Source: Porphyra umbilicalis
Taxonomy: Eukaryota; Rhodophyta; Bangiophyceae; Bangiales; Bangiaceae
Length of the DNA: 64,000 nucleotides
Reading direction: 5' to 3'
Assembly: GCA_002049455.2 (NCBI GenBank)
Contig: KV918883.1
Location: 115,433 to 179,432 of the forward strand
Part shown: positions 1 to 64,000 of the stretch, in pieces
Layout: every line of letters begins with the position of its first letter
Numbering within the stretch: position 1 is the stretch's first letter
Notes under the pieces: model-generated
Databases searched by the model: none
What the model was told of the DNA's origin: nothing
The model's input: the letters and a program-made list of their open reading frames with translations, nothing else
Program-made: the position numbers and the translations under genes

Positions 1-2836
1 GGCAACAAATTCACAGCACAACCGAGTGTGCGTCAGTCGCTGTCATCATCCCGCAGAAGTGACGCCGACACCTTCTGTCCAAGAGGCAATAGCGAATAGC
101 GTCACCCAGACGCCCGCCCCCGCAAGCCACGGCCGTCCAAAGAGCCCGCAGGCTACGGCTACCTGCCCCCCACCTGTAGAGGTGTAACGAACGTACCTTC
201 TGCTTTGAGTAGCAGTCTTGGTCAGTGCAAGTGGTCTCAGTCCAAGTGTGCAGCTCCGAGTCACTCCCGAGGCGTCAGGATTGACGGCCCGCACGTTGAC
301 GGAGGCACGTCTTCAGCAGCTGCAGCGTCGAGCGTCTGTGGTTATGATAAGCGAAGACACCAACGCCCCCAACAGAGCCCCCGCAGGGCAGCAGGCCCCA
401 ACTGCTGTCGTATACATGGGCTCGTAGCAATGGCCGCCGTAGCGGCTCCAGCCGGGTGCGCAGCTCTGCTGCAACATCTGCCTCGGTCCTCGGCAGCGGC
501 TCAGCATCTCTGCCGCGAGCAACCCGCAGCTGTCGGCCAAACCCGCTCTGGCGGCGGTCAAGCACACTCTACAGACATGTGGGGCTGCAGCAGCCACAGC
601 TGCAGCTGCAGCTGCAGCGTTGTGGGCTGCAGTGGCAAGACGTCCTTCAAATTCAAGTGTCGAATTTTTGTCCAGAGCAGTCTCCGTATTCACGAGTGCT
701 GTCACCTCCAGCGGTCTGTCACGGGGTCTGTGGACAGTGTCGGCACCAATTGGAGGCTATGAGAGCAATTTTTTTCTGCACGACTTACGGCGACGCGCCT
801 TTGCATGATGCATCTGTCACACGTGAATACCACGAACCTCGATCTATAGCTCCACTGCCTATTCGCATCTGCAGACCTGCGGAGAAGCTGCAGCAGCTGC
901 AGTGCAGTGTCGTCTTCAAGCTCGCGCACGCGACGGCCGTCGTGGGCTCGCTCGTCTTCATCATCTTCCTCGGCTCTCGTCCACTTTTCTTCCCCCTTTT
1001 CAGTCGCTCTCCTTCCAACTTTATGCCTTTGCCCTTCTCACGGCCCGTCGACGTCGGCGTCTGCAACCCAGCCGCCGCCTGACGTTGTTGGGGTCGGATG
1101 TGACTGCGGTAGTGGGGGGGGGCGGATACTCCGCATCTGCGGCGAGAGATAGCGGTGGGTGAGAGTGACCTGGTCACGGCGCTGCTGTGGGTGGGCAGCA
1201 GGGCGCCGCGTACGCCGGCTGCGGAGCGGGCAACGCGCCCCTGTAGCCGGTTGAGGACCCGCCCATACTGAAACTTGCACGACACAATTTGTGTTCCAGG
1301 ACCCCAGCCAAGAGCGCAACAAAGGAGACAACTGTTTAAAGGGGCCGGCACCCAGCACCGCCGTGCCCGCCCCCACCACACACCTTGCACTCCCAACGCT
1401 CCCCTTCTCAGAGTCCCCCCGTCGCCAAACCCGCCTGGCGGGAACTCGCTCTGCCAACGGCACTCCCACGCTCCGGACCGCGACGATTGTGCGGCACGCG
1501 TGGCCACATGCCCAACACGAGTCACAGAGCACCTAGGCCTCCCCGTCGCGGCGCATACGCAGGTACAGTCCGTCACCCGCGGATGCTCGCCACGGAAACA
1601 AGGCCGAGACCCACACACGCGACGTGCAGGAGGATGCGCGGGCTACCGCACGAGGGGCACACCAAATCCCGATCAACAATGACCCTGTCGTCCACGGGAC
1701 TACATGGCTACGAGAGTGGTGACTGACGAGTCAATAGAAAGAAAATGAAAGAGGTGCTTCGGGTATCACCCCGAGACGCACGATGAGAAGAGAGCCATCC
1801 GCGAGGAGCTGGAGGTACGCTGAGAGCAGTCGGGCAGACGAAACACACGAGACAGATGTCATGTGTCTCCCTATGCGGTGGGCAAGGAGCTGCGTAGAGC
1901 TGCGTAGTGCATGTGTGCACCGTGGTCGCATCGAATCGATAACTGGCATCGCATTCAATTATCAACTGGGCCCAGAGAGATTACTCGGCGGACACTGGGT
2001 TGAAACTCCACCGGCGTAAGCTTGGAGCTAATTCTACTAATCACACACATAGGATCTGTTGAGCATCTAATGCCGTTGATGTATCATATACGGCCGCCAA
2101 ACGGGCTTGCAAGACACGGTCCGGGGATGAGGAGTGTACTGTTAGAGAAAGAATAGGGCCTTTCGGCGTCCAGCGCTGCCTGTGTAGAAAACTATGTTGA
2201 TTGAGCAGGCTCAATGGATATGTTTCATCGTGTACCCAAAGCCTTTTGCAATCGATTGTCAGCACTCGAAGGGGGGCGTCCAATTTATGAGACCACGTGC
2301 TGCGGCTGCTATCAGTACAAAACGCAATGCTGACGCATGAGTCGCGACGGCCGTCGTCGCGACCACGACCGCCATCACTGTCACCGACCGCCATCACTGT
2401 CACCGACCGCCACCACTGTCACCGACCGCCACCACTATCACCGGCCACCATCGTCGTGCTCTGTGACGACCACCATCGCCCGTTACTCTCGCGGTGTTGG
2501 TGCTGCTCTGTGCGCGCGTTTTCTGGCGCGTTCTCTTCGCAACTGTGCGAGCGGAGTTTTTCTCGGTATACACATCCGTACGTCCGTCTGTCTGCCAACG
2601 TTGACAGTGTGAATGTCGCTGATTTCATTGCTACTTGCGCTCGCGACTCGTGCCTCTCCTTTCCGCACTATTTCTGCCGCATGCTGCACGGGACCGTGTA
2701 GGTCGTTTAGAAGAGAAGAAAGTTCATCACTGTCTGCAGTTTGGAATGTTACACAATCTGACTGTCCGAATGCTGCCATCGCGCTTCTTGGCCATTCTTC
2801 TCACGGATGTCCAGGGTGGTGTAGAAAGCGGGAGAC
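1..2836. other. No supported gene; simple repeats
   Basis: I see no convincing gene here. The stretch holds CAG/CTG-type runs around 579-618 and many AGCTGCAG words, an antisense Ala/Cys-rich open frame (about 313-705) without recognisable domains, and a short minisatellite near 2369-2444. It lies upstream of the first MT-A70 gene and may contain its promoter or the left end of a mobile element, but I could not identify a terminus. Confidence 0.5.
2369..2444 (+). repeat. 19-bp minisatellite, four copies
   Basis: Four head-to-tail copies of a 19-base unit, starting CCGCCATCACTGTCACCGA, begin at 2369, 2388, 2407 and 2426. The last two differ by one or a few bases. No gene uses the repeat convincingly. 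Confidence 0.85.
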
Positions 2837-3631
2837 ATGTCGGAAGGCCCGCCGGACGACGTGCGGACATGGCGTTCGTGGGCCAACAAGCAACAGACGG
2901 CCCGTCCAGTTGCAGTGTGGCGGCCGCAGCCGCTCGCTGTGCCTGACAATGACGGCATCGCTCGCCGCAGGTTGGCGCGAGAGGTCGAAGTGCGCCGCCT
3001 GGAGAGCTCAAGTGGTGGGGAGTACCATGAGGTTTCTTCCATTCTGGACACCGACTTCTCCGCATTCTGTGGCCCGCACGATACCCCCCCTCGCACGTAC
3101 GACGTCATCGTGGTGGATCCTCCCTGGGCGGACGAGGGCGGCAGCTTCGTCGTCAAGGACCTGTGCCGCATCCCCTTCAAGACGCTTGTACCGAGTGGCG
3201 TAAGTTGCGTGTGGGTGCACGGCGCCGTCTTCGCGGCGACGGTGCTGTCCATGCAGAGTTTGGGCTTCCATCTCATCGACAGCATCTGCTGGGTGCTTCA
3301 AGACGAGCTCGGCGCCGAAGTGGTGCATCGAGTGGTGCGGGGCAGTGACCTGCGGGAGAGCCATGTAACGCTGCTCATCTTTCAAGGGATTGCCAACGAA
3401 CGGGGGGGGGCGGTCTCTCTCACGCCGCTATCGTCGGACGTGATCATCGAAAGCCAGATGTGGCGTCGGGCTCGCGTCAGCCCTTTGTCCCACAACGTCC
3501 GCGTCAAGCCTGACTTTGCGTATGATGCTGTTCGTCTCATGGCTTCAGCCTCACCTTGGACTAATTTGTTGGAGCTTTGGGGCCCTCCTGGGGAGCCACG
3601 CTTTGGGTGGACTGTGTTCGTCGAGCGTTGA
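2837..3631 (+). CDS. MT-A70-family adenine methyltransferase (DPPW)
   Basis: The 264-residue protein is a complete MT-A70 domain with a short N-terminus. Members transfer methyl from S-adenosylmethionine to N6 of adenine in RNA (METTL3) or DNA (MTA1 of ciliates, METTL4). Seen directly: the catalytic DPPW at residues 94-97 preceded by a hydrophobic strand (YDVIVV), a VWVHG strand at about 125-129, RESHVTLLIFQG at 173-184, RVKPD at 222-226, ELWG at 246-249 and a terminal GW at 257-258. These are the family's canonical landmarks in the right order. The ATG at 2837 is the first in frame and gives a charged N-terminus; no intron is needed. It lacks the CCCH fingers and long N-terminus of METTL3, so it is not the housekeeping mRNA writer. 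A second MT-A70 gene with a degenerate motif lies 4.2 kb downstream on the other strand. Substrate (DNA or RNA) cannot be told. Confidence 0.9.
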   Translation: MSEGPPDDVRTWRSWANKQQTARPVAVWRPQPLAVPDNDGIARRRLAREVEVRRLESSSGGEYHEVSSILDTDFSAFCGPHDTPPRTYDVIVVDPPWADEGGSFVVKDLCRIPFKTLVPSGVSCVWVHGAVFAATVLSMQSLGFHLIDSICWVLQDELGAEVVHRVVRGSDLRESHVTLLIFQGIANERGGAVSLTPLSSDVIIESQMWRRARVSPLSHNVRVKPDFAYDAVRLMASASPWTNLLELWGPPGEPRFGWTVFVER

Positions 3632-4122
3632 ACGCGCGGTGTTGTACCTCTTTTGTCGAGCATTCCAACAAAACTTTCGGAAGAACACTGGGGTCCATGG
3701 CCGGCGTACGGTCTCGAAGCCACGCCACGAATCGGACTTTGACAAGAACAGCAGCCGCCAGGCCTTGTGCACTATCGGCATCCGGTGACGTTCTCGGCGG
3801 ATGCAAAGCCCGACCATGCCGAAGACGGTGAGTTGGTACGCACTGGGAACAGGAGACAGGGCTCATCCAAGGCAGGAGATCTGCTTTAAGAGACGACAGA
3901 GGAGATTCGGATGCTACTGCAACTCGCCCACACTACCGGTCTACTTGGACGCGTGCCCGTTACGATGGATGCAACATAAAATGAAGTTCTCCCCCTCTTC
4001 GGCGGATACAGTGGAGGCCATCGCCTACGTCAGCTGACACTGCAAGTTGAGTAGGGTGCGGCTGATGTAGACGCGTCGAACGGTCAGCAAGTGGCGTTGT
4101 GCTTCGAAATGCGGCGCCGCCC
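3632..4122. other. Intergenic, nothing recognised
   Basis: This is the gap between two convergent reading frames (MT-A70 gene on plus, Ala-rich ORF on minus). Only short frames without coding character are present. It presumably holds both 3' ends. Confidence 0.4.
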
Positions 4123-5781
4123 TCATTGAGTGGAAGCCAGTACTGGTACATCAGGAGGCCGTAACGCAGAAGAACAGACAACAGCAGACACAGGAACAGT
4201 CGTTTCCGGTGGAACCGGCGGAGAGGCCGAAGACTGCTGCAAGATTGGATTATTGGCTGGATCCGGTCGCAACACCAAAACCCCTTTGATGTATTGGCGG
4301 AAGTCCTCACGGAAGGCACCGTCAGTCGTCCATGGAGGACGGAGAATGCGCGACGCCTCCCTTCCAGTAGGAGCCCGGCCCAACGCCCCAGCTGCTATCT
4401 TGTGCATACTGTCCGAGAATCCGGGCCACCACACCGCGTCTAGAGACGCCTCGGTATGGAACGGCCCGCTTGCATAAGGCGGCCTTCCATGCACCGATGA
4501 CCCGGTGCCAGGCACAGCGGACGCCGCCACTAGACCGGTGGGAATATCCGGCACAGTCGAATAGGATTGGGTCCCCGCGACGCTGGACGCTGCAAACGCC
4601 CCGACCCCAGCTGCTAAGGCCGCCGAATAGAGCTCCGGCCACGGCCGGCCAGGGTTGGAGCCAGTAGGGCCACCCGTAGAGAGAGGCTGCGACACCCCGG
4701 CTACAGCAGCTTCACGCGTGGCCAGCTGCGCTAGCTTACGCCACCTCTCTTGGCTTGATCCACGGGAAAACGGAGCCGCAGCAGCGACAACAATGTGGGT
4801 CCAAGTCGGTCCGACCGGCCGATAACCCGCCAACCGCGAGCCGGCAACGCACATCACAGCAGTGCCCATGGCCGTGGCGGCCGCGACAGCGGCTCCTCGT
4901 GCAGCCGCTGTCGTAGCCATCAGCGCGGCAGGTGGTCGCATGTCCTCCTCATGGCCGCGCACACGGCCGGGGTTGTCACATAGCGGCTCCGTTTTGATGA
5001 TAACCCAAGAGTCACGGGCACAGCACCCACTCGCGTCGTTGACGCAAGTGCTCGCGGCGGTAACCGCCGGTGCGCTACGTCCCGACCTACGGAACGCCTC
5101 GTTGTCGCGCGGCGCTTGCCCCCAGCTCCTCGTCGCACCTCTGGTGGGCGGGTCAATGAGACGTGGGGCCATCCAGTGTTGGGAAGCGCGACCGGTGCCG
5201 GAACCAGGCTCCGCAAAATGGCCTGCGGGCGTAGCAGGGACGCCGGAAGAGTCCAACGGGGTCGTCACAGTGTGCACCACAGCGTCAGCAGCGAAGAACG
5301 CGCCTAGCCATGCGAAATTGCAGACAACCGCGTCAGTGGTGGTGGCAGTAACAGCGAGCAGGCGGATGTCTGTTTCTTCGTTGGAGGAGCCTGAAGGGAG
5401 AAGCGCCAACGACCGGCGGTCACAGCGAGCGCGAGGTCGCCGGTTGGCGTCAACCTGGGGCGGTACTTGTCCATCAAGCGCCCCGCCATCGAAAGACGCA
5501 ACATGGACGGGTGCAATGGCCGCTGTAGCGGCAGCGGTAGCGGAAGTCGCTGGGGCGCATTCGACGTCAGGATCCAACAGAAGAGCGTCTCCAAGTGAGC
5601 AGTTGCCGTCTTGAGCAGAGGGGCCGAACAGCAGCTCTGCGACGGCCCCGTTCCACGAATACCTCCAGGCGTGCGGGCGTGCCCCGGCATCCTCTGCAAG
5701 CCGAGCACTGCCGTCACCGCCACCAACCTCACAGGTGCGCGCTGTTTGGTCGCGGGGCTCGATGGCGGCACGCGGGTCCAT
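4123..5781 (-). CDS. Hypothetical Ala-rich protein, 552 aa
   Basis: An ATG-initiated minus-strand frame of 552 codons. I recognise no domain. The composition is Ala/Pro/Ser/Thr-rich with an acidic, mixed N-terminal half, an Ala-rich middle (about residues 285-310) and a C-terminal part rich in aromatic and charged residues (WWPGFSDSMHK, GAFREDFRQYIKGV) that looks more protein-like than the competing frames. The segment VIIKTEP fits a SUMO-acceptor consensus (hydrophobic-K-x-E), which is suggestive only. The gene converges on the MT-A70 gene at 2837-3631 and lies between the two MT-A70 genes, so it may be a passenger of the same mobile element. It could be a chance long ORF in GC-rich sequence; upstream exons cannot be excluded because the frame stays open 5' of the ATG. 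Confidence 0.45.
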   Translation of the reverse strand: MDPRAAIEPRDQTARTCEVGGGDGSARLAEDAGARPHAWRYSWNGAVAELLFGPSAQDGNCSLGDALLLDPDVECAPATSATAAATAAIAPVHVASFDGGALDGQVPPQVDANRRPRARCDRRSLALLPSGSSNEETDIRLLAVTATTTDAVVCNFAWLGAFFAADAVVHTVTTPLDSSGVPATPAGHFAEPGSGTGRASQHWMAPRLIDPPTRGATRSWGQAPRDNEAFRRSGRSAPAVTAASTCVNDASGCCARDSWVIIKTEPLCDNPGRVRGHEEDMRPPAALMATTAAARGAAVAAATAMGTAVMCVAGSRLAGYRPVGPTWTHIVVAAAAPFSRGSSQERWRKLAQLATREAAVAGVSQPLSTGGPTGSNPGRPWPELYSAALAAGVGAFAASSVAGTQSYSTVPDIPTGLVAASAVPGTGSSVHGRPPYASGPFHTEASLDAVWWPGFSDSMHKIAAGALGRAPTGREASRILRPPWTTDGAFREDFRQYIKGVLVLRPDPANNPILQQSSASPPVPPETTVPVSAVVCSSALRPPDVPVLASTQ

Positions 5782-5802
5782 AGCTCCTGACCCGTCCCGC
5801 AG

Positions 5803-6108
5803 ATGAGCGTGCGGAAGCCGCTGTGGTGCCCCGTCGTCCAGTCCGCCGGCGGCGAAGCAACCGTCCGCGTTGTTGAGGCTTGCTACGAAGCGTTCAATGT
5901 AGCCACCAACGACACGAGGGCAGCCGCTCCTACCGAAGAGCCGGCCACAGACAGCGATGGGTTTCCGGCGTCGGCCGCCGTCTCAGCGCCCGTGGCCGCC
6001 GCCGACAACTGGAAGATGGCGTGCACAGTACTGCGAACCGCAGAAAACACCGTGGCCGCAGCAACCTCCCCAGACGGCGGTGGAGGCCGCAGGAAGCACG
6101 AGGGATGA
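5803..6108 (+). CDS. Small hypothetical ORF, 101 aa
   Basis: An ATG-started frame of 101 codons lies 21 bases from the start of the divergent 552-codon frame. The predicted protein is Ala-rich with no recognisable domain. The antisense frame over the same bases is equally Ala-rich, so this may be non-coding, or the region may be 5' coding sequence of the minus-strand gene. Confidence 0.2.
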   Translation: MSVRKPLWCPVVQSAGGEATVRVVEACYEAFNVATNDTRAAAPTEEPATDSDGFPASAAVSAPVAAADNWKMACTVLRTAENTVAAATSPDGGGGRRKHEG

Positions 6109-7171
6109 CACAAGTGGGCGCTGCTGCGAAAACCCAGCCCCTGCCGCCGTGTAGCTGAGGATGAGGCGCGATTTGTACTGCAGCTCGTGCCGTCGAGTCG
6201 CCAACGTCCTGCTCATCAACTACGAAAGAAATAGAAGCAGAACGCGACATGTTATGAGTGACAGCGCGTTGCGAAGGTCCAATGTGCTCGTTTGGAGAAG
6301 GGTAAGAAATCTCTCCCGGTGTCGTGCCTCTCGTGCTGCATCGGTAGCACCATGCATCCTGTAAATAGGGAACCAGGAGGACCCAACACCTGCGTCTCTC
6401 GACACGCTGCAGACGAGACGAAGGAATACATCCGACCTATTCACATGAGCAACGGCCCGTGTGCACTACCAAACGAGAGAGTCAACGGAAATCAAGGCGC
6501 AAGAAAAGAGCAGCAACGTACAGCGAACAACACATCAAGGAGTGAGGAGCAGGACATACGCACAGGTCCTGTCGGCAAGATGCATCGTGCCAGAGGTTTC
6601 CCAGCATGGTGGCGCAGTAATGGAGGTGGCCGCAGTACAGCTGCAGTCACAGCTGTACAGTATTCATCACAATGGCGTCCCATGAATGACACGAAGGTGG
6701 GGCACTGTGCATTGTCAGTCGTGACAGAGTGACCGCGTGAAGCCGAACCCGATGCTCATGGAACTGGATAGGATTGCTCTCGAAAAACTTCCTTCAGGTC
6801 GAGAAAAGTGGAACAGAACCGCCAAGGACGCCGCACAGCGTCTAACTTTGGGGTAGGAAGCATATATAGCTCAAATTTTCTCTAGTACACACGCTACTCT
6901 GGGTTAAGCTGGACTAAATTCGTAGCGACCCCGCCCACGAGAACTGATGCAGCTTACAAAGCCGACAATAGCTGTGCTCCTCCGACTGGGGGTAGTTCAT
7001 GTGCAAACAATGTGTAGTCGTCTCGAATGGACTTGGAATGGCCCGGGACTCTGGACGTCACTCACATCCGCCGAGTGTTGGAAGCGTCACGGCAGCCGCT
7101 GACACCTGTGCGACAAGTGACTGGAGGTCTGCGGTGCTGAGCCGCTGACCCATGAGGGAAGAGCGGTGCTT
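6109..7171. other. Intergenic, nothing recognised
   Basis: About 1 kb of moderate-GC sequence without a supported gene. A small palindromic cluster of AGCTGCAG/AGCTGTACAG words occurs near 6630-6662. Confidence 0.4.
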
Positions 7172-7459
7172 ATGCGTGCTTTAGCAGGACAGCCCAGATC
7201 CTTCATTTGCCATCGCGACGCTGTACGTCTCCCTCCGGGATGTAGCCCTACCTATGATCTGATCGTCAGGTATGTGCTTGGCCGCGACAACGTCGGTGGC
7301 TCTCCCCCTGCTGCCGTGGTCGCTTCCGGGTCGTACATGGAGCTTTCCGCCATCCACATGCCATCTGCCGCTGACGGGCAGCCCGTGTGCTTTGCAGTGC
7401 CCGCCTCGGCGTCAAGGGATTTGACTTCGGCGTGTGCCATGCGCCTTGGCGCCACTTAG
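7172..7459 (+). CDS. Small hypothetical ORF, 95 aa
   Basis: An ATG-started frame (upstream GTG ignored as this is a eukaryote) encodes 95 residues with a balanced composition (for example SFICHRDAVRLPPG and YDLIVRYVLGRDNVGG). I recognise no family. A second open frame follows at 7387-7779 and the two could be exons of one gene, but I found no decisive splice pair. It ends 420 bases from the 3' end of the convergent NFPW-type MT-A70 gene, so it could be a third small passenger gene of the left-hand element. Confidence 0.3.
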   Translation: MRALAGQPRSFICHRDAVRLPPGCSPTYDLIVRYVLGRDNVGGSPPAAVVASGSYMELSAIHMPSAADGQPVCFAVPASASRDLTSACAMRLGAT

Positions 7460-7881
7460 GCGCTGGCGGTCGTGCTCTGTGCCCCCACCCCATGGAGCGG
7501 GTGCAGAGCGTGGCCGGGGGTGGGAACCAATGTAGGCCTCCCCGTCTGCACTCCTTGGAGATGGGGCAAGATGCAGGCGGTACGACCCTCTATGGCGGGG
7601 GAGGCGCTGCCTTGCGCTCCACCGACTGCAACAGCTCGCTCACGGGGGCCAGCATCTGTGAGCACCTTCCGCGTCGACATGTGCTCGGGCTCAACGTTGT
7701 CGTTGCCATTGCTGCAGATTACGCTCCGATTGGGAGCTTATCATGGTCGCTTCTGCCCCAGACCAGAAATTGCCTTTGAGGCCGATGTCACCTCCCCGGC
7801 GGTGGTACTACCGTGTTGCACGCAATGGCTGGCACGACAGCATTGTTTCGGATACAGTGTAATTTTCAGGCATCATACGTC
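7460..7881. other. Gap between convergent frames
   Basis: This contains a 130-codon open frame (7387-7779) without recognisable domains, possibly a continuation of the small ORF to its left. Nothing else was seen. Confidence 0.3.
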
Positions 7882-8727
7882 TTACTTCTCACGTGGCACA
7901 CCCTCGCCAATGGACACCCACCCATCCCGCAAGCTGTGACCAGAAGCAAACAACTCGAGGCAGTGACCAGCGCCAGCAGCGGCCTCTGCCATGCAGTAGA
8001 GCTGCTCAAGGTTCTCAGTTCGTGCGGGGACGGCCGTCGTCGTCAGAACATCTCCGTAGCATCGTACAGCATCCGCGCGGGAACCCTTTCGGGCCACCAA
8101 GCACGTCTCCTTGGCGGGCCGGTTCTTCTTGTTCTTGGCCTTGCTTGTATACAACACGGACATCTTGACCAACGTCAGGTTGCCCACGAGCGTGTAGCCC
8201 CACTCCTCCTCAAGGGTCTCGACAGCGAGTGCGACTTTGGTCACGGACACCCACAAAAACAGGTAGCCGTGCTGCTGCAACGTGGCCATCGGCAAGCCCC
8301 GAAAGTCATCGTCCGTCAACGGCTCGGACGCCTCATCCTTATAAGGGGCCTTCTTCACGTCGTGAGCGGTCCACGGGAAGTTGCAGATGATGGACTGGAA
8401 GTTGCCCACTGCAGCCATGAGTTTGTCAACGTCAAACGTACGGATGTCGGCCCGGATGGGCAGGCAAGTGCTAGGTAGGCGTCTAGGAGTGTAAAAAGGC
8501 ACACATCCCAGCGTTGTTGTACTGGCGTCGGCGTCGCCCACGCGCAGCGGGATGAGAACCTTTTGGGAGGCGGATGTTGGCGAGACAACTCGACGCTTCA
8601 TCGGAAGCGACGCGAATGGTGCGCGCGCCCAGCCGGCACGTACAGTGGGGCGGGAGGGAGACGAGCTTCTGGGGCGGCGGATACCGACACGAATGGACCG
8701 CCCCCCGTTCTTCTTAAGCGCCTCCAT
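7882..8727 (-). CDS. MT-A70-family protein with NFPW motif
   Basis: From the ATG at 8727 the protein has 281 residues: a basic, Ser/Arg-rich N-terminus (1-95) and then a full MT-A70 fold. Landmarks seen: SIICNFPWT with NFPW at 116-119 where the catalytic D/N-P-P-W/Y should be, YLFLWVS at 155-161, WGYTLVGNLTLVK at 176-188, KETCLVARKG at 206-215, ELF at 258-260 and DGW at 268-270. The family match is strong but the acidic first residue and first proline of DPPW are replaced. In METTL14 (EPPL) and ciliate MTA9 such loss marks a non-catalytic partner that supports an active DPPW subunit; here the partner could be the protein at 2837-3631. That pairing is inference. The Asn-x-Pro-Trp motif resembles the NPPW/NPPY of other N6-adenine methyltransferases, so residual activity is possible. 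No intron is needed. Confidence 0.88.
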   Translation of the reverse strand: MEALKKNGGRSIRVGIRRPRSSSPSRPTVRAGWARAPFASLPMKRRVVSPTSASQKVLIPLRVGDADASTTTLGCVPFYTPRRLPSTCLPIRADIRTFDVDKLMAAVGNFQSIICNFPWTAHDVKKAPYKDEASEPLTDDDFRGLPMATLQQHGYLFLWVSVTKVALAVETLEEEWGYTLVGNLTLVKMSVLYTSKAKNKKNRPAKETCLVARKGSRADAVRCYGDVLTTTAVPARTENLEQLYCMAEAAAGAGHCLELFASGHSLRDGWVSIGEGVPREK

Positions 8728-10889
8728 GGTGAATGAGGAAGTCGATGGCCGGAGAGTCGTCCTTGAAGATGCAGGCACGACGGTTTCGTACCGCGGCCGT
8801 GGCGGCGACGGCCGTCGCTGCTCCAGCTGGCGTCAGGCAAGAAGAGGACGCTGGGCCTCGTCGTTTCCTCGATTGGTTTGCGGGACTGGGAAAGCTTCCG
8901 GATCCACTGAACATGACCAAGCTGCAGTGGCCTGCTGACAATGACTCCCGCAGCAGCAAAGCCACGGCCGCGGCCTCTACGTGGCAGTGGGCCCAACGGG
9001 CCATCGCCCTGGCTGTGCAGGTTGGCGGGCGTGGCCAGCTGGCAGCTGGCCAGGCCCCCCAGTCTGCAGGGATTGGTACCTCCCAGAAGAGTGTGCTCGC
9101 AGCCGCGACCGCGGCCGCGTGGTGGCTGCCTTCATTGGAGCACTCTCGTAGTGCCCCATCGTGCTCACCATGTCACGTTCATTGTGGTTGATGGAGAAAT
9201 CATCGATCCGACGCCGAGATTATTTCCCTCAGGGATGATGATTTCCTAAGCCGGAACAACTCCCATGAAGTTTCTCGTCTCGCACAGACTTGAGCCATGT
9301 GGCGGTACTGACTGAGTCGGCTGATGTCGTACGTGGACCATCCAGTGACACTGGACTCCGAGGCAGAAATTTCAATGGCCTTCTCCGGAGAATGTACAGC
9401 ACTTTTGAGCTCGATTTTCACCGTCCTTGTGGCAAGTAGATTCGTCGAACCCGACCGTCCGATTCCACCGAGGTTGGTCAGATGTCCATTTCTGCGACAC
9501 CTTGTTGGAAAGAGAGAAGATCTTGACGTGTGGCGGCACGCTGCCGGCGCGGGTTGTGGCCGCATGTTGTAGCTCTCACATAGGATACACGATGCCCAAG
9601 CGGGTCCGGTCCCCCTCCGCTCCCGCTCCACTGAGTGCCAGCTGCAGTAGCGCTGTGTTGGATGTCTCCCGTCCGCCATCCTTGGCGCAGCTGCCCCCAG
9701 CGGCATCACCGATGCATCCATGCCAACGATGACAGCATCAAGGTCATTCAAGAGCCAGGTACAGACCCCCCACTGCCAAACAGCAGCAGCCGCACAGCGC
9801 TGCTGTTGCTCTGGACGAGGAGGAGATCGAACGTGGAATCGGTGGCGGGCACCGCCGTCGCGGACAGGGGAGCGTGCGTGATGAATGCGGAGCTGTGGCC
9901 GGCGGTGGAGCTCCCTGGCACGCAATAGAGGGGGTGGGGTCAGGAATAGGGAACCAGCAAAAAGCTTGGGAGAAAATCGAAGGACATTCTGATGGTACCA
10001 GGCAGGTTGGCTTTTTCTGACTGACGGCTCGCGGGCACACCGCCGATGAGGCGGTCGGGGCTCCACGTCAGCCACGGTTCATGACAGAACATCGCTACAG
10101 CATGACTTTGGTGCACACGGAAACAAATAACAGCATGCACGGAGCTAAATCCAACTAGCCCATCACTGACTACGGGGGGGGCCCATGTACCCACCGTCAG
10201 CCGAAGCAGTGCTTGTTCCGCTCTCGGATTCAATGAGCACCGCCGGACAGCGGAACGCTCGGCTGTGAAAAGTGACTCGAGTATCCAGCGGTGGGTCTTT
10301 GGGGGTTTTTCAACAACTTCGAAGGAAGCCAACGAGACACTGTCTCGGGCCCCACGAGCGATTGGCGGCGGACACTTCACCTCGTCTTGTAGCTCGCGCG
10401 AGCCCACGCCGCTCGTGCTGCTTCTGTTGAGCTGCTCTGGTCTGGTGCTCCACTCCAACCGACCGACTGTGCTGCTGTCTGATGCATGTCGTCCGCGGTA
10501 CGACCTCTATCCGACAGTACGTCTCGCGGCGCCTGCGGACGTCGTTGCTGCCCTCTGGCGGCCGAAGGCGGCGTCGTTGGCTCTTTCCCAAACGTGCTCC
10601 TTCCGTGGAGGGGGCGGCGGCTGGGGCGGGACGACTGGCGTATCACGGGGGCGCGCGTATCCGTGTGCGCATTGGCAGTGGGGCACCCACAGGGCCGAGA
10701 CGGGCTGGGAAGCCCACGTCGCCCGTGCCGTGTGGTGCAAAGGTTGACGTTCACTCGCCCGCGGTGGCGGCGCTCTCTTCCCGTGTTGCGCGCCGCTGTT
10801 ATTCGACGGGCGCTGTCGACGGGTGTTGCATGTGGCTGCTGGTGGCAAAACTCTGAGCTGCACCGTGTGCCAGATGAGTGTCGCACACC
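8728..10889. other. No supported gene between MT-A70 and transposase
   Basis: Several overlapping open frames exist (8733-9191 plus, 152 codons from an ATG only 5 bases from the divergent MT-A70 start; 9200-10075 minus, GTG start). None has recognisable domains and the frames compete on both strands. The stretch probably contains the promoters of the MT-A70 gene (minus) and the transposase (plus). Confidence 0.4.
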
Positions 10890-13800
10890 ATGTCTGACTC
10901 TGATTCTAGAGCAAGGGCCAGACTAGGCCAGAGCGACTCAACCTCGGATGGAGATGGCCCGGCGGTGCCTCCCTTAGGTGCCGCGTCCTCAGCGGTCCCC
11001 GCGTGCAGCCGAGGTCCCTCGGGACGGTTCGGACGGAGCATGCGACGTTGCCGGAAGCGCGTTCCGTGTCCGTTTGCCGTTATTGAGTTGGAGGAGGATG
11101 AGCCCGTCGCTTGCAAGACGTTTGCGATATCACCCGAGCCCAGGTCCTGTGCAACGCGTACCCGGTGCAGTGCGCATGGGGGCACCCGTTGTCGGCTTTG
11201 GCGCATTCGTGGACCAGTTCTTGGGTATAGCACCGACGCGGAGACGCTATCGTCAATCTTTATTGTGCGGGCGGCGTTTGGGCTTCCGATTGATGAGGTT
11301 TACGCCAGGGCAGTGCCTCTTCTGACGTCCAAGTGCTACAAGACCACTCGCGAGTCGTACGAGTCAGTGCGCATTGTCGCGCAACACCATCGACCGGCGC
11401 TTGCCGACGACGGCCGCCTCGGTACTGACGGCTGTGATCGCGGGAGCAGCGGCGGTGCAGGAGACAGCGGTGGTGGTGACGCCGGTGATGGTGACGCTGG
11501 TTGTGGTCGGAGCAGTGGCGCTGGCGGCAGTATGTGCGGCGGTGACATCACCGCGGCCGTGTCCTTCTCTTCTTCTTTTCGAGGATTCGACGCTGGCCTC
11601 CCCCTATGCGACGCGCACATCAAGGTGATTTTGAGTCGCGCGAAGGCCGCCGTCCGAGCTGCCCGTAACCGGCTGCACAAAGGGCACGTCGCCATCGTGG
11701 AACATCGAGGGGCTCTCGGAGATCCCGTGTACAAGAAGGCCGTGAAGCAGGCATCTCGGTACGGCTCTGTCGGAGCCATCAGGGATTACCGCAAGAAGGG
11801 CGGCGATGCGCTGCGGCAGCGATGGAGCCAGCTACTGGATGGACACGCGGCTGGGGACATCCATCGTATGCGAAAATGGTTGGAGCATGGCACCAGAGGA
11901 CCCGGCGGTCGGTCGACACGGCTGCGCCTCGCACGGGGCATGACGCAAATGCGGCTACTGCCGACTAGAGAGCAGCTACGGACGGAGCGACGTGTCGCGC
12001 TGGACGCGGATGGCGTACCTGGACACTTCCTGTTTATAACCTCTCCGCTGGGGAGATTGGAAAGATGGGACTATGTTGTCGGGTCCAGCTCGGTTGGGCT
12101 CCGGCGGTACCAAAACAAGTTCAAGGAGGTGCGGCGACTGAAGAGCCACAACAACAAGTTTTGGGACGCTCGTCATCGGTCGCAGACCGCCGGGGACGAA
12201 TCGGAGCAGGAGGATGGCGGCGTCTACATCAACAACTCAGACGCTGAGACGGAGGGCTGCTACGCCCCGATGGAGACGGACCCAGTGCGATTGGAGGAGA
12301 TGCTCCTAGACGCCGACTCGTTTGTGGAAGACATGAAGGGCGGAAACGAGACCAAGGTGGTGGCGGTTGGCTATGACGCGATCGCAGCGCTTCAGGCCGC
12401 CCTCGACCAGGCGGTGCAGGTGGGCACCACGGTTGCTGACTTGCAGGGCGGCCCGCCGATGGTAATAACCTTTGCAGCGGATGGGGGAACGGTGCGTCGA
12501 AAGGAGATAACCGCCTTTACCGCATCGTTGTCGCTTCCATGTCTCGAGAATGGCCGCACCGACCTGACCCCTATAATCTACTGCTTGTCGGGAGAGAAGA
12601 GAGTCGGACGGGATATTGCGTCGTACATCAACGGTGTACTCGTCGAGCTTTTGTCACATTCCTTCAGCGTGCCCGTGGCTCCTGCTTCTGACGGAAGTGA
12701 CTCAGCTCTTGAGCGCCAGCGGCTTGTGTTACACCCGACTCTACAAGTGTGTGGTACGTGTTTTTTCTCGGTTGTCTCTTGTTGTGCTGGACGTTGCTCA
12801 GCGAGAATTTGATGTCGTACGGCCAACGATGTGCGCACCGGGTCTGTGACCGGAGGCATGGGCGGGTGAGCGTAACAAGGAGTCAACTGGAGCGACCTCA
12901 TGCTGACATTATTCTCTTCATGTGTTCTGCTTGTTTCTGTTGCCATTCTTGCTTTCAGGCGACTTTTCAATGCTTCACTACCTCTGTGGGCTGACGGGAG
13001 GCAGCGACGATGGTCGGTGCCCGTTTCGTGTCGGCTGCCGGCTTGACAAGTTCTTGCGCCCAAGCTTCCATCTCGGGGCCGAGGCCGATCGACCACTCGA
13101 CGTTATTGCTGGTCAGTGGGAGCTTGCTGTCTGGACAGTCGCCAACTACTGTGCTCTCTTGTCGGATGACGTCTCCTCCGTCGGTGGTGAGGTTCATGTG
13201 GCTTGTCCGACCTGTGGACGGCTCATACCCTTCTCGTCGGAGGTTGTGGAGGGCAGCGGCATCGTCTTCTGTCGTGCTTCCCACTGCTTGGGCGCCGACA
13301 AGCCCGTCCGCATCCTCAAGAGCATCGCGGAGACCACCTTCAACGAGGTCATCAATGCGGCTCGCCGGCTGGCTGGGGGTGTGCGAGGTTATCCCATCCT
13401 TCTCGATTTGGACGTCATGTTACAGGCGCCCGTGCTGCACTGCACGGGCACTATCGCCAAGCGCGTCGTATTGTACGTGCTGGCGTGCCTCCCAGAGCGC
13501 CTCCGCGTGATTGCTAAGCGGATATTGCTCGCCATCATGGGCAAGGGAAAGATCACCGGCCTCTACCTCCGCGAGTTTCGTGAGCTCGTCGCCCTCTTAG
13601 TCGCCTCTCCCGACCTACTCGGATGCAAGCTCGACCCGGTTTTCGTGCTGCTGCTACAGCTCGTCCAACTGCTCAACGCGTCGTGGCGGAGCGCCCTCAC
13701 GGATGCGACGGCGCCCGAGCGGAACGGTGCGGCGGCTATTATGGAGTTGACAGCCTTCCTGATCGGTCCCCTTTACGAGGAGATCAAGCCCCTGGACCCA

Positions 13801-15204
13801 GAAACCAAGAACTCCAAGGTTTTGAACCTCTACCTCCACGCACCGATTGCACACGTGCGAGCCCAGGTGGGAGCGGCTCGCCAGGACGTCGCCTACGTTT
13901 CTGACGACAACATTGAAGGGCACATTCGCGGTATTGGCCGGTACCTGTACAACCACGCCAACAACGCCTCCCAAGCGGAGCTCTTCTGTAATATGGCCGC
14001 CATGCGCAAGGCGAACCTGGGCTTCTCCACCCCCCGCTCTCACCCCTCCTCAATGGTCTACACCAAGCACATCCTAGTGTGTACCTGCTGGAAGACACTT
14101 GGCCGCGACGGCCTGGCCGATTTCAATGCCATCCGAAAGTTGGCCACGGACGACTTCGACCTGTCGCTGGAGGAGGACACCGACACGAACTGCCTACGCA
14201 TCACCCTTCCACTGCACAACAAAGTCGACGAAAACGGTGCCCCACGACGGGACGCGAACAACAATAAGGTGCTTGGAAAGAAAGAGGCCGTCCGGCGGGG
14301 TCTGCGCGCGCGCCAGCACCAACTACGTCTTTGCATTTGTGGCAAACTTGGCAAGGAGCTGCGCAGCCACGTAGTTGAGTTCGCTGCCACTCAGCGCGTT
14401 TCCAAGGCCCTCGCTTTGTCCCGCGCTGCATCCAAGGCCGCCCGAGCCGTTGCTAAGGCCGCCAAGGCAACGGCGACGGCAACAGTGCTGGCAATGGAGC
14501 GGGCAGCTGCTGCAGAGGCGGCCAACGTGACCCCTGTGGCCGCGCCCGTGACGGACAGCGGAGCGGAAGTGGGGGCCATGACGGACGTGGCTGTAGAGGA
14601 CGACGCAGGAGTGGCGGCGGCCACGGTGGCGGCCCTGGAGGCCTTTTCGTTTGAGTCCAACACTGACGAGGGCGTGTCGTCTGCCCGCTCGGCTGGGTCG
14701 TCGGCCTGCAGTGGCGGCGCGGGCTCGCGGCGCACGAGTGACGAGGCGGCCTCGTCGAGCACGAGAGCTCTGGCCGAGTTTTCACCAAGTGGTACCGACT
14801 CCGGCGATTGTGAGTCTTCTGCCTCATCGTCTGCTCCGCGCGAGCCGACCAACAAGAACGTCAAAAGGCTTGCTTTGTCGGAGTCAGTGCGTCAATATCT
14901 ACCGCCGATGACTGTTCTCCCACTTGCCTTTCCGAAGTCTTCTGTGTACTCTACTATCCCCGGCACGACCCCCCCCGACGGCGACTCGTCCCCGCTTGCG
15001 GCTGAGGTGGATGCTCGGCTTCATGAGCAGATCTCTTTTTTGCGCATCTTTTTGCTGCGCACGAAGTCGTCTGAGTTTTCCTGGTGGGGCATGCGCAGTT
15101 CCGTTGACGTAGAGGATGTGACGGACGCCGCACAATCCTTGTTGAGTCGGTTAATAGCCGTACGTCAGCGACGGTTGCTTGCGAGCGAGTCGCCCATTCC
15201 GTAG
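10890..15204 (+). CDS. Putative DDE transposase, two exons
   Basis: Exon 1 is 10890-12753 and exon 2 is 12959-15204. The intron has a GTACGT donor and TTTCAG acceptor, the split Gly codon restores phase exactly, and the product is 1369 aa. Residues 1-90 are Ser/acidic. A basic middle (about 235-400) and acidic linker lead to ITFAADGG with Asp531, then GDFSMLHYLCG with Asp623 followed by a Cys-containing segment, a zinc-ribbon-like C704-x2-C707...C726-x4-C731, and DDNIEGHIRG with Glu941 after a hydrophobic helical region. This D..D..E order with a Cys insertion after the second Asp is how RNase H-fold transposases of the CACTA/KDZ kind are built. The tail (about 1100-1145) is an Ala/Lys/Arg coiled segment, then Ser/acidic. 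I cannot name the superfamily. It sits 2.2 kb from the NFPW MT-A70 gene and may mobilise it. Catalytic assignments are by pattern only. The start could also lie further upstream. Confidence 0.75.
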
Positions 15205-17115
15205 TGTGAGGGTGATGCGCTGTTACTTTTCTTTTCATCTTTCTCAAGTGGCCACAGCACGTGTACGCGTTTCTCCACCGGTCTTCATCTAGCCAATTTC
15301 CTTTATCCCAGATCCGTCTTCCTGCGACACAACTGCTCGAGCGGCGTATGGACCCACTGCTGCACTGCCGCCGCGGTCGCTGGATACGGACGCTGGTACA
15401 CTTCTGCGTCCTTCCCTTTTGCTCCGTTCTCGTCTCGTCTCCCTAACCTAGAGTGGCCTGTTGAACACCGGGATCCATCCGTCGCGTGGACCGTCGACCA
15501 CCCCACCAGTCAGCTCCCGTGCGAGACGGCTACGACTGCAGCAGCCTCCTCCGTCACTGACAAGGACAGCGGTGGAGGCGCCATCAAAGACGCCGCGCAG
15601 CCAAAAGCCGCTCAATTGCCCACCCGAGAAAATGCGTGCGCCTGCAGCATCTTTGCACTGCCGCCGTCGCTGCCGCCGTGGCCAGCGCCGCCGCCGCCGC
15701 TGCCGCTGCAGCCTCTGCTGCCGCCGCGGTTATTGGGGGCCTTTATGTCCTTGACCCACGCACGCACAGTCCTGCATGTCAGCCACGCCTCCCTGCCTCA
15801 CATGCACCTCTACCGGCCCCACCGCAGCGTCTCTTAAGTCATGGACGCCATGGCGTTCAACACGGTAATCAACTCCTGCGCGGCCCTGGCCGGCCCGTCT
15901 GGTCCAGATCCTGGCTGCCAGGAAATTGCACGGAACGTGTCGCAGCGCACGACCACAGCAGACCTGCTGGGGAGAGAATGCGCCGCAGGCAGTCTGGCAG
16001 CATGCTCCGGACCAATGACTAGCAACATCAACACAGATCCAGTTCAGAAAACCTGCGTCAAAGCAGATGCCACACAGCAATATGCAACAGTTCGTCGGCA
16101 GGTTCTCTGTTTAGCAAAAGTGAGTAATGATGCGCTGAACATAGCAGAAATGAGGGCAAGAGCCGAGCTTCTGGGCTACACTTGCAGGCAATGCAACGGT
16201 TCTGGTCGCACCGCAAAAGCACCTGCACCCCATTTTCCCATGCAGAGGCACCGCAGAACATAAACCCCTCAGGTGCCTGCAGCAGGATATCGGGCCGAAC
16301 AAGCTTGCAGAGATCACTTCTCTAGATCTGCGGGAACTCTGCAACACGAAATCGCAGCAAAAGAGCAGATCTGTAAGGTACACGGTTTAAGCCCCACTGC
16401 GCTGGCGGCTGCCGGTCTTTGGCCCTCTGCATCGCCGCAGCTGCCCGCCGTTTCCCCCCCGCGCTGGTCGCCCGTCGTCAAATCTGGCGGAAACCCCACT
16501 TCCCGTCTGTACTCTCCCCCACCCCGGGTCGGGCCTCTGGGCCGGCCGCCATTGCCGTCGCAGGCTTCAATGGCCACTCCCCGCCGTGCGGCCGCGGCGC
16601 GCGGCGGCCGCGGTCGCCCCTGCCCCGCGTCGGTCGATTCACGCTGGGCGTTCGCTGTCCCGATTTGAGCGGCGCCGTGGCGGGCGGGGGCGCCACCCCC
16701 CCCCCCCCCGCGCCCCCTTCCCGGTGGCAAACGCATCCCCCCAGTGGCAAACGCATCCCCGCGGCGCCACGGGCGCTTTGGTCCCCGCTTTGGCGCTGCG
16801 TTTGGCGGCAGCCGCGACGGTGGCTGTGCCGCCGTGCGCGGGGGGCGGCTCCCCGCCAGGCGCTGGTGGCATGGCATGGCGGGCGGGCGGCGGCCTGGCG
16901 GGCACGCGGACGCTGCCGCAGCGGGCGCCATCCCTGCGAGGCGGTGGGAAAGACGTTAAAAGCCGCGGCTCCCTCCCTTCCTCCGTAGTCTGCTCATCCC
17001 CTCATCCCACAACGTGCACAGCGCGTCCCGCCGACCTCCCGCCACCCGCGACGCACGCTCCTCCCTCGGGCCATCGACGGGAGCGCGACCGACTCCCCCC
17101 GCCGACCGACCGACC
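15205..17115. other. Mostly non-coding; GC rises sharply
   Basis: Downstream of the transposase are a GCC/GCT-repeat patch (about 15657-15730) and a 140-codon ATG frame at 15841-16263 ending in a Cys-containing stretch (YTCRQCNGSG), without a recognised domain. From about 16,400 the base composition jumps to the very GC-rich host pattern, which continues to 36 kb. The last few hundred bases should hold the promoter of the secreted Cys-rich protein. Confidence 0.45.
15841..16263 (+). CDS. Small hypothetical ORF, 140 aa
   Basis: An ATG-started single frame of 140 codons, 640 bases 3' of the transposase. The product has balanced composition, several Cys, and a C-terminal MRARAELLGYTCRQCNGSG segment. 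No family is recognised. It may belong to the left-hand mobile region or be chance. Confidence 0.25.
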   Translation: MDAMAFNTVINSCAALAGPSGPDPGCQEIARNVSQRTTTADLLGRECAAGSLAACSGPMTSNINTDPVQKTCVKADATQQYATVRRQVLCLAKVSNDALNIAEMRARAELLGYTCRQCNGSGRTAKAPAPHFPMQRHRRT

Positions 17116-18915
17116 ATGGCGCCGCCGCGCCCTGCCGTCGCAGCCGCCTTTGGCGCGCTGCTCGCCGCCGCCGCTATCGTGCTCGCCACCCCCGCCGCGT
17201 CGACCACCTACGCGCCGCCGCCTGCACCGTGCCCGTCGGGTCACTGCGGCGCCGTGGTGCTGCCCGGCGGCGCGTGCGCGCCGCCGCACGTCGCGTGCGC
17301 GCCGGGTGCCGAGTGCCACGACGCAACGTGCGTCGTGTGGGTGCCCGCCGGCGGTGCGTGTGGCGCGCCGGGGCGCGTGTGTGGTGGCGGGCGGGTGTGC
17401 GTCGGCGGCAAGTGCGCGTCGCCGCCGCCGCCGCCCGCCCACCGGGCGTGCGGGTGGGGGAGCAACGGCAAGCGCTGCGGCCACGACGGCTCGCGGTGCT
17501 ACCGGCGGCGGTGCGTTCGGTGGGTGTCGCCGGGCGGCGCATGTGGGACGGGTAAGAGCAAGTGCGGTGGCGGCTCGCACTGCCATGGGGGAATGTGCGT
17601 CAAGGGCGGCGGCGGGTCATCTGGTCGCGGCTCATCTGGCCGCCGCTCGTCTGGTCGCGGCTCGTCTGGTCGCGGCTCGTCTGGCCGCGACTCGTCGGGC
17701 GGCGGGTCGTCGGGCGGTGGCTCGTCGGACAAGAGCTCCTCCAAGAGTGGCTCTTCCACCCTCGTCAAGTGGATCAAGTGGGGCGGCAAGTGCGGCTCGC
17801 CCAATACTCGCTGCAAGCGCGGGTCGGTGTGCCGCCATGGCAGGTGCAAAAAGTCCCCGTCGTCGTCCCGCAGCGGCTCGTCTGGCCGTGGCTCCTCGGG
17901 CAACGGCTCGTCTGGCCGTGGCTCCTCGGGCAACGGCTCGTCTGGCCGTGGGTCCTCTGGCAGTGGCTCTTCCGGCCGTGGTACTCCCGGCCACGGCTTG
18001 TGCAGGAGCGGCAGCAACGGGCGCCGCTGCAAGTACGACGGCTCCCAGTGCTACATGAAGCGGTGTGTCAAGTGGGTGTCTCCCGGTGGCGCGTGTGGCA
18101 CGGGAAACACCAAGTGTGGCGGCGGCTCGCACTGCCATGGGGGCAAGTGCGTCAAGGGTGGTGGTGACTCATCTCGCCGCGCCTCCTCGGTCAGCGGCTC
18201 GTCTGGGCATGGCTCTTCTGGCCGCGGCTCGTCTGGCCGCGGGTCTTCCAGCAGTGGCTCGTCTGGCCGTGGCTCGTCTGGCCGCGGCTTGTCTGGCAGT
18301 GGCTCTTCCAGCCGTGGTACTCCCAGCCACGGCTTGTGCGGGAGCGGCAGCAACGGGCGTCGCTGCAAGTACGACGGCTCCCAGTGCTACATGAAGCGGT
18401 GTGTCAAGTGGGTGTCTCCTGGCGGCGCGTGTGGGACTGGCAACACCAAGTGTGGCGGCGGCTCGCACTGCCATGGGGGCAAGTGCGTCAAGGGCGGCAG
18501 TGACTCGTCTCGCCGCGGCTCCTCGGTCAGCGGCTCGTCTGGGCGTGGCTCGTCTGGGCGTGGCTCGGCTGGCCGCGGCTCCCCGGGCAGCGGCTCGTCT
18601 GGCCGCGGCTCGTCTGGCAGTGGCTCCTCCGACCGTGGTACGCACCGCCACAGCTTGTGCGGGAGCGGCAGCAACGGGCGCCGCTGCAAGTACGACGGCT
18701 CCCAGTGCTACATGAAGCGGTGCGTCAAGTGGGTGTCCCCCGGCGGCGCGTGTGGGACTGGCAACACCAAGTGTGGCGGCGGCTCCTTTTGCTACCATGG
18801 GGTTTGCACCAAGTGGGTCGGGCTCGGCGCCCACTGCCACGCGTCGCACGTGCGCTGCGGCAGCATGCTCACGTGCCGCAACGGCACCTGCATGCGCACG
18901 GGCGGGTCGGATTAG
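17116..18915 (+). CDS. Secreted Cys-rich / Ser-Gly-Arg repeat protein
   Basis: The single-exon 599-residue protein starts at an ATG followed by a clear signal peptide (Ala/Leu core, residues 6-27, cleavage near ATPAAS). It then alternates compact eight-Cys modules with low-complexity linkers of SSGRG-type pentads. Full modules lie near residues 112-157, 296-350, 408-462 and 515-570. They share the spacing C-x8-C-x6-C-x4-C-x9-C-x6-C-x5-C-x4-C and a KWVSPGGAC core. A shorter module lies near 215-246 and a Cys-rich cap ends the protein. I do not recognise a named domain; the CxxxxC...GxxCxxGxC pattern recalls disulfide-knot modules of extracellular proteins. Arg/Ser/Gly linkers and many disulfides suggest an extracellular-matrix or cell-wall component, which is inference. 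Modules 3 to 5 are nearly identical at DNA level, indicating recent internal duplication. No membrane anchor follows the signal. Confidence 0.85.
   Translation: MAPPRPAVAAAFGALLAAAAIVLATPAASTTYAPPPAPCPSGHCGAVVLPGGACAPPHVACAPGAECHDATCVVWVPAGGACGAPGRVCGGGRVCVGGKCASPPPPPAHRACGWGSNGKRCGHDGSRCYRRRCVRWVSPGGACGTGKSKCGGGSHCHGGMCVKGGGGSSGRGSSGRRSSGRGSSGRGSSGRDSSGGGSSGGGSSDKSSSKSGSSTLVKWIKWGGKCGSPNTRCKRGSVCRHGRCKKSPSSSRSGSSGRGSSGNGSSGRGSSGNGSSGRGSSGSGSSGRGTPGHGLCRSGSNGRRCKYDGSQCYMKRCVKWVSPGGACGTGNTKCGGGSHCHGGKCVKGGGDSSRRASSVSGSSGHGSSGRGSSGRGSSSSGSSGRGSSGRGLSGSGSSSRGTPSHGLCGSGSNGRRCKYDGSQCYMKRCVKWVSPGGACGTGNTKCGGGSHCHGGKCVKGGSDSSRRGSSVSGSSGRGSSGRGSAGRGSPGSGSSGRGSSGSGSSDRGTHRHSLCGSGSNGRRCKYDGSQCYMKRCVKWVSPGGACGTGNTKCGGGSFCYHGVCTKWVGLGAHCHASHVRCGSMLTCRNGTCMRTGGSD
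17625..18645 (+). repeat. 15-bp SSGRG-coding repeats and duplicated modules
   Basis: Arrays of a 15-base unit (tctggccgcggctcg and variants) occur at about 17,625-17,735, 17,875-17,985, 18,195-18,320 and 18,520-18,645. Each array is followed by a ~165-base Cys module. The last three array-plus-module blocks are about 340 and 318 bases long and nearly identical, so this is a higher-order tandem repeat inside the coding region. Confidence 0.85.
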
Positions 18916-19937
18916 GCGGTGGGGGCGGGCGGGGAGGGCAGTCACGGCAGCAGACCGTGGCCGCAGGGGATGGGGGGTGACCCCCACGCCGGCGCGGCAG
19001 TGGTGCGTGGGAAGGGCGGATGGGGGGGCGCTGGCCGACCGGCGCTTTGGCACGACGGCAATGGCCTCTGCCGTCTGTTTTTCTTTTTTTGAATATCTTT
19101 GTCTGCACACCCCATCGCATGCCGCGCTGTCCGACTCGGGGGCGGACCCGCAAACCGCCGCGTGAGCTACCGAGCGCCACCGCCCGTTGGTCACAGACGG
19201 CGGCGGGCCACCCAAGCCCGCCGCCGGCCTCGCGCGGCCGGCCACGCGCGGCCGGCCACGCGCGGCGGGTGGGGCGGCAGAAGCCAGCGCGCCACCGCCA
19301 CCGTCACGGGTCGACCGCCCAGTGACGCCGGCGGCAACGCCCGCGCCCGACCGCCACGCCGCGCCGGGCGGCTGCGCGCGCCGCAACGGCCGGTGGCGGG
19401 CGCGGGGGGGCCGACCGCCCCCGCGCCCGTGCGCGGGAGCGCCGCGCGCGGCGCACCCGGCGACCGCGCGCGGTCGCCGCGGCGCCGTCGCGCAGCGCTG
19501 AGCTTCTCGGCCACGTGTCGTTGCGCTCCGTGATCCCGCGCGGTCGGTGGGTCGACTTGCAGCCGCGGCGGCATCCCGCTTCCACCACACCCCCTCTGCT
19601 CGGCCGGCGCGCGCGCGCCGCCCGGGCCCGCACGCGCGCTCCCCCCCCTTGCACCGGCGCCCGCGCCCCACCCCCGCCTGGTGCTCGGTGCGCGCCCCGT
19701 GGGCCCCCCTTCCACCCGCGTGCCCTCTGACGGTCCCGCCTCTGTCTGGACGGGGGGTGCCACCATGGCGCGGCCCGCTTCCCCCGCCGCCGCCTCGGTC
19801 GCCGCCTTTGTCGCCGCCGCCGGGTGCCAACCGCCCCCCCCCCCCCCGCTGCGGTGGCACACGCGCCAGTCTCGTGCCACTCCCCTCCCCCCCCCCCATT
19901 GCGGCGGGCCTCCCGGCGGTGCCAGCCGCCCCCCACA
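18916..19937. other. Intergenic, extremely GC-rich
   Basis: No gene is supported. Very long antisense and other-frame ORFs here are by-products of high GC content. The sequence contains palindromic GGCCGGCC/GCGCG patches near 19,225-19,275 and several C runs near 19,836-19,900 just before the dehydrogenase start. Confidence 0.5.
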
Positions 19938-20864
19938 ATGGGCGGCGGCGCCGACGCGCCGCGGCGCCTCGCCCTCGTCACGGGCGCCACCGACGGCGGC
20001 ATTGGGGGCACGACGGCGCGGCGGCTGGCGGCCGACGGCTACGCCGTCCTCCTCGCCGGCCGCAACCGGTCGGGCCTCGAGTCGACGGCCGCCGCCATGT
20101 CCGCCGACGCCGTGGCGGGCATTATCACGGGCGACCTGTCGACGGTCGACGGCGTCGGCCGCTTTGCCGCCGCCGTGCGTGCGGCGGTGGCGGAGCGCCG
20201 GCGCGACGGCGACGGCGGCGGCCTCCACACCCTCATCCACAATGCGGGCGTGTTTCTCAAACGCCGCACGGTCACCGGCGACGGCCTCGAGACGACCTTT
20301 GCGGTCAATGTGGTCGCGCCCTTCCTCCTCACGTCCCTCCTCCTCCCCGACCTCGAGGCGACCGCCGCCGCCACCGCCACCGCCGACGACGGGTCGACCC
20401 TCCCCCCCCGCGTCGTGCACGTCAGCTCCATCAGCCACATGGACACGGGCGGCGTCGTGCCGTGGGACGACTTGCAGAGCGAGGCCGCCTACAGCGCCTA
20501 CACGGCGTACGGGGCGTCCAAGCTGCTGCTGCTGATGGTCGCGCGGGAGATGGCCGCCCGCTTTGCGGCCGCCGCGCCGGCGCCCGCTGCGCGCATCGAC
20601 GTGGTCGCCCTCGACCCGGGGACCGTCAACACCAAGATGCTCCTCGCGGGGTGGGGGGCGTGTGGGATGGACGTGGGCGCGGCGGGGGGGACCGCGTGGT
20701 TGGCGGCCGCGCGGAGCGCGGTGAGTGGCGAGTATTACGTTGGCACGTCCCCGCGGGGGGGGGCCCCCGTGTCGCGCGACCCGGCGGCGCGGCGGCGGCT
20801 GTGGGGGTTGTTGACAGAGCTGGTCGCGGAGAAGGGGGGGGGGGACGTGTATCCGGGGCTTTGA
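19938..20864 (+). CDS. Short-chain dehydrogenase/reductase
   Basis: The single-exon 308-residue protein has the classical SDR layout. It has the nucleotide-binding TGATDGGIGG (TGxxxGxG) at 15-24, an IHNAG motif after strand 4, a VVHVSSISH strand carrying the catalytic Ser, and YGASK with Tyr191 and Lys195. An LDPGTVNT segment follows, typical of the substrate-side loop. It should be an NAD(P)(H)-dependent oxidoreductase. The architecture recalls retinol-dehydrogenase or protochlorophyllide-reductase-like SDRs, but substrate cannot be read from sequence. No transit peptide is evident on the ATG-started form. The ATG at 19938 is chosen because it immediately precedes the Rossmann strand; upstream in-frame sequence lacks an ATG. 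A carotenoid cleavage dioxygenase follows 1 kb downstream on the same strand, so a role in apocarotenoid conversion is conceivable but unproven. Confidence 0.88.
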   Translation: MGGGADAPRRLALVTGATDGGIGGTTARRLAADGYAVLLAGRNRSGLESTAAAMSADAVAGIITGDLSTVDGVGRFAAAVRAAVAERRRDGDGGGLHTLIHNAGVFLKRRTVTGDGLETTFAVNVVAPFLLTSLLLPDLEATAAATATADDGSTLPPRVVHVSSISHMDTGGVVPWDDLQSEAAYSAYTAYGASKLLLLMVAREMAARFAAAAPAPAARIDVVALDPGTVNTKMLLAGWGACGMDVGAAGGTAWLAAARSAVSGEYYVGTSPRGGAPVSRDPAARRRLWGLLTELVAEKGGGDVYPGL

Positions 20865-21836
20865 GGTTGGCCGCTGGTTGCGTGGGGGAACGGAACAAAG
20901 GTCGCCGTTGGCATGGACCAGCGGGCTGTGGGGGAGGGGTGCATCGGCTGGCGCCGCCACCACCGCCGCAGCGGTGCTTTTTGCGGGCGTGCATCGGGTG
21001 CTGCTGCGCTGAAGGGAGCAGTGGACGTACCCGCGTGTTGTCTCGGCGTCGCAGGGGGAGAGGCGCAGCGTAGTGGTGTGCACACAGTACGGGAACCGCG
21101 GTGGAGGGCCCGTGCAGACATGTCTCTTTCCAGCAACCGTTGCGAGCGGCCGGGCTGAAGTGGTGATCCCGATGGTGATAGAGGGGCGCTGTTTCCGCTC
21201 GCAGCGTCCTGTCGTTGCCACTGTCGAGTCCGTACCACCGCAGCGGTCCTTTTGTTGTCTTTCCTTGTTCTGTTTTCTCTTACAAGATAGTCATGAGTGG
21301 CGAGGCTTTCGGCAACCTCATTCAGCTAAACAGCTCCTGCATCCTCATCTCTGCGCTCCCTGGATTGGTGCGACGATCATGAGGCCACTTCTCCACTCCG
21401 TACACCCGGTGGCTTGTTCGATAGACTCACTCAACAGCGCGGGAGCGATGCTACAGCCGTTCTCTCAAAAACCTCGCACGCCAACTGTTGCACCACTCTG
21501 ACAAATCGGCCTTCACGGGGTCGCAGAGGCCGATTTGTCAGAGTGGTGCAACAGTTGGCGTGCGAGGTTCTTGAGAGAACGGCTGTACAGTATGTAGAGC
21601 TATAGGTTGGAGGTTCTTGCCAATCACCGATGCGGAGCTCCCTGAGCTCAAGCAACCCAGGCACGAGCCGACGCAGCCAATCACAGCCAGTCCAACGTTC
21701 CACTCTGCGCAGAGCTGCAGCTGCGGAAATCGGTCGACTGCCCCCGCCGCTGATTGACACTGATGTGCGCTTCCCCGCGACGCCTTCCACGCGCAACCGC
21801 CCTGCAAGTGTCCCGTGCCCCGCCGTCCCCAGAAGG
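20865..21836. other. Intergenic with a foldback element
   Basis: No gene is supported. The notable content is the long hairpin at 21,452-21,588, listed separately. Confidence 0.5.
21452..21588. mobile_element. MITE-like foldback hairpin
   Basis: Two inverted arms of about 61 bases (21,452-21,512 and 21,527-21,588) match almost perfectly; I see one substitution in the TCTCAAAAACC/TCTCAAGAACC region. They are separated by a loop of about 14 bases. The ends read TACAGCCG...CGGCTGTA. Such short perfect hairpins are typical of foldback or miniature inverted-repeat elements. A structured RNA or small-RNA precursor is an alternative. I could not find a clear target-site duplication and no coding content is present. 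Confidence 0.75.
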
Positions 21837-23248
21837 ATGGCCGAGCCGACGTCACAGCCGACGCAGCCGGCGACCACCGCCTTTGCCACCGGCTTTACCA
21901 CCGCCGCCCGTCACGTTTCTCGCGGCCACCGACTGCCTCTGCTGCGGGCACCCCGCCTCGACTGCGCGGCCGTTGCGCGCCGCGGCCGCCGCCCTGCCGC
22001 CGGCGCCCCCACGGGCGGCTCGCCGACCATGGTCGCCACGTCCCCCCCTCCGCGAGACGCGTCTGCCCCCCTCCCCTCCCCCCCCCCCCCGTCGGCGGGG
22101 CCGACGGCGCCACCCCCCACCCCGGCCGCTCCCTCTTTGGCAACGCCGCCGAGGTGCTGACCCCGACGCCCCTCCCCGTCGCCGGCGCGCTCCCGCCGTG
22201 GCTAACCGGCACCCTCCTCCGCAACGGCCCCGGCACGTTTACCATCCCCCGCTCGGGCGGCCGCGATGACCTGCGCTTCACCCACTGGTTTGACGGCCTC
22301 GGCATCCTCCACCGCTTTGCCGTCGACGGCGCGTGCGGCTCCGTGTCGTACAGCGCGCGCAAGACGGCGGCGGAGGAGGAGGCGCGCCTCGCGGGGGGGG
22401 CGCCCCTCGGCACCACTTTTGGCCAAGACCCCTGCGGGGGGGTGTTTGCGCGCGTGCGCAGCGCGTGGGCGGGGTTGGTCAATGACCGCACCAATGTCAA
22501 TGTGAGCGTCGGTACGTATGGGCGGCCGGCGGGCGCCGCCACCGCCACCGCCACCGGCGCCGCCGTCGCCGCCGCCGGTGCGCCCGTCTATGCGCGCACC
22601 GACGGCAACGTGCTGTTGCAGGTGGACCCCGACACCCTCGCGGTGACCGACCGCACGAGCTACCAGGTGGCCAACGGGGCGCTCAAGGGCCCCCTCTCGT
22701 CGGCGCACCCCGAGACGTGCCCGACCACGGGGGACTCGTACAATTTTACTCAAGAATTTGGGGCGGCGGGTGCGACCTACCACGTCTTTTGCGTGCCCGC
22801 CGACGGCGGCCTGCCGGCGGCGTACGAGGTTGGCCGCTTCTCCGGGCCGCCCTCGTACATCCACTCGTTTTTCCTCACCAGCCGCTACGTGGTGCTCGCC
22901 GCGTGGCCGGCCGTGTTCCGCCCGCTGCGGATGTTGTGGGACGGCAGCGTCGCCGACGCGATCGACTTCGAGGCGGGGCAGCCGACGACCTTTCACGTCT
23001 TGGACCGCCGCCGCCCGGCCGCGGGCGGCGCCGCCGCACCCCCGCCGCCAGTGGCCACGTACACGGGGCCGGCGCAGTTTTGCTTCCACACCGTCAATGC
23101 GCACGATACGGCGGCGGGGGACGTGTCGTTGACGCTGTGCTACTACCCCGACTCGGCGATTATCAAGGACTTGGCGCTGGGGAAGCTGGCGTCGGCGCCG
23201 GCGCGGGACTTTCACAAACCCCGCCTCGTGACGTACACGTTGCCCGAC

Positions 23249-23285
<37 letters not shown>

Positions 23286-23770
23286 AGAAGGCTGGCGGCC
23301 GCAAAAAGGCCCAAATCCCGTCCGCCCCCGCGGTGGGCCCCATGTTTGGGAGCGAGCAGCACCTGGAGCTGCCGCGCATCAACCCCGCCTATGCCACGCG
23401 CCCGCACACCCACACGTATGGTGTGTCGTACACGGCGGCGGATGCGGGGCGGTCCAACTTTTATTGGAATGCGCTCGCCAAGGTCAGCGCGCCGCCGGGC
23501 GACGACGCACCGCCGCCGGCGGTCGTGGAGTGGTCCGAGGCGGGCTGCTACCCGTCCGAGCCCGTGTTTGTCGGCCGCCCGGGCGCGACGGCCGAGGACG
23601 ATGGGGCGGTGTTGAGCGTGGTCGTCGACGTGGCCCGCCGCCGCACCTTCCTCCTCGTCCTCGACGCAGCGTCGTTTACCGAGGTGGCCCGCGCCCAAGT
23701 CGATGCCGTCGTGCCGCTGACCTTCCATGGTACTTTTTTGAGGGAGGAACAGGCGGCGGCCACGGCATGA
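21837..23770 (+). CDS. Carotenoid cleavage dioxygenase (RPE65 family)
   Basis: The conserved body runs in one frame from about 22,090 to the stop at 23,770. It carries the four Fe(II)-binding His of the family in order: in AHPETCP (22,706), YIHSFF (22,862), FCFHTVNAHD (23,087) and LTFHGTF (23,726). An N-terminal LPPWLTGTLLRNGPGTF motif starts the beta-propeller. The enzyme cleaves carotenoids or apocarotenoids with O2. The N-terminus is in another frame. ATGs at 21,837 (MAEPTSQPT...) and 22,029 (MVATSPPP...) lead into the body only if the frame shifts within the 13-C run at 22,078-22,090. I treat this as a sequence error, although a short intron is possible. The Ser/Thr/Arg/Ala-rich leader from 21,837 would suit a plastid transit peptide. 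Substrate and CCD/NCED subtype are not determinable here. Confidence 0.87.
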
Positions 23771-23911
23771 GGGGTGGGGGTGCGGACGACGCCCACGTCG
23801 GTGCTGGTCGCCCGCGCGACGGCGCCACTGGTGCGAGACGCTCCGCGCCCCCCCTCTGCCCCTCGCGTCGGGCCGTGGCGGGGCTTGCGCGCCCTCCCCC
23901 GCCCCTCTGAT

Positions 23912-24545
23912 TTAGGCCGCAATAAACTCGAGCCGCACCCCCGCCGCTTGCACCATCATGTGGCGGACGCCCATGCCCTTGAGCTCCTCGGGCCCAAACT
24001 CGACCGACACGCCGGCGGCGGCTTGGAGCTTGTCCGCGAGCGCGTTGAGGGCGCCGTCCCCGCCGGCGACGCGAAGCGACAGGTGGTGCAGCCCGGCCGC
24101 CGTGCGGCGGTTATGAGGGGCCGCACCAGCGTCGGCTTGCCACAGGGTGATCATCGTGGCGCCGTCCGAGATGAAGGCGGAGGGGTAGGACTACGGGGGG
24201 GGGGGGGGGGGCAAGAAGCGGGGCGGACACGCCGCAGAAGACCAGCGGAGGGGATTGCATGTAGACGCCGTAGCGCCGATCGAACCAGAGTGGTGAGCCA
24301 GCGTGAGTATCAATGCCCGCAAGTTACCAGGCCGGCCGGACGTACTCAACGGTCGCCAGTTGACAGTGTCACAGCAGAGTAGGTGGTTTACCCCGCGGAC
24401 CGGCCTGGAACGAAAAGAGTGAGCCACGTACGTCATACCCGCCAACCTTGGTATAGCCAAGCACGTCTGTGAAAAATGCAAGTGCCGACGTCAGGTCGGG
24501 CACGGTCAGCCCAACATGGTGCACGCCCGCCGTCAAAGGAGCCAT
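23912..24545 (-). CDS. VOC/glyoxalase-like protein, two exons
   Basis: Exon 1 is 24545-24432 (38 codons) and exon 2 is 24190-23912. The intron has a GTACGT donor and GTAG acceptor, phase 0, and contains a 17-G run. The 130-residue product shows the two beta-alpha-beta-beta-beta halves of the vicinal-oxygen-chelate fold. The first half starts AGVHHVGLTVPDL and continues across the junction to MITLWQ; the second starts AGLHHLSLRV and ends VRLEFIAA. The metal-ligand pattern His, Gln, His, Glu fits a lactoylglutathione-lyase/bleomycin-resistance/dioxygenase-type member. The precise reaction cannot be assigned. No targeting signal is seen. It converges with the dioxygenase gene (3' ends 141 bases apart). 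Confidence 0.85.
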
Positions 24546-25265
24546 TGCGGACAAGGGTGGCGGGTGGGGAGGGCGAGGGTGGTGGCTGCGAACGGCAGAC
24601 GACGTGATGTTGCGGGTAGGCGGGTGGTGGTCAAGCAAACGGCGGGGTTGGCCTATGCCGCATCTCAGGGTGGCAACGCCAGGCGAGGCATATGTATGCA
24701 CCCAGGACGGCTGCAAGGGCCCGACCCGCCGCCGATGGAGCCAGACCGCCCGCCACGTGATGGAAGGGAGCGTAGGTCGAGGCGAGAAAATCTCAGCTGG
24801 TGCACGTGGGAGGAGATGGTCAGACGCCACGAAGCGGAACATGCGAGCGGTCACACGGTGAGCGGGCCTTCTGGCTAACAACGCTGAGCTCTCAGTGTGT
24901 CGTTGATCCATGTAGCACCCTTACAATACAGGTGTCCAACATTTCCCACTCAGTTCATGGTGAAGTTCTCGCTTCATGGTTCGCAATTGGTCCGTGGGAA
25001 AGGCGGCCAGTTGCAGAGGACGAGCAAACGGCGCGGCCGACGTTTGCTAGGCCGACGCGCCCAGCCGTCCTCCCTTGGTTCACCACGACCCCCGCCGACG
25101 TCTTTCGCCACTCTGCTGCTGCTGCCTCCGTTACCGCCGCACCCCCCTGCTTGGCCGCCTGCTGGCCGTGGTGCCGCCTCGTTGCTGTCTGCCGCGGTAC
25201 CGTCCCGTCGCTCTCTGTCTTGCGCGGCGGGACTCTGCGCGGGAACCCCCCCGGTCGCTGCCACC
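24546..25265. other. Divergent promoter region
   Basis: This gap lies between the starts of the VOC gene (minus) and the cytochrome b5 gene (plus). No gene is supported. It should contain both promoters; I see no clear TATA box. Confidence 0.4.
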
Positions 25266-26402
25266 ATGGGCACCGTCGCCGTGGAGGCGTCGGCGGACAC
25301 ACTGTTTGACATGGCCGAGGTATGGGTGGAGGGGGTTTGGTTGCTACTGTGGCTCCATGGTGACTGCGTGGAAGGGACAGCGCCGGTCTCTGTTTGGGAC
25401 GGGCGGGGCTGCTGGAGGGGGCGCGGCGTCAAACCGACCATAGCCAGGCTGGAGGGGGTAGACGCTGCCTTTTGGTGCTGTACTGTTGTTTTTTCTGGTT
25501 CCATCTTTTTTTTCTACAACTTCGTGCTGCAGTCGCTGACGTGTTTGCCTCTTTCCTCCTTCACTCTCGTTTTTTCTTTTTTTTGCTCGCACGGTGGGGG
25601 CTGCGACCGGCATTGTGGCGGCGACCCGACCAGGTGGCCAAGCACGCCTCGAGCCGCGACTGCTGGCTGGTCATCTCGGGTGGCGTCTACGACGTGACGT
25701 CCTACCTCGCCGAGCACCCCGGCGGGGAGGACGTCATGCTGGACATGGCAGGTGCGTTTGCGGCGTCGCGCAACCGCGTGCCGCCCATCCCCGTTCGCCC
25801 GCCCCGCAGCCCTCCCCCAGACGAGGCGTTTCTGGCGCTACGGCGCCACCACCACGCAACAGCGCGTAAAGTTCCTGGTACTGACACGGCCGCCCGCGCC
25901 TGCCCTCCCCACCGCCCCCGCCGACCGGTTCACCCGGGTGGTTCCCCCCCCCTGGCATCCTTCCTTGTTCGTCCCCCCCCTCACAGGCAAAGACGCCACC
26001 AACGAGTTTGAGGACGTCGGCCACTCCCCCGACGCGGTCGAGCAGCTGCGGCACCTGCGCGTCGGGTCGGTGCTCGCCACGACCGCCGCGTCGGTGGCGG
26101 GCGGCGGCGGCGGGACCAGTGCCGCCTCTGCCGCCTCTGCCGCTGCCGCCGCCCCGACCAGTTTGCGCCTCGGCGCCGGTGGCGCGAGCGCCGCCGACGC
26201 GGACGGCGCCGCCGCTGCCGGCGGCCGCGCGCCCGCGTCGGCCGCCGCCGCCGGCGCGGCGGTGGCGGCGGCCAAGGCGCCCTCCCGCGCGGGCGACGCG
26301 GCGCGCGCGCTCGCCGCCACCGCCGCGGTGCTGGCGCTCGTGACCGCCGTCATGGCCGCGCGGCGCTACGTGGCGACGCTCTACTGGCAAAGAAAGGCCT
26401 AG
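25266..26402 (+). CDS. Cytochrome b5, tail-anchored, three exons
   Basis: Exons are 25266-25319, 25634-25751 and 25987-26402, with donors GTATGG and GTGCGT and acceptors CCAG and ACAG. Phases join exactly to give 195 residues. The heme domain is clear: KHASSRDCWLVISGGVYDV, then EHPGGEDV with axial His46, and FEDVGHSPDA with axial His70, the 24-residue spacing seen in the family. A Gly/Ala-rich linker of about 65 residues precedes a C-terminal hydrophobic segment (about 164-184) ending in a short basic tail, so it should be a tail-anchored ER (or other membrane) electron carrier for desaturases and other oxidoreductases. The first exon is tiny and its ATG sits in a CCACC context. Confidence 0.93.
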
Positions 26403-28405
26403 GCCCCCGCGCGCGCGGGCGCGGGCGGGGTGGGGGTGGGGTGGGGGTGAGGGTGGGGGTGGGGGTGGATAGGGGCGCGGGCAGAACGGTCCCGCCGCGG
26501 CTCGGCCGCCCGCCGGCCGCGCGTCACGGCTATAAAGCGGGCCTGCCACACGGTTGCATCCGCACGCGGGCCGGGTGCCGACGGGCGCCGGCCGGCGGGG
26601 CCGCGCGCCGCGCGCCACAGCCGACCGGCCGCTGCCGGCGGCGGCGCGCGCGCGCGCCCGCCGACCGCCCGCCACCGCTCAGTCGCGGAGCCCCACGGCC
26701 GGCCACGCGTCCCCTCCCCCCCCCCCCCGCCGCCCACTCGGCGGCCAAGTCGGCTTCCGCCGCCGCCACCGCCGCCGCACCCGCCGACCCATACACCCGC
26801 CGGCGGGCGGGGGCGGCCGGCGGGGGTCCCCCGTCCCCGACCGACCGGATTTCCCCCGCGACGCCGCCCGCGCGCGCCGCCCGCCCGCCGCCGACGCCGC
26901 CGGCGGGGCTCGGCGCGCACCCTGCGGCCGCGCCCGCCGCCGCGGGGGCGGCCGACGCTGCCGCGGCGGCGGTCGCCGCCCGCTCCGCCCGCCGCACGGC
27001 GGAGCGGCGGGCGGCGGCGGCGGCAAAGCGGGCGGCCCAGGCGGGGTCCATCTGCAGCACCGTGTCCCCACCATTGCCGTCGCTGCTGTCGCCGTCCTGG
27101 CCGGCGCTGTCGGCACCGCCGCCGGCGCTGTCGGCACTGCCGCCGTCGCTGCGGCTGCCGACGGAGTCGGCACCGCCGCCGTCGCTGCTGCGGCCGCCGC
27201 CGACGGCGTCGCCCCGGCGCCGACCTTTCACAGGGGCACCCGCCGCCGCCACCGCCCGACGCGGGTCATGACCCGTGCCCGCCCGCCGCGGGCCGTGGCG
27301 GGCAGCGTCGCTCGCCGCCGCCGCGGCGGCCGCCCCCCCATGTCTGGCGGGCGGTCGCTGAGCCGCCTCGGCGGCCGCCGCACCCGCCGGCGCCGCCAGT
27401 GTCGTGACCGCCCACCCGCCGCCGCCGCCGCCGCCGCGCGCAGCGGCGGGCGGGTGCGCGGCGGCGACGGCGTCGGCGGCGGCGGCCACGCCCGCCCAGC
27501 CGGCGGCGTAGCCGGCGGCCCAGCCGGCGGCGGCGGCGGTGGCCCAGGCGGTGGCCGGCGTAGATGGGGGGGGGGGGGGGGGGGCCTGCGCCGGGGGGGG
27601 GGCGCCAGGGGGGGGCCGGGGCACCGCGGCGGCGGCGTGGCGACCGTGGGGGGGTGGGGGGGGGCTCCATGGCGGAGGGCGGGGGGGGGCGGGGGGCGGC
27701 GGGGGGGCGTGCCGTGCGCGACGCCGCGGCGGGCCGACGGGGTCGCGGGCGCGGCACACACGGCGTCGCGTGGATCAGGTGAGAGGGCGAGTCAACGACG
27801 CTCCAACCAACTTTGCGATTGAAGCGATCGATTCGAGCGAGTCGGTCCGGCGAATGCCAAATCGCTGGTGTACTTCTGTATTGCCGAGTCCACAAGTAGG
27901 TACTGCTGACAGTCTGCGGGATCGAGCAGCCAGTGGCCGTGGCCGTAATGCAGCGCGGGGACCCACCTCGGCGGGGCGCGTGCGCACGGCGTGTGTGGTC
28001 GAGTACAGGCGGCCACACCGCCGACACGCCCTCCCTCGGACCTGGTTGCGCATCGGCACTCGTCCCCCCCCCCCCACCCCTCCGCCTCGGTCGCGTCTAC
28101 ATTGGCGCTGCCGACCGCCACGGTGCTCGGCTGGTTGTGCTCGTGTCGCCACGCACACGCCGCTCCCGGTCGCGCGCGCGTTCGCGCGCGCGCTCCCCGG
28201 GATCTCTGTTTTGCGGTCGGCGGTGGTGGTGGCAGTGGGAGGGACCGACTGACCGACTCACCGTTGCTTTCTTTTTTTGGGAGGGAGGGGGGTGGGTGTA
28301 CCCGCCTGCATCGGTTGAGAGTCGCCACGGGCAAGTCCGATTTGCCCCGAGGGGCACTGCTGAGCAAGCAGCCGACGGCCGCCCGCGTCGACCGCGGCCG
28401 CAACG
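26403..28405. other. Unresolved GC-rich intergenic region
   Basis: The region includes a TATAAAG at 26,530 and a 19-G run at 27,566-27,584. A minus-strand frame (about 26,530-27,759) encodes a segment with coding-like character (KGRRRGD, then Ser/Asp/Gly-rich, then MDPAWAARFAAAAARRSAVRR). That frame has no early ATG and I recognise no family, so I do not call it a gene. The last part should include the SEC31 promoter. Confidence 0.35.
26530..27250 (-). CDS. Possible hypothetical protein, 3' part
   Basis: This is a minus-strand open frame whose product goes from a basic patch through a Ser/Asp/Gly-rich segment to an Ala/Arg helical stretch (MDPAWAARFAAAAARR...), and later VYGSAGAAAVAAAEADLAAEW. 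The charge patterning looks more like a real nuclear protein than random GC translation, but there is no ATG at the beginning, no domain, and competing frames on the plus strand. Upstream exons would be required. Confidence 0.2.
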
Positions 28406-31400
28406 ATGGGGATCGTCGCGGAGCTGCCCCGCTCCTCGGAACTGGCATGGGCACCCTCTGGCACGGGCGCGATGCTCGCCGCCGCCCCCGCGGCCGACAT
28501 CTTTGACGCCTCCTTTGACGCGGGCGGCCGCCTCGAGTTGCTCGCGCTCGACGTGCACGCGCCGGCGCTGCGCCTTCGCGCGGCGGCGCCGTGCCCCGAG
28601 CGCGCGCACGCGGTCGCGTGGGGCGCCCCGTCCACCTCCCCCGGGCTGGTGGCGGCGGCGCTCGAGGGCGGCGCCGTCACCGTGTGGGACGCGGCGGCGC
28701 TGCTGCGGCTGCCGCTGTCGGCGGCGGCCGACGGGGGCGGCGGCGGCACGGCGGCGTCGGCGGCGGCGGCGGCGACTGTCGTCTCGGCGGGGGCGGGCGC
28801 GCACGCGGGCGCCGCGCGGGCGGTGGAGTGGAACCCGCGGGTGCCGACGCTCCTCGCGTCGGCGGGCGACGACGGGCACGTGCTCGTGTGGGACTTTGGG
28901 CGGGGCGCCGCCGCCGGCGGCGCCGTGACGCCCCTGACGCCCGTCGGCGTGGCGCCGTCGCCGCCGGGCGTGGCCGGCGCGGACGCGCCCGCCGGCGCGG
29001 CGCCCGCCAAGGAGGCGATGCTGTGCGTCGGGTGGAACCGCCAAATGCAGCAGATCCTCGCGGGCGGCGGCGCCGCGGGCGTGACGGCCGTGTGGGATTT
29101 GAGACAAAAGCGGCGGGTCATTGCGCTGCGCCACCCGCGGGGGCGGTTGACCTGTTCGGGGCTCGCGTGGTCCCCGACCGTCGCGACGCAGCTGCTGACG
29201 GCGAGCGCCGAGCGCGGAGCGCTGTTGTGGGACCTGCGCAACGCGACGGCGCCGCTGCGGTCGCTGCGGCACCACCGAGCGGGGATTGCCGACGTGTCGT
29301 GGTGCCTGCAAGACGCGGGGCTGCTGCTGACGGCGGGGCACGATGGCGCCACGTCGGTGGTCGACCCCGCGTCGGGCGACGTCCTCTCCAACGTCTCCCA
29401 TGTGGGGGGGGGGGCGACGGCGGCGGCGCCGGCGGCGGTGGCGGCGGCGGCGCCGGCGGCGGCAATGACGGCGGCGACACGGACAGCCTCGACGGCGGCG
29501 TCGTGCGCGGGGACTTTGGGGTGGCGTGGAACCCGCGGCTGCCCGGCGTGTTTGCCACGGCGAGCCGCGACGGGCGGATTGCGGTGCAGTCGCTCCTCAC
29601 CGCGTCCGTCGCGTCGTCCGTGTCGTCGGCGACCGCGTCGGCGCTGTCGACGGCGTTTGGCGGGGAGTTTGTGTCGGGCGCGACCGCCGAGTCGCCGCGC
29701 GTCAACGCCGCCGTCGCCCCCGGGGGCGCCCTCATGGCCCGCAGCCCGGTGTGGCTCGCCCGCCGCGCGTGCCTCACTTTTGGGCCCTGCGGCCGGCCGG
29801 TGGCGGTGGTGCACCGGGCGGCGGCCAAGGGCGCCAGCCCGACCAGCGTCGTCCGGCTGCACCCGCGGGTGCAAACGGAGGAGCCGTTTGTGTCGGCGGC
29901 GCTCGCGTTGGAGCGGGACATTGGGGGCCCAGACGCGGACCTGGCCTCCCTCGCCGCCTATTGCGACGAAAAGGCCGAGAATGTGGGGGAGGATGGGGGC
30001 GACGATGGGCCCGTGGAGCGGGCCAGCTGGGCGCTCCTCGCGCTGCAGCTGCGGCCAAACGCGCGGCAACAGCTGCTCACGCACCTCGGCTTTTCGGTGC
30101 CCGCGGCGGCGGCGGCGGCGGCGGCGGCGGCCGACCATGGGGTCATCGGGCTCGCAGCGTCACCCCCGCTGTGCACCATGTCGGGCGACGTGGCCGAGTC
30201 GGGGGCCGCCCCCCTGTCGCCGCCACCCACGCAAGATGATGGCTACCCGCACCAGTCGCCCGCCCGCGGGGTGCCCCTGTCCCCGGTGCCGACGTCGGCG
30301 ACACCCCAGCTGGCCACCAACTTGGACGGTCCGGCGCCGTGGGATATGCCCGACGCGGCCGGCGGCGCGCCGCCGACCGTGTCGGGACTCGGCAGCATCC
30401 TGGACGCGGATCCGGCGGGCGCGTCGGCCAACTCGTTTGGCGACGGTGGCGGTGGGGCCAACGGGGAAACCCCGTCGGCAGGTGCCAAGGGCGACACGGC
30501 CCAGATGGGCGGTGAGGGAGGGGACGTGGACGTGCTTTCCGCCGCCAACATCAACGTGGAGGACGCTGCGGCGGTCGATCTCTTTGTCTCCCGCGCCGTG
30601 CTGGTCGGGGACTTTGCGGCGGCGGTCGACGCGAGTCTCCGCACTGGCCGCTACGCCGACGCGCTGCTGCTGGCCCGCCGCGGGGGTGACGACCTGTGGC
30701 ACCGCGCGGCGGACGCGGTCATGGGCACGTCCCCCCCCCCAGCGCCGACGGCCGCACTGGCTGCCGCGTCTGCGGCGGTGGCCGGGCACGTCAGCCTGGA
30801 GCGGGCGGCCGACTGGCGCGACGCGCTCGCCGCTGCGGTCACCTTTTCGGGTGGCCTGGAGTTGTCCGCGTCGGCCCGTGCGATCGCCGCCCAAATAGTC
30901 GAGGGCAAGGACGCGTCCCTGTCGGGTGACGCGGCCGCCGAGGCGGCCGTCACCTGTTACATTGCCGCTGGTGATACGGCCGCGGCGGCGGGCATTTGGT
31001 TGTCCTCCCTCTCGTCGTCGCGCACAGCGTCGCGCCTGCCCGAGCTGACCGCCGCCGTGGCCAAGATCCGCCTCCTCTCGGCGGCCGTGTGTGCGGGGCG
31101 CGGCGAAACGCATGACCTCGGCTCCGTGCGCGCCCTGGACGCCACGTCGACGTCGGCGCTTGTGGCGTTTGGCCGCACGCTGGCGGCGGCGGGGCAACCG
31201 GGTCTGGCCGTCGCCTACTTTGCCAACATCGAGTCGGCGGCGGACGATGCGGACCTGGCCCGCAACGCGGCCGTCCCCGCGTACGCCCCAGAGCCGGCGG
31301 CGGCGGAACCAGCAGCGTACGGCGGTCAGTCGCAGCAGTACGGGCAGCCGCAGCAGCCTTCGTACGGGCAGCCGCAGGCAGCGGGCTTTGGCCAACCGTC

Positions 31401-32721
31401 GCAGCCGGGCTTTGGCCAGCCGCCTCCGCAAGCCGCGTCGGCGGGCTACGGGCGGGTCGCTGGGGGCTTCGCACCGGCCGGCCAGTTTGCGGGCAGCGGC
31501 TTTGCGTCTTCGCCAGGGGGCGGTGGCTTTGGCGCGCCTGCCGCCAATGGCTTTGCCAACGGACCGCCGCAAGACGGGGGTGCCAACTACTATGGGGCGC
31601 CGCCGCAACCGTCGACGCCCGTGCGGGCACCGGCCTTCCAGCCCCCTCCGCCGCCGATTATGGCTCCGACGATGCCGATGGCACCGCCCCAATCCTTTGG
31701 CTCCCCGGCCCCGCCGATTGGGATGGCGCCGGCTCCCCCGTCGTGGGGCGCGCCTGCGCCAGCGGCGCCGACGCTGCCGCCCATGCCGCTTGCCCCAGCC
31801 GCAGCGGCGATGCCAGCCGCCCCACCTGCGGGCGGCGGATTTGGCGGACCGCCTCCGCAGTTTGGGCAGGCCGCCTCGCCGGCGGCGCCCGCCTTCCCTC
31901 CGCAGCAGCCGGCGTACACGCAGCCGACCATGCCGGCAATGCCGACGCTGCCGCCGCCGATGCCCTCGTTTGGCAGCGACGCCGCTGCTGGGGGGGGTTT
32001 CGGCTCCGCCCCGAACGCCATGTCGTCGATGCCCCCGACAATGTCTGGTGGCGCGCCGTCCCTACCCCCTCCTCCGCCGCCGCCGCCGCCAAGCGACGGA
32101 TCCGCTGCGTCAGGGGGTGCAGCGTACAACCCCAACGCGCGAGCGCGTGTTGGTGGCGACGGCGGTCGCCCGCGCCTCCCCCCGTCGGCCGAAGTGGCCG
32201 GCATCGTGCGGCGCCCCGCCGGCACGCCGGGTGCGCCGGGTGCGCCAGGGGTGGGGATGAGCCGCTCCTCGTCGGCGTCGTCGGCGCTTGGTGCCCTAAG
32301 CGTGACCGGCTCGGAGGCGGGGGCGGGTGGTGGCGGTGGCAAGGCGACGGTGGCGTCCTTCCCGGCGGTCGCCGTCGATGCGGCCGACGTGTCGGCCGTC
32401 CCGCGGGAGCAAGCGGCGATCCCTCGCGCGCTCTGCGGCGCCTTTTCGTACACGGCGCAGCTGAGCGCCGCGCCCGTCTTCCGCCGCAAGATGGACGACG
32501 TCAGCCGCAAACTCGGTCGTCTGCTGTCGGCGCTCAACGCGGGGGCGGTGGACGCGTCGGTCGTCACCCACCTGCTGCGTCTGGCAGGGGCGTTGGAGAA
32601 GGGGGATTATGACGAGGCGGCGGCAGTCGTGCAGGTGCTTACGCGGGAACACTGGGACGAACATGGGAGCTGGATCCAGGCGTTGCAGCGGCTGATCCAG
32701 AGCGCCCGCACGGGGCGGTAG
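28406..32721 (+). CDS. COPII outer-coat protein Sec31
   Basis: The gene encodes about 1438 residues if one base is missing from the 11-G run at 29,404-29,414, where the frame changes. Residues 1-333 (to the G run) and the following ~50 carry WD40 repeats (GAVTVWDAA, GHVLVWDF, VTAVWDLRQK, GALLWDLRN, FGVAWNPRLPG). After a low-complexity stretch comes the alpha-solenoid (DLFVSRAVLVGDFAAAVDASL, ALLLARRGGDDLWHRA). A long Pro/Gly/Gln-rich linker (about 31,300-32,110) precedes a conserved helical C-terminal domain ending in DEHGSWIQALQRLIQS. This WD40-solenoid-Pro-rich-helical order is diagnostic of Sec31, the Sec13 partner that forms the outer cage of ER-exit COPII vesicles and stimulates Sar1 GTP hydrolysis through its Pro-rich part. 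No intron is needed. The frame change most likely reflects a homopolymer error. Confidence 0.9.
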
Positions 32722-33881
32722 GTCTGCTGCCAATCTGTGTTGTGTGTGTGCTTACGTGTGTTCGAGTGGTAGTTTTTTTTCTCGTCCGCGACCGTGTTGC
32801 AGGAACGTGCGGTTGCAAGGAACGACGTGTTCCGTGCTGTACTGTCTCTATCCTGTTTTGTACGCCCCAGTCATGCATCATGGTGATGTATACGTGAGAG
32901 GGAGTCCTCAATCGAGGGCGCACGTGAATGCCGCGTCTGCGCCGACCTTGTGATCCCGTCTCAAGAGAAACCTCTACTGTATCTTTCCTTCGACAACGCA
33001 GTATTTAGCGCACACCAGTTTGTTGCTAAAAATTCTCCGCCATGGGCGGGATCGTGAAGGATCGTCTAGCTCGACGAAATAGCAGCTTCGAACCACTACC
33101 GTCGACGCTCGGATGGCGCGAAAATTGGGGTCGATCCATGTTTGCGACGGGCGGAGCTGCGCCCGAGCTGCGCCCGACGCTTCGCATCGCGAGTGCGCCA
33201 ACCCGCCGCCGCGGCGGCTGGCAGTCGCCGTCGGCCCCCCGCCACCGCCACAAGGCCACGGGGGGGCCGACCTGCCAGACAGACATGCAAAGCGTGATGC
33301 TGCCGCCACTGTGCCCAACGGCCGCGGGGGCGGGCTTGCCGCGCCACAGGCGATGGATCGCGACGGCGCAGCCGCCGGCGCAGGGGGCTACTGTCCTCCC
33401 CTGACCCCAAAATTCGGGCAGGCGATGCTGCTGCGCACGCGGCGCGCACGCGACGGAGGCGGAGACGCCCACACGGCCGCGGCCGGCAGGCACCTGCCTA
33501 GGCAGACACGCGGGACGGCTGCGCAGCGAAGCAGAGAGACACGAGATAAAACGCACAACATGGCACGACTGCCCGCAAGACGCGTTCCTGGGCGAGACGA
33601 ATGGCGGTCTCGACCAACAGGAGGCGAAAAGGGAATAGAGGAAAAAGAACAGAAGCAGACGCTCTGATATCGAAACACACGCAGAACGGATGCAAGACGA
33701 GCGAGCCCCCGCAGGCTGACTTCGGCAAGCGACGAGTACAAGCGCCGCGAAAGAAAAAAACGCGAGCCCAGCAGGATACCAGACGCCAGCTACCCAAGCA
33801 TTCCCCTGCAACCTCCCACCCCGAACCGACAAAGCGCACGGTGGCGGGGGGGGCGGTCTGCAACCGCCCACCAGGATCGCC
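32722..33881. other. Intergenic, nothing recognised
   Basis: This is sequence between the convergent SEC31 and SGF29 genes. Open frames on both strands lack domains. The AT-richer part just after 32,722 (T runs and TGTGTGTG) is probably the SEC31 3' end. Confidence 0.45.
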
Positions 33882-35323
33882 TCACCTCGTCCGGCGGGCC
33901 GCCAGGGAAGTCACGTAGCGCGCAGGGACGCTCTTGACCACCGTCTCCGAGCCGCCGCCCTCCTCATCATCAAAATGAAGGAGGTAAGAGCCCGTCCGCG
34001 GGGCCGGCGGGACCTTGGCCCTACCCTCAACGTCCGAGACGGGCGACGATGGTGGACACGACAGGATGGTGGCGGGGTAGAAAGTGGTCGTGTCGGGGTA
34101 CATGGCAAGCACCCGTGACCCCGCCGTGTGCGGCACCGGCGGCTCCGCCGACAAGATGGACAACTGCTTACGGGGCACGGCGTGGCGCCTGTTCAGAAGA
34201 AGGGAGAAAGACAATGTTCCGGGCAGGAGGAGAAAGAGAGCACCTGTCAGTCACCAGTTGCACAGTTCCGCAGCGTGGACAAGGACGAGCCCACGGCCCC
34301 ACAAAGAGCCCCAACTATGCAGGAACCACCTCCTCGCACGCCACCGTGAGGCTGTCCAACAAACGTACATGCCAGACATACGGCGCCGCGCCGACAGGTG
34401 GGCGTCTTCCAGCTTGCCCTCCTCAGTGCCCGTGTCGGCATCGCCATCCCCGTCGCCAGCCGCATCGGCGACGTAGTACTTCTTGACGTCGGGCGCATAG
34501 GACACGACGGTGCCGAGGATCCACGTCCACCCGCCGGGATAGCTGAGGTCCCGCACCCGGCACGCCACCTCCGTCGACGGCTGCACACGGCGTGACTCGT
34601 TGCTGCCCAGGACGCCCACGGGGCTGCCGCCGCCGCTCGCCTTCTTGGCCCTTTTCGGCGGAGGAGCGGCGGCCAAGAGGCCGTCGCGTCTGTCAACGGC
34701 CACGACACCAGTAGGACTCGACGCCCGAGGCGGCTGCGGCCGGCTCCGCTTCTTGACCGCAACTGGACGCGGTGCAGACGAGGCGCCCTCACCGCCGCCC
34801 GCCCCCGAAGACAGGGAAGAGGAGGAGGGCGTCGGGCCACCAGCGGGCGGAGAGCCGAGCTGGCCCGCTGCCTTGCCACCGCCCGCGGGGGACCGCGGGG
34901 GAGCTGTCGGTGGCTTGCGGCCGGCGCCCGCCACCGCCCGTGGGGGAGGCGGGGGGGGGGAGGAGCGCTAGCGCCAGCCGTGCGGCGCGCGGCGGGTGCC
35001 GTCGCCGGGCCGCGACGGGCCGCTGGCGGTGCCAAGCCCGACAACCGCGGCGGAGGGGACGTGACGCGGGCAGGGGGGGGGGGGAGGCCAGACAAGCGGC
35101 CGGCACCCGCCGGCGCCCGCGAAGGCGGCGGCGGCGGCGGCGGTGCCGTGGTGGCCAGCCGCCGCAGCACGGTCAGGAACATAGAGGCGACGGACGCTTC
35201 CGCGGCCGAGTACCGGCTCGTGTCGTAGGGCACCCGCGACCAGTCGGGGGTGGTCGACGGCGCCGAGGGCGGCCGCGCCGGAGGCGGTCGCGGCCGCGAC
35301 GTCGGGGGACGGGGCGTCCCCAT
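33882..35323 (-). CDS. SAGA-associated factor 29 (tandem Tudor)
   Basis: Exon 1 runs from the ATG at 35,323 to 34,369 and exon 2 from 34,188 to 33,882 (donor GTACGT, acceptor ACAG; the split Met codon restores phase). The first Tudor of the SGF29 C-terminal domain reads TEVACRVRDL...WILGTVVSYAPDVKKYYVAD, then a basic linker (HLSARRR). The second reads SRVLAMYPDTTTFYPATI...YLLHFDDEE...VPARYV. These match the family that reads H3K4me2/3 for the SAGA/ADA acetyltransferase complex in the nucleus. The N-terminal part (VASMFLTVLRRLATT, helical) and Pro-rich region are in a different frame. The frame changes at the 10-G run 34,951-34,960, most likely an error in the run. A Ser-rich segment and basic patches (VKKRSRPQPPR, PPKRAKK) suit a nuclear protein. 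Upstream exons are possible. Confidence 0.82.
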
Positions 35324-37090
35324 GCTGTACGGAGGGGGGAGGGGAAGGGAAGGGGAGAGGAGGTCAACCACCTCACGCTGGCGCGGCGTGCGGTAGCAGC
35401 AAGCAAGGCGGCAAGCGGTGGAGGTGTCGACGGCGGCAGGCAGCGTGGTGGGGCGCGGTGGTGTGGCGAGCACCGGCGGCGTCGGCGACGGCGGCGGCAA
35501 CGCCCCTGCTGATATGCGCCCGCCGCCCCCCCGCTCAAGGGACCCCAGGCATGGGTGCCGACCCCCCTCGGGGAGCCCCCAGGGCACGCCTCCCGCGCGG
35601 GCGCGCCGTCGGGGGGGCTGGCCCCGCCGCGGCCGCCGAGCGGGTGGCTGTCTCCCACCCCCCTCTCCGTCCGCAGTGCAGCGCTGGCCGGGCGGGGAGT
35701 GCGGCCGGTGGGCGTGCATGAAAATGGGGGGGTGGCCCCCTGGCCCCCCAAATCCTCCCCTCACCGCCGCCGCCGCCGCCGTCGCCGCCGCCGCCGCCGC
35801 TGCAGCCGCCGGCGGCAGCCGGCGAGCGCGCGCGCGCGGCGCGGGCTGCGTGCAGGGGCTCTCCTGGAGGTCCCCCCCCCCCAACTTGTGCCTGCGTGCA
35901 CCCCCCCACCGTCCGCCGCGTGCAGGCCCCGCCGGAAACGCTGTGAGAGGGGGGGGGGGCGCCGGCGGAGCCGGTGGCGGCTCTCACGTCGAGGGGCGCC
36001 TGGAGCGGCCGCCCGCGCACCCCAGCCGCCACCACCGCCGGCGGACGGCCTCGGCGGGGGTCGCGCCCCGCCGCTCATGCGAAAAAACGCACGCGCGGCG
36101 GGCGGAGCGGCGCGGGGGTCGCCTGTCGCCCGTGGTTGAGGGGAGGGGTGGTGGTCGCCGCGGCCGCCGCCCCCAGCAGAGTGGCGGGCCGCAGCCCGCC
36201 CGCGCGCGCGCGGCTGGCCTCGGGCCCCGCACCACGCCACGCCACGCTGGTGGCGGCGGCACGGGGGGGGGGCCACAGCACGTTGTCAAATTGGGTCACG
36301 GAGAACTTAAAATATATGCGAACCGTGAGAGGTCGTGAGAGAAATATTTTTCCATGCAGCAAACCTCGTGACACCATCCTCGCAAATGTCGCTGTGTCGA
36401 TCTCTAAAAGGCTCTGTCTGAGAAGGCTTTCTGACACCCCCAGAGACCTTCTTACCCCACCCACCTGGTCACCCCTACCCATGTGCGTACTCGTCTACTC
36501 CCAATAGCTGCGGGCACCGCCCAACCACGGACACTTGTGCTTGCCTCCTTTCCTGTCCTCTCCCACTCCTTTCTCCTGCTGGCAGGGGGGGGGGGGCGAG
36601 GGGGGCTGCACATACATGCCGAGGGGGTCGGGGAGGATGGGGGCGCAAACGGTGTCGCTAGAGTGGGACGGCTGCTGGCATTGCCGTGCAGAGCTCTGGC
36701 AGGGTCATGGGGCAGGTCCTCCTTGCGCGATCAAACGGCACCCTTCACACCCAGTTCAAGGCAGACTTGGCGTACACAGTATGCATTCTTGCGGGCACAT
36801 GGAGACCTCTGCTCGGACGCCTCACCGTCGTAGCTTGTGTCAGCCAGACTTTGTTCAGTACCTGTTGGCATGATAGTCTGCTACCAATGGGGACCCAGGA
36901 TGCGCCCCCGGTCAACCGGGCAGCCAACCAGCGGGCTGGAAAACGTCAAGCCTTGTGCTTGGGGATAGCGGGGCGATTAATAATAATTCGAAGTGCTGGG
37001 CGGCGCCAATGCGCGCCCTCGGCATGTGTGCAGGTGACTGCCATGCTGCCCCCAGCCCCGCTCCTGGCTGCCGCCCAAGTGCACAAGTGC
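35324..37090. other. Intergenic, no gene supported
   Basis: The first ~950 bases are extremely GC-rich with many G/C runs and a GCC-repeat patch (about 35,763-35,805). From about 36,290 the sequence becomes AT-richer (TTAAAATATATGCG near 36,306-36,320) and loses coding character. The inverted-repeat copy beginning in the next entry may extend back into this region; its outer border cannot be placed because the partner runs off the window. Confidence 0.45.
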
Positions 37091-38096
37091 TGCCAACATC
37101 CCCGCTCGCTCTCCTGGCCGACCGCTCGGCCCACCCTCCTGGCGGACCGCCCCGCCCACCCTCTGGTCGACCGCCCCACCCACCCTCCTGGCCGGAAGCC
37201 CCGGCCACCCTCTGTTCGATCGCCCCGCCCACCCTCCTGCCGACCGCCCTCGTTCCTGTCGTATTCTTATCTGCATCCCCTCCATCCCACGCATTCTCTC
37301 CAGCTCGCACGGGGGCGGGGGGGAGTCACTCTACGACGGGCCGGACGACGTTTGCAGTCGCTGGACTAGTGGTGGTGGCGATTGGGTGGGGATCCACACT
37401 GGCGCAGTGTGGATAGTGTGACGCGCGCGGTGGGTGGGTGGTGGATGGGTTGGATGAACTGACCACGTACTTCTTTTTCGTGTTCGCTCGCCCGTCCCCC
37501 ATGTATCCTTACCATGCATATGTGCGATGGCTTCCTCTTTCTTGGCTTCTGTTTCTTTGCAAACCAATGGGTGTTGCTGACATCGAAGTCGAGTAACTTG
37601 TGTCATACGCACATGCATGCGTGGTGTCCGCGAGTCGCTGACATGGTGAGCTTGCTGTTGTCCGGTGGCCTGTAGCTCTGTCAGAGTTTGCGGCTGTGTG
37701 CAGTTAGCTACATGTCTGCGTGACTCTGTAGCACACCGTGGCTTTCTTATCGATTTCGTGTCTGCTCTGCCACCCGTGCCCGCGCCGAGCAACAATAAAG
37801 CGACCGTGTCTTTCAATGCATCTTTGGCATGTATCCTCAATGCTGGCCGGTGTCACATCCTTTCCTCCGTCAGGGTCTTGCTCCACTTCTTCCCCGAGAC
37901 CTCCGAGGGATCATTGCGGCGAGTCTCGCAACATATGTCTCGAAGGATGTGAACTTCTCCTTAAAGATTGGGCAAAGAGGAGTTATGTACTCATTTTCGA
38001 TCTCTCTCTGAACGCAAAGGGGTCGAGCAGCAATACGGTTCGGCCTTGTTGCAGATACCTTGGAACCTGACACGAGATTTCATCAACGCGCTGTGG
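37091..38096 (-). repeat. Arm of a large inverted repeat (left copy)
   Basis: This segment is the reverse complement of 62,995-64,000 (coordinates add to 101,091). The pairing is continuous from base 38,096/62,995 to the window end, and identical long open frames occur in both arms, so identity is near complete. Just beyond 38,096 the sequences diverge abruptly. The shared end reads CCACAGCGCGTTGATG when read inward from the junction. It contains a degenerate ~38-base minisatellite (about 37,110-37,250, CCACCCTCCTGGC-type units). Open frames within look non-coding. It is probably a copy of a dispersed mobile element; its outer limit is not visible. Confidence 0.9.
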
Positions 38097-40631
38097 CTCT
38101 GCGGCGGCGCGGCGGCGGCGGTCGGGTGCCCTAACCACTCTGTTCGGCCGCGCCTGACAGCGCAGGGCAGCCACAGGGGGGCGGGGAGGGGGCCAGTGTG
38201 CCGGCCGCCGTCTGCGCCGCTGTCCGGTAGCCCCCCACCACACATGCTTTGGGTGCTCCCTGTGGGCCCGGTGGCCGGGCACCCGGTCCGAGGCCGTCGG
38301 TCGGCCGCCCAGGCGTGCCGCCCGCACCGCCGTGTGGTTGGACACAACCCCCCGCAGGCTGCACCGCCCCCCCACGCACGCAGAGGCTCGCTGGGCCCGC
38401 CCAACGCTGCGCGAGGCCGCAAGAAACGGGTAGGTGGGGTCAACCGCCGTGTGGGCACCCCCCCACTCAGGGGCCACGGGCTCGTGACAAGCGCGCGTGG
38501 GAGGGGGGGACGGGGGGGGCTTGGCCGCCGCCAGCCACGCCCGCTGCCTCGTCCCGGCGGCCGCCGCCCCGCAGGCCGTGCTGGCGTGGCCGCTGGGCTT
38601 GCTGCTTGGGGGGAGGCGGCACGGCCACCGGCGGTGACCAGACCCCTTCCTGAAGGGGCGCGCAAGTGGGGGGGGGGCGCACAGGCGGAGAGGCGGCGCC
38701 CCCCCAGTTTGGTCTGGTCGTTTCGGTTGCACCGCCGTCGCTGCTCCCGCCGCGCTGGTTGCCGCGTGTGTGCCTCCCCTCGCGCCGGGCCCGCGCGCCC
38801 GCGTGCGCGCGTTAGGCCCGGCCATCAAAGGACGTGGCAACCCGTGGAGGACGGTTGTGCGGCTGGGGGCCCGACGCGGGCGGGCGTGGCGTGGCAGGGC
38901 CTGGCAAGGGCGTCCGATGGCGTGGTGGCTGGACGAGCGCGGGGCGGGTGCTGGGCCTGCGTTTGCGCGCGCCACCGACCGCGTGCAGCGGCCGGTGGGA
39001 GCGGCCCACGGCCGCGTGGGCGCGCGGGCTGGGCCTGCCGCGGTTGCCACCCCTGGTCGTGGCGCGTGCAACGGGAGATGCCTCGACTGCAGGTCGGGTT
39101 GGGGGTATGGAGCGGCCCGCCCGCAGGCGCCGTTCTGGGAGGGGGTGGAACCCCGCCGCTGAAGGCCCGTGGCCGCGTGCGTGGCCGCGGCCTACGCCGG
39201 CGAATCCGACCACCGCGGAGGGAAGACAGACGCAATGATCAGACGCTAAGTAGCCTCCTTTCAGACAGCGAAAGGGGCGCAACTCTCGCCCGACAGACCC
39301 CGATTTTGGGACTGGGACGAGGGGGGTGCGCTCGATGCGGTGGAACGCGACAACCGGGACAGCGGCGGTTCGGATGGAGGTTCCGCGGCCGCCACGCGCA
39401 GCTCATCGGGACGACGGACCTCTTGCGAATGTCGGATTCGGGACGTCTTCACTTGTCAAACGAAGGCATACGATCATGCTGTCATCCATACAATTATATG
39501 GTACGTTCTCATGCGCGCCCCATATATCTTTCAGAAGAGAAACGCTCGACCAGCGCAACACATCAGACGTGGCCCCCTGCTTAGTTTGTGACATCGATGT
39601 GGTACTTTCCGAAACAAGCTTGATGTATTGCTTAGGTCAGTGTCTGTAGCGTTGGGATGGCGTTTTGCAGTCCACTAAACCATGCACCCGTACTGACGCA
39701 TGGCTGAGAAACGTCCGAGTGCCCATCTCCTCCACTCCACGCCACGTACCGCTTCCCCCCTTCGCGCCCCTCACGCACCCGCGCGGGTCAAGACTGAGCA
39801 CAGTCCCCTCGTACCTCCTCCTTCTCGCACCCGTGCTGTCATGTGCATCGCCACGCCCAGCCGTTTCACACTCCGTTCTGCGCCCAACTTCATACCCGCG
39901 AGGCAAACGTACTCATTCTCTACCGTCCGTCGTCCCACCTCCTCCCCTCAAAACCAACTTGGTTGTTGCCTCAAAGAGAACGGGTTTGAAGTGGGTGTGC
40001 ACGCCGTCGGGGAGCAGCAACAACAACGGGGGGGTGAAAGGTTGCGGAACGAGCAGCACTTGCGGGGGTGCGAGGGATCGAAGTGGTGGGATCTGTCCAG
40101 AGTTGTGGGGAAAGCAAAGGTGCCGCACGCGGCGGCAGGACGGAAGGTGACGTGCCTTGGTGGACGCGGTTGATGAAGACGACGACGGAATTGGGCTCGA
40201 GGCACTGTAATCCGTCGGCTCTACGGAAAGGTTCCCGACGTCTTAAGCTGACCTTCATCTGAGCCAAGTTCTTTTTGAAATGAATTGTTGCAAGTGAAGG
40301 GGCTGAACACGAGATGCGACATGTCTTGTCCAAGTCTTAGTCTGATTGTCCATGTGATACAACGCTCACAAGTGACATTTGTTGTCCCTTTCGTGCGACG
40401 AACAACAGACAACTGTGGGACACGAAGGCCTAGCGAAAGCCCTCATTGGTCTGCGTAACGTGCGTCTGCCTTTCGTTTCAGCGGATACCAACTTCCCACG
40501 ATGCGTGCTGCGGTGCACAGATCCTTGCACGGGCCTCCGCCGCACGTTGCAACAAATCGTGTGTGGTCCCAGAGGACCAGCGCCCGCCAATCGGCGGCGG
40601 GCCCCGTGCCACGCGCCGCACGGTCGCCTGA

Positions 40632-40635
40632 CACT

Positions 40636-40681
<46 letters not shown>

Positions 40682-40690
40682 TGCCGCCGC
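40632..40690 (+). repeat. GCC trinucleotide run
   Basis: An almost pure (GCC)n tract of about 50-58 bases with one GCTGCC interruption near its right end. It would encode poly-Ala on the minus strand. It is probably an unstable microsatellite. Confidence 0.85.
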
Positions 40691-41049
40691 GTCAGCCGCC
40701 GCCGCCGCCGCCACCGTCGCGTCGTCCGCCGCGCCGGCCGCCGCCGCGCCGGCCGCTGCCGCGGCGGTCGCGGCTGCCGCCGCCGCCGCGCCGGCCGCCG
40801 GCCGCCGCTGGCCGCAACTGTGGGGCGGCCGTGTCGAAGGCTGTGGCAGTCGGCCGCCCACCCGCCCGCCCGCCCGCTCGTCGGTCCATCTGCGCGACGC
40901 GGGTGGCCCGCCCCCCCGTGCCCCCCCTGCGCCGCCACCGCCGCGCGCCGTCGGCCGTCCCGGCGGCGGCGGCCGCGCGGGTGGCGCGGCGGCCGCCGCG
41001 TCGGTCAGCGGTGCCGCCCCTGGGTCGAGGGCCCTAGGGGGGGAGGGGG

Positions 41050-43360
41050 GGGGGGGAAGACCTCTTTCGCCGCCACTGCCCGCCCCGCCGCGACCAGCCA
41101 CCGCCGTGGGGTTCCCCCCCCCGGCGTTGAGCGTCCCGCGCGTCGGCACGGCGCGCCCGTCGAGGCGCCATCCGCCGTGCGGGCGCCGTTGCCCCGCCAC
41201 CGTGCATGGGGACGGCCGCGCAGCGCGTGCGTGGCGCGCGGCGGCGTGGCGGACACGCACGATGGGGTGGGGGGGGGGGACCCCCGCGCCAGCCGGCGGT
41301 CGGCCGACGGGGCCCGGTGGAAATTGCTGCGTCCGCTCCACCAAGCGGACGGTCCGTCCGCACAGGGAGCACCGTCGCTTGTTCCCCCCCCCCCCCCCCC
41401 GCCCGCCCTCCGCGGCGTCGGTCGCAGCCGACGCGGCGGTCACTGCCGCCGTCGCCGCCACCACGTCGACGCGCGGTGGTGGGGCCCACCCATGAATTCC
41501 CCCGACGGTCGTGTGGGAGGGCGTTGCGGCCGCAATGGAGAGGAGCAGGGCGCCTAAAATAGGCTGAGGCGCGCCCGACGGTCGGGGCGGCCGCCGCTGC
41601 CGCGGTCGGGGCGGCCGCGTCGTCCGTGGCCACGGCCGGCGGGCGGTCGCCCGCCGTGTGCAAGCGTCGCCGCCTCTCGTCGCATCTGGCCAAGACCAAC
41701 GTCCGCCATCGCCGTCCAGTCTTTGGCCGCTTGGCGGCGGTAGAGGGTGAACGACAAGACGGCGAGCTGCCACCGCGAGTCGACCGCCAAACGGGCGACG
41801 CGCGCCGTGACCGCGTCCGCCGCGGCGGCGCGCCTCAGCGGCGTTCTCCGAATGGCGTCGAGAGGCCTCATCTCTGCTCGCTCCTGGCGCCTCTCCTTTC
41901 GGTGGCGCCCGTTTGGCGTCGTGATTGCCGAGCAGTGTGTACGTCGATACATGTCGGCTGCGCGCAGTCGGCTGAGGCGTCGGCCGAGGTGAAGAGGGGC
42001 ACGAGCCACCCTTCCCTTTGGCGAACGGGGACATGTCCGCCGCTACAGCTTGATGGTGCAGTCCGCGCGGGGCACCAGCCGGTTGACGTCGAGGGACCAG
42101 AGGCGGAGGACGACTGCCGAACAAGCAGCCAACGCGGCCGACGTTCGCCACAACGTCGCCGTCGCCGCCCGCGTTGTCGGCATCCTCCACATCTCCCTCG
42201 TCACTGTTGGGCGCGACGCAGGTGGCGCTCGGTAGCGTTCAAACTTCCCCAAGGGCGCCCCGAAACACCGGCCCCAGGCCCACAACGTCCTCTGCATCCC
42301 GCGCCGCGCTGGCACGGCGGTCCGCAACGTCCACGGCGGTGTGGAGGGAAGTGGTGATGCGGACCAGATCCAGCCGTCGTAGCAGCACCCTCAGGGCGGT
42401 GACGGTGTCGCTGGTGCTGTCGAGTTGCACCCCCAATGCCCGCCTTGGCGTCGGTTGCGTCGCTGCCGCCCGCGGCGGCGGCGGCGGGACAGAAAAGGTC
42501 GGTGGGGGAAGGGGGGAGGGGGGCTGCAGGTGGGCCGATGCAGTGGTGTGAGTTGGCGAGGCCGCTGCTGAAGCGCACTGGTCCTACAGCACGCAATCAC
42601 CCACCCGTCGGCACATCGACGGCGGGTGGCTTGCGCTGCCTGCGCTACTGGGCGCGGCGCCGACGGCGGGCGGCCCGGCCACTGCCACTTGCACTGCCAC
42701 GGCGGCAGTGACCCACACCCGTCAAGCGCGGTCGAGTAGGTCCACTCGTGGTCCACTTGTACTAACCAGCCGCCAGTCGACCAAGACGTACAACAGCAGC
42801 AGGGCTACAAAGAGCGCCGCGACCACCTGCAGCGACTGCACCCAAAGAACCGCTTCGTATCTCCGCGCCGCACGGGCGGCAGGGCGGCGACCACCAGCCA
42901 CGACAAGGGGCCCAGCGCTGTCATCCCTGACACAACCGTGTGCGTCCACTGCTCTCGCCCCGCTTACCAACTGGTCAAGCGGCAGCACCGCCGCGGCGTC
43001 GGTCACCGCCCGGGCAGCGCGGAGGGTACCTTTGTTCGCCACGACTAGCATCAGTCGCATGTGGCAAGCAACATCAAGCCCCCTGCCCACGCGAGGGGAA
43101 TTGGCTACCGCCGCCACAGGTCGCCCCCGACAGTTGCGTGGCCGCGGGTGCACGCGCGTAAGACGCCAAACCAGCTGCGGGAGACGAGCGCGACCATCGA
43201 GGCACACAAGAGGAGGCGCGTCCAGCCGTGGGTGGATTGCCAGGTGTTGATGTGGGCGAGCCGAGCCGTCCAGCCAGGCGGCCTGCAGGAGCAGGTTGGC
43301 ACCGGGTGGGCACGTTCCTTCGTGCGCTGCCGCTCCGAAGCTCACGTTGATGGAAAACAT
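41050..43360 (-). other. Possible multi-exon membrane-protein gene
   Basis: The minus strand carries successive coding-like segments in different frames. An ATG at 43,360 opens a frame that ends near 42,722 with a strongly hydrophobic 18-residue helix (AALFVALLLLYVLVDW). Helical charged segments follow near 42,240-42,436 and 41,640-41,900, and a CxxC-containing segment near 41,350. Candidate GTACGT donors exist (for example at the end of the hydrophobic helix), but I could not join the segments in phase without ambiguity. No family is assigned. Confidence 0.25.
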
Positions 43361-44119
43361 GTTGGGCTGGTGGTACTGTAGCGCCTCACTAGAAGCTAGG
43401 TCCCAATGCAGGCACTCAGATCTATCCTTTTTTTTGTGCAGGTGTCTTGCGGGCTTGCGTCGTCTGAGTGGCCGCGCGCTCGCTCCAGCAACCGATGGCC
43501 CCTCGGTCGGACCATGTTTGTACTTGCATGCGTGCAGCGTCGCCCCGTGGCACAGGACAGGTGGCAACCTCTCGCTCCGCGCCTATCCATGCAACATATG
43601 ACAGAAAGAAGTACGGCACAGCCACCTTCGATCCACAGGCGGCTTCAGTACGTGGAGGGATGAACGACCGTCGTTCTTCGTATGACTGTGTTAACGATGT
43701 GAACCTGACCCACAAGGCCCGAAACAGATGGAAACAACTGTGCCCGGTCGGATGGACGTGAGTACGATTCTACAAATCCGTCCTAATCCACAAGAAACCA
43801 CTGATGTTGATGAGTTTTGGGTACAGTTCCGAGGAGCCTCGTGAATGACTGCCCTGCTGGTGGCTTTGGTGGCAAACACTGTAGATCCAATATTGGTTTG
43901 ATGGGTGCACAAGGAAACCCTCCGTGAGTACCTTTTAAGCTGTGTCTTCTCGTTCACAAGAACGGTTGGGTTGTTACGGTGTTGTCCTGTCATAATTGTG
44001 TTACATTTGTGTTCCCTGTTCGTGGCAGGATGCAGACTGCTGCTGCCTTCACGCCACTCGGCACCGCCGCGGCCGTCTCACCCCGCCGCCTGCGGTCTGT
44101 GCCGCCCCCCCCCGCCGTA

Positions 44120-44592
44120 ATGGCCACCCCCTCCCCCCCACCCCCCGCGCTGTCGCCGACTTCCCCATCGACGTCTCCGGCGCCGACGCGCGCCACCCCG
44201 CCCGCGCCGCCGTGAGCGCCGTGGCCGCCATTGGCGGCGCGCCGACCGCCTTCCTCGCCCAACCGTTTGCCGACACGGTCGTTGTTGTCGTCACGCAGCG
44301 CGGGCGCCTCGGGTCGGTGTGGTCGGCCACCACCTCCACCGCCGACGGGCTGGACCGAGGGGGCGCCGGCGGCGGCGGTGGCGGCGGCACCGGCGGGCCC
44401 CCGCCCGTCGTGGACGTGGCGGTCCTCCTCGGCGCCCGCGCCGACGGCGTCGCCGTCCTCGTCCGCGCCGTGGCGGCGCTCCTCGGCGGCCGCCCGCTGC
44501 TCATGACCGTGGCGCTCGGCGCGGATGTGGGCGCCGCCGTCGTGCGCGAGGTGGTGGCCGTCTTGCGGGGGATGCTCGGCAGCAGCGCATAG
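44120..44592 (+). CDS. Proteasome assembly chaperone 3-like protein
   Basis: The conserved body (from about 44,150) matches the PSMG3/PAC3 pattern: GAPTAFLAQPFADTVVVVVTQRGRLGSVWSA, an extended Gly-rich insertion, VVDVAVLLGARADGVAVLVRAVAALL, then PLLMTVALG and a terminal helix. PAC3 pairs with PAC4 and helps assemble the 20S proteasome alpha ring in the cytosol or nucleus. The family is small (about 120 residues), consistent here. The 5' end is unresolved. No ATG is in frame with the body. ATGs at 44,030 and 44,120 lie one base out of frame, with 9-C and 7-C runs (44,105-44,113 and 44,133-44,139) in between. A homopolymer error or a small upstream exon would solve it. The gene converges on the GT92 gene (3' ends 231 bases apart). 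Confidence 0.65.
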
Positions 44593-44678
44593 CGCGGGTG
44601 CCTGCCGACCACGGCCGCGCTGCTGCGCCCATACCGGCTGCCACGCGGGCGCCCTTGTTGTTTGTGTATCTCTTCCTT

Positions 44679-44698
44679 TTGTGTGTGTGTGTGTGTGA
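44679..44698 (+). repeat. (GT)n microsatellite
   Basis: A perfect GT dinucleotide run of about eight to nine units lies in the gap between the convergent PSMG3-like and GT92 genes. Confidence 0.9.
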
Positions 44699-44823
44699 AA
44701 GCTCATTACAACCCCCTCCAGCCCCCCCCCTCCGTGCGTGGTGCTGCTCAATGCTTCCCCCCCACGCACCCTCCCCTCATCCGCGCGCCCCCCCCCCGGC
44801 CGCCCCCCTGCCCCCCGCCCCCC

Positions 44824-46314
44824 TCAGTTGATGACGAGCATCGGCTCGGGCTCGTCGCGCTTGTCAATCCGCCGCTTGTAGTTCCGAAACGCCGTGTCGC
44901 GGTAGACGCCGCCAAAGGCCGGCCAAAACGACGGCGGGCTGTCGACCGTATAGTTGAAGCGCTCAAAGCCAATGTTGGGGATCATGCCGTTGAGGTCGCC
45001 ACTGTACTTGGCAATGTACTCGGACCAGCTCTTGGTGCTGTAGTGCACAATGTGCCCGCGCGGGTCCCACACCTTGAACCAGTCCCACTCGACCATCGCC
45101 TGCATCTCGTCCCACTGTTGGATAAAGGCCCAGTTGAAGCCGAGCGGCTTGACGCGCAAGTCGAAAAAGTGCACCCGCGAGTAGGGGATGGCATCCTTGA
45201 GCAACACCGCCGACTTGTAGTTGAGCCACAGGCCCTTGCCCTTGCGGCGCTTGGTGTACGTTTCCGCGAGCGGCGCGTCCGTCTTGCGGAGGACGCCCGA
45301 GGAGCCCATCTCGAGCCGATACAACGACACTTGCTGCTTGCCCGCCGCCTCCCGCTGCGCCAGCAGCCGCCGCAGGGGCGCTGGCCCCCTGCCGGTGGCG
45401 CCCTTGACAAACACAAACTCGTCCACGTCTGAAAAGAGCACCCAGTGGCAGCGGGCGCGCCCAAGCGTGGCCATGTGCGAGTTGGCCTGCTGCTGTGACT
45501 TGCGCCACGGCCACACGAGGACGTCCGTGTCGGGGCGGGGCGGCGCCAGCGCCGCCCCGACCGTCCCATTGGCCGAGTTGTCGTACAAGTAAAAGTGGTC
45601 GACGCCGAGGCGGCGGTGGTAGGCGAGCCAGTCGGCCAAGTAGTCGGTGTTTTTCACCTGCGTCGACGCGCACGTGTAGTACTTGGGCGCCCCCGCCGAC
45701 GGCACGTCGACGAGGCCGTCAAAGGCGGCCTTGGAGTCGACGGCGGCGAGCCCCCCCGCCGCCGTCTCGTCGGCATAGACGAGCGTGAGGGGCTCCCCCC
45801 GCCGCAGCGGCCGGTGGGACTTGCAGTGAAACACATTGTTCCACCGGTCCGCCAGGCGCATGTGCTCCCCGCCCGCGCTGCACGCCTTGACGTCCAAGTC
45901 GGGGGCGGTCGAGCCCGAAAAGAGCACGAGCGTGCCCTGCGCATACAAATAAAAGTCGGTCCCATTCTCCACATAGGCCGCAAACACCAGCGGCGTCTCA
46001 AAGTCGGGCATGGCATAGTCGACGACGCCGAGCTGCCACCCGGCCGCCACGGGCGCCGGCACCAGCGGCGCCCCGTCGGGCCCCGTCGGCGTCGGGCGGG
46101 AGAGCGCCTCGAGGCCCGTCTGGCCGGGGGGGGTCGGCGCCCCCCAGCTGCGGCTGAGGCGGTCCCCGACGCCGCGCCCAAAACCCGACGGCAACACGAC
46201 CGACGCAAAGAGCACAAAGAGCGCCGCGCCGAGCGCCACCGCCAGCACGTGCGTTAGGCACAGCGTCGACGCGGCGCGCGCCTTGACGGGCAACGTGCGC
46301 TTGGCACCCGCCAT
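44824..46314 (-). CDS. GT92-family glycosyltransferase, type II membrane
   Basis: From the ATG at 46,314 the protein has 496 residues in one exon: a short basic cytosolic tail (1-13), a single membrane anchor (about 16-42, CLTHVLAVALGAALFVLFASVVL), a stem, and a luminal catalytic domain. The domain has YYTCASTQVKNTDYLADWLAYHRRLGVDHFYLYDNSA, then FSDVDEFVF with the nucleotide-sugar-binding Asp296-x-Asp298, and later WDPRGHIVHYSTKSW. This is the Glyco_transf_92 (formerly DUF23) pattern. Plant members are beta-1,4-galactan synthases and the nematode member transfers galactose to core fucose. A Golgi galactosyl- or related transferase acting on glycans or wall polysaccharide is the likely role; donor and acceptor are not readable. 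The annotated start is the first ATG; the frame extends upstream without one. Confidence 0.88.
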   Translation of the reverse strand: MAGAKRTLPVKARAASTLCLTHVLAVALGAALFVLFASVVLPSGFGRGVGDRLSRSWGAPTPPGQTGLEALSRPTPTGPDGAPLVPAPVAAGWQLGVVDYAMPDFETPLVFAAYVENGTDFYLYAQGTLVLFSGSTAPDLDVKACSAGGEHMRLADRWNNVFHCKSHRPLRRGEPLTLVYADETAAGGLAAVDSKAAFDGLVDVPSAGAPKYYTCASTQVKNTDYLADWLAYHRRLGVDHFYLYDNSANGTVGAALAPPRPDTDVLVWPWRKSQQQANSHMATLGRARCHWVLFSDVDEFVFVKGATGRGPAPLRRLLAQREAAGKQQVSLYRLEMGSSGVLRKTDAPLAETYTKRRKGKGLWLNYKSAVLLKDAIPYSRVHFFDLRVKPLGFNWAFIQQWDEMQAMVEWDWFKVWDPRGHIVHYSTKSWSEYIAKYSGDLNGMIPNIGFERFNYTVDSPPSFWPAFGGVYRDTAFRNYKRRIDKRDEPEPMLVIN

Positions 46315-48527
46315 GACAAACCGTCCGTGGCGGGGAGGGGGGGAGGGAGGGTCCAGGGCGGGGGGGGGGGGGGGGGGGGGGATGGGGAGTGTGGGGAAAA
46401 AGGGCGGCTGGCAGACGACCGAGGAGGACGACCGCGGCCGAGCGGCAGCCACCGACCGTCACGGGGGGCGGCGCCGCCGACACGCGCAGCCGGCACGACC
46501 GCGCCACGCGGGACCCCCCGGGGCGACCAGCGCGCCGCGGCACCCGCCCACGGCTCGCGGCACCCGCGCCACGGCTCGAGCGTCGGGTAGTGTGCTCGGG
46601 GTGCCCGCGTCGGCGGGGGTGGTTGGCGAGCCGCCGTCTCGGCGCGGCGCGGCCAGACGCCCGCGGGGGGCGTCGAGATAACCGCCACGGGACGGGGCGG
46701 CACGGGGCGGCAGCGGCGGCGGCGGCGGCGGTGGCGGCGGCTCCCCTCCGGTCGCCAACGCGCGCCGGCGCGCGCCGCCCAAACGACCGCGCGGCGGGCG
46801 CGTCGGTGCCACGCCGCCGGCGCGCGGGGCGGCAGCGACCGGCGCGGCCGTCGGTGGCACACCCCCCCCCCCCCCCCCCCCCCGCGGGGTGGCCGCCCCC
46901 GCCGCTGCACGGGGGCGTGCGAGGCGGGGGGCACGGCAACCGCGCCGGGGCTCCCCCGCCCCGGCGCGTCGCCATCGTCGCCACGCCCCGCGGGGCGACT
47001 GGGTGGGGGGGGGGGGGGGGGGGGTGCGCGTGCGCGCGCCCCGCCGGCGCGGAGCGCGGGGCGCCACCCCCCCACGCCCGAGACGCGGGGGTGGCCCACG
47101 CGCATGGGGGGGGGGGGGGAGAAGCGGGGGCGGGGGGGAGGGGGACCGCGCGCACCCCCCGCCGCGGCGCTGTCAGCGGCGGCGGCGGTCGCGGCGGCGG
47201 CGGCGGTGGCGCCGGCAGCGGCGGTGGCGCCGGCGGCCGACGCGCGGCGGGGGCCGACCGACGGGCGCCGCCGCCGAGGGGGGTCCCGCACGGGCACGGG
47301 GGGGACGCGGCCGCGGGCGCGGCAGGCCGCCGCCGGCGGGGGAGCGCCCCCCCCCCACCGGCGCCGCGCGCGCGCGCCGCCGGCACGGCGGGCGGGTGCC
47401 ACGGCGGCCGCCGCCGCGCGTGGCGCAGAGGGGGGTGGCGGCGGCGGGGGGGGGGGGGGGGGGGGGTTGCGCCGCCGCCGCGGCGGCGGCACGCCCCCGC
47501 GGGCCCGGCGCCCGCGCGCGCACCCCCCCGCGGACAAAACGGCAGGGATCACGGCGCTGGGGGCGGGGGGGTGGGGTGCCACGCGGGTGTGTGCCGCCGG
47601 GGGGAGTGCCCCACCCCGGCGCCCCCCCCGGGTCGGGGAGCCGCCGCCGGCCAACGACACGCGGCGGGGGCGCCGGGAACGAGAGGGTGCGACGAGGGGC
47701 GGCGCCGCGCACCCGCAGCGGTCGGTCGCGGCGGGGCTGCGCCCCAAGGGTTGCCGGAAGAAGGGGGGGGGGTTGCCGCAGGGATTTTCGAGGAAATGTG
47801 TATGTGTTTTGATGCAATATTGCCCACTTATGCGGCGGCTTGGTCTGTATTTGGTAGTCGCGCGGGTTGCCATGACCAAAGCCCACTTCCCCGCTGGCTT
47901 TTCTCTTGCCTTGTAGACCCCCCACAGTCCAAGGAACAGCTGGATGCGGATGCTCGGCTGCAGACGACCAGGTTTGCGCTCCCAACCAATGATTCGCACA
48001 CTTCACCTCCCCTTGTCCTTCTCCTTGTCTCTGTGGACTTTTTGACGCACCCACAATAACAAGAGAGGGCCACCACCACAATGATGTGACGGAGCGCAAC
48101 AGCATAAGATGCACAACTACAAGAAGCTCGTCGTCTGAGGATTGCGATGGTATGCTGGGAAGGATGCATTTGCGTCTGGTTCGTAGTCAAAGGCTGGGCG
48201 ACATGCTCGTAGCCCTGCCTCGTGCTCCAAATCTGAACGCTGTCGGCTCCTGAGAGCATTGGTAACAATGAGATGCTTCGCCACATTCACGAGACCTTGC
48301 ACCACATTTTTGTAAAAGAGACAGGCAAAACACCGTTTTTTAAAAGTGAGACGAGCGCTTTTTTTAGTTCGGGCCTCGTTCGCCGCCCAGCAGTAGCTTA
48401 GCAGGTCACTAGCTTAGCAGGACGAAGACAAGACGCTGACCGTCCGCACAGCACCAGCGCCCGCGATCCCCGCCATCGCACCCTCCTCCCACCCCCCCCG
48501 CCCCAACGCCCAGACGCCACCAAACAC
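46315..48527. other. Intergenic rich in long G and C runs
   Basis: No gene is supported although long frames exist on both strands. Mononucleotide runs stand out: G22 (46,360-46,381), C22 (46,862-46,883), G20 (47,005-47,024), G14 (47,106-47,119), G21 (47,446-47,466), with many shorter ones. From about 47,790 the sequence returns to ordinary composition. The 5' flank of the GT92 gene lies at the left edge. Confidence 0.5.
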
Positions 48528-49004
48528 CTACTTCTTGGGCGCCACCGGCGTGTAGGGTAAAAACTTGCCATTCATTGTGAGGACCACGCGGCGCTCCCCC
48601 GACGCGCCCACCCCCTCCTGCACATCCATGTGGAAGTCGATGGCGCTCATGATGCCGTCCCCAAAGTCCTCCCGCAGGATGGTGTTGAACGTGTCGGCAT
48701 AGTGGTGCACCGCCTCGACCAGGCGGTAGGTGGCCGGCTCCTGCACGACCGCCGGGTCAAACGTGCGATCGGGGATGGAGTGCAGCTCCGCCACTTGCGC
48801 GTCGGTCAAGCCGGGCAGCGCCGCCCGCAGGCGATCCGTGGCGGGGCCGGCGGGGAGGGGGGCCTGCCGGGCGAGCACTTGGCCGACGGCAACGGCGCCG
48901 AGGGTGGTTTCTGACCCGAGCTGTGAGAGCGTCTTGCCGCTCGCGAGGCGGGTGGCACGCAGGGCGGCGACGGCCGCCGCCTTGGTGACGGCGGGGGAGA
49001 CCAT
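48528..49004 (-). CDS. Cyanase (cyanate hydratase)
   Basis: The 158-residue single-exon protein matches cyanase in length and layout. An N-terminal helix-turn-helix-like half (KTLSQLGSETTLGAVAVGQVLARQAPL) precedes the conserved catalytic half (DPAVVQEPATYRLVEAVHHY, EDFGDGIMSAIDFHMDV, RRVVLTMNGKFLPY). The catalytic residues Arg94, Glu97 and Ser120 have exactly the spacing of Arg96, Glu99, Ser122 in Escherichia coli CynS. The enzyme uses bicarbonate to turn cyanate into ammonia and CO2, working as a decamer in the cytosol. The ATG at 49,004 gives the expected length; a longer frame upstream has only non-ATG starts. It is divergent from HSP70, 1.17 kb away. It probably detoxifies cyanate from urea/carbamoyl phosphate and recovers nitrogen. 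Confidence 0.95.
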   Translation of the reverse strand: MVSPAVTKAAAVAALRATRLASGKTLSQLGSETTLGAVAVGQVLARQAPLPAGPATDRLRAALPGLTDAQVAELHSIPDRTFDPAVVQEPATYRLVEAVHHYADTFNTILREDFGDGIMSAIDFHMDVQEGVGASGERRVVLTMNGKFLPYTPVAPKK

Positions 49005-50178
49005 GGCGACCGCGGGGGGGGGCGGGGGCCCGGAGGGGAGAAAATGAGGAAATGCAGGGGGGGAGAGGAGGAGAAGCAGGGAAGAACACCGTGTAGTGAA
49101 TGCGAGAGGTGCAGCAAGGCCAAGGGGGGACGGAGGCGGCAGCAGTGGAGTAACAAAGAGTGCAAGAAGTGGGGATGGGCGAGACGATGCTGCCGGACAC
49201 GAGGTCCCGCCCCCGTTTCCCCTCTCCACCACCTCGATTCAGTGGTGCGCGACTGAAAGGCACACGACTGTACAGCCGCAAAGGTCGTTGCGCGAGAGTG
49301 CTTGCCCAGGCGTGCCGTGGCACCAACAGCAGCGCTTGGTGTGTGTGGCGCGATGCCATGGCAGTCCCCTCGACCTCGGTGTGGCTCGCCGCTGGAGAAG
49401 AAACCAGCTCGAGTTGGGTCCACCAGATCCCCCCTGAGACGGTCCAGCAAAGCACCTGCTGCGCGGTCAGCCAACCCGTTTCGCAGCGGGCCACGTGCCA
49501 TTATGGGCCAAAGTAGTACTAGCGGTGTGGACGCCGCCGACACTGTTTGCGCACACTGTCGCGCCGCCGTGATCCGGCCTTTTCTTAGCCCCCCATCAAA
49601 TCGGGCCCGTCGAAACGGCTGCGCCGCCGTTGACTGGCGGCTGCGGAAGGCCACTCGCCGTGGCGTCCGAGGGCAAGCATCGGGCGCCGTCGGCGGCCTT
49701 CCACAGCGCTCTGACTGCTTCCGAGGAGTTCGGCAGTCTTCCAATACGGCTGTGTGGTTCCATGCAATCCGGGCAATGCGGGCGGCAGCCGCCCCCACCG
49801 TCCATTCTGAGCGGGTTTGCCCCGCGGGCGACGGCGGCAACGCCTGCCGCCGGCGCGGCCTGTGTCCTGCAGGCCGCTCCAGGCCCGTGGCAGCGCGCCA
49901 GTGGCCGCGTTGGGCTGCAGCGACCCCCTCCAGAGGCCCCGTTCGCTCACTAGGCAGCCCCCCCCCCCCGCGCTACAGCACACGGGCTGCGGAACGCGCG
50001 GGACGCGGCCGAGTGGCGGGGGTATTTTAGGTGCATTGCCGCGACATCTGCGGGTTGCGCACCAGCGGCACAGCGCGCCTTCGTCGACGATCCCGGCACC
50101 TGACCCCCTTCGCACACAACACTGCGACTGGATCAGTGGCGCCGTCACTCTACCGCGTTGCCCCATCCCCCCGGCGTC
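49005..50178. promoter_or_regulatory. Divergent promoter region, cyanase/HSP70
   Basis: No gene is supported in this 1.17-kb gap between two divergent starts. A TATTTTAG box-like sequence near 50,022 is about 157 bases before the HSP70 ATG and may be the TATA element. A TTCCGAGGAGTTC near 49,718 loosely resembles a heat-shock element but lacks the central GAA, so I give it little weight. Confidence 0.3.
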
Positions 50179-52391
50179 ATGGCTGACAAGAAGGATGTGC
50201 CCTCGGGGCCGTCCATCGGCATTGACCTGGGCACTACGTACTCGTGCGTGGGCATCTGGCAGAATGTACGTTTGGGTTTCGTGTGACTGCGAAGTGGGCG
50301 CTGTGTTGTGTCCATCAGTGGACACGGCGGACGCTGGTGGTGCGGTCGCTCTCGGCCGAGAGCCGCGCGTGGGTGAGCTATGTGCCGTCACCGTCTCGCC
50401 CACACGATAGAATCTGACATTTTCTTTGTCATCGGCACCTCTGTCTCACTCATTGCTCTGCTCTGGTCTGCTATCCGCGCCCTCTTCACTTCTGCCATCT
50501 ACAGGACCGTGTGGAGATCATTGCCAACGACCAGGGCAACCGCACCACCCCGTCGTTCGTGGCCTTCACGGACTCGGAGCGCCTGATTGGCGACGCCGCC
50601 AAGAACCAGGTGGCCATCAACGCCAAGAACACCGTCTTTGACGCGAAGCGGATGATTGGCCGCAAGTTCTCGGACCCGTCTGTCCAGTCGGACATGAAGC
50701 ACTTCTCCTTCAAGGTCGTCCAGAAGGAGGGTGACAAGCCGGTCGTTGAAGTGCTGTACAAGGGTGAGACCAAGCAGTTCTCGCCCGAGGAGATCAGCGC
50801 CATGGTGCTGTCCAAGATGCGCGAGGTTGCCGAGTCGTACCTCGGTAAGGAGGTGAAGACGGCTGTCGTGACGGTGCCTGCCTACTTCAACGACTCGCAG
50901 CGCCTGGCGACCAAGGACGCTGGTACCATTGCCGGCCTCCACGTGTCCCGCATCATTAACGAGCCGACCGCGGCGGCCATTGCGTACGGCCTTGACCGCA
51001 AGACGGCGGGCGATACGGCGCTCGAGCGCACGGTGCTTATCTTTGACCTCGGCGGCGGCACGTTCGACGTGTCTCTCTTGTCGATTGAGGATGGCATCTT
51101 TGAGGTCAAGTCGACGGCGGGGGACACTCACCTGGGTGGTGAGGACTTTGACAACCGCCTGGTCAACCACTTCTCCGCCGAGTTCAAGCGGAAGAACAAG
51201 AAGGACCTGACCGGCAACGCCCGGTCGCTCCGCCGCCTTCGGACGGCGTGCGAGCGCGCGAAGCGCACCTTGTCTTCGGCGACGCAGACTACGATTGAGA
51301 TTGACTCCCTGTTTGAGGGCGTCGACTTCTACTCGTCGCTGTCGCGCGCCAAGTTTGAGGAGCTGTGCATGGATCTCTTCCGCGGCACCCTCGAGCCGGT
51401 GGAGAAGGTGCTCCGCGACGCCAAGGCCGCGAAGGGTGACGTTGATGACATTGTGCTGGTCGGCGGGTCGACGCGTATCCCTAAGGTGCAGTCGCTCCTG
51501 GTCGACTACTTCAACGGCAAGGAGCTGTCGAAGTCGATCAACCCCGATGAGGCCGTCGCGTACGGCGCCGCCGTGCAAGCCGCCATCCTCGCTGGCGACA
51601 CGAGCGAGCGGACGCAGGACCTCCTCCTGCTCGATGTCGCGCCCTTGTCGCTTGGCATTGAGACGGCTGGTGGCGTCATGACCCCGCTCATCAAGCGCAA
51701 CACCACTATCCCGACCAAGAAGTCGCAAATCTTCTCGACGTACGCCGACAACCAGACCGGTGTGCTCATCCAGGTGTACGAGGGTGAGCGCACCCGGACT
51801 AAGGACTGCGGCCTGCTGGGCAAGTTCGAGCTGACTGGCATTCCCCCGGCGCCGCGCGGCCAGCCGCAGCTGGAGGTCGTGTTTGACGTGGACGCCAACG
51901 GCATTCTTAACGTGTCGGCGACGGACAAGAGCACTGGCAAGCAGAACAAGATTACGATTACCAACGACAAGGGCCGCCTGTCCAAGGAGCAGATTGAGGC
52001 TATGGTCCAGGAGGCTGAGAAGTACAAGGCTGAGGACGAGGCCGCGCAGGCCAAGATTGAGGCCCGGAACGGCCTGGAGAATTACTGCTACAACCTCAAG
52101 AACACCACCGTTGGCGACGCCACCGTCAAGGAGAAGTTGTCGGAGGACGATGCCAAGGCCATCGAGACGATCGTCGCGGACACTCTGGCCTGGCTGGAGG
52201 CGAACGATAACGCCGAGAAGGAGGAGTATGATGCCAAGCTCAAGGAGGTTGAGGGCGTTGCCCATCCCATCATGACAAAGCTGTACGCGGCGGGTGGCGC
52301 CCCCGGCGGCATGCCGGGCGCCGGCGGCGAGGCGCCGATGGACACGGGTGGCGCTGAGAACCCGGACATCACGGTTGAGGACATCGACTAA
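50179..52391 (+). CDS. Cytosolic HSP70 chaperone, two exons
   Basis: Exon 1 is 50179-50265 (29 codons) and exon 2 is 50505-52391. The 239-base intron is phase 0, GTACGT...ACAG, inserted right after the first signature. The product is 657 residues. It carries all three HSP70 signatures ([40 protein letters not shown]), the substrate-binding domain (from about residue 400) and a [11 protein letters not shown] tail. It folds clients through ATP-driven cycles with J-proteins and nucleotide-exchange factors. No signal or transit peptide and no KDEL/HDEL are present, so it is cytosolic/nuclear. The tail ends TVEDID rather than the usual EEVD that binds TPR co-chaperones. Codon use is strongly biased to C/G thirds, consistent with high expression. 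Confidence 0.96.
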
Positions 52392-53090
52392 GTTTTTGGG
52401 GCTCGGACGAGGGTCGAGGGCGCTGGCGTGTGAGCTTGAGGCTGCTGCTTGCTCGGGTGTAGCTTTTAGGACGTCTACAATCAAAAATGTACACTGAACG
52501 TTTTTTCTTTCTCGGCATGGGCATGACACATCAGTGCGCAACGGTACGATCTCTTTTTGGCGGCTACGCGGGCACAGAGATGACGCGTACCAGCATGAGC
52601 TTGCGCGTAACGGGGTCATCTTACTCGCAGCGGAAGACAGAGCAATGCGTTCTGTGTTCAGATCTGAGGGAGCGGAAGACCTCAAAAGCAGCTGGTCTAC
52701 AGCCATCTGTTTGGCACGTAGCTCTCAGAGAGCCGATAAGAGGTGTCACTACGTGCCGAGCTGCTCGAGGTCTGTCGGGCAGTTCGGCTCGTGCACCTGA
52801 CGACGTCGCGGCCACCGTCGTCGCAGCGTTCGTGCGGTCATCCGCACGCCGATTCTTGCTGATAGCTTTGCCTCGTCCGCGGGGTACTGTACCGGACTTG
52901 GGAGGGTTTGCTGTCTCGCTGCTATTTTGGGAGCGCGTGGGCGTGACAGCGCCTGTTGCACCCTAAACACGCTCCGTTCAAGTCTAACAGCACCCTGAGG
53001 CGCCCCAGTAGCACCCATGTTTCAGTATCCACTAATCGTTTAGCACCCCTGATCGATCTAATTATCTTCTCCTTTCCTTGAAAGTGCTCT

Positions 53091-53123
53091 GGGCTCACCC
53101 CCATCGTCGCGAAAATGTACCAC
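53091..53123 (+). repeat. Candidate left terminal inverted repeat
   Basis: The sequence around CATCGTCGCGAAAATGTACC here is repeated in inverted orientation at 62,863-62,893. Pairing is complete except for two extra bases in the left copy. The two copies flank the two-gene unit. Confidence 0.6.
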
Positions 53124-53636
53124 GTACTGAGAACGTGCCTGGGGAGTTGGCCAGCAGTATTGCAGGTTGATCTGAAACGGTCCCAAATGGGCCCCCAGTA
53201 CGATATTTGCCGAGATTTGTCGCGTACTGGACCCCTGTTCTCCACAGTGTTCTTCCAAATGGGTAAGGTCCCATATTCGCATTTTAGATCCCCAGTACGA
53301 TCTGACACTGCTCAAAGTCGTGTCTGGGAGCCATGCGCGCACCTTGCGCACACCCCAGTAGGCATTCTGGAGGCACCCAGAGGCACCCGGAGGCCCCCAG
53401 AGGCACCCTGCAGGACGTCCTACGGGATTTACCGAGGAGTTACGTGACACCCTCTTGCGGCGATTCGTGGCCGCGCGCCCAGTCGCTACGCAGCAGGTCG
53501 TAATCCGGATACGCAGCGCACGCGGAAGCGCCGTCGTAAATGGCCCCTGTTGCGCCACGTCATCGCTCACCGTCGCAGGACGTTGCACACAGACAGGCAT
53601 TTTACAGGGCGCTCTCACGCTTCATGTGGGGGGGGG

Positions 53637-53705
53637 GGGCAGTACGGGCAGTACGGGGCAGTACGTGGGAGGGGGGGGGGGGGGGGGCAGTACGGGCAGT
53701 ACGCC
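53637..53705 (+). repeat. GGGCAGTACG-type short repeats
   Basis: Five close copies of a GGGCAGTACG-like decamer lie between G runs, about 550 bases inside the candidate left terminus. The related GGGGCAGTAA unit recurs in the first intron of the accessory gene. Subterminal repeats of this kind are TnpA-binding sites in CACTA elements; that role here is inference. Confidence 0.6.
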
Positions 53706-53916
53706 CTCTCTCCCCGCACCCCCGCTCGCCCCACCCCCTTTCCCCTCGCTCCCCCCGCTCCCCCCGCTCCCCCGCTCCCCCCCGCCCCCTCGCCCCCACC
53801 CCCACCCCCCACCCCCGCAAGCACAGCAAACAATGAAAAAGGCCAGAAACAAGACCGAGAACAACGCAATGCCAAGAGCACAAGCAACGCGAGTAGCAGA
53901 CACACCATCAAACGCG

Positions 53917-56900
53917 CTATGAGGTGTTGCTCTCAGTCCCCAGAGCGCTAGGGAAAAACTCGGGATCCGTTGACTGATCGTCACTGTCCGCCGGGCCCGC
54001 CGTGCGCGCGAACTGGCGCCGCTCCCAGACCTTCTTCTTGGGCCTTCGCACCTCCTCCTCAGAGTCGGAGCGGTCAAAGGGGTGGCGTTGCCAGTTGGGC
54101 ACTCGCCCCACCCCAGCACCCAGCCGACGCGGCACCGAGGGCAGTGGCGGCAAGCTAAGGCCTGCCAGCTCGCGCCCCCATCCACCTCCGTCATCCCCGC
54201 CTCCGCCGCCACCGCCACCGCCTGCCCCACCGCGCGGCGGCGCATCGACGGGGGCGCCCGCCCCGCCGCCACCGCCACCGCCTGCCCCACCGCGCGGCGG
54301 CGCATCGACGGGGGCGCCCGCCCCGCCGCCACCGCCACCGCCTGCCCCACCGCGCGGCGGCGCATCGACGGGGGCGCCCGCCCCACCGCCACCGCCACCG
54401 CCTGCCCCACCGCGCGGCGGCGCATCGACGGGGGCGCCCGCCCCGCCGCCACCGCCACCGCCTGCCCCACCGCGCGGCGGCGCATCGACGGGGGCGCCCG
54501 CCCCGCCGCCACCGCCACCGCCTGCCCCACCGCCCGCACCACCATGGGCCGGCGCGTGGCCGCCGCCGCTGCTCGCCCCACCACCGTCTCCGTCCTCGTC
54601 ATCCCCATCCCCGTCGAGGTCCACGACCTCCTTCCGCGCCGCCACCCAGTTGTGCACCATCTGTCTCAGACTTGCGTGCTCGCTCTCAGTAACGTCCTCG
54701 TCGTCGGCGCGGGCATTCACGTTGACGCCCAAGTGGACAGCAGGGGGCTCACCTTCTTCGGGGGAGTTGGGAATGGTTGCCCGGTCGTCCTCGTCCTGGT
54801 TTGTCTTGAAGAGCTTGGCCCAGTAGTCTCCTGACTCATCAACCTCCACATGCAGGTAAGTCAACTCTTTCGCCCAAGCGGCGCGCCCCGCTTTCATCTT
54901 CCCGCCGTGCAGCACGCACTCGTTCACCTTCCTGCCGTCCGCAGAGAGGTACTCTCCCTCCAGGCACATACGAATCTGCATGGGTCACAGACACACGAGC
55001 CACAGAGACGACACACTCAAGCAACTGCGTGGCTTCAAGTGCCGGTCAGTATCGGCCAGTACCTCAATGGAACCCCCTACAGCGCTTTTGCAACACCCCA
55101 GCCACAGTACACTCTCCGTCCATGGCGCCAATAACGTACCTTGCTCAGCACAAAGGCCAGCGTGGCGAGCACCGTCGAGGCCAGTGCGTCTCCGTCATCC
55201 CCGTCAGGAAAGGTGTACTTGTCCGGGTCCCCACCACAGTGGGAAACCACAGCCAGGAAGGCGTTGAGGACTCCCCGACGCCCGTTGGCACCCCTGAGGT
55301 ACCCCCGGCCATGTAAGAACCGCCTTGTCTCCGCCTTGGATGTACCGCCGTAGCCGCTGCCCGCCGTCCACGCCCGAAAGATACAGTCCTTGAGGTTAAA
55401 GTGTACGTTGTTGCGCGTCTTACCTAGCCACGGCTTGAGCATCTTGGAGCTAGGGAGCTTCGAGTTATTGACCGCGGGGACGGAGAAGTTGGTCAGCAGG
55501 AGCTTTTCAGCGTCCTTCTTGTCGACTTTGGCCACCTCCATCACGACGGCCGCCAGAAACGGCCTGAGGGTCTCGCGGGAGTGGTACACGTCGTCGTTGG
55601 TGGACGGCGCCAGGATGCCATTGTGCATGCGCTTAGTGAGGCAGCTGCGCAGCGCCTGGATCCGTGGCTTGCCCCTCGTGCCCCTCGGCAGCGCGTCCTC
55701 GCTTGCCGTGCCACCCGCAGTGGCCTTTGCCGCTGGCCGCGCCCGGGGTGACAGCTTGCTTGGTGATAGCGGGGTGACAGTGGCCGGTGGCTCCCCATCC
55801 AAACCAGAGCCGGTAGTATCAGCGCCGTCGGCATCCGCTGACGGGCTGACTCCGCGACGACGCTTGGCCGCGGGGGCAAATGTCTTGGCGTATGCTTGAG
55901 CTGTCTGGATGGCCATCTCTTGGGCAGCACGTGCCGAGACGAAGCTGTTGTGCGCGGCAATATGCGCCGACAGCAGGGCGTTTGACGTACTGGTGCACCA
56001 GGAAGGGGGCTCAACCGGTACCGCGACGCCGTCGACACGCCACGTCAGTGCGTTGGCAGCGTCTTCCACCGCTGCCGAAACCACGCGGTCGCGCAGGCGC
56101 TTGCGTGAACTAGACGCCTTGGGCGTGGATGACTTGGTCGGAGTGCCAGCAGCAGCCGAGGTCTCGCCATCCTGCTGGGCTGGCCACTTTCGGCCGGGCC
56201 AAAAGGTTGACAGTTTGGTCTGGCTGAGAACAGGGGAAGAAATGGGGCAGCACGGGGCAGTAAGGGGGCAGCACGGGGCAGTAAAGGGGCAGCACGGGGC
56301 AGTATAGGGGCAGTAAGGGGCAGTAAGGGGCAGTAAGGGGCAGTAAGGGGCAGTAAGGGGCAGTAAGGGGCAGTAATAGAAAGTACTCGGGTCAGCTGTC
56401 GGCACAGGACGCCCACCGGCACACGACATCGCTCCAGTGCGCCAGTATCGACGCACGCGGAGCACGACAGCTCCGACCTCCATGCAAGAAGCGACAGGAA
56501 AAGCAAAAAAAGAGGCAAGGCACGCAGTATACATGCAGAGAGAACGTACAGTTGTTCAGCCGGGAGACTGGTGTCCTTGTTGGCCCTCCTCATCGCCGAT
56601 CCGCCCGAGCATCCTCCCGCGGCAGAAGCGGGGCGTGCCGACGCGGCAGGTGCGCTCCCAGCGCGGGAACCAGCCTGGCCGCCAGCCATACTCGCCGAGT
56701 GCGACGCGACCGAGTGGGACAAGTTTCGCTCGTCTTGCGGGGGAGAAGTGGCAGCACGCGGCGGGGGAGCAGGCGGCGGGGGAGTGGCAGCACGTGGCGG
56801 GGGAGTGGCAGCACGCGTCGGAGTGACAGCTCGCGTCGAGGGAGTGGCAGCACGCGTCGAGGGAGTGGCAACACGCGGCAGGGCGGCGGCAGTAGGCGGC

Positions 56901-57388
56901 GGGGCGGGAGCAGCAGGCGGCGGGACGGGGGCAGTAGGCGGCGGGGCGGGGGCAGTAGGCGGCGGGGCGAGGGCAGTAGGCGGCGGGGCGGGAGCAGCAG
57001 GCGGCGGAACGGGGGCAGTAGGCGGCGGGGCGAGGGCAGCAGGCGGCGGGGCGAGGGCAGTAGGCGGCGGGGCGGCGGCGGCAGTAGGCGGCGGGGCGGC
57101 GGCAGTAGGCGGCGGGGCGGCGGCTGCTGCTCCGGAATCGCGGAAAGCGAGGACGGCGGCGCTCAGAAGGGAGGCCGTCGACTCCCGGCCCTTGTCGGCG
57201 GCGGCCGTCGGTGCTCCGTCCGCGACTCGGTAGGCGTCGACGGCCGTCGCCTCGGTCCCTGGTCCATTCCGGCCATCGCCGGCGGCTGCAGCCGCTGCCC
57301 CACGGTCCCCGCGGCCTCCGGTCTCCTCTCTGTCCAGTACGTTGCCAATGCACACGAGTAGGCGGCCCAAAGAGGAAGCATTCGCCAT
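53917..57388 (-). CDS. TnpA-like accessory protein, three exons
   Basis: Exons are 57388-56550, 56223-55140 and 54975-53917. Both introns start GTACGT and end CAG, and phases join exactly to 993 residues. Exon 1 begins MANASSLGRLLVCIGN and holds a Pro/Ala repeat of about eleven APPPTAP heptads. Exon 2 starts in basic, nuclear-signal-like sequence (SSRKRLRDR, AAKRRRG) and then has a well-ordered region (about residues 435-640: LRSCLTKRMHNG, RETLRPFLAAVVMEVAKVDKKDAEKLLLTNF, MLKPWLGKTRNNVHFNLKDCIFRAW). Exon 3 continues this (MCLEGEYLSADGRKVNECVLHGGK, LTYLHVEVDESGDYWAKLF), then an acidic stretch, a 20-residue Gly/Ala repeat five to six times, and a Ser/acidic tail. I recognise no named domain. 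The gene is divergent from the transposase (866 bases between ATGs) and is probably the element's second protein. Confidence 0.75.
54203..54533 (+). repeat. 60-bp tandem repeat, 5.5 copies
   Basis: A 60-base unit repeats about five and a half times with only one base difference visible. It lies in the coding sequence of the accessory gene and encodes a 20-residue Gly-rich unit with APVDAPPRGG. Near identity between copies implies recent expansion. Confidence 0.95.
56236..56376 (+). repeat. GGGGCAGTAA decamer array in an intron
   Basis: An array of 10-base units (GGGGCAGTAA and GGGGCAGCAC variants), ending in six or more perfect copies, fills most of intron 1 of the accessory gene just upstream of its acceptor. 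It reads as CCCCTTACTG on the sense strand and may act as an extended pyrimidine-rich tract. It shares the core GGGCAGTA with the repeats at 53,637-53,705. Confidence 0.9.
56885..57122 (+). repeat. 21-bp repeat, about 11 copies
   Basis: Units of 21 bases (GCAGTAGGCGGCGGGGCGGGG type) encode the Pro/Ala heptads of the accessory protein. Copies vary at a few positions. Confidence 0.85.
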
Positions 57389-58254
57389 TCTGCCAACTGC
57401 GGGCGCGGGCAGAAGGGGGGTTCGAGCGTCTGCGCGGGGTCGGAGGGGGGGGGGTCCGTGTGGGGGTCAGGGAGAGGGTCCGTAAGGATGCTGGGAGCCC
57501 GTTTGTCGCGGTGCGGGCCGCCTCAAGGAGGTATCACAGACGAACTGACCAGCGGGCTTTAAGGACACCCACCAGCAGTAGTGGGGCGGGACAGGAGGGC
57601 CCCCAGAACGCCCGTGGAAGAGGTGTTACCGGGCCAAAGAAAGCCCTTGCCGGAGGTGTTGCTGGGCCGTGGCGTGGGCCAAAAACGGGCCAACGAGAAG
57701 GGCCGTGAGAAAGGCCTGGAGAAAGGCCCTTGCCAGCAGTGTTGCCGGGCCGTCTCGCCTGTCCCCAAAAAGCCGACACGAGCCGGACACGGCGGACACA
57801 ACCTGGGCAGCTTGCCTGTCGCCAACCTGGAGTGCTTCGCAGCACCAATCAGTGCTCGCCATCAGTATCGAGCTACCATCACGCGGCCCCGTGCAGCTGT
57901 GATCAGGTGGCTCCTGAGCACCCAGCGCCCTCAGGCAGGCAAAAATGATGGCTCGGTGCCCGCACGAGGCTGGGGGGCTCTCATCCATTACCGAGAAGAC
58001 CATTCGATGCCCCACAATCTCTTGATCAGGGGCCAGTGCTGACAGACTGACAGATACGATTTCATATTGTGAACCTTGTGGGGTTACTTCTGGTGTTACT
58101 GGCTGGGGTTACTTTACAGTCAGCATATCTGAATGATGCATTCGTGCCACCTGCCCGTCTTCTTCCCGACCCGGTCGACCGCTGCACCTCTTCCCACCGT
58201 GGGTCAGCTCCAGGCCCGCTCTGTCCTGCTTACGAGTGCTGGTGGCTTGCGTCG
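57389..58254. promoter_or_regulatory. Bidirectional promoter region of the element
   Basis: This gap lies between the divergent accessory and transposase starts. It carries three related ~28-base words (GAGGTGTTGCTGGGCCGTGG type) near 57,612, 57,650 and 57,730, separated by inverted GGGCC/GGCCC words. No gene is supported. A shared promoter is the simplest reading. Confidence 0.4.
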
Positions 58255-61200
58255 ATGAGTTTTCCGTGCCGAGCAGCAGACTGCGGCCGCTGTTTTAGTC
58301 GATGCCTCGGACAGCACCGGCATGCGGCACACGCGCACCGTGAGGCAACGCCCACGAGGTGTGAGGGTATCAACACCATTTGTATAGAGTCTGATGCGTC
58401 TGAGGATTCTGGTGAGCCCGGAGGTCCTGCGGTTGCAGTGCGTTCTGCCATTTGCATTGAGTCTGAAGAGTCTGGCGGCCCTACGGTTGCAATGGGTATT
58501 GCCGCGACGGCTGCCACTGCCGCGACGGCTGGCACGTCTAATGCTGGGGGTGCTGGGGACGCTGGGGATGCTGGGGATGCTGGGGGTGTTGGGGGTGTTG
58601 GGGGTGTTGGGGGTGTGCGGGACGTAGTAGGACTGGAGTCTGAGGTATTCCTGGAGCTCGCTCGGGCAATCACAGCACCTGCCTCTCCTCCAAAGCCGTC
58701 GCCTCGACGGGGTCGCGCCCGGCGAGGCGCCCCGTCTGAGAGTACCAGGCGAGCGCGCCGTGCTGACGCGCAGAACCGTCACCGGAGGCGTGCGCGCCGT
58801 CGTGGCAACACCGCCGGTGCCAACCCGACCGATGGATCTGTCGGGGATAATGAGGATACGACTGGAGAGGTACATGCGGCTGCGCGTGGGCATGGCCGTG
58901 GGAGTGGTGCCGGCGGGGGAGGAGTACGAGACGAGGACGGCGGTACGGAAGCTCAGAGCCCCGGGGCCGGTGGCGATCGGGGTTTATGTGAGCAGGTTTT
59001 CGACCACTACGAGCGCTTTGGGGACGCCAGGCGTGCAACCACCGCTTTTCCACCACTGGAGGGCGGAGGAGGCAGCGGGGGAGGGCGCGCCCCGTGGCTG
59101 AGCCAAGACCTGTGGCACGTTTTCACGTTTGCCTGCACGTCGGGCGGCGGATGCGGCCTGTCGCAACAGGAGCTGCGCCGGTTGTACCGGTACACCAAGG
59201 AGGTAGAGGCGGCAAGTTCCGCCTCCCGCACGCCATTTACAGCAGCCTTCCACACTGCAAACCGGTTTATTGCCGCCGTTCGACGATTCAAGCGCTCTCT
59301 CGTCGCCCCTCTCAACTGGAAAAAGGTTGTTATGGCGGTTGACGGTCGCAAGTACCCCGTCTTCTTCCGCGACGCGTTCGACGCTGCCCAGGAGGAGATC
59401 ATGCAAGTGGAGCTAGGGGACCTGTGCTGGGGACCGCCGCCGTCTCCAGCTGACAATGGCGTGGAAGGGCCACAGTCGGTGCTACTGCGAGGCAGCTGGG
59501 ACGGGGAGATGTACCGGGAGCAGCAAGCCCACGTCGAGGGCACTATGCACGAGGATACGAGAGTACTGGCGATGCACCTGTACTCTGATGCTACTGTGCT
59601 CAGCAGCAGCGGAGCAGTATCGGCTTACCCTTTGCGTATGCGCGTCGTCAACATCAACACCAAGGACGTGCGATGGGTCACACTAGCGTACATCCCACAG
59701 GTCGAGTCCAAGTTCATAAAGACGCGCAAAGGCCATGAGGTGCGTTCCGAGCTGCTCCAGCGGATTTTACACCTCGTCTTTCGGGGCAGCGTGCTGGCCA
59801 GCCACCGCGGGGCGTGGCTGAACTTACCCGGCGGTGGTCGAGTGCGTGTCTCCCCACGTGCCCTCCTTTACGTGTGTGATCAACCTGAGGAGCGTGCCGT
59901 AATGTGCCTGAAGGGTACTGGCTGTCTCTTTCCCTGTACGCCCTGCATGGTGGGACGGGAGGACTCGTGCTCGGCGTCCGGGGCCGATGCTCCTAGCAGA
60001 GACGTCCAGGAGACGGTACGGGCGCAGCTCAAGAACGCCACGATGGGGACCTTTTGGGGCGCGGCGGCGAGGCGTGCAGAGGTAGAGTTGGAGCACAGCC
60101 TCAACAGCGTGGTCCCTGCGATGGCCGCGTGGGCTGGCCTTGGAAATGGTCCCCGCATGCTGTATCGATTGCCAGGCTTCAATCGCCTTCACGTACGTCT
60201 CTTTGCTCGTCGAGAGTAGAACTGCTCGCTCCTTGCATTCGGTGGGCGGGCGAGCGCCCATGTCGGGCGCCTCTCTATCGGTATGCTGCCTCGGTCCTGT
60301 TCAGTATACGTTCAGTATCTCACTGTGCACGGCCCGTGACATGGCGCGAGTAGCTCTCTTTGGTATTGGTGCTGTGTGTTGTGTGCCCGAGAGTAGGTCA
60401 TGGACACTGGTATCAACAGGAAGGTCGCCAACGAGGTGCCTGTTTACCTCCGCAAGGTGGCAGAAGGTGGAGCCCATGCGCGGTTTGACACCGTCACAAA
60501 CACCGAGCGTGGCATCAATATGCGGTTCAAGCACGCGTCGCGTCGTTTGCGCGTGCCGTACATCCACCCTGGGTACGTTTTGAGCCCTACTGGGTGTGTT
60601 TATTGCTTGGGGGCAGGCTGTGGCTCACATCCCTTCACCGTATCCGCGTACTGACAAGAGGCTACCGTGCTATCAGTCCCTTTTGGCAGTATGGGCTCCT
60701 ATGTCACAGGTACTTTGTCCCAGAGGCTACAAGGCAGGCCACAATGACGGGCAGTGAGCACCGTCGTGCCCTACCGTTCCTGCCTTTCGGTGTCGTGGGC
60801 GTAGCGGGCGCCCCGGGCAATGGCGACCACCACAGCGCTTTGACTGCGGCTATTTGCGAGCTGGTTGTCGTGACAAACGCACTCTTCGCCGCACAGTGTA
60901 CCAACCAGGGCGGTGGTATTCTGTACTCGGAGGCGGTTGTGCTGGCCAAGAAGGCCCACGCGTGGGTGGTTGAGGTCTTTCAGCCCGTACTGGGGCCAGC
61001 CCACACTACCAAGCTTCACCGCATGTCGGCGCATCTTCTGGACGAGTTTCGCCTCAGGGGTAACGTCGGTGACGGCAACAGTGCGTATAATGAGGCCCTA
61101 CACAAGGCAGTTAAGGCCGCTTACAAGCTTACCAACAAGAGGAGGGACCAGTTCGTCGAGCAACTTGTGCTGAGCGAGCAGGTGTACACCCTGCTCCACG

Positions 61201-61940
61201 ACGGAGAGGAGGACAACGCCGACGCGGAGGAGGAGGGACCAGGGACCGACACGGGCGGCGACTATGACTCGGCAGGGACACGGCGCAGCCGTCCGCAGCG
61301 GCGGCAGCGGCGACGGCGGCGGCGGCGGTATGCCAAGAAGTACTCTCTGGCTGAGCTGGCCAGGAGCCACAGTATCCCTGGCTTGGCGGCTGTGCTGTGT
61401 CGTCCCGAGAGTACGCTCCTCTGCAGGAGCGGAAACCTCTATTATGGCGACGCCTCTCAACCGAGGCGAGGGCGCGCCCAACACACAATCCGGGCCGCGC
61501 CGGTTTTCCATGGGTCACCGTGGTTTGACTGGCTGCGGTACCGCCGACCAGATGGGGCCATTCGGGTCGGTCAGGCCGCCCTAGTGGTAACGACACGGGC
61601 CCGCGGCTGGGAGCGGCTGGTGGTGCGGCGAGCGGAAAAGGCTACGGCGACACCCGGATGCGTGCTGACCAAGTACGGGTGTGAGCGCCTACAATGGGAT
61701 ATGGAGGCAGAGGGAGACGCAGTACGTCTCGACGTGCTTACGACTGCGGACATTGTGAGCTGGATTGCCGTCGAGTATGACTGGGAGGACCTCAGTGAGC
61801 GCCACGGCGTTACGGTGATGCCCGACGACGTCCCCAACACGGCGGAGGAGCGACGGGCGTCTCGCTTTTTTGTTAATGCGTTTGTTGTTCGAGAGGGCCT
61901 GGGTGAGTGCGCATCTGACAGTGAGGACGGCTCCGATTAA
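58255..61940 (+). CDS. Plavaka/CACTA-like transposase, three exons
   Basis: Exons are 58255-60192, 60397-60572 and 60710-61940. Both donors are GTACGT, acceptors GTAG and ACAG, and phases join to 1114 residues. The N-terminus (1-150) is Cys-containing then Ser/acidic, with two ICIES-acidic segments like SUMO-interacting motifs, followed by a basic, Arg-rich patch. The core has WKKVVMAVDGRKYP, then MHLYSDATVLSSSGAVSAYPLRMRV with Asp445, the pattern of the Plavaka transposase domain (cut-and-paste, CACTA/EnSpm group). It continues CLFPCTPC, and in exon 3 TKLHRMSAHLLDEF with SAYNEALHKAVKAAYKLTNKR, whose Glu833 is a plausible last catalytic acid. An Arg-rich cluster (about 885-900) and an acidic tail follow. 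The ATG at 58,255 is the first in frame; a short upstream exon is possible. Confidence 0.82.
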
Positions 61941-62280
61941 AGCCGGTGCAGTATCTGGGAAAGTCATCTCGGAGGGAGGAGAAGAGTGTGCCGTTCCGGG
62001 GGGGGGGGGGGGGGGGGGGACGTGCCAGGGAAAGAAAGGTCGGGGCGGGGGCGGGGGGAAAGGAAGAATAGGTCGTTGCGCAGTGTTCCACAGTGGTGTC
62101 AGGGCACCGATGGGAAGGGGACCAGGGCTCTGCTTGGCAGTGTGGGGCATGGGCGCGCGGCGGGGCAGAAGCACCCGAGTTGTGGAGTAGGACGGGGGCA
62201 TTGGCGCGGCAGGGCGGGGCGGGGGCGTTCGCATGGTGGGGGCACGGGCGCGGTGGGGCAGGGGCTTGGGCGGGGGCATC

Positions 62281-62591
62281 GGCGGGGCGGGGGCAAGCGC
62301 GCGGCCTCGCTGCAAGACCTGACCGGCCACGCACTCGAGGATCACTGAGGATCACAGGGGGCCACGGCCACGTACGTACCGGACAGCGAACCCCACTACA
62401 TTCCCGTGATCAACGGCCAGAGTTGATCCTGCACGGGCGCGTGGCGGGGCGGGGGCAAGCGCGCGGCGTCGCCGCGAGACCTGACCGGTCACGCACTCGA
62501 GGATCACTGAGGATCACAGGGGGCCACGGCCACGTACGTACCGGACAGCGAACCCCACTACATTCCCGTGATCAACGGCCAGAGTTGATCC
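62281..62591 (+). repeat. 162-bp tandem duplication
   Basis: Copy 1 (62,281-62,429) and copy 2 (62,443-62,591) align at an offset of 162 bases with a few differences. The core between CTCGAGGATCAC and CAGAGTTGATCC is essentially identical. It includes a CACGTACGTAC palindromic word. It lies inside the right end of the transposon. Confidence 0.9.
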
Positions 62592-62862
62592 GTGACCAGC
62601 CGTCGCTGGCAGGCATTGAATCGTCCCACGTGCTACAATTATTCTTCAAGCCGACCGACTTGTAGCCTGCTTTTTGGGAGGCTACATCAAGCAGTTTCCC
62701 TCCGCGTCGTCGTAGATTGATGAGGGCTCCGCTTGTAGCCCACGTTCCCTCGTGGCCAGCACAGGGCCGTCTGGGCCAGCAAGAATTTCAGATCGGGAGT
62801 AAGAATTTCGGCCCGCAGCACGCCCGCAGCACGCGCAGCACGCCCAGCACACCGCCAGTAGA

Positions 62863-62893
62863 GTGGTACATTTTCGCGACGATGGGGAGCCCA
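62863..62893 (-). repeat. Candidate right terminal inverted repeat
   Basis: This is the inverted partner of 53,091-53,123. It lies about 0.9 kb past the transposase stop codon. Confidence 0.6.
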
Positions 62894-62994
62894 GCAAGTT
62901 CAAACTACCGCCTGTTTGTGATGGGCGTACGGTTGTCGAGAGACTGACAGCGTGGCCAATGGGCACCAGGCGGCCACCACGACCGCCGGCCGCC

Positions 62995-64000
62995 CCACAG
63001 CGCGTTGATGAAATCTCGTGTCAGGTTCCAAGGTATCTGCAACAAGGCCGAACCGTATTGCTGCTCGACCCCTTTGCGTTCAGAGAGAGATCGAAAATGA
63101 GTACATAACTCCTCTTTGCCCAATCTTTAAGGAGAAGTTCACATCCTTCGAGACATATGTTGCGAGACTCGCCGCAATGATCCCTCGGAGGTCTCGGGGA
63201 AGAAGTGGAGCAAGACCCTGACGGAGGAAAGGATGTGACACCGGCCAGCATTGAGGATACATGCCAAAGATGCATTGAAAGACACGGTCGCTTTATTGTT
63301 GCTCGGCGCGGGCACGGGTGGCAGAGCAGACACGAAATCGATAAGAAAGCCACGGTGTGCTACAGAGTCACGCAGACATGTAGCTAACTGCACACAGCCG
63401 CAAACTCTGACAGAGCTACAGGCCACCGGACAACAGCAAGCTCACCATGTCAGCGACTCGCGGACACCACGCATGCATGTGCGTATGACACAAGTTACTC
63501 GACTTCGATGTCAGCAACACCCATTGGTTTGCAAAGAAACAGAAGCCAAGAAAGAGGAAGCCATCGCACATATGCATGGTAAGGATACATGGGGGACGGG
63601 CGAGCGAACACGAAAAAGAAGTACGTGGTCAGTTCATCCAACCCATCCACCACCCACCCACCGCGCGCGTCACACTATCCACACTGCGCCAGTGTGGATC
63701 CCCACCCAATCGCCACCACCACTAGTCCAGCGACTGCAAACGTCGTCCGGCCCGTCGTAGAGTGACTCCCCCCCGCCCCCGTGCGAGCTGGAGAGAATGC
63801 GTGGGATGGAGGGGATGCAGATAAGAATACGACAGGAACGAGGGCGGTCGGCAGGAGGGTGGGCGGGGCGATCGAACAGAGGGTGGCCGGGGCTTCCGGC
63901 CAGGAGGGTGGGTGGGGCGGTCGACCAGAGGGTGGGCGGGGCGGTCCGCCAGGAGGGTGGGCCGAGCGGTCGGCCAGGAGAGCGAGCGGGGATGTTGGCA
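62995..64000 (+). repeat. Arm of a large inverted repeat (right copy)
   Basis: This is the reverse complement of 37,091-38,096, running off the window end. It begins sharply at CCACAGCGCGTTGATG. The element or duplication is therefore longer than 1 kb. Open frames in it are shared with the left copy and have no recognisable protein character. Confidence 0.9.

Follow-up and report, generated by a model that had tools for sequence, protein, structure and literature searches.

Several lineages of transposable elements carry genes for enzymes that modify DNA. In fungi, TET/JBP genes are found on DNA transposons including EnSpm elements, and the section of PMC12730594 devoted to them proposes that this cargo counters silencing. 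For algae, the relevant part of PMC12477816 describes Sola1-1_Ec32 of Ectocarpus and similar red and green algal elements, which combine a ParB-like domain with an N4C/N6A methylase, as well as giant EnSpm elements with accessory genes in red algae (citing Petroll et al. 2025). Retrotransposons are covered in a portion of PMC5890265, which lists DIRS elements with a Dam-like methylase and DNMT-bearing LINE, DIRS and Gypsy elements, and reports purifying selection on the DNMT domains of Klebsormidium. Adenine-methylase cargo on algal transposons is known. MT-A70 proteins act in a cellular complex, AMT1 (MTA1)-AMT6/7 (MTA9)-p1-p2, described from ciliates and early fungi in sections of PMC12695648 and PMC13297926; as far as the pertinent pages of PMC12695648 go, AMT1-type 6mA is linked to permissive chromatin and eukaryotic MT-A70 families have been relatively static after early diversification. 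We found no published report of an MT-A70 pair on a DNA transposon in a search that stopped short of Petroll et al. 2025 and Iyer et al. 2011, and the MT-A70 passages of PMC8495736, PMC11441545, PMC7599177, PMC13297926 and PMC8885841 contain no such element.

In the window analysed here (64,000 nucleotides of contig KV918883.1 of Porphyra umbilicalis), two MT-A70 genes belong to a giant DNA transposon. It is bounded by 37-bp terminal inverted repeats (TIRs) and 3-bp CNG target site duplications (TSDs), and four of its genes are conserved between copies. The whole element measures 19,683 bp (C123:112151-131833), 3,282 bases of which lie to the left of the window, and its right end is window position 16401. 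The part inside the window (1..16401) is delimited by the TIRs, the TSD and blocks common, from first to last base, to a second copy, C89. The original prediction had drawn the element at 2837-15204, a span whose MT-A70 genes and transposase do lie inside the transposon, which it cuts at both ends. The left TIR is located at L055:6651-6687, left of the window, and the right one at 16365..16401 (minus strand), where inward reading starts CGCAGTGGGGCTTAAACC; the flanking CTG/CTG duplication has its right copy at 16402..16404 and its left copy at C123:112148-112150. Termini of the family read CGCAGTGG...CCACTGCG, i.e. CG...CG. About 370 and 540 bp are conserved between the two copies at the two ends, the right subterminal region (15861..16401) being 62% identical to C89, with its last ~95 bases also present in short elements. 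The predicted drop in GC content is real (60.2% for the element, 69.1% for the part of the window lying on its right).

Fourteen elements have both ends (12 short ones, the window element and C89), and the CNG duplication is exact in 10 of them; with shuffled right flanks, 3.2 would be expected (p = 7e-5). The middle base of the duplication is identical in 13. We rejected a reading with CA..TG ends and a 2-bp CG duplication: in 10 of the 14, the next three bases outward form a matching direct repeat.

The second full copy, C89, spans 22,511 bp between CAG/CAG duplications and carries the same four genes, their order and orientation unchanged, namely X (-), a DPPW MT-A70 gene (+), an N[FY]PW MT-A70 gene (-) and the transposase (+). 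As the same genes recur colinearly between matching TIRs, the gene set exceeds chance. A third insertion, C126, is truncated by a contig end; over 7.5 kb its sequence matches that of C89 at 99.3% identity, and its flank differs. Only two complete large copies turned up in the assembly. Some 37 short places share the right end of the window element, and 12 of the 17 that were read are complete elements of 715-731 bp; identity among them reaches 99.9% (8 compared), and their ends are of the C89 type (75-79% and 89-90% identical; 3 compared). Non-autonomous short forms that share these ends have thus spread recently. Taken with the TIRs, the TSDs, the gene order of C89 and the C126 insertion, these relatives bear out the proposal that a mobile element carries the MT-A70 genes.

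The large DDE-like transposase that had been predicted is present as one 1369-aa protein in two frames, predicted to be spliced. Exon 1 (10890..12753, +; dN/dS 0.220 between the window element and C89) holds the first catalytic aspartate, D531, in FAADGG. The predicted intron (12754..12958, +; GTACGT...TTTCAG) yields an open 1369-aa frame with VCGDFSMLH at the junction, the splice lying within the codon that precedes the second catalytic aspartate; alternative donors at 12751 and 12760 likewise leave the frame open. Exon 2 (12959..15204, +; dN/dS 0.189), conserved across up to 27 related places, contains D623, C704-x2-C707, H915-x4-H920 and E941. Among the places covering each site, window excluded, the catalytic residues are retained in 20 of 20 (D531), 20 of 21 (D623) and 27 of 27 (E941), and the C(2)C and H(3-4)H motifs between the second D and the E are similarly kept (C704 21/21, C707 20/21, H915 22/27, H920 27/27). 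The transposase frame is broken in C89 (assembly error possible). In Pfam, searched up to E 1, and in NCBIfam, no transposase family matched the ORFs of either copy; exon 1 matches to Pfam HdcB (E 0.36) and to a PHROG virion protein (E 0.007) were taken as chance, and no relatives of exon 2 appeared in viral_contigs, in a scan that reaches close relatives.

CMCT (EnSpm-like) transposons, in the passage of PMC12730594 that defines them, have C(2)C and H(3-4)H motifs and, in most cases, 5'-CA..TG-3' termini. The 3-bp CNG duplication falls within the 2-5 bp expected of CMCT elements, whereas the CG...CG termini do not agree with theirs. The likeness to EnSpm/CMCT covers the DDE triad, both motifs, the 3-bp TSD, accessory genes within a large element and short non-autonomous relatives, while the absence of a Pfam transposase match, the ends, the CNG target and the MT-A70 genes set the present element apart. 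A KDZ (Zisupton) identity was rejected because the TSD is 3 bp and not the 8 bp given for that group in the same part of PMC12730594.

Both predicted MT-A70 proteins are present. Protein 1, with DPPW, is encoded at 2837..3631 (+; 264 aa from Met). It scores 16.5 bits against Pfam MT-A70 (PF05063), below the curated cut-off of 23.9, and its family membership is supported by hhalign to the ciliate MTA1 domain (94.8%, E 4.8e-8, 85 columns including DPPW) and by a two-sequence profile against PDB MTA1 (2e-6); it aligns to MTA1 over the DPPW half only, the C-terminal half being different. The C89 copy is 73% identical with an open frame, and that of C126 has an in-frame stop (assembly error possible). 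Protein 2, AMT1/MTA1-like with NFPW (7882..8727, -; 281 aa), starts at a Met at 8727 common to C89, within an ORF open to 8832. This ORF (7882-8832) reaches 59.1 bits with PF05063, above the 23.9 cut-off, and protein 2 matches PDB ciliate MTA1 at 3.6e-18, closer to this solved DNA 6mA writer than to METTL3. In C89 it has NYPW and a broken frame (assembly error possible). Between the two copies, dN/dS is 0.143 for protein 1 (bootstrap 0.086-0.215) and 0.352 for protein 2 (0.239-0.492), so that both genes are constrained, at dS of ~1.3 and 0.8. Two apparently non-coding blocks are conserved nearby, one upstream of protein 1 (2104..2284; 184 columns aligned to C89 at 65% identity, and a portion of the block to C126 at 69%) and one between the MT-A70 genes (6708..6853; 65% to C89 over 147 columns).

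Among proteins with solved structures, ciliate MTA1 is the best PDB chain for both proteins, which also match METTL3 chains and both differ from MTA1 at FARRNN. DPPW sits in the divergent protein 1 and N[FY]PW in the AMT1-like protein 2. An active/inactive pair is plausible, although NFPW is no proof of inactivity in protein 2 and protein 1 departs from MTA1 in its C-terminal half. Single-sequence structure models were of low quality (pLDDT 32.5 and 32.8). Both proteins also show similarity to PHROG 359, a family of phage DNA methyltransferases (E 2.4e-3 and 2.5e-7). Scans of viral_contigs and of the phage collection, which reach close relatives, revealed none for protein 2 and give no support to a viral or phage source, a distant relative lying beyond their reach. 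The assembly contains three PF05063 matches (protein 2, its C89 copy and a decayed gene in C20), and no host MT-A70 copy was found in this search; since it missed protein 1, divergent host MT-A70 genes may escape it too.

The fourth conserved gene, X (-), lies just left of the window and is an addition to the original prediction. Its exon 2 has a dN/dS of 0.308 between the window element and C89 and, like the transposase exons, is under purifying selection; X accompanies transposases of ~55% identity on six further contigs. It has no Pfam or NCBIfam match, a PHROG match is at E 0.043, and comparison with PDB gave two chance-level matches only (E 0.7 and 3.7), or none with a three-sequence profile. 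The 552-codon frame is not supported as part of the element: it starts at the first ATG of a 619-aa open frame (4126..5982, -) without any Pfam match up to E 1, and, as C89 has no counterpart, it probably stays open by chance because the DNA is GC-rich.

Grouping of 51 matched transposase pieces gave 36 places. The original prediction hinged on whether transposase copies elsewhere ever carry MT-A70 genes; the C89 copy, which has the same ones, decides this point in its favour. Both MT-A70 genes were found at two of the 36 places (the window element and C89), and searches with both proteins detected no intact MT-A70 at the other 34; C20 has a decayed MT-A70 near another transposase. The cargo is therefore a trait of one lineage among these elements, and transposition in general does not depend on the pair. 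In a sister element, C71, a related TIR, X and a transposase occur without MT-A70; the left end of C71, the only one read, is CACAGTGG and starts CA. X and the transposase form the backbone, the MT-A70 pair being cargo that one lineage acquired or its sister lost.

Compared with the described systems, the element resembles Sola1-1_Ec32 as a giant algal DNA transposon with DNA-methylase cargo, although the latter has one protein with two prokaryote-type domains instead of two eukaryotic-type MT-A70 proteins. Fungal TET/JBP transposons likewise have DNA-modifying cargo, in several transposon lineages, but TET oxidises methylcytosine whereas MT-A70 adds a methyl group to adenine. DIRS, LINE and Gypsy elements share a methyltransferase on the element, yet are retrotransposons with single enzymes of other methylase families. 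The AMT1 complex also includes two MT-A70 proteins, protein 2 being nearest MTA1, but it is the cell's own system, and here the MTA1-like member has NFPW and the divergent one DPPW.

Our main reading, to which we assign a probability of about 0.6, is a transposon with four conserved genes whose MT-A70 pair would mark the element's own adenines against silencing. The proteins would pair as a heterodimer of the AMT1/AMT7 or METTL3/METTL14 kind, in which protein 1 contributes the active site with DPPW and protein 2 offers a surface for its partner; the substrate of this heterodimer would be adenine in the DNA of the element itself, with ApT as the likeliest site. The mark may keep element promoters open against host silencing, in line with what has been argued for TET on fungal transposons, a role proposed because AMT1-type 6mA goes with permissive chromatin (in the part of PMC12695648 cited above). 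This chain from heterodimer to open promoters falls a little short of even odds. X may, by weak inference, be a DNA-binding partner aiming transposase and writer at the element. Rather tentatively, an AMT1-type pair could have been taken up as a private anti-silencing system, with altered subunit roles and X as a possible targeting subunit.

Dam regulates IS10 through methylation state. By analogy, the pair might control transposition itself, methylated or hemimethylated subterminal DNA gating transposase binding or cutting; the MT-A70 genes are under selection alongside the transposase and the subterminal regions are conserved, but C71 does without MT-A70, so that such control is not obligatory, and we consider it unlikely. 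Somewhat less likely again is an m6A writer acting on element transcripts in METTL3-METTL14 style, stabilising them or avoiding RNA-based silencing: the family includes RNA writers and both proteins match METTL3 chains, yet the closest relative of both among solved structures belongs to a DNA-writer complex.

The genes could also be passive cargo, caught by the transposon and useless to it, given that giant algal transposon families often carry extra genes, mostly of unknown function (in the section of PMC12477816 on such families), and that broken copies of either gene exist. In the assembled sequence, not every copy can encode the pair: the frames of protein 2 and the transposase are broken in C89, and that of protein 1 in C126. 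However, both genes are constrained over considerable divergence, order and orientation are retained, and the PF05063 search yielded no host copy, which makes idle cargo the least probable reading of a genuine element. That the locus is no element, being instead an old host gene cluster in segmental duplication, might be suggested by the two complete large copies, but homology between them is bounded by TIRs flanked by TSDs, the C126 flank differs and the ~37 short places have the same ends; we reject this explanation as extremely improbable.

The preferred reading, that of adenine self-marking, leads us to suggest that the element writes its own adenine mark, perhaps avoiding silencing. If so, AMT1-like 6mA would be expected at the element or dependent on it, since the PF05063 search found no other intact MT-A70 gene, and C71, a methylase-free sister in the same genome, would serve as a natural control. 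Eukaryotic-type adenine marking would then join TET in fungi, DNMTs on retrotransposons and Sola/EnSpm methylases in algae, and MT-A70 machinery would prove open to hijacking by a transposon.

We searched the genome (83.8 Mb in 665 contigs) with three proteins of the original prediction, in which a DDE transposase and two MT-A70 methyltransferases belonged to one mobile element. Each of the three has a relative on contig C89, and their order and orientation there are those of the window, which is C123:115433-179432; as that claim had implied, a further copy of the transposase is thus accompanied, colinearly, by MT-A70 genes. Window positions 16315-16408, near the right end of the element, have numerous matches across the genome, which frequently form inverted pairs with a spacing of about 650-700 bp, and from these the terminal inverted repeat (TIR) was recognised. 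On the left, the element's TIR falls beyond the window, at C123:112151-112187, and the whole element covers C123:112151-131833 (19,683 bp, with CTG on either side), while the C89 copy covers C89:174083-196593 (22,511 bp, with CAG on either side). Both elements share conserved blocks from first base to last, in the order left end, exons of a gene called X, MT-A70 gene 1 with a short block on each side of it, MT-A70 gene 2, the two exons of the transposase and right end. A third insertion is represented by its left 8.2 kb (C126:1-8210), the contig boundary falling inside MT-A70 gene 1. It is 99.3% identical to the C89 copy over 7,528 columns, and the match stops 8 bp outside the TIR, beyond which the DNA differs. 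Its MT-A70 gene 1 has an in-frame stop, and no other part of this recent insertion turned up in the assembly.

Other features were observed in and around these elements. The block at window 6708-6853, between the two MT-A70 genes, is apparently non-coding and is a candidate regulatory or binding site. Long GC-rich, repeat-like frames occupy C123:108154-112100, directly left of the left end. In the C89 element, an open frame (C89:185564-186499, plus strand within the stretch read) has a C2H2 zinc-finger-like motif at its end; the sole match to this pattern in the window element is at about window position 16183, near the right end and elsewhere than in C89.

The right-end segment occurs in at least 39 places, namely C123, C89 and at least 37 others, 17 of which were read in detail. 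Both TIRs are present in 12 of these 17 places, with an end-to-end length of 715-731 bp; for the other five, the sequence read held a single TIR, and they do not enter the target site count. The short elements are 94.5-99.9% identical to each other (eight compared), and three compared with C89 are 89-90% identical to it over the left ~160 bp and 75-79% over the right ~360 bp, so that they derive from a relative of C89 rather than from C89 itself. Taking the short elements (12) and the large ones (two) together, the three flanking bases agree between the two sides at 10 of the 14 (shuffled mean 3.2, p 7e-5), and agreement at the middle base alone reaches 13 (shuffled mean 4.1, p 1e-5). As CNG is moreover found at 21 of the 24 flanks of the short elements, the target duplicated by the element is a 3-bp CNG.

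The transposase is a single protein of 1369 aa encoded by two exons, the predicted intron leaving an open frame with any of three donors. At 27 related places in the genome (window left out; denominators are places covering the site), the catalytic residues are kept (D531 in 20/20, D623 in 20/21, E941 in 27/27), as are C704 (21/21), C707 (20/21), H915 (22/27) and H920 (27/27). This DDE and C(2)C/H(3-4)H signature is that described for EnSpm, Transib, Plavaka and kin in passages of PMC12730594. However, the termini are not CA..TG, and we therefore call the element EnSpm-like without classing it as EnSpm. Gene X (C123:115386-115108 and 114837-113053, minus strand, 687 aa) is 54% identical to its C89 relative and about 33% to that of C71; no known domain was found in it. 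Ten matches were obtained with a 214-aa piece of X: those on C123, C89 and C126, and seven on C145, C71, C49, C14, C192 (two) and C51. These last six contigs also carry transposases 54-55% identical, about 7-10 kb from X, the exception being C192, with distances of about 17 and 36 kb.

In the comparisons of the MT-A70 proteins (METHYLTRANSFERASES) with solved chains, protein 2 matches ciliate MTA1 (3.6e-18) ahead of METTL3 (4.5e-14). For protein 1 the match to this MTA1 chain is weak and confined to the half containing DPPW (8.9e-5 for the single sequence, 2e-6 for a profile of two sequences; 94.8% by hhalign). Protein 2 has N[FY]PW in both C123 and C89, the C89 gene being broken by indels. 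Since some active adenine methylases, KsgA/Dim1 and Erm among them, likewise have N-x-P-aromatic motifs, this motif alone cannot mark protein 2 as dead. Proteins 1 and 2 may form a heterodimer, but both depart from MTA1 at FARRNN, a loop which we take to be SAM-binding. Between C123 and C89, dN/dS is 0.143 (0.086-0.215) for protein 1, 0.352 (0.239-0.492) for protein 2, a value that the broken gene on C89 may have inflated, 0.220 (0.170-0.274) and 0.189 (0.151-0.238) for transposase exons 1 and 2, and 0.308 (0.233-0.398) for X exon 2 (395 aligned codons). All values are well under 1; the constraint on protein 1 equals or exceeds that on the transposase, whereas that on protein 2 is lower. Among the copies found, C123 alone has all four genes open.

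In a candidate-limited search, the second part of the transposase gave at least 51 matched pieces, grouped into 36 places. Proteins 1 and 2 occur together on C123 and C89 only, among the matches listed; C126 has protein 1 too, but the search gave no transposase there. On C20, a decayed MT-A70 gene with DPPW, stops and frame changes (C20:45351-45644, minus strand) lies a few kb upstream of a 33%-identical transposase, so that the link between the two may predate the window family. Of the six further contigs with both X and a transposase, C71 was read: its element (C71:132285 onwards) begins with a related TIR, CACAGTGGGGCTTAGACC, after CTG, and has X and a transposase; the 12.7 kb read contain no match to either MT-A70 protein below E 0.5. 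A six-frame search of the whole genome for PF05063 gave three places: protein 2 of C123, protein 2 of C89 and the decayed C20 gene. No host METTL3/AMT1-type gene was found in this search, which also missed protein 1, so that host genes could escape it too if they are divergent or have many exons. Ten of 11 matches to phycobilisome PF00502, including the eight strongest, fall on C665, which is thus most likely a plastid contig, the host most likely being a red alga, perhaps similar to Porphyra.

Methylases in algal transposons are already known; passages of PMC5890265 describe DIRS elements with Dam-like methylases and retrotransposons with DNMTs. No report of an MT-A70 pair in an algal transposon was found in the titles and abstract openings of the literature searched or in the MT-A70 passages of selected papers. 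For the ciliate Oxytricha, the relevant passage of PMC8495736 names MT-A70 among the domains of germline-limited genes and gives no transposon link.

For the window element, the data show signs of mobility, the gene content and selection. Its proteins 1 and 2 would pair, and the pair would mark the element at adenine. According to passages of PMC12695648, ApT 6mA of the AMT1 type goes with chromatin that is permissive for transcription, AMT1 having AMT6/7 and p1/p2 as partners, and TET on transposons is argued, in part of PMC12730594, to aid escape from silencing. By these analogies we favour self-marking by the pair against silencing, tentatively, with a probability of about 0.45. We rank next the control of transposition by the pair, then the marking of RNA, and in fourth position passive carriage of the MT-A70 genes.

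Judging from the elements compared, the MT-A70 pair is the cargo of one lineage: the window lineage may have acquired it, or the other may have lost it. The C71 sister element, without MT-A70, provides a natural control.
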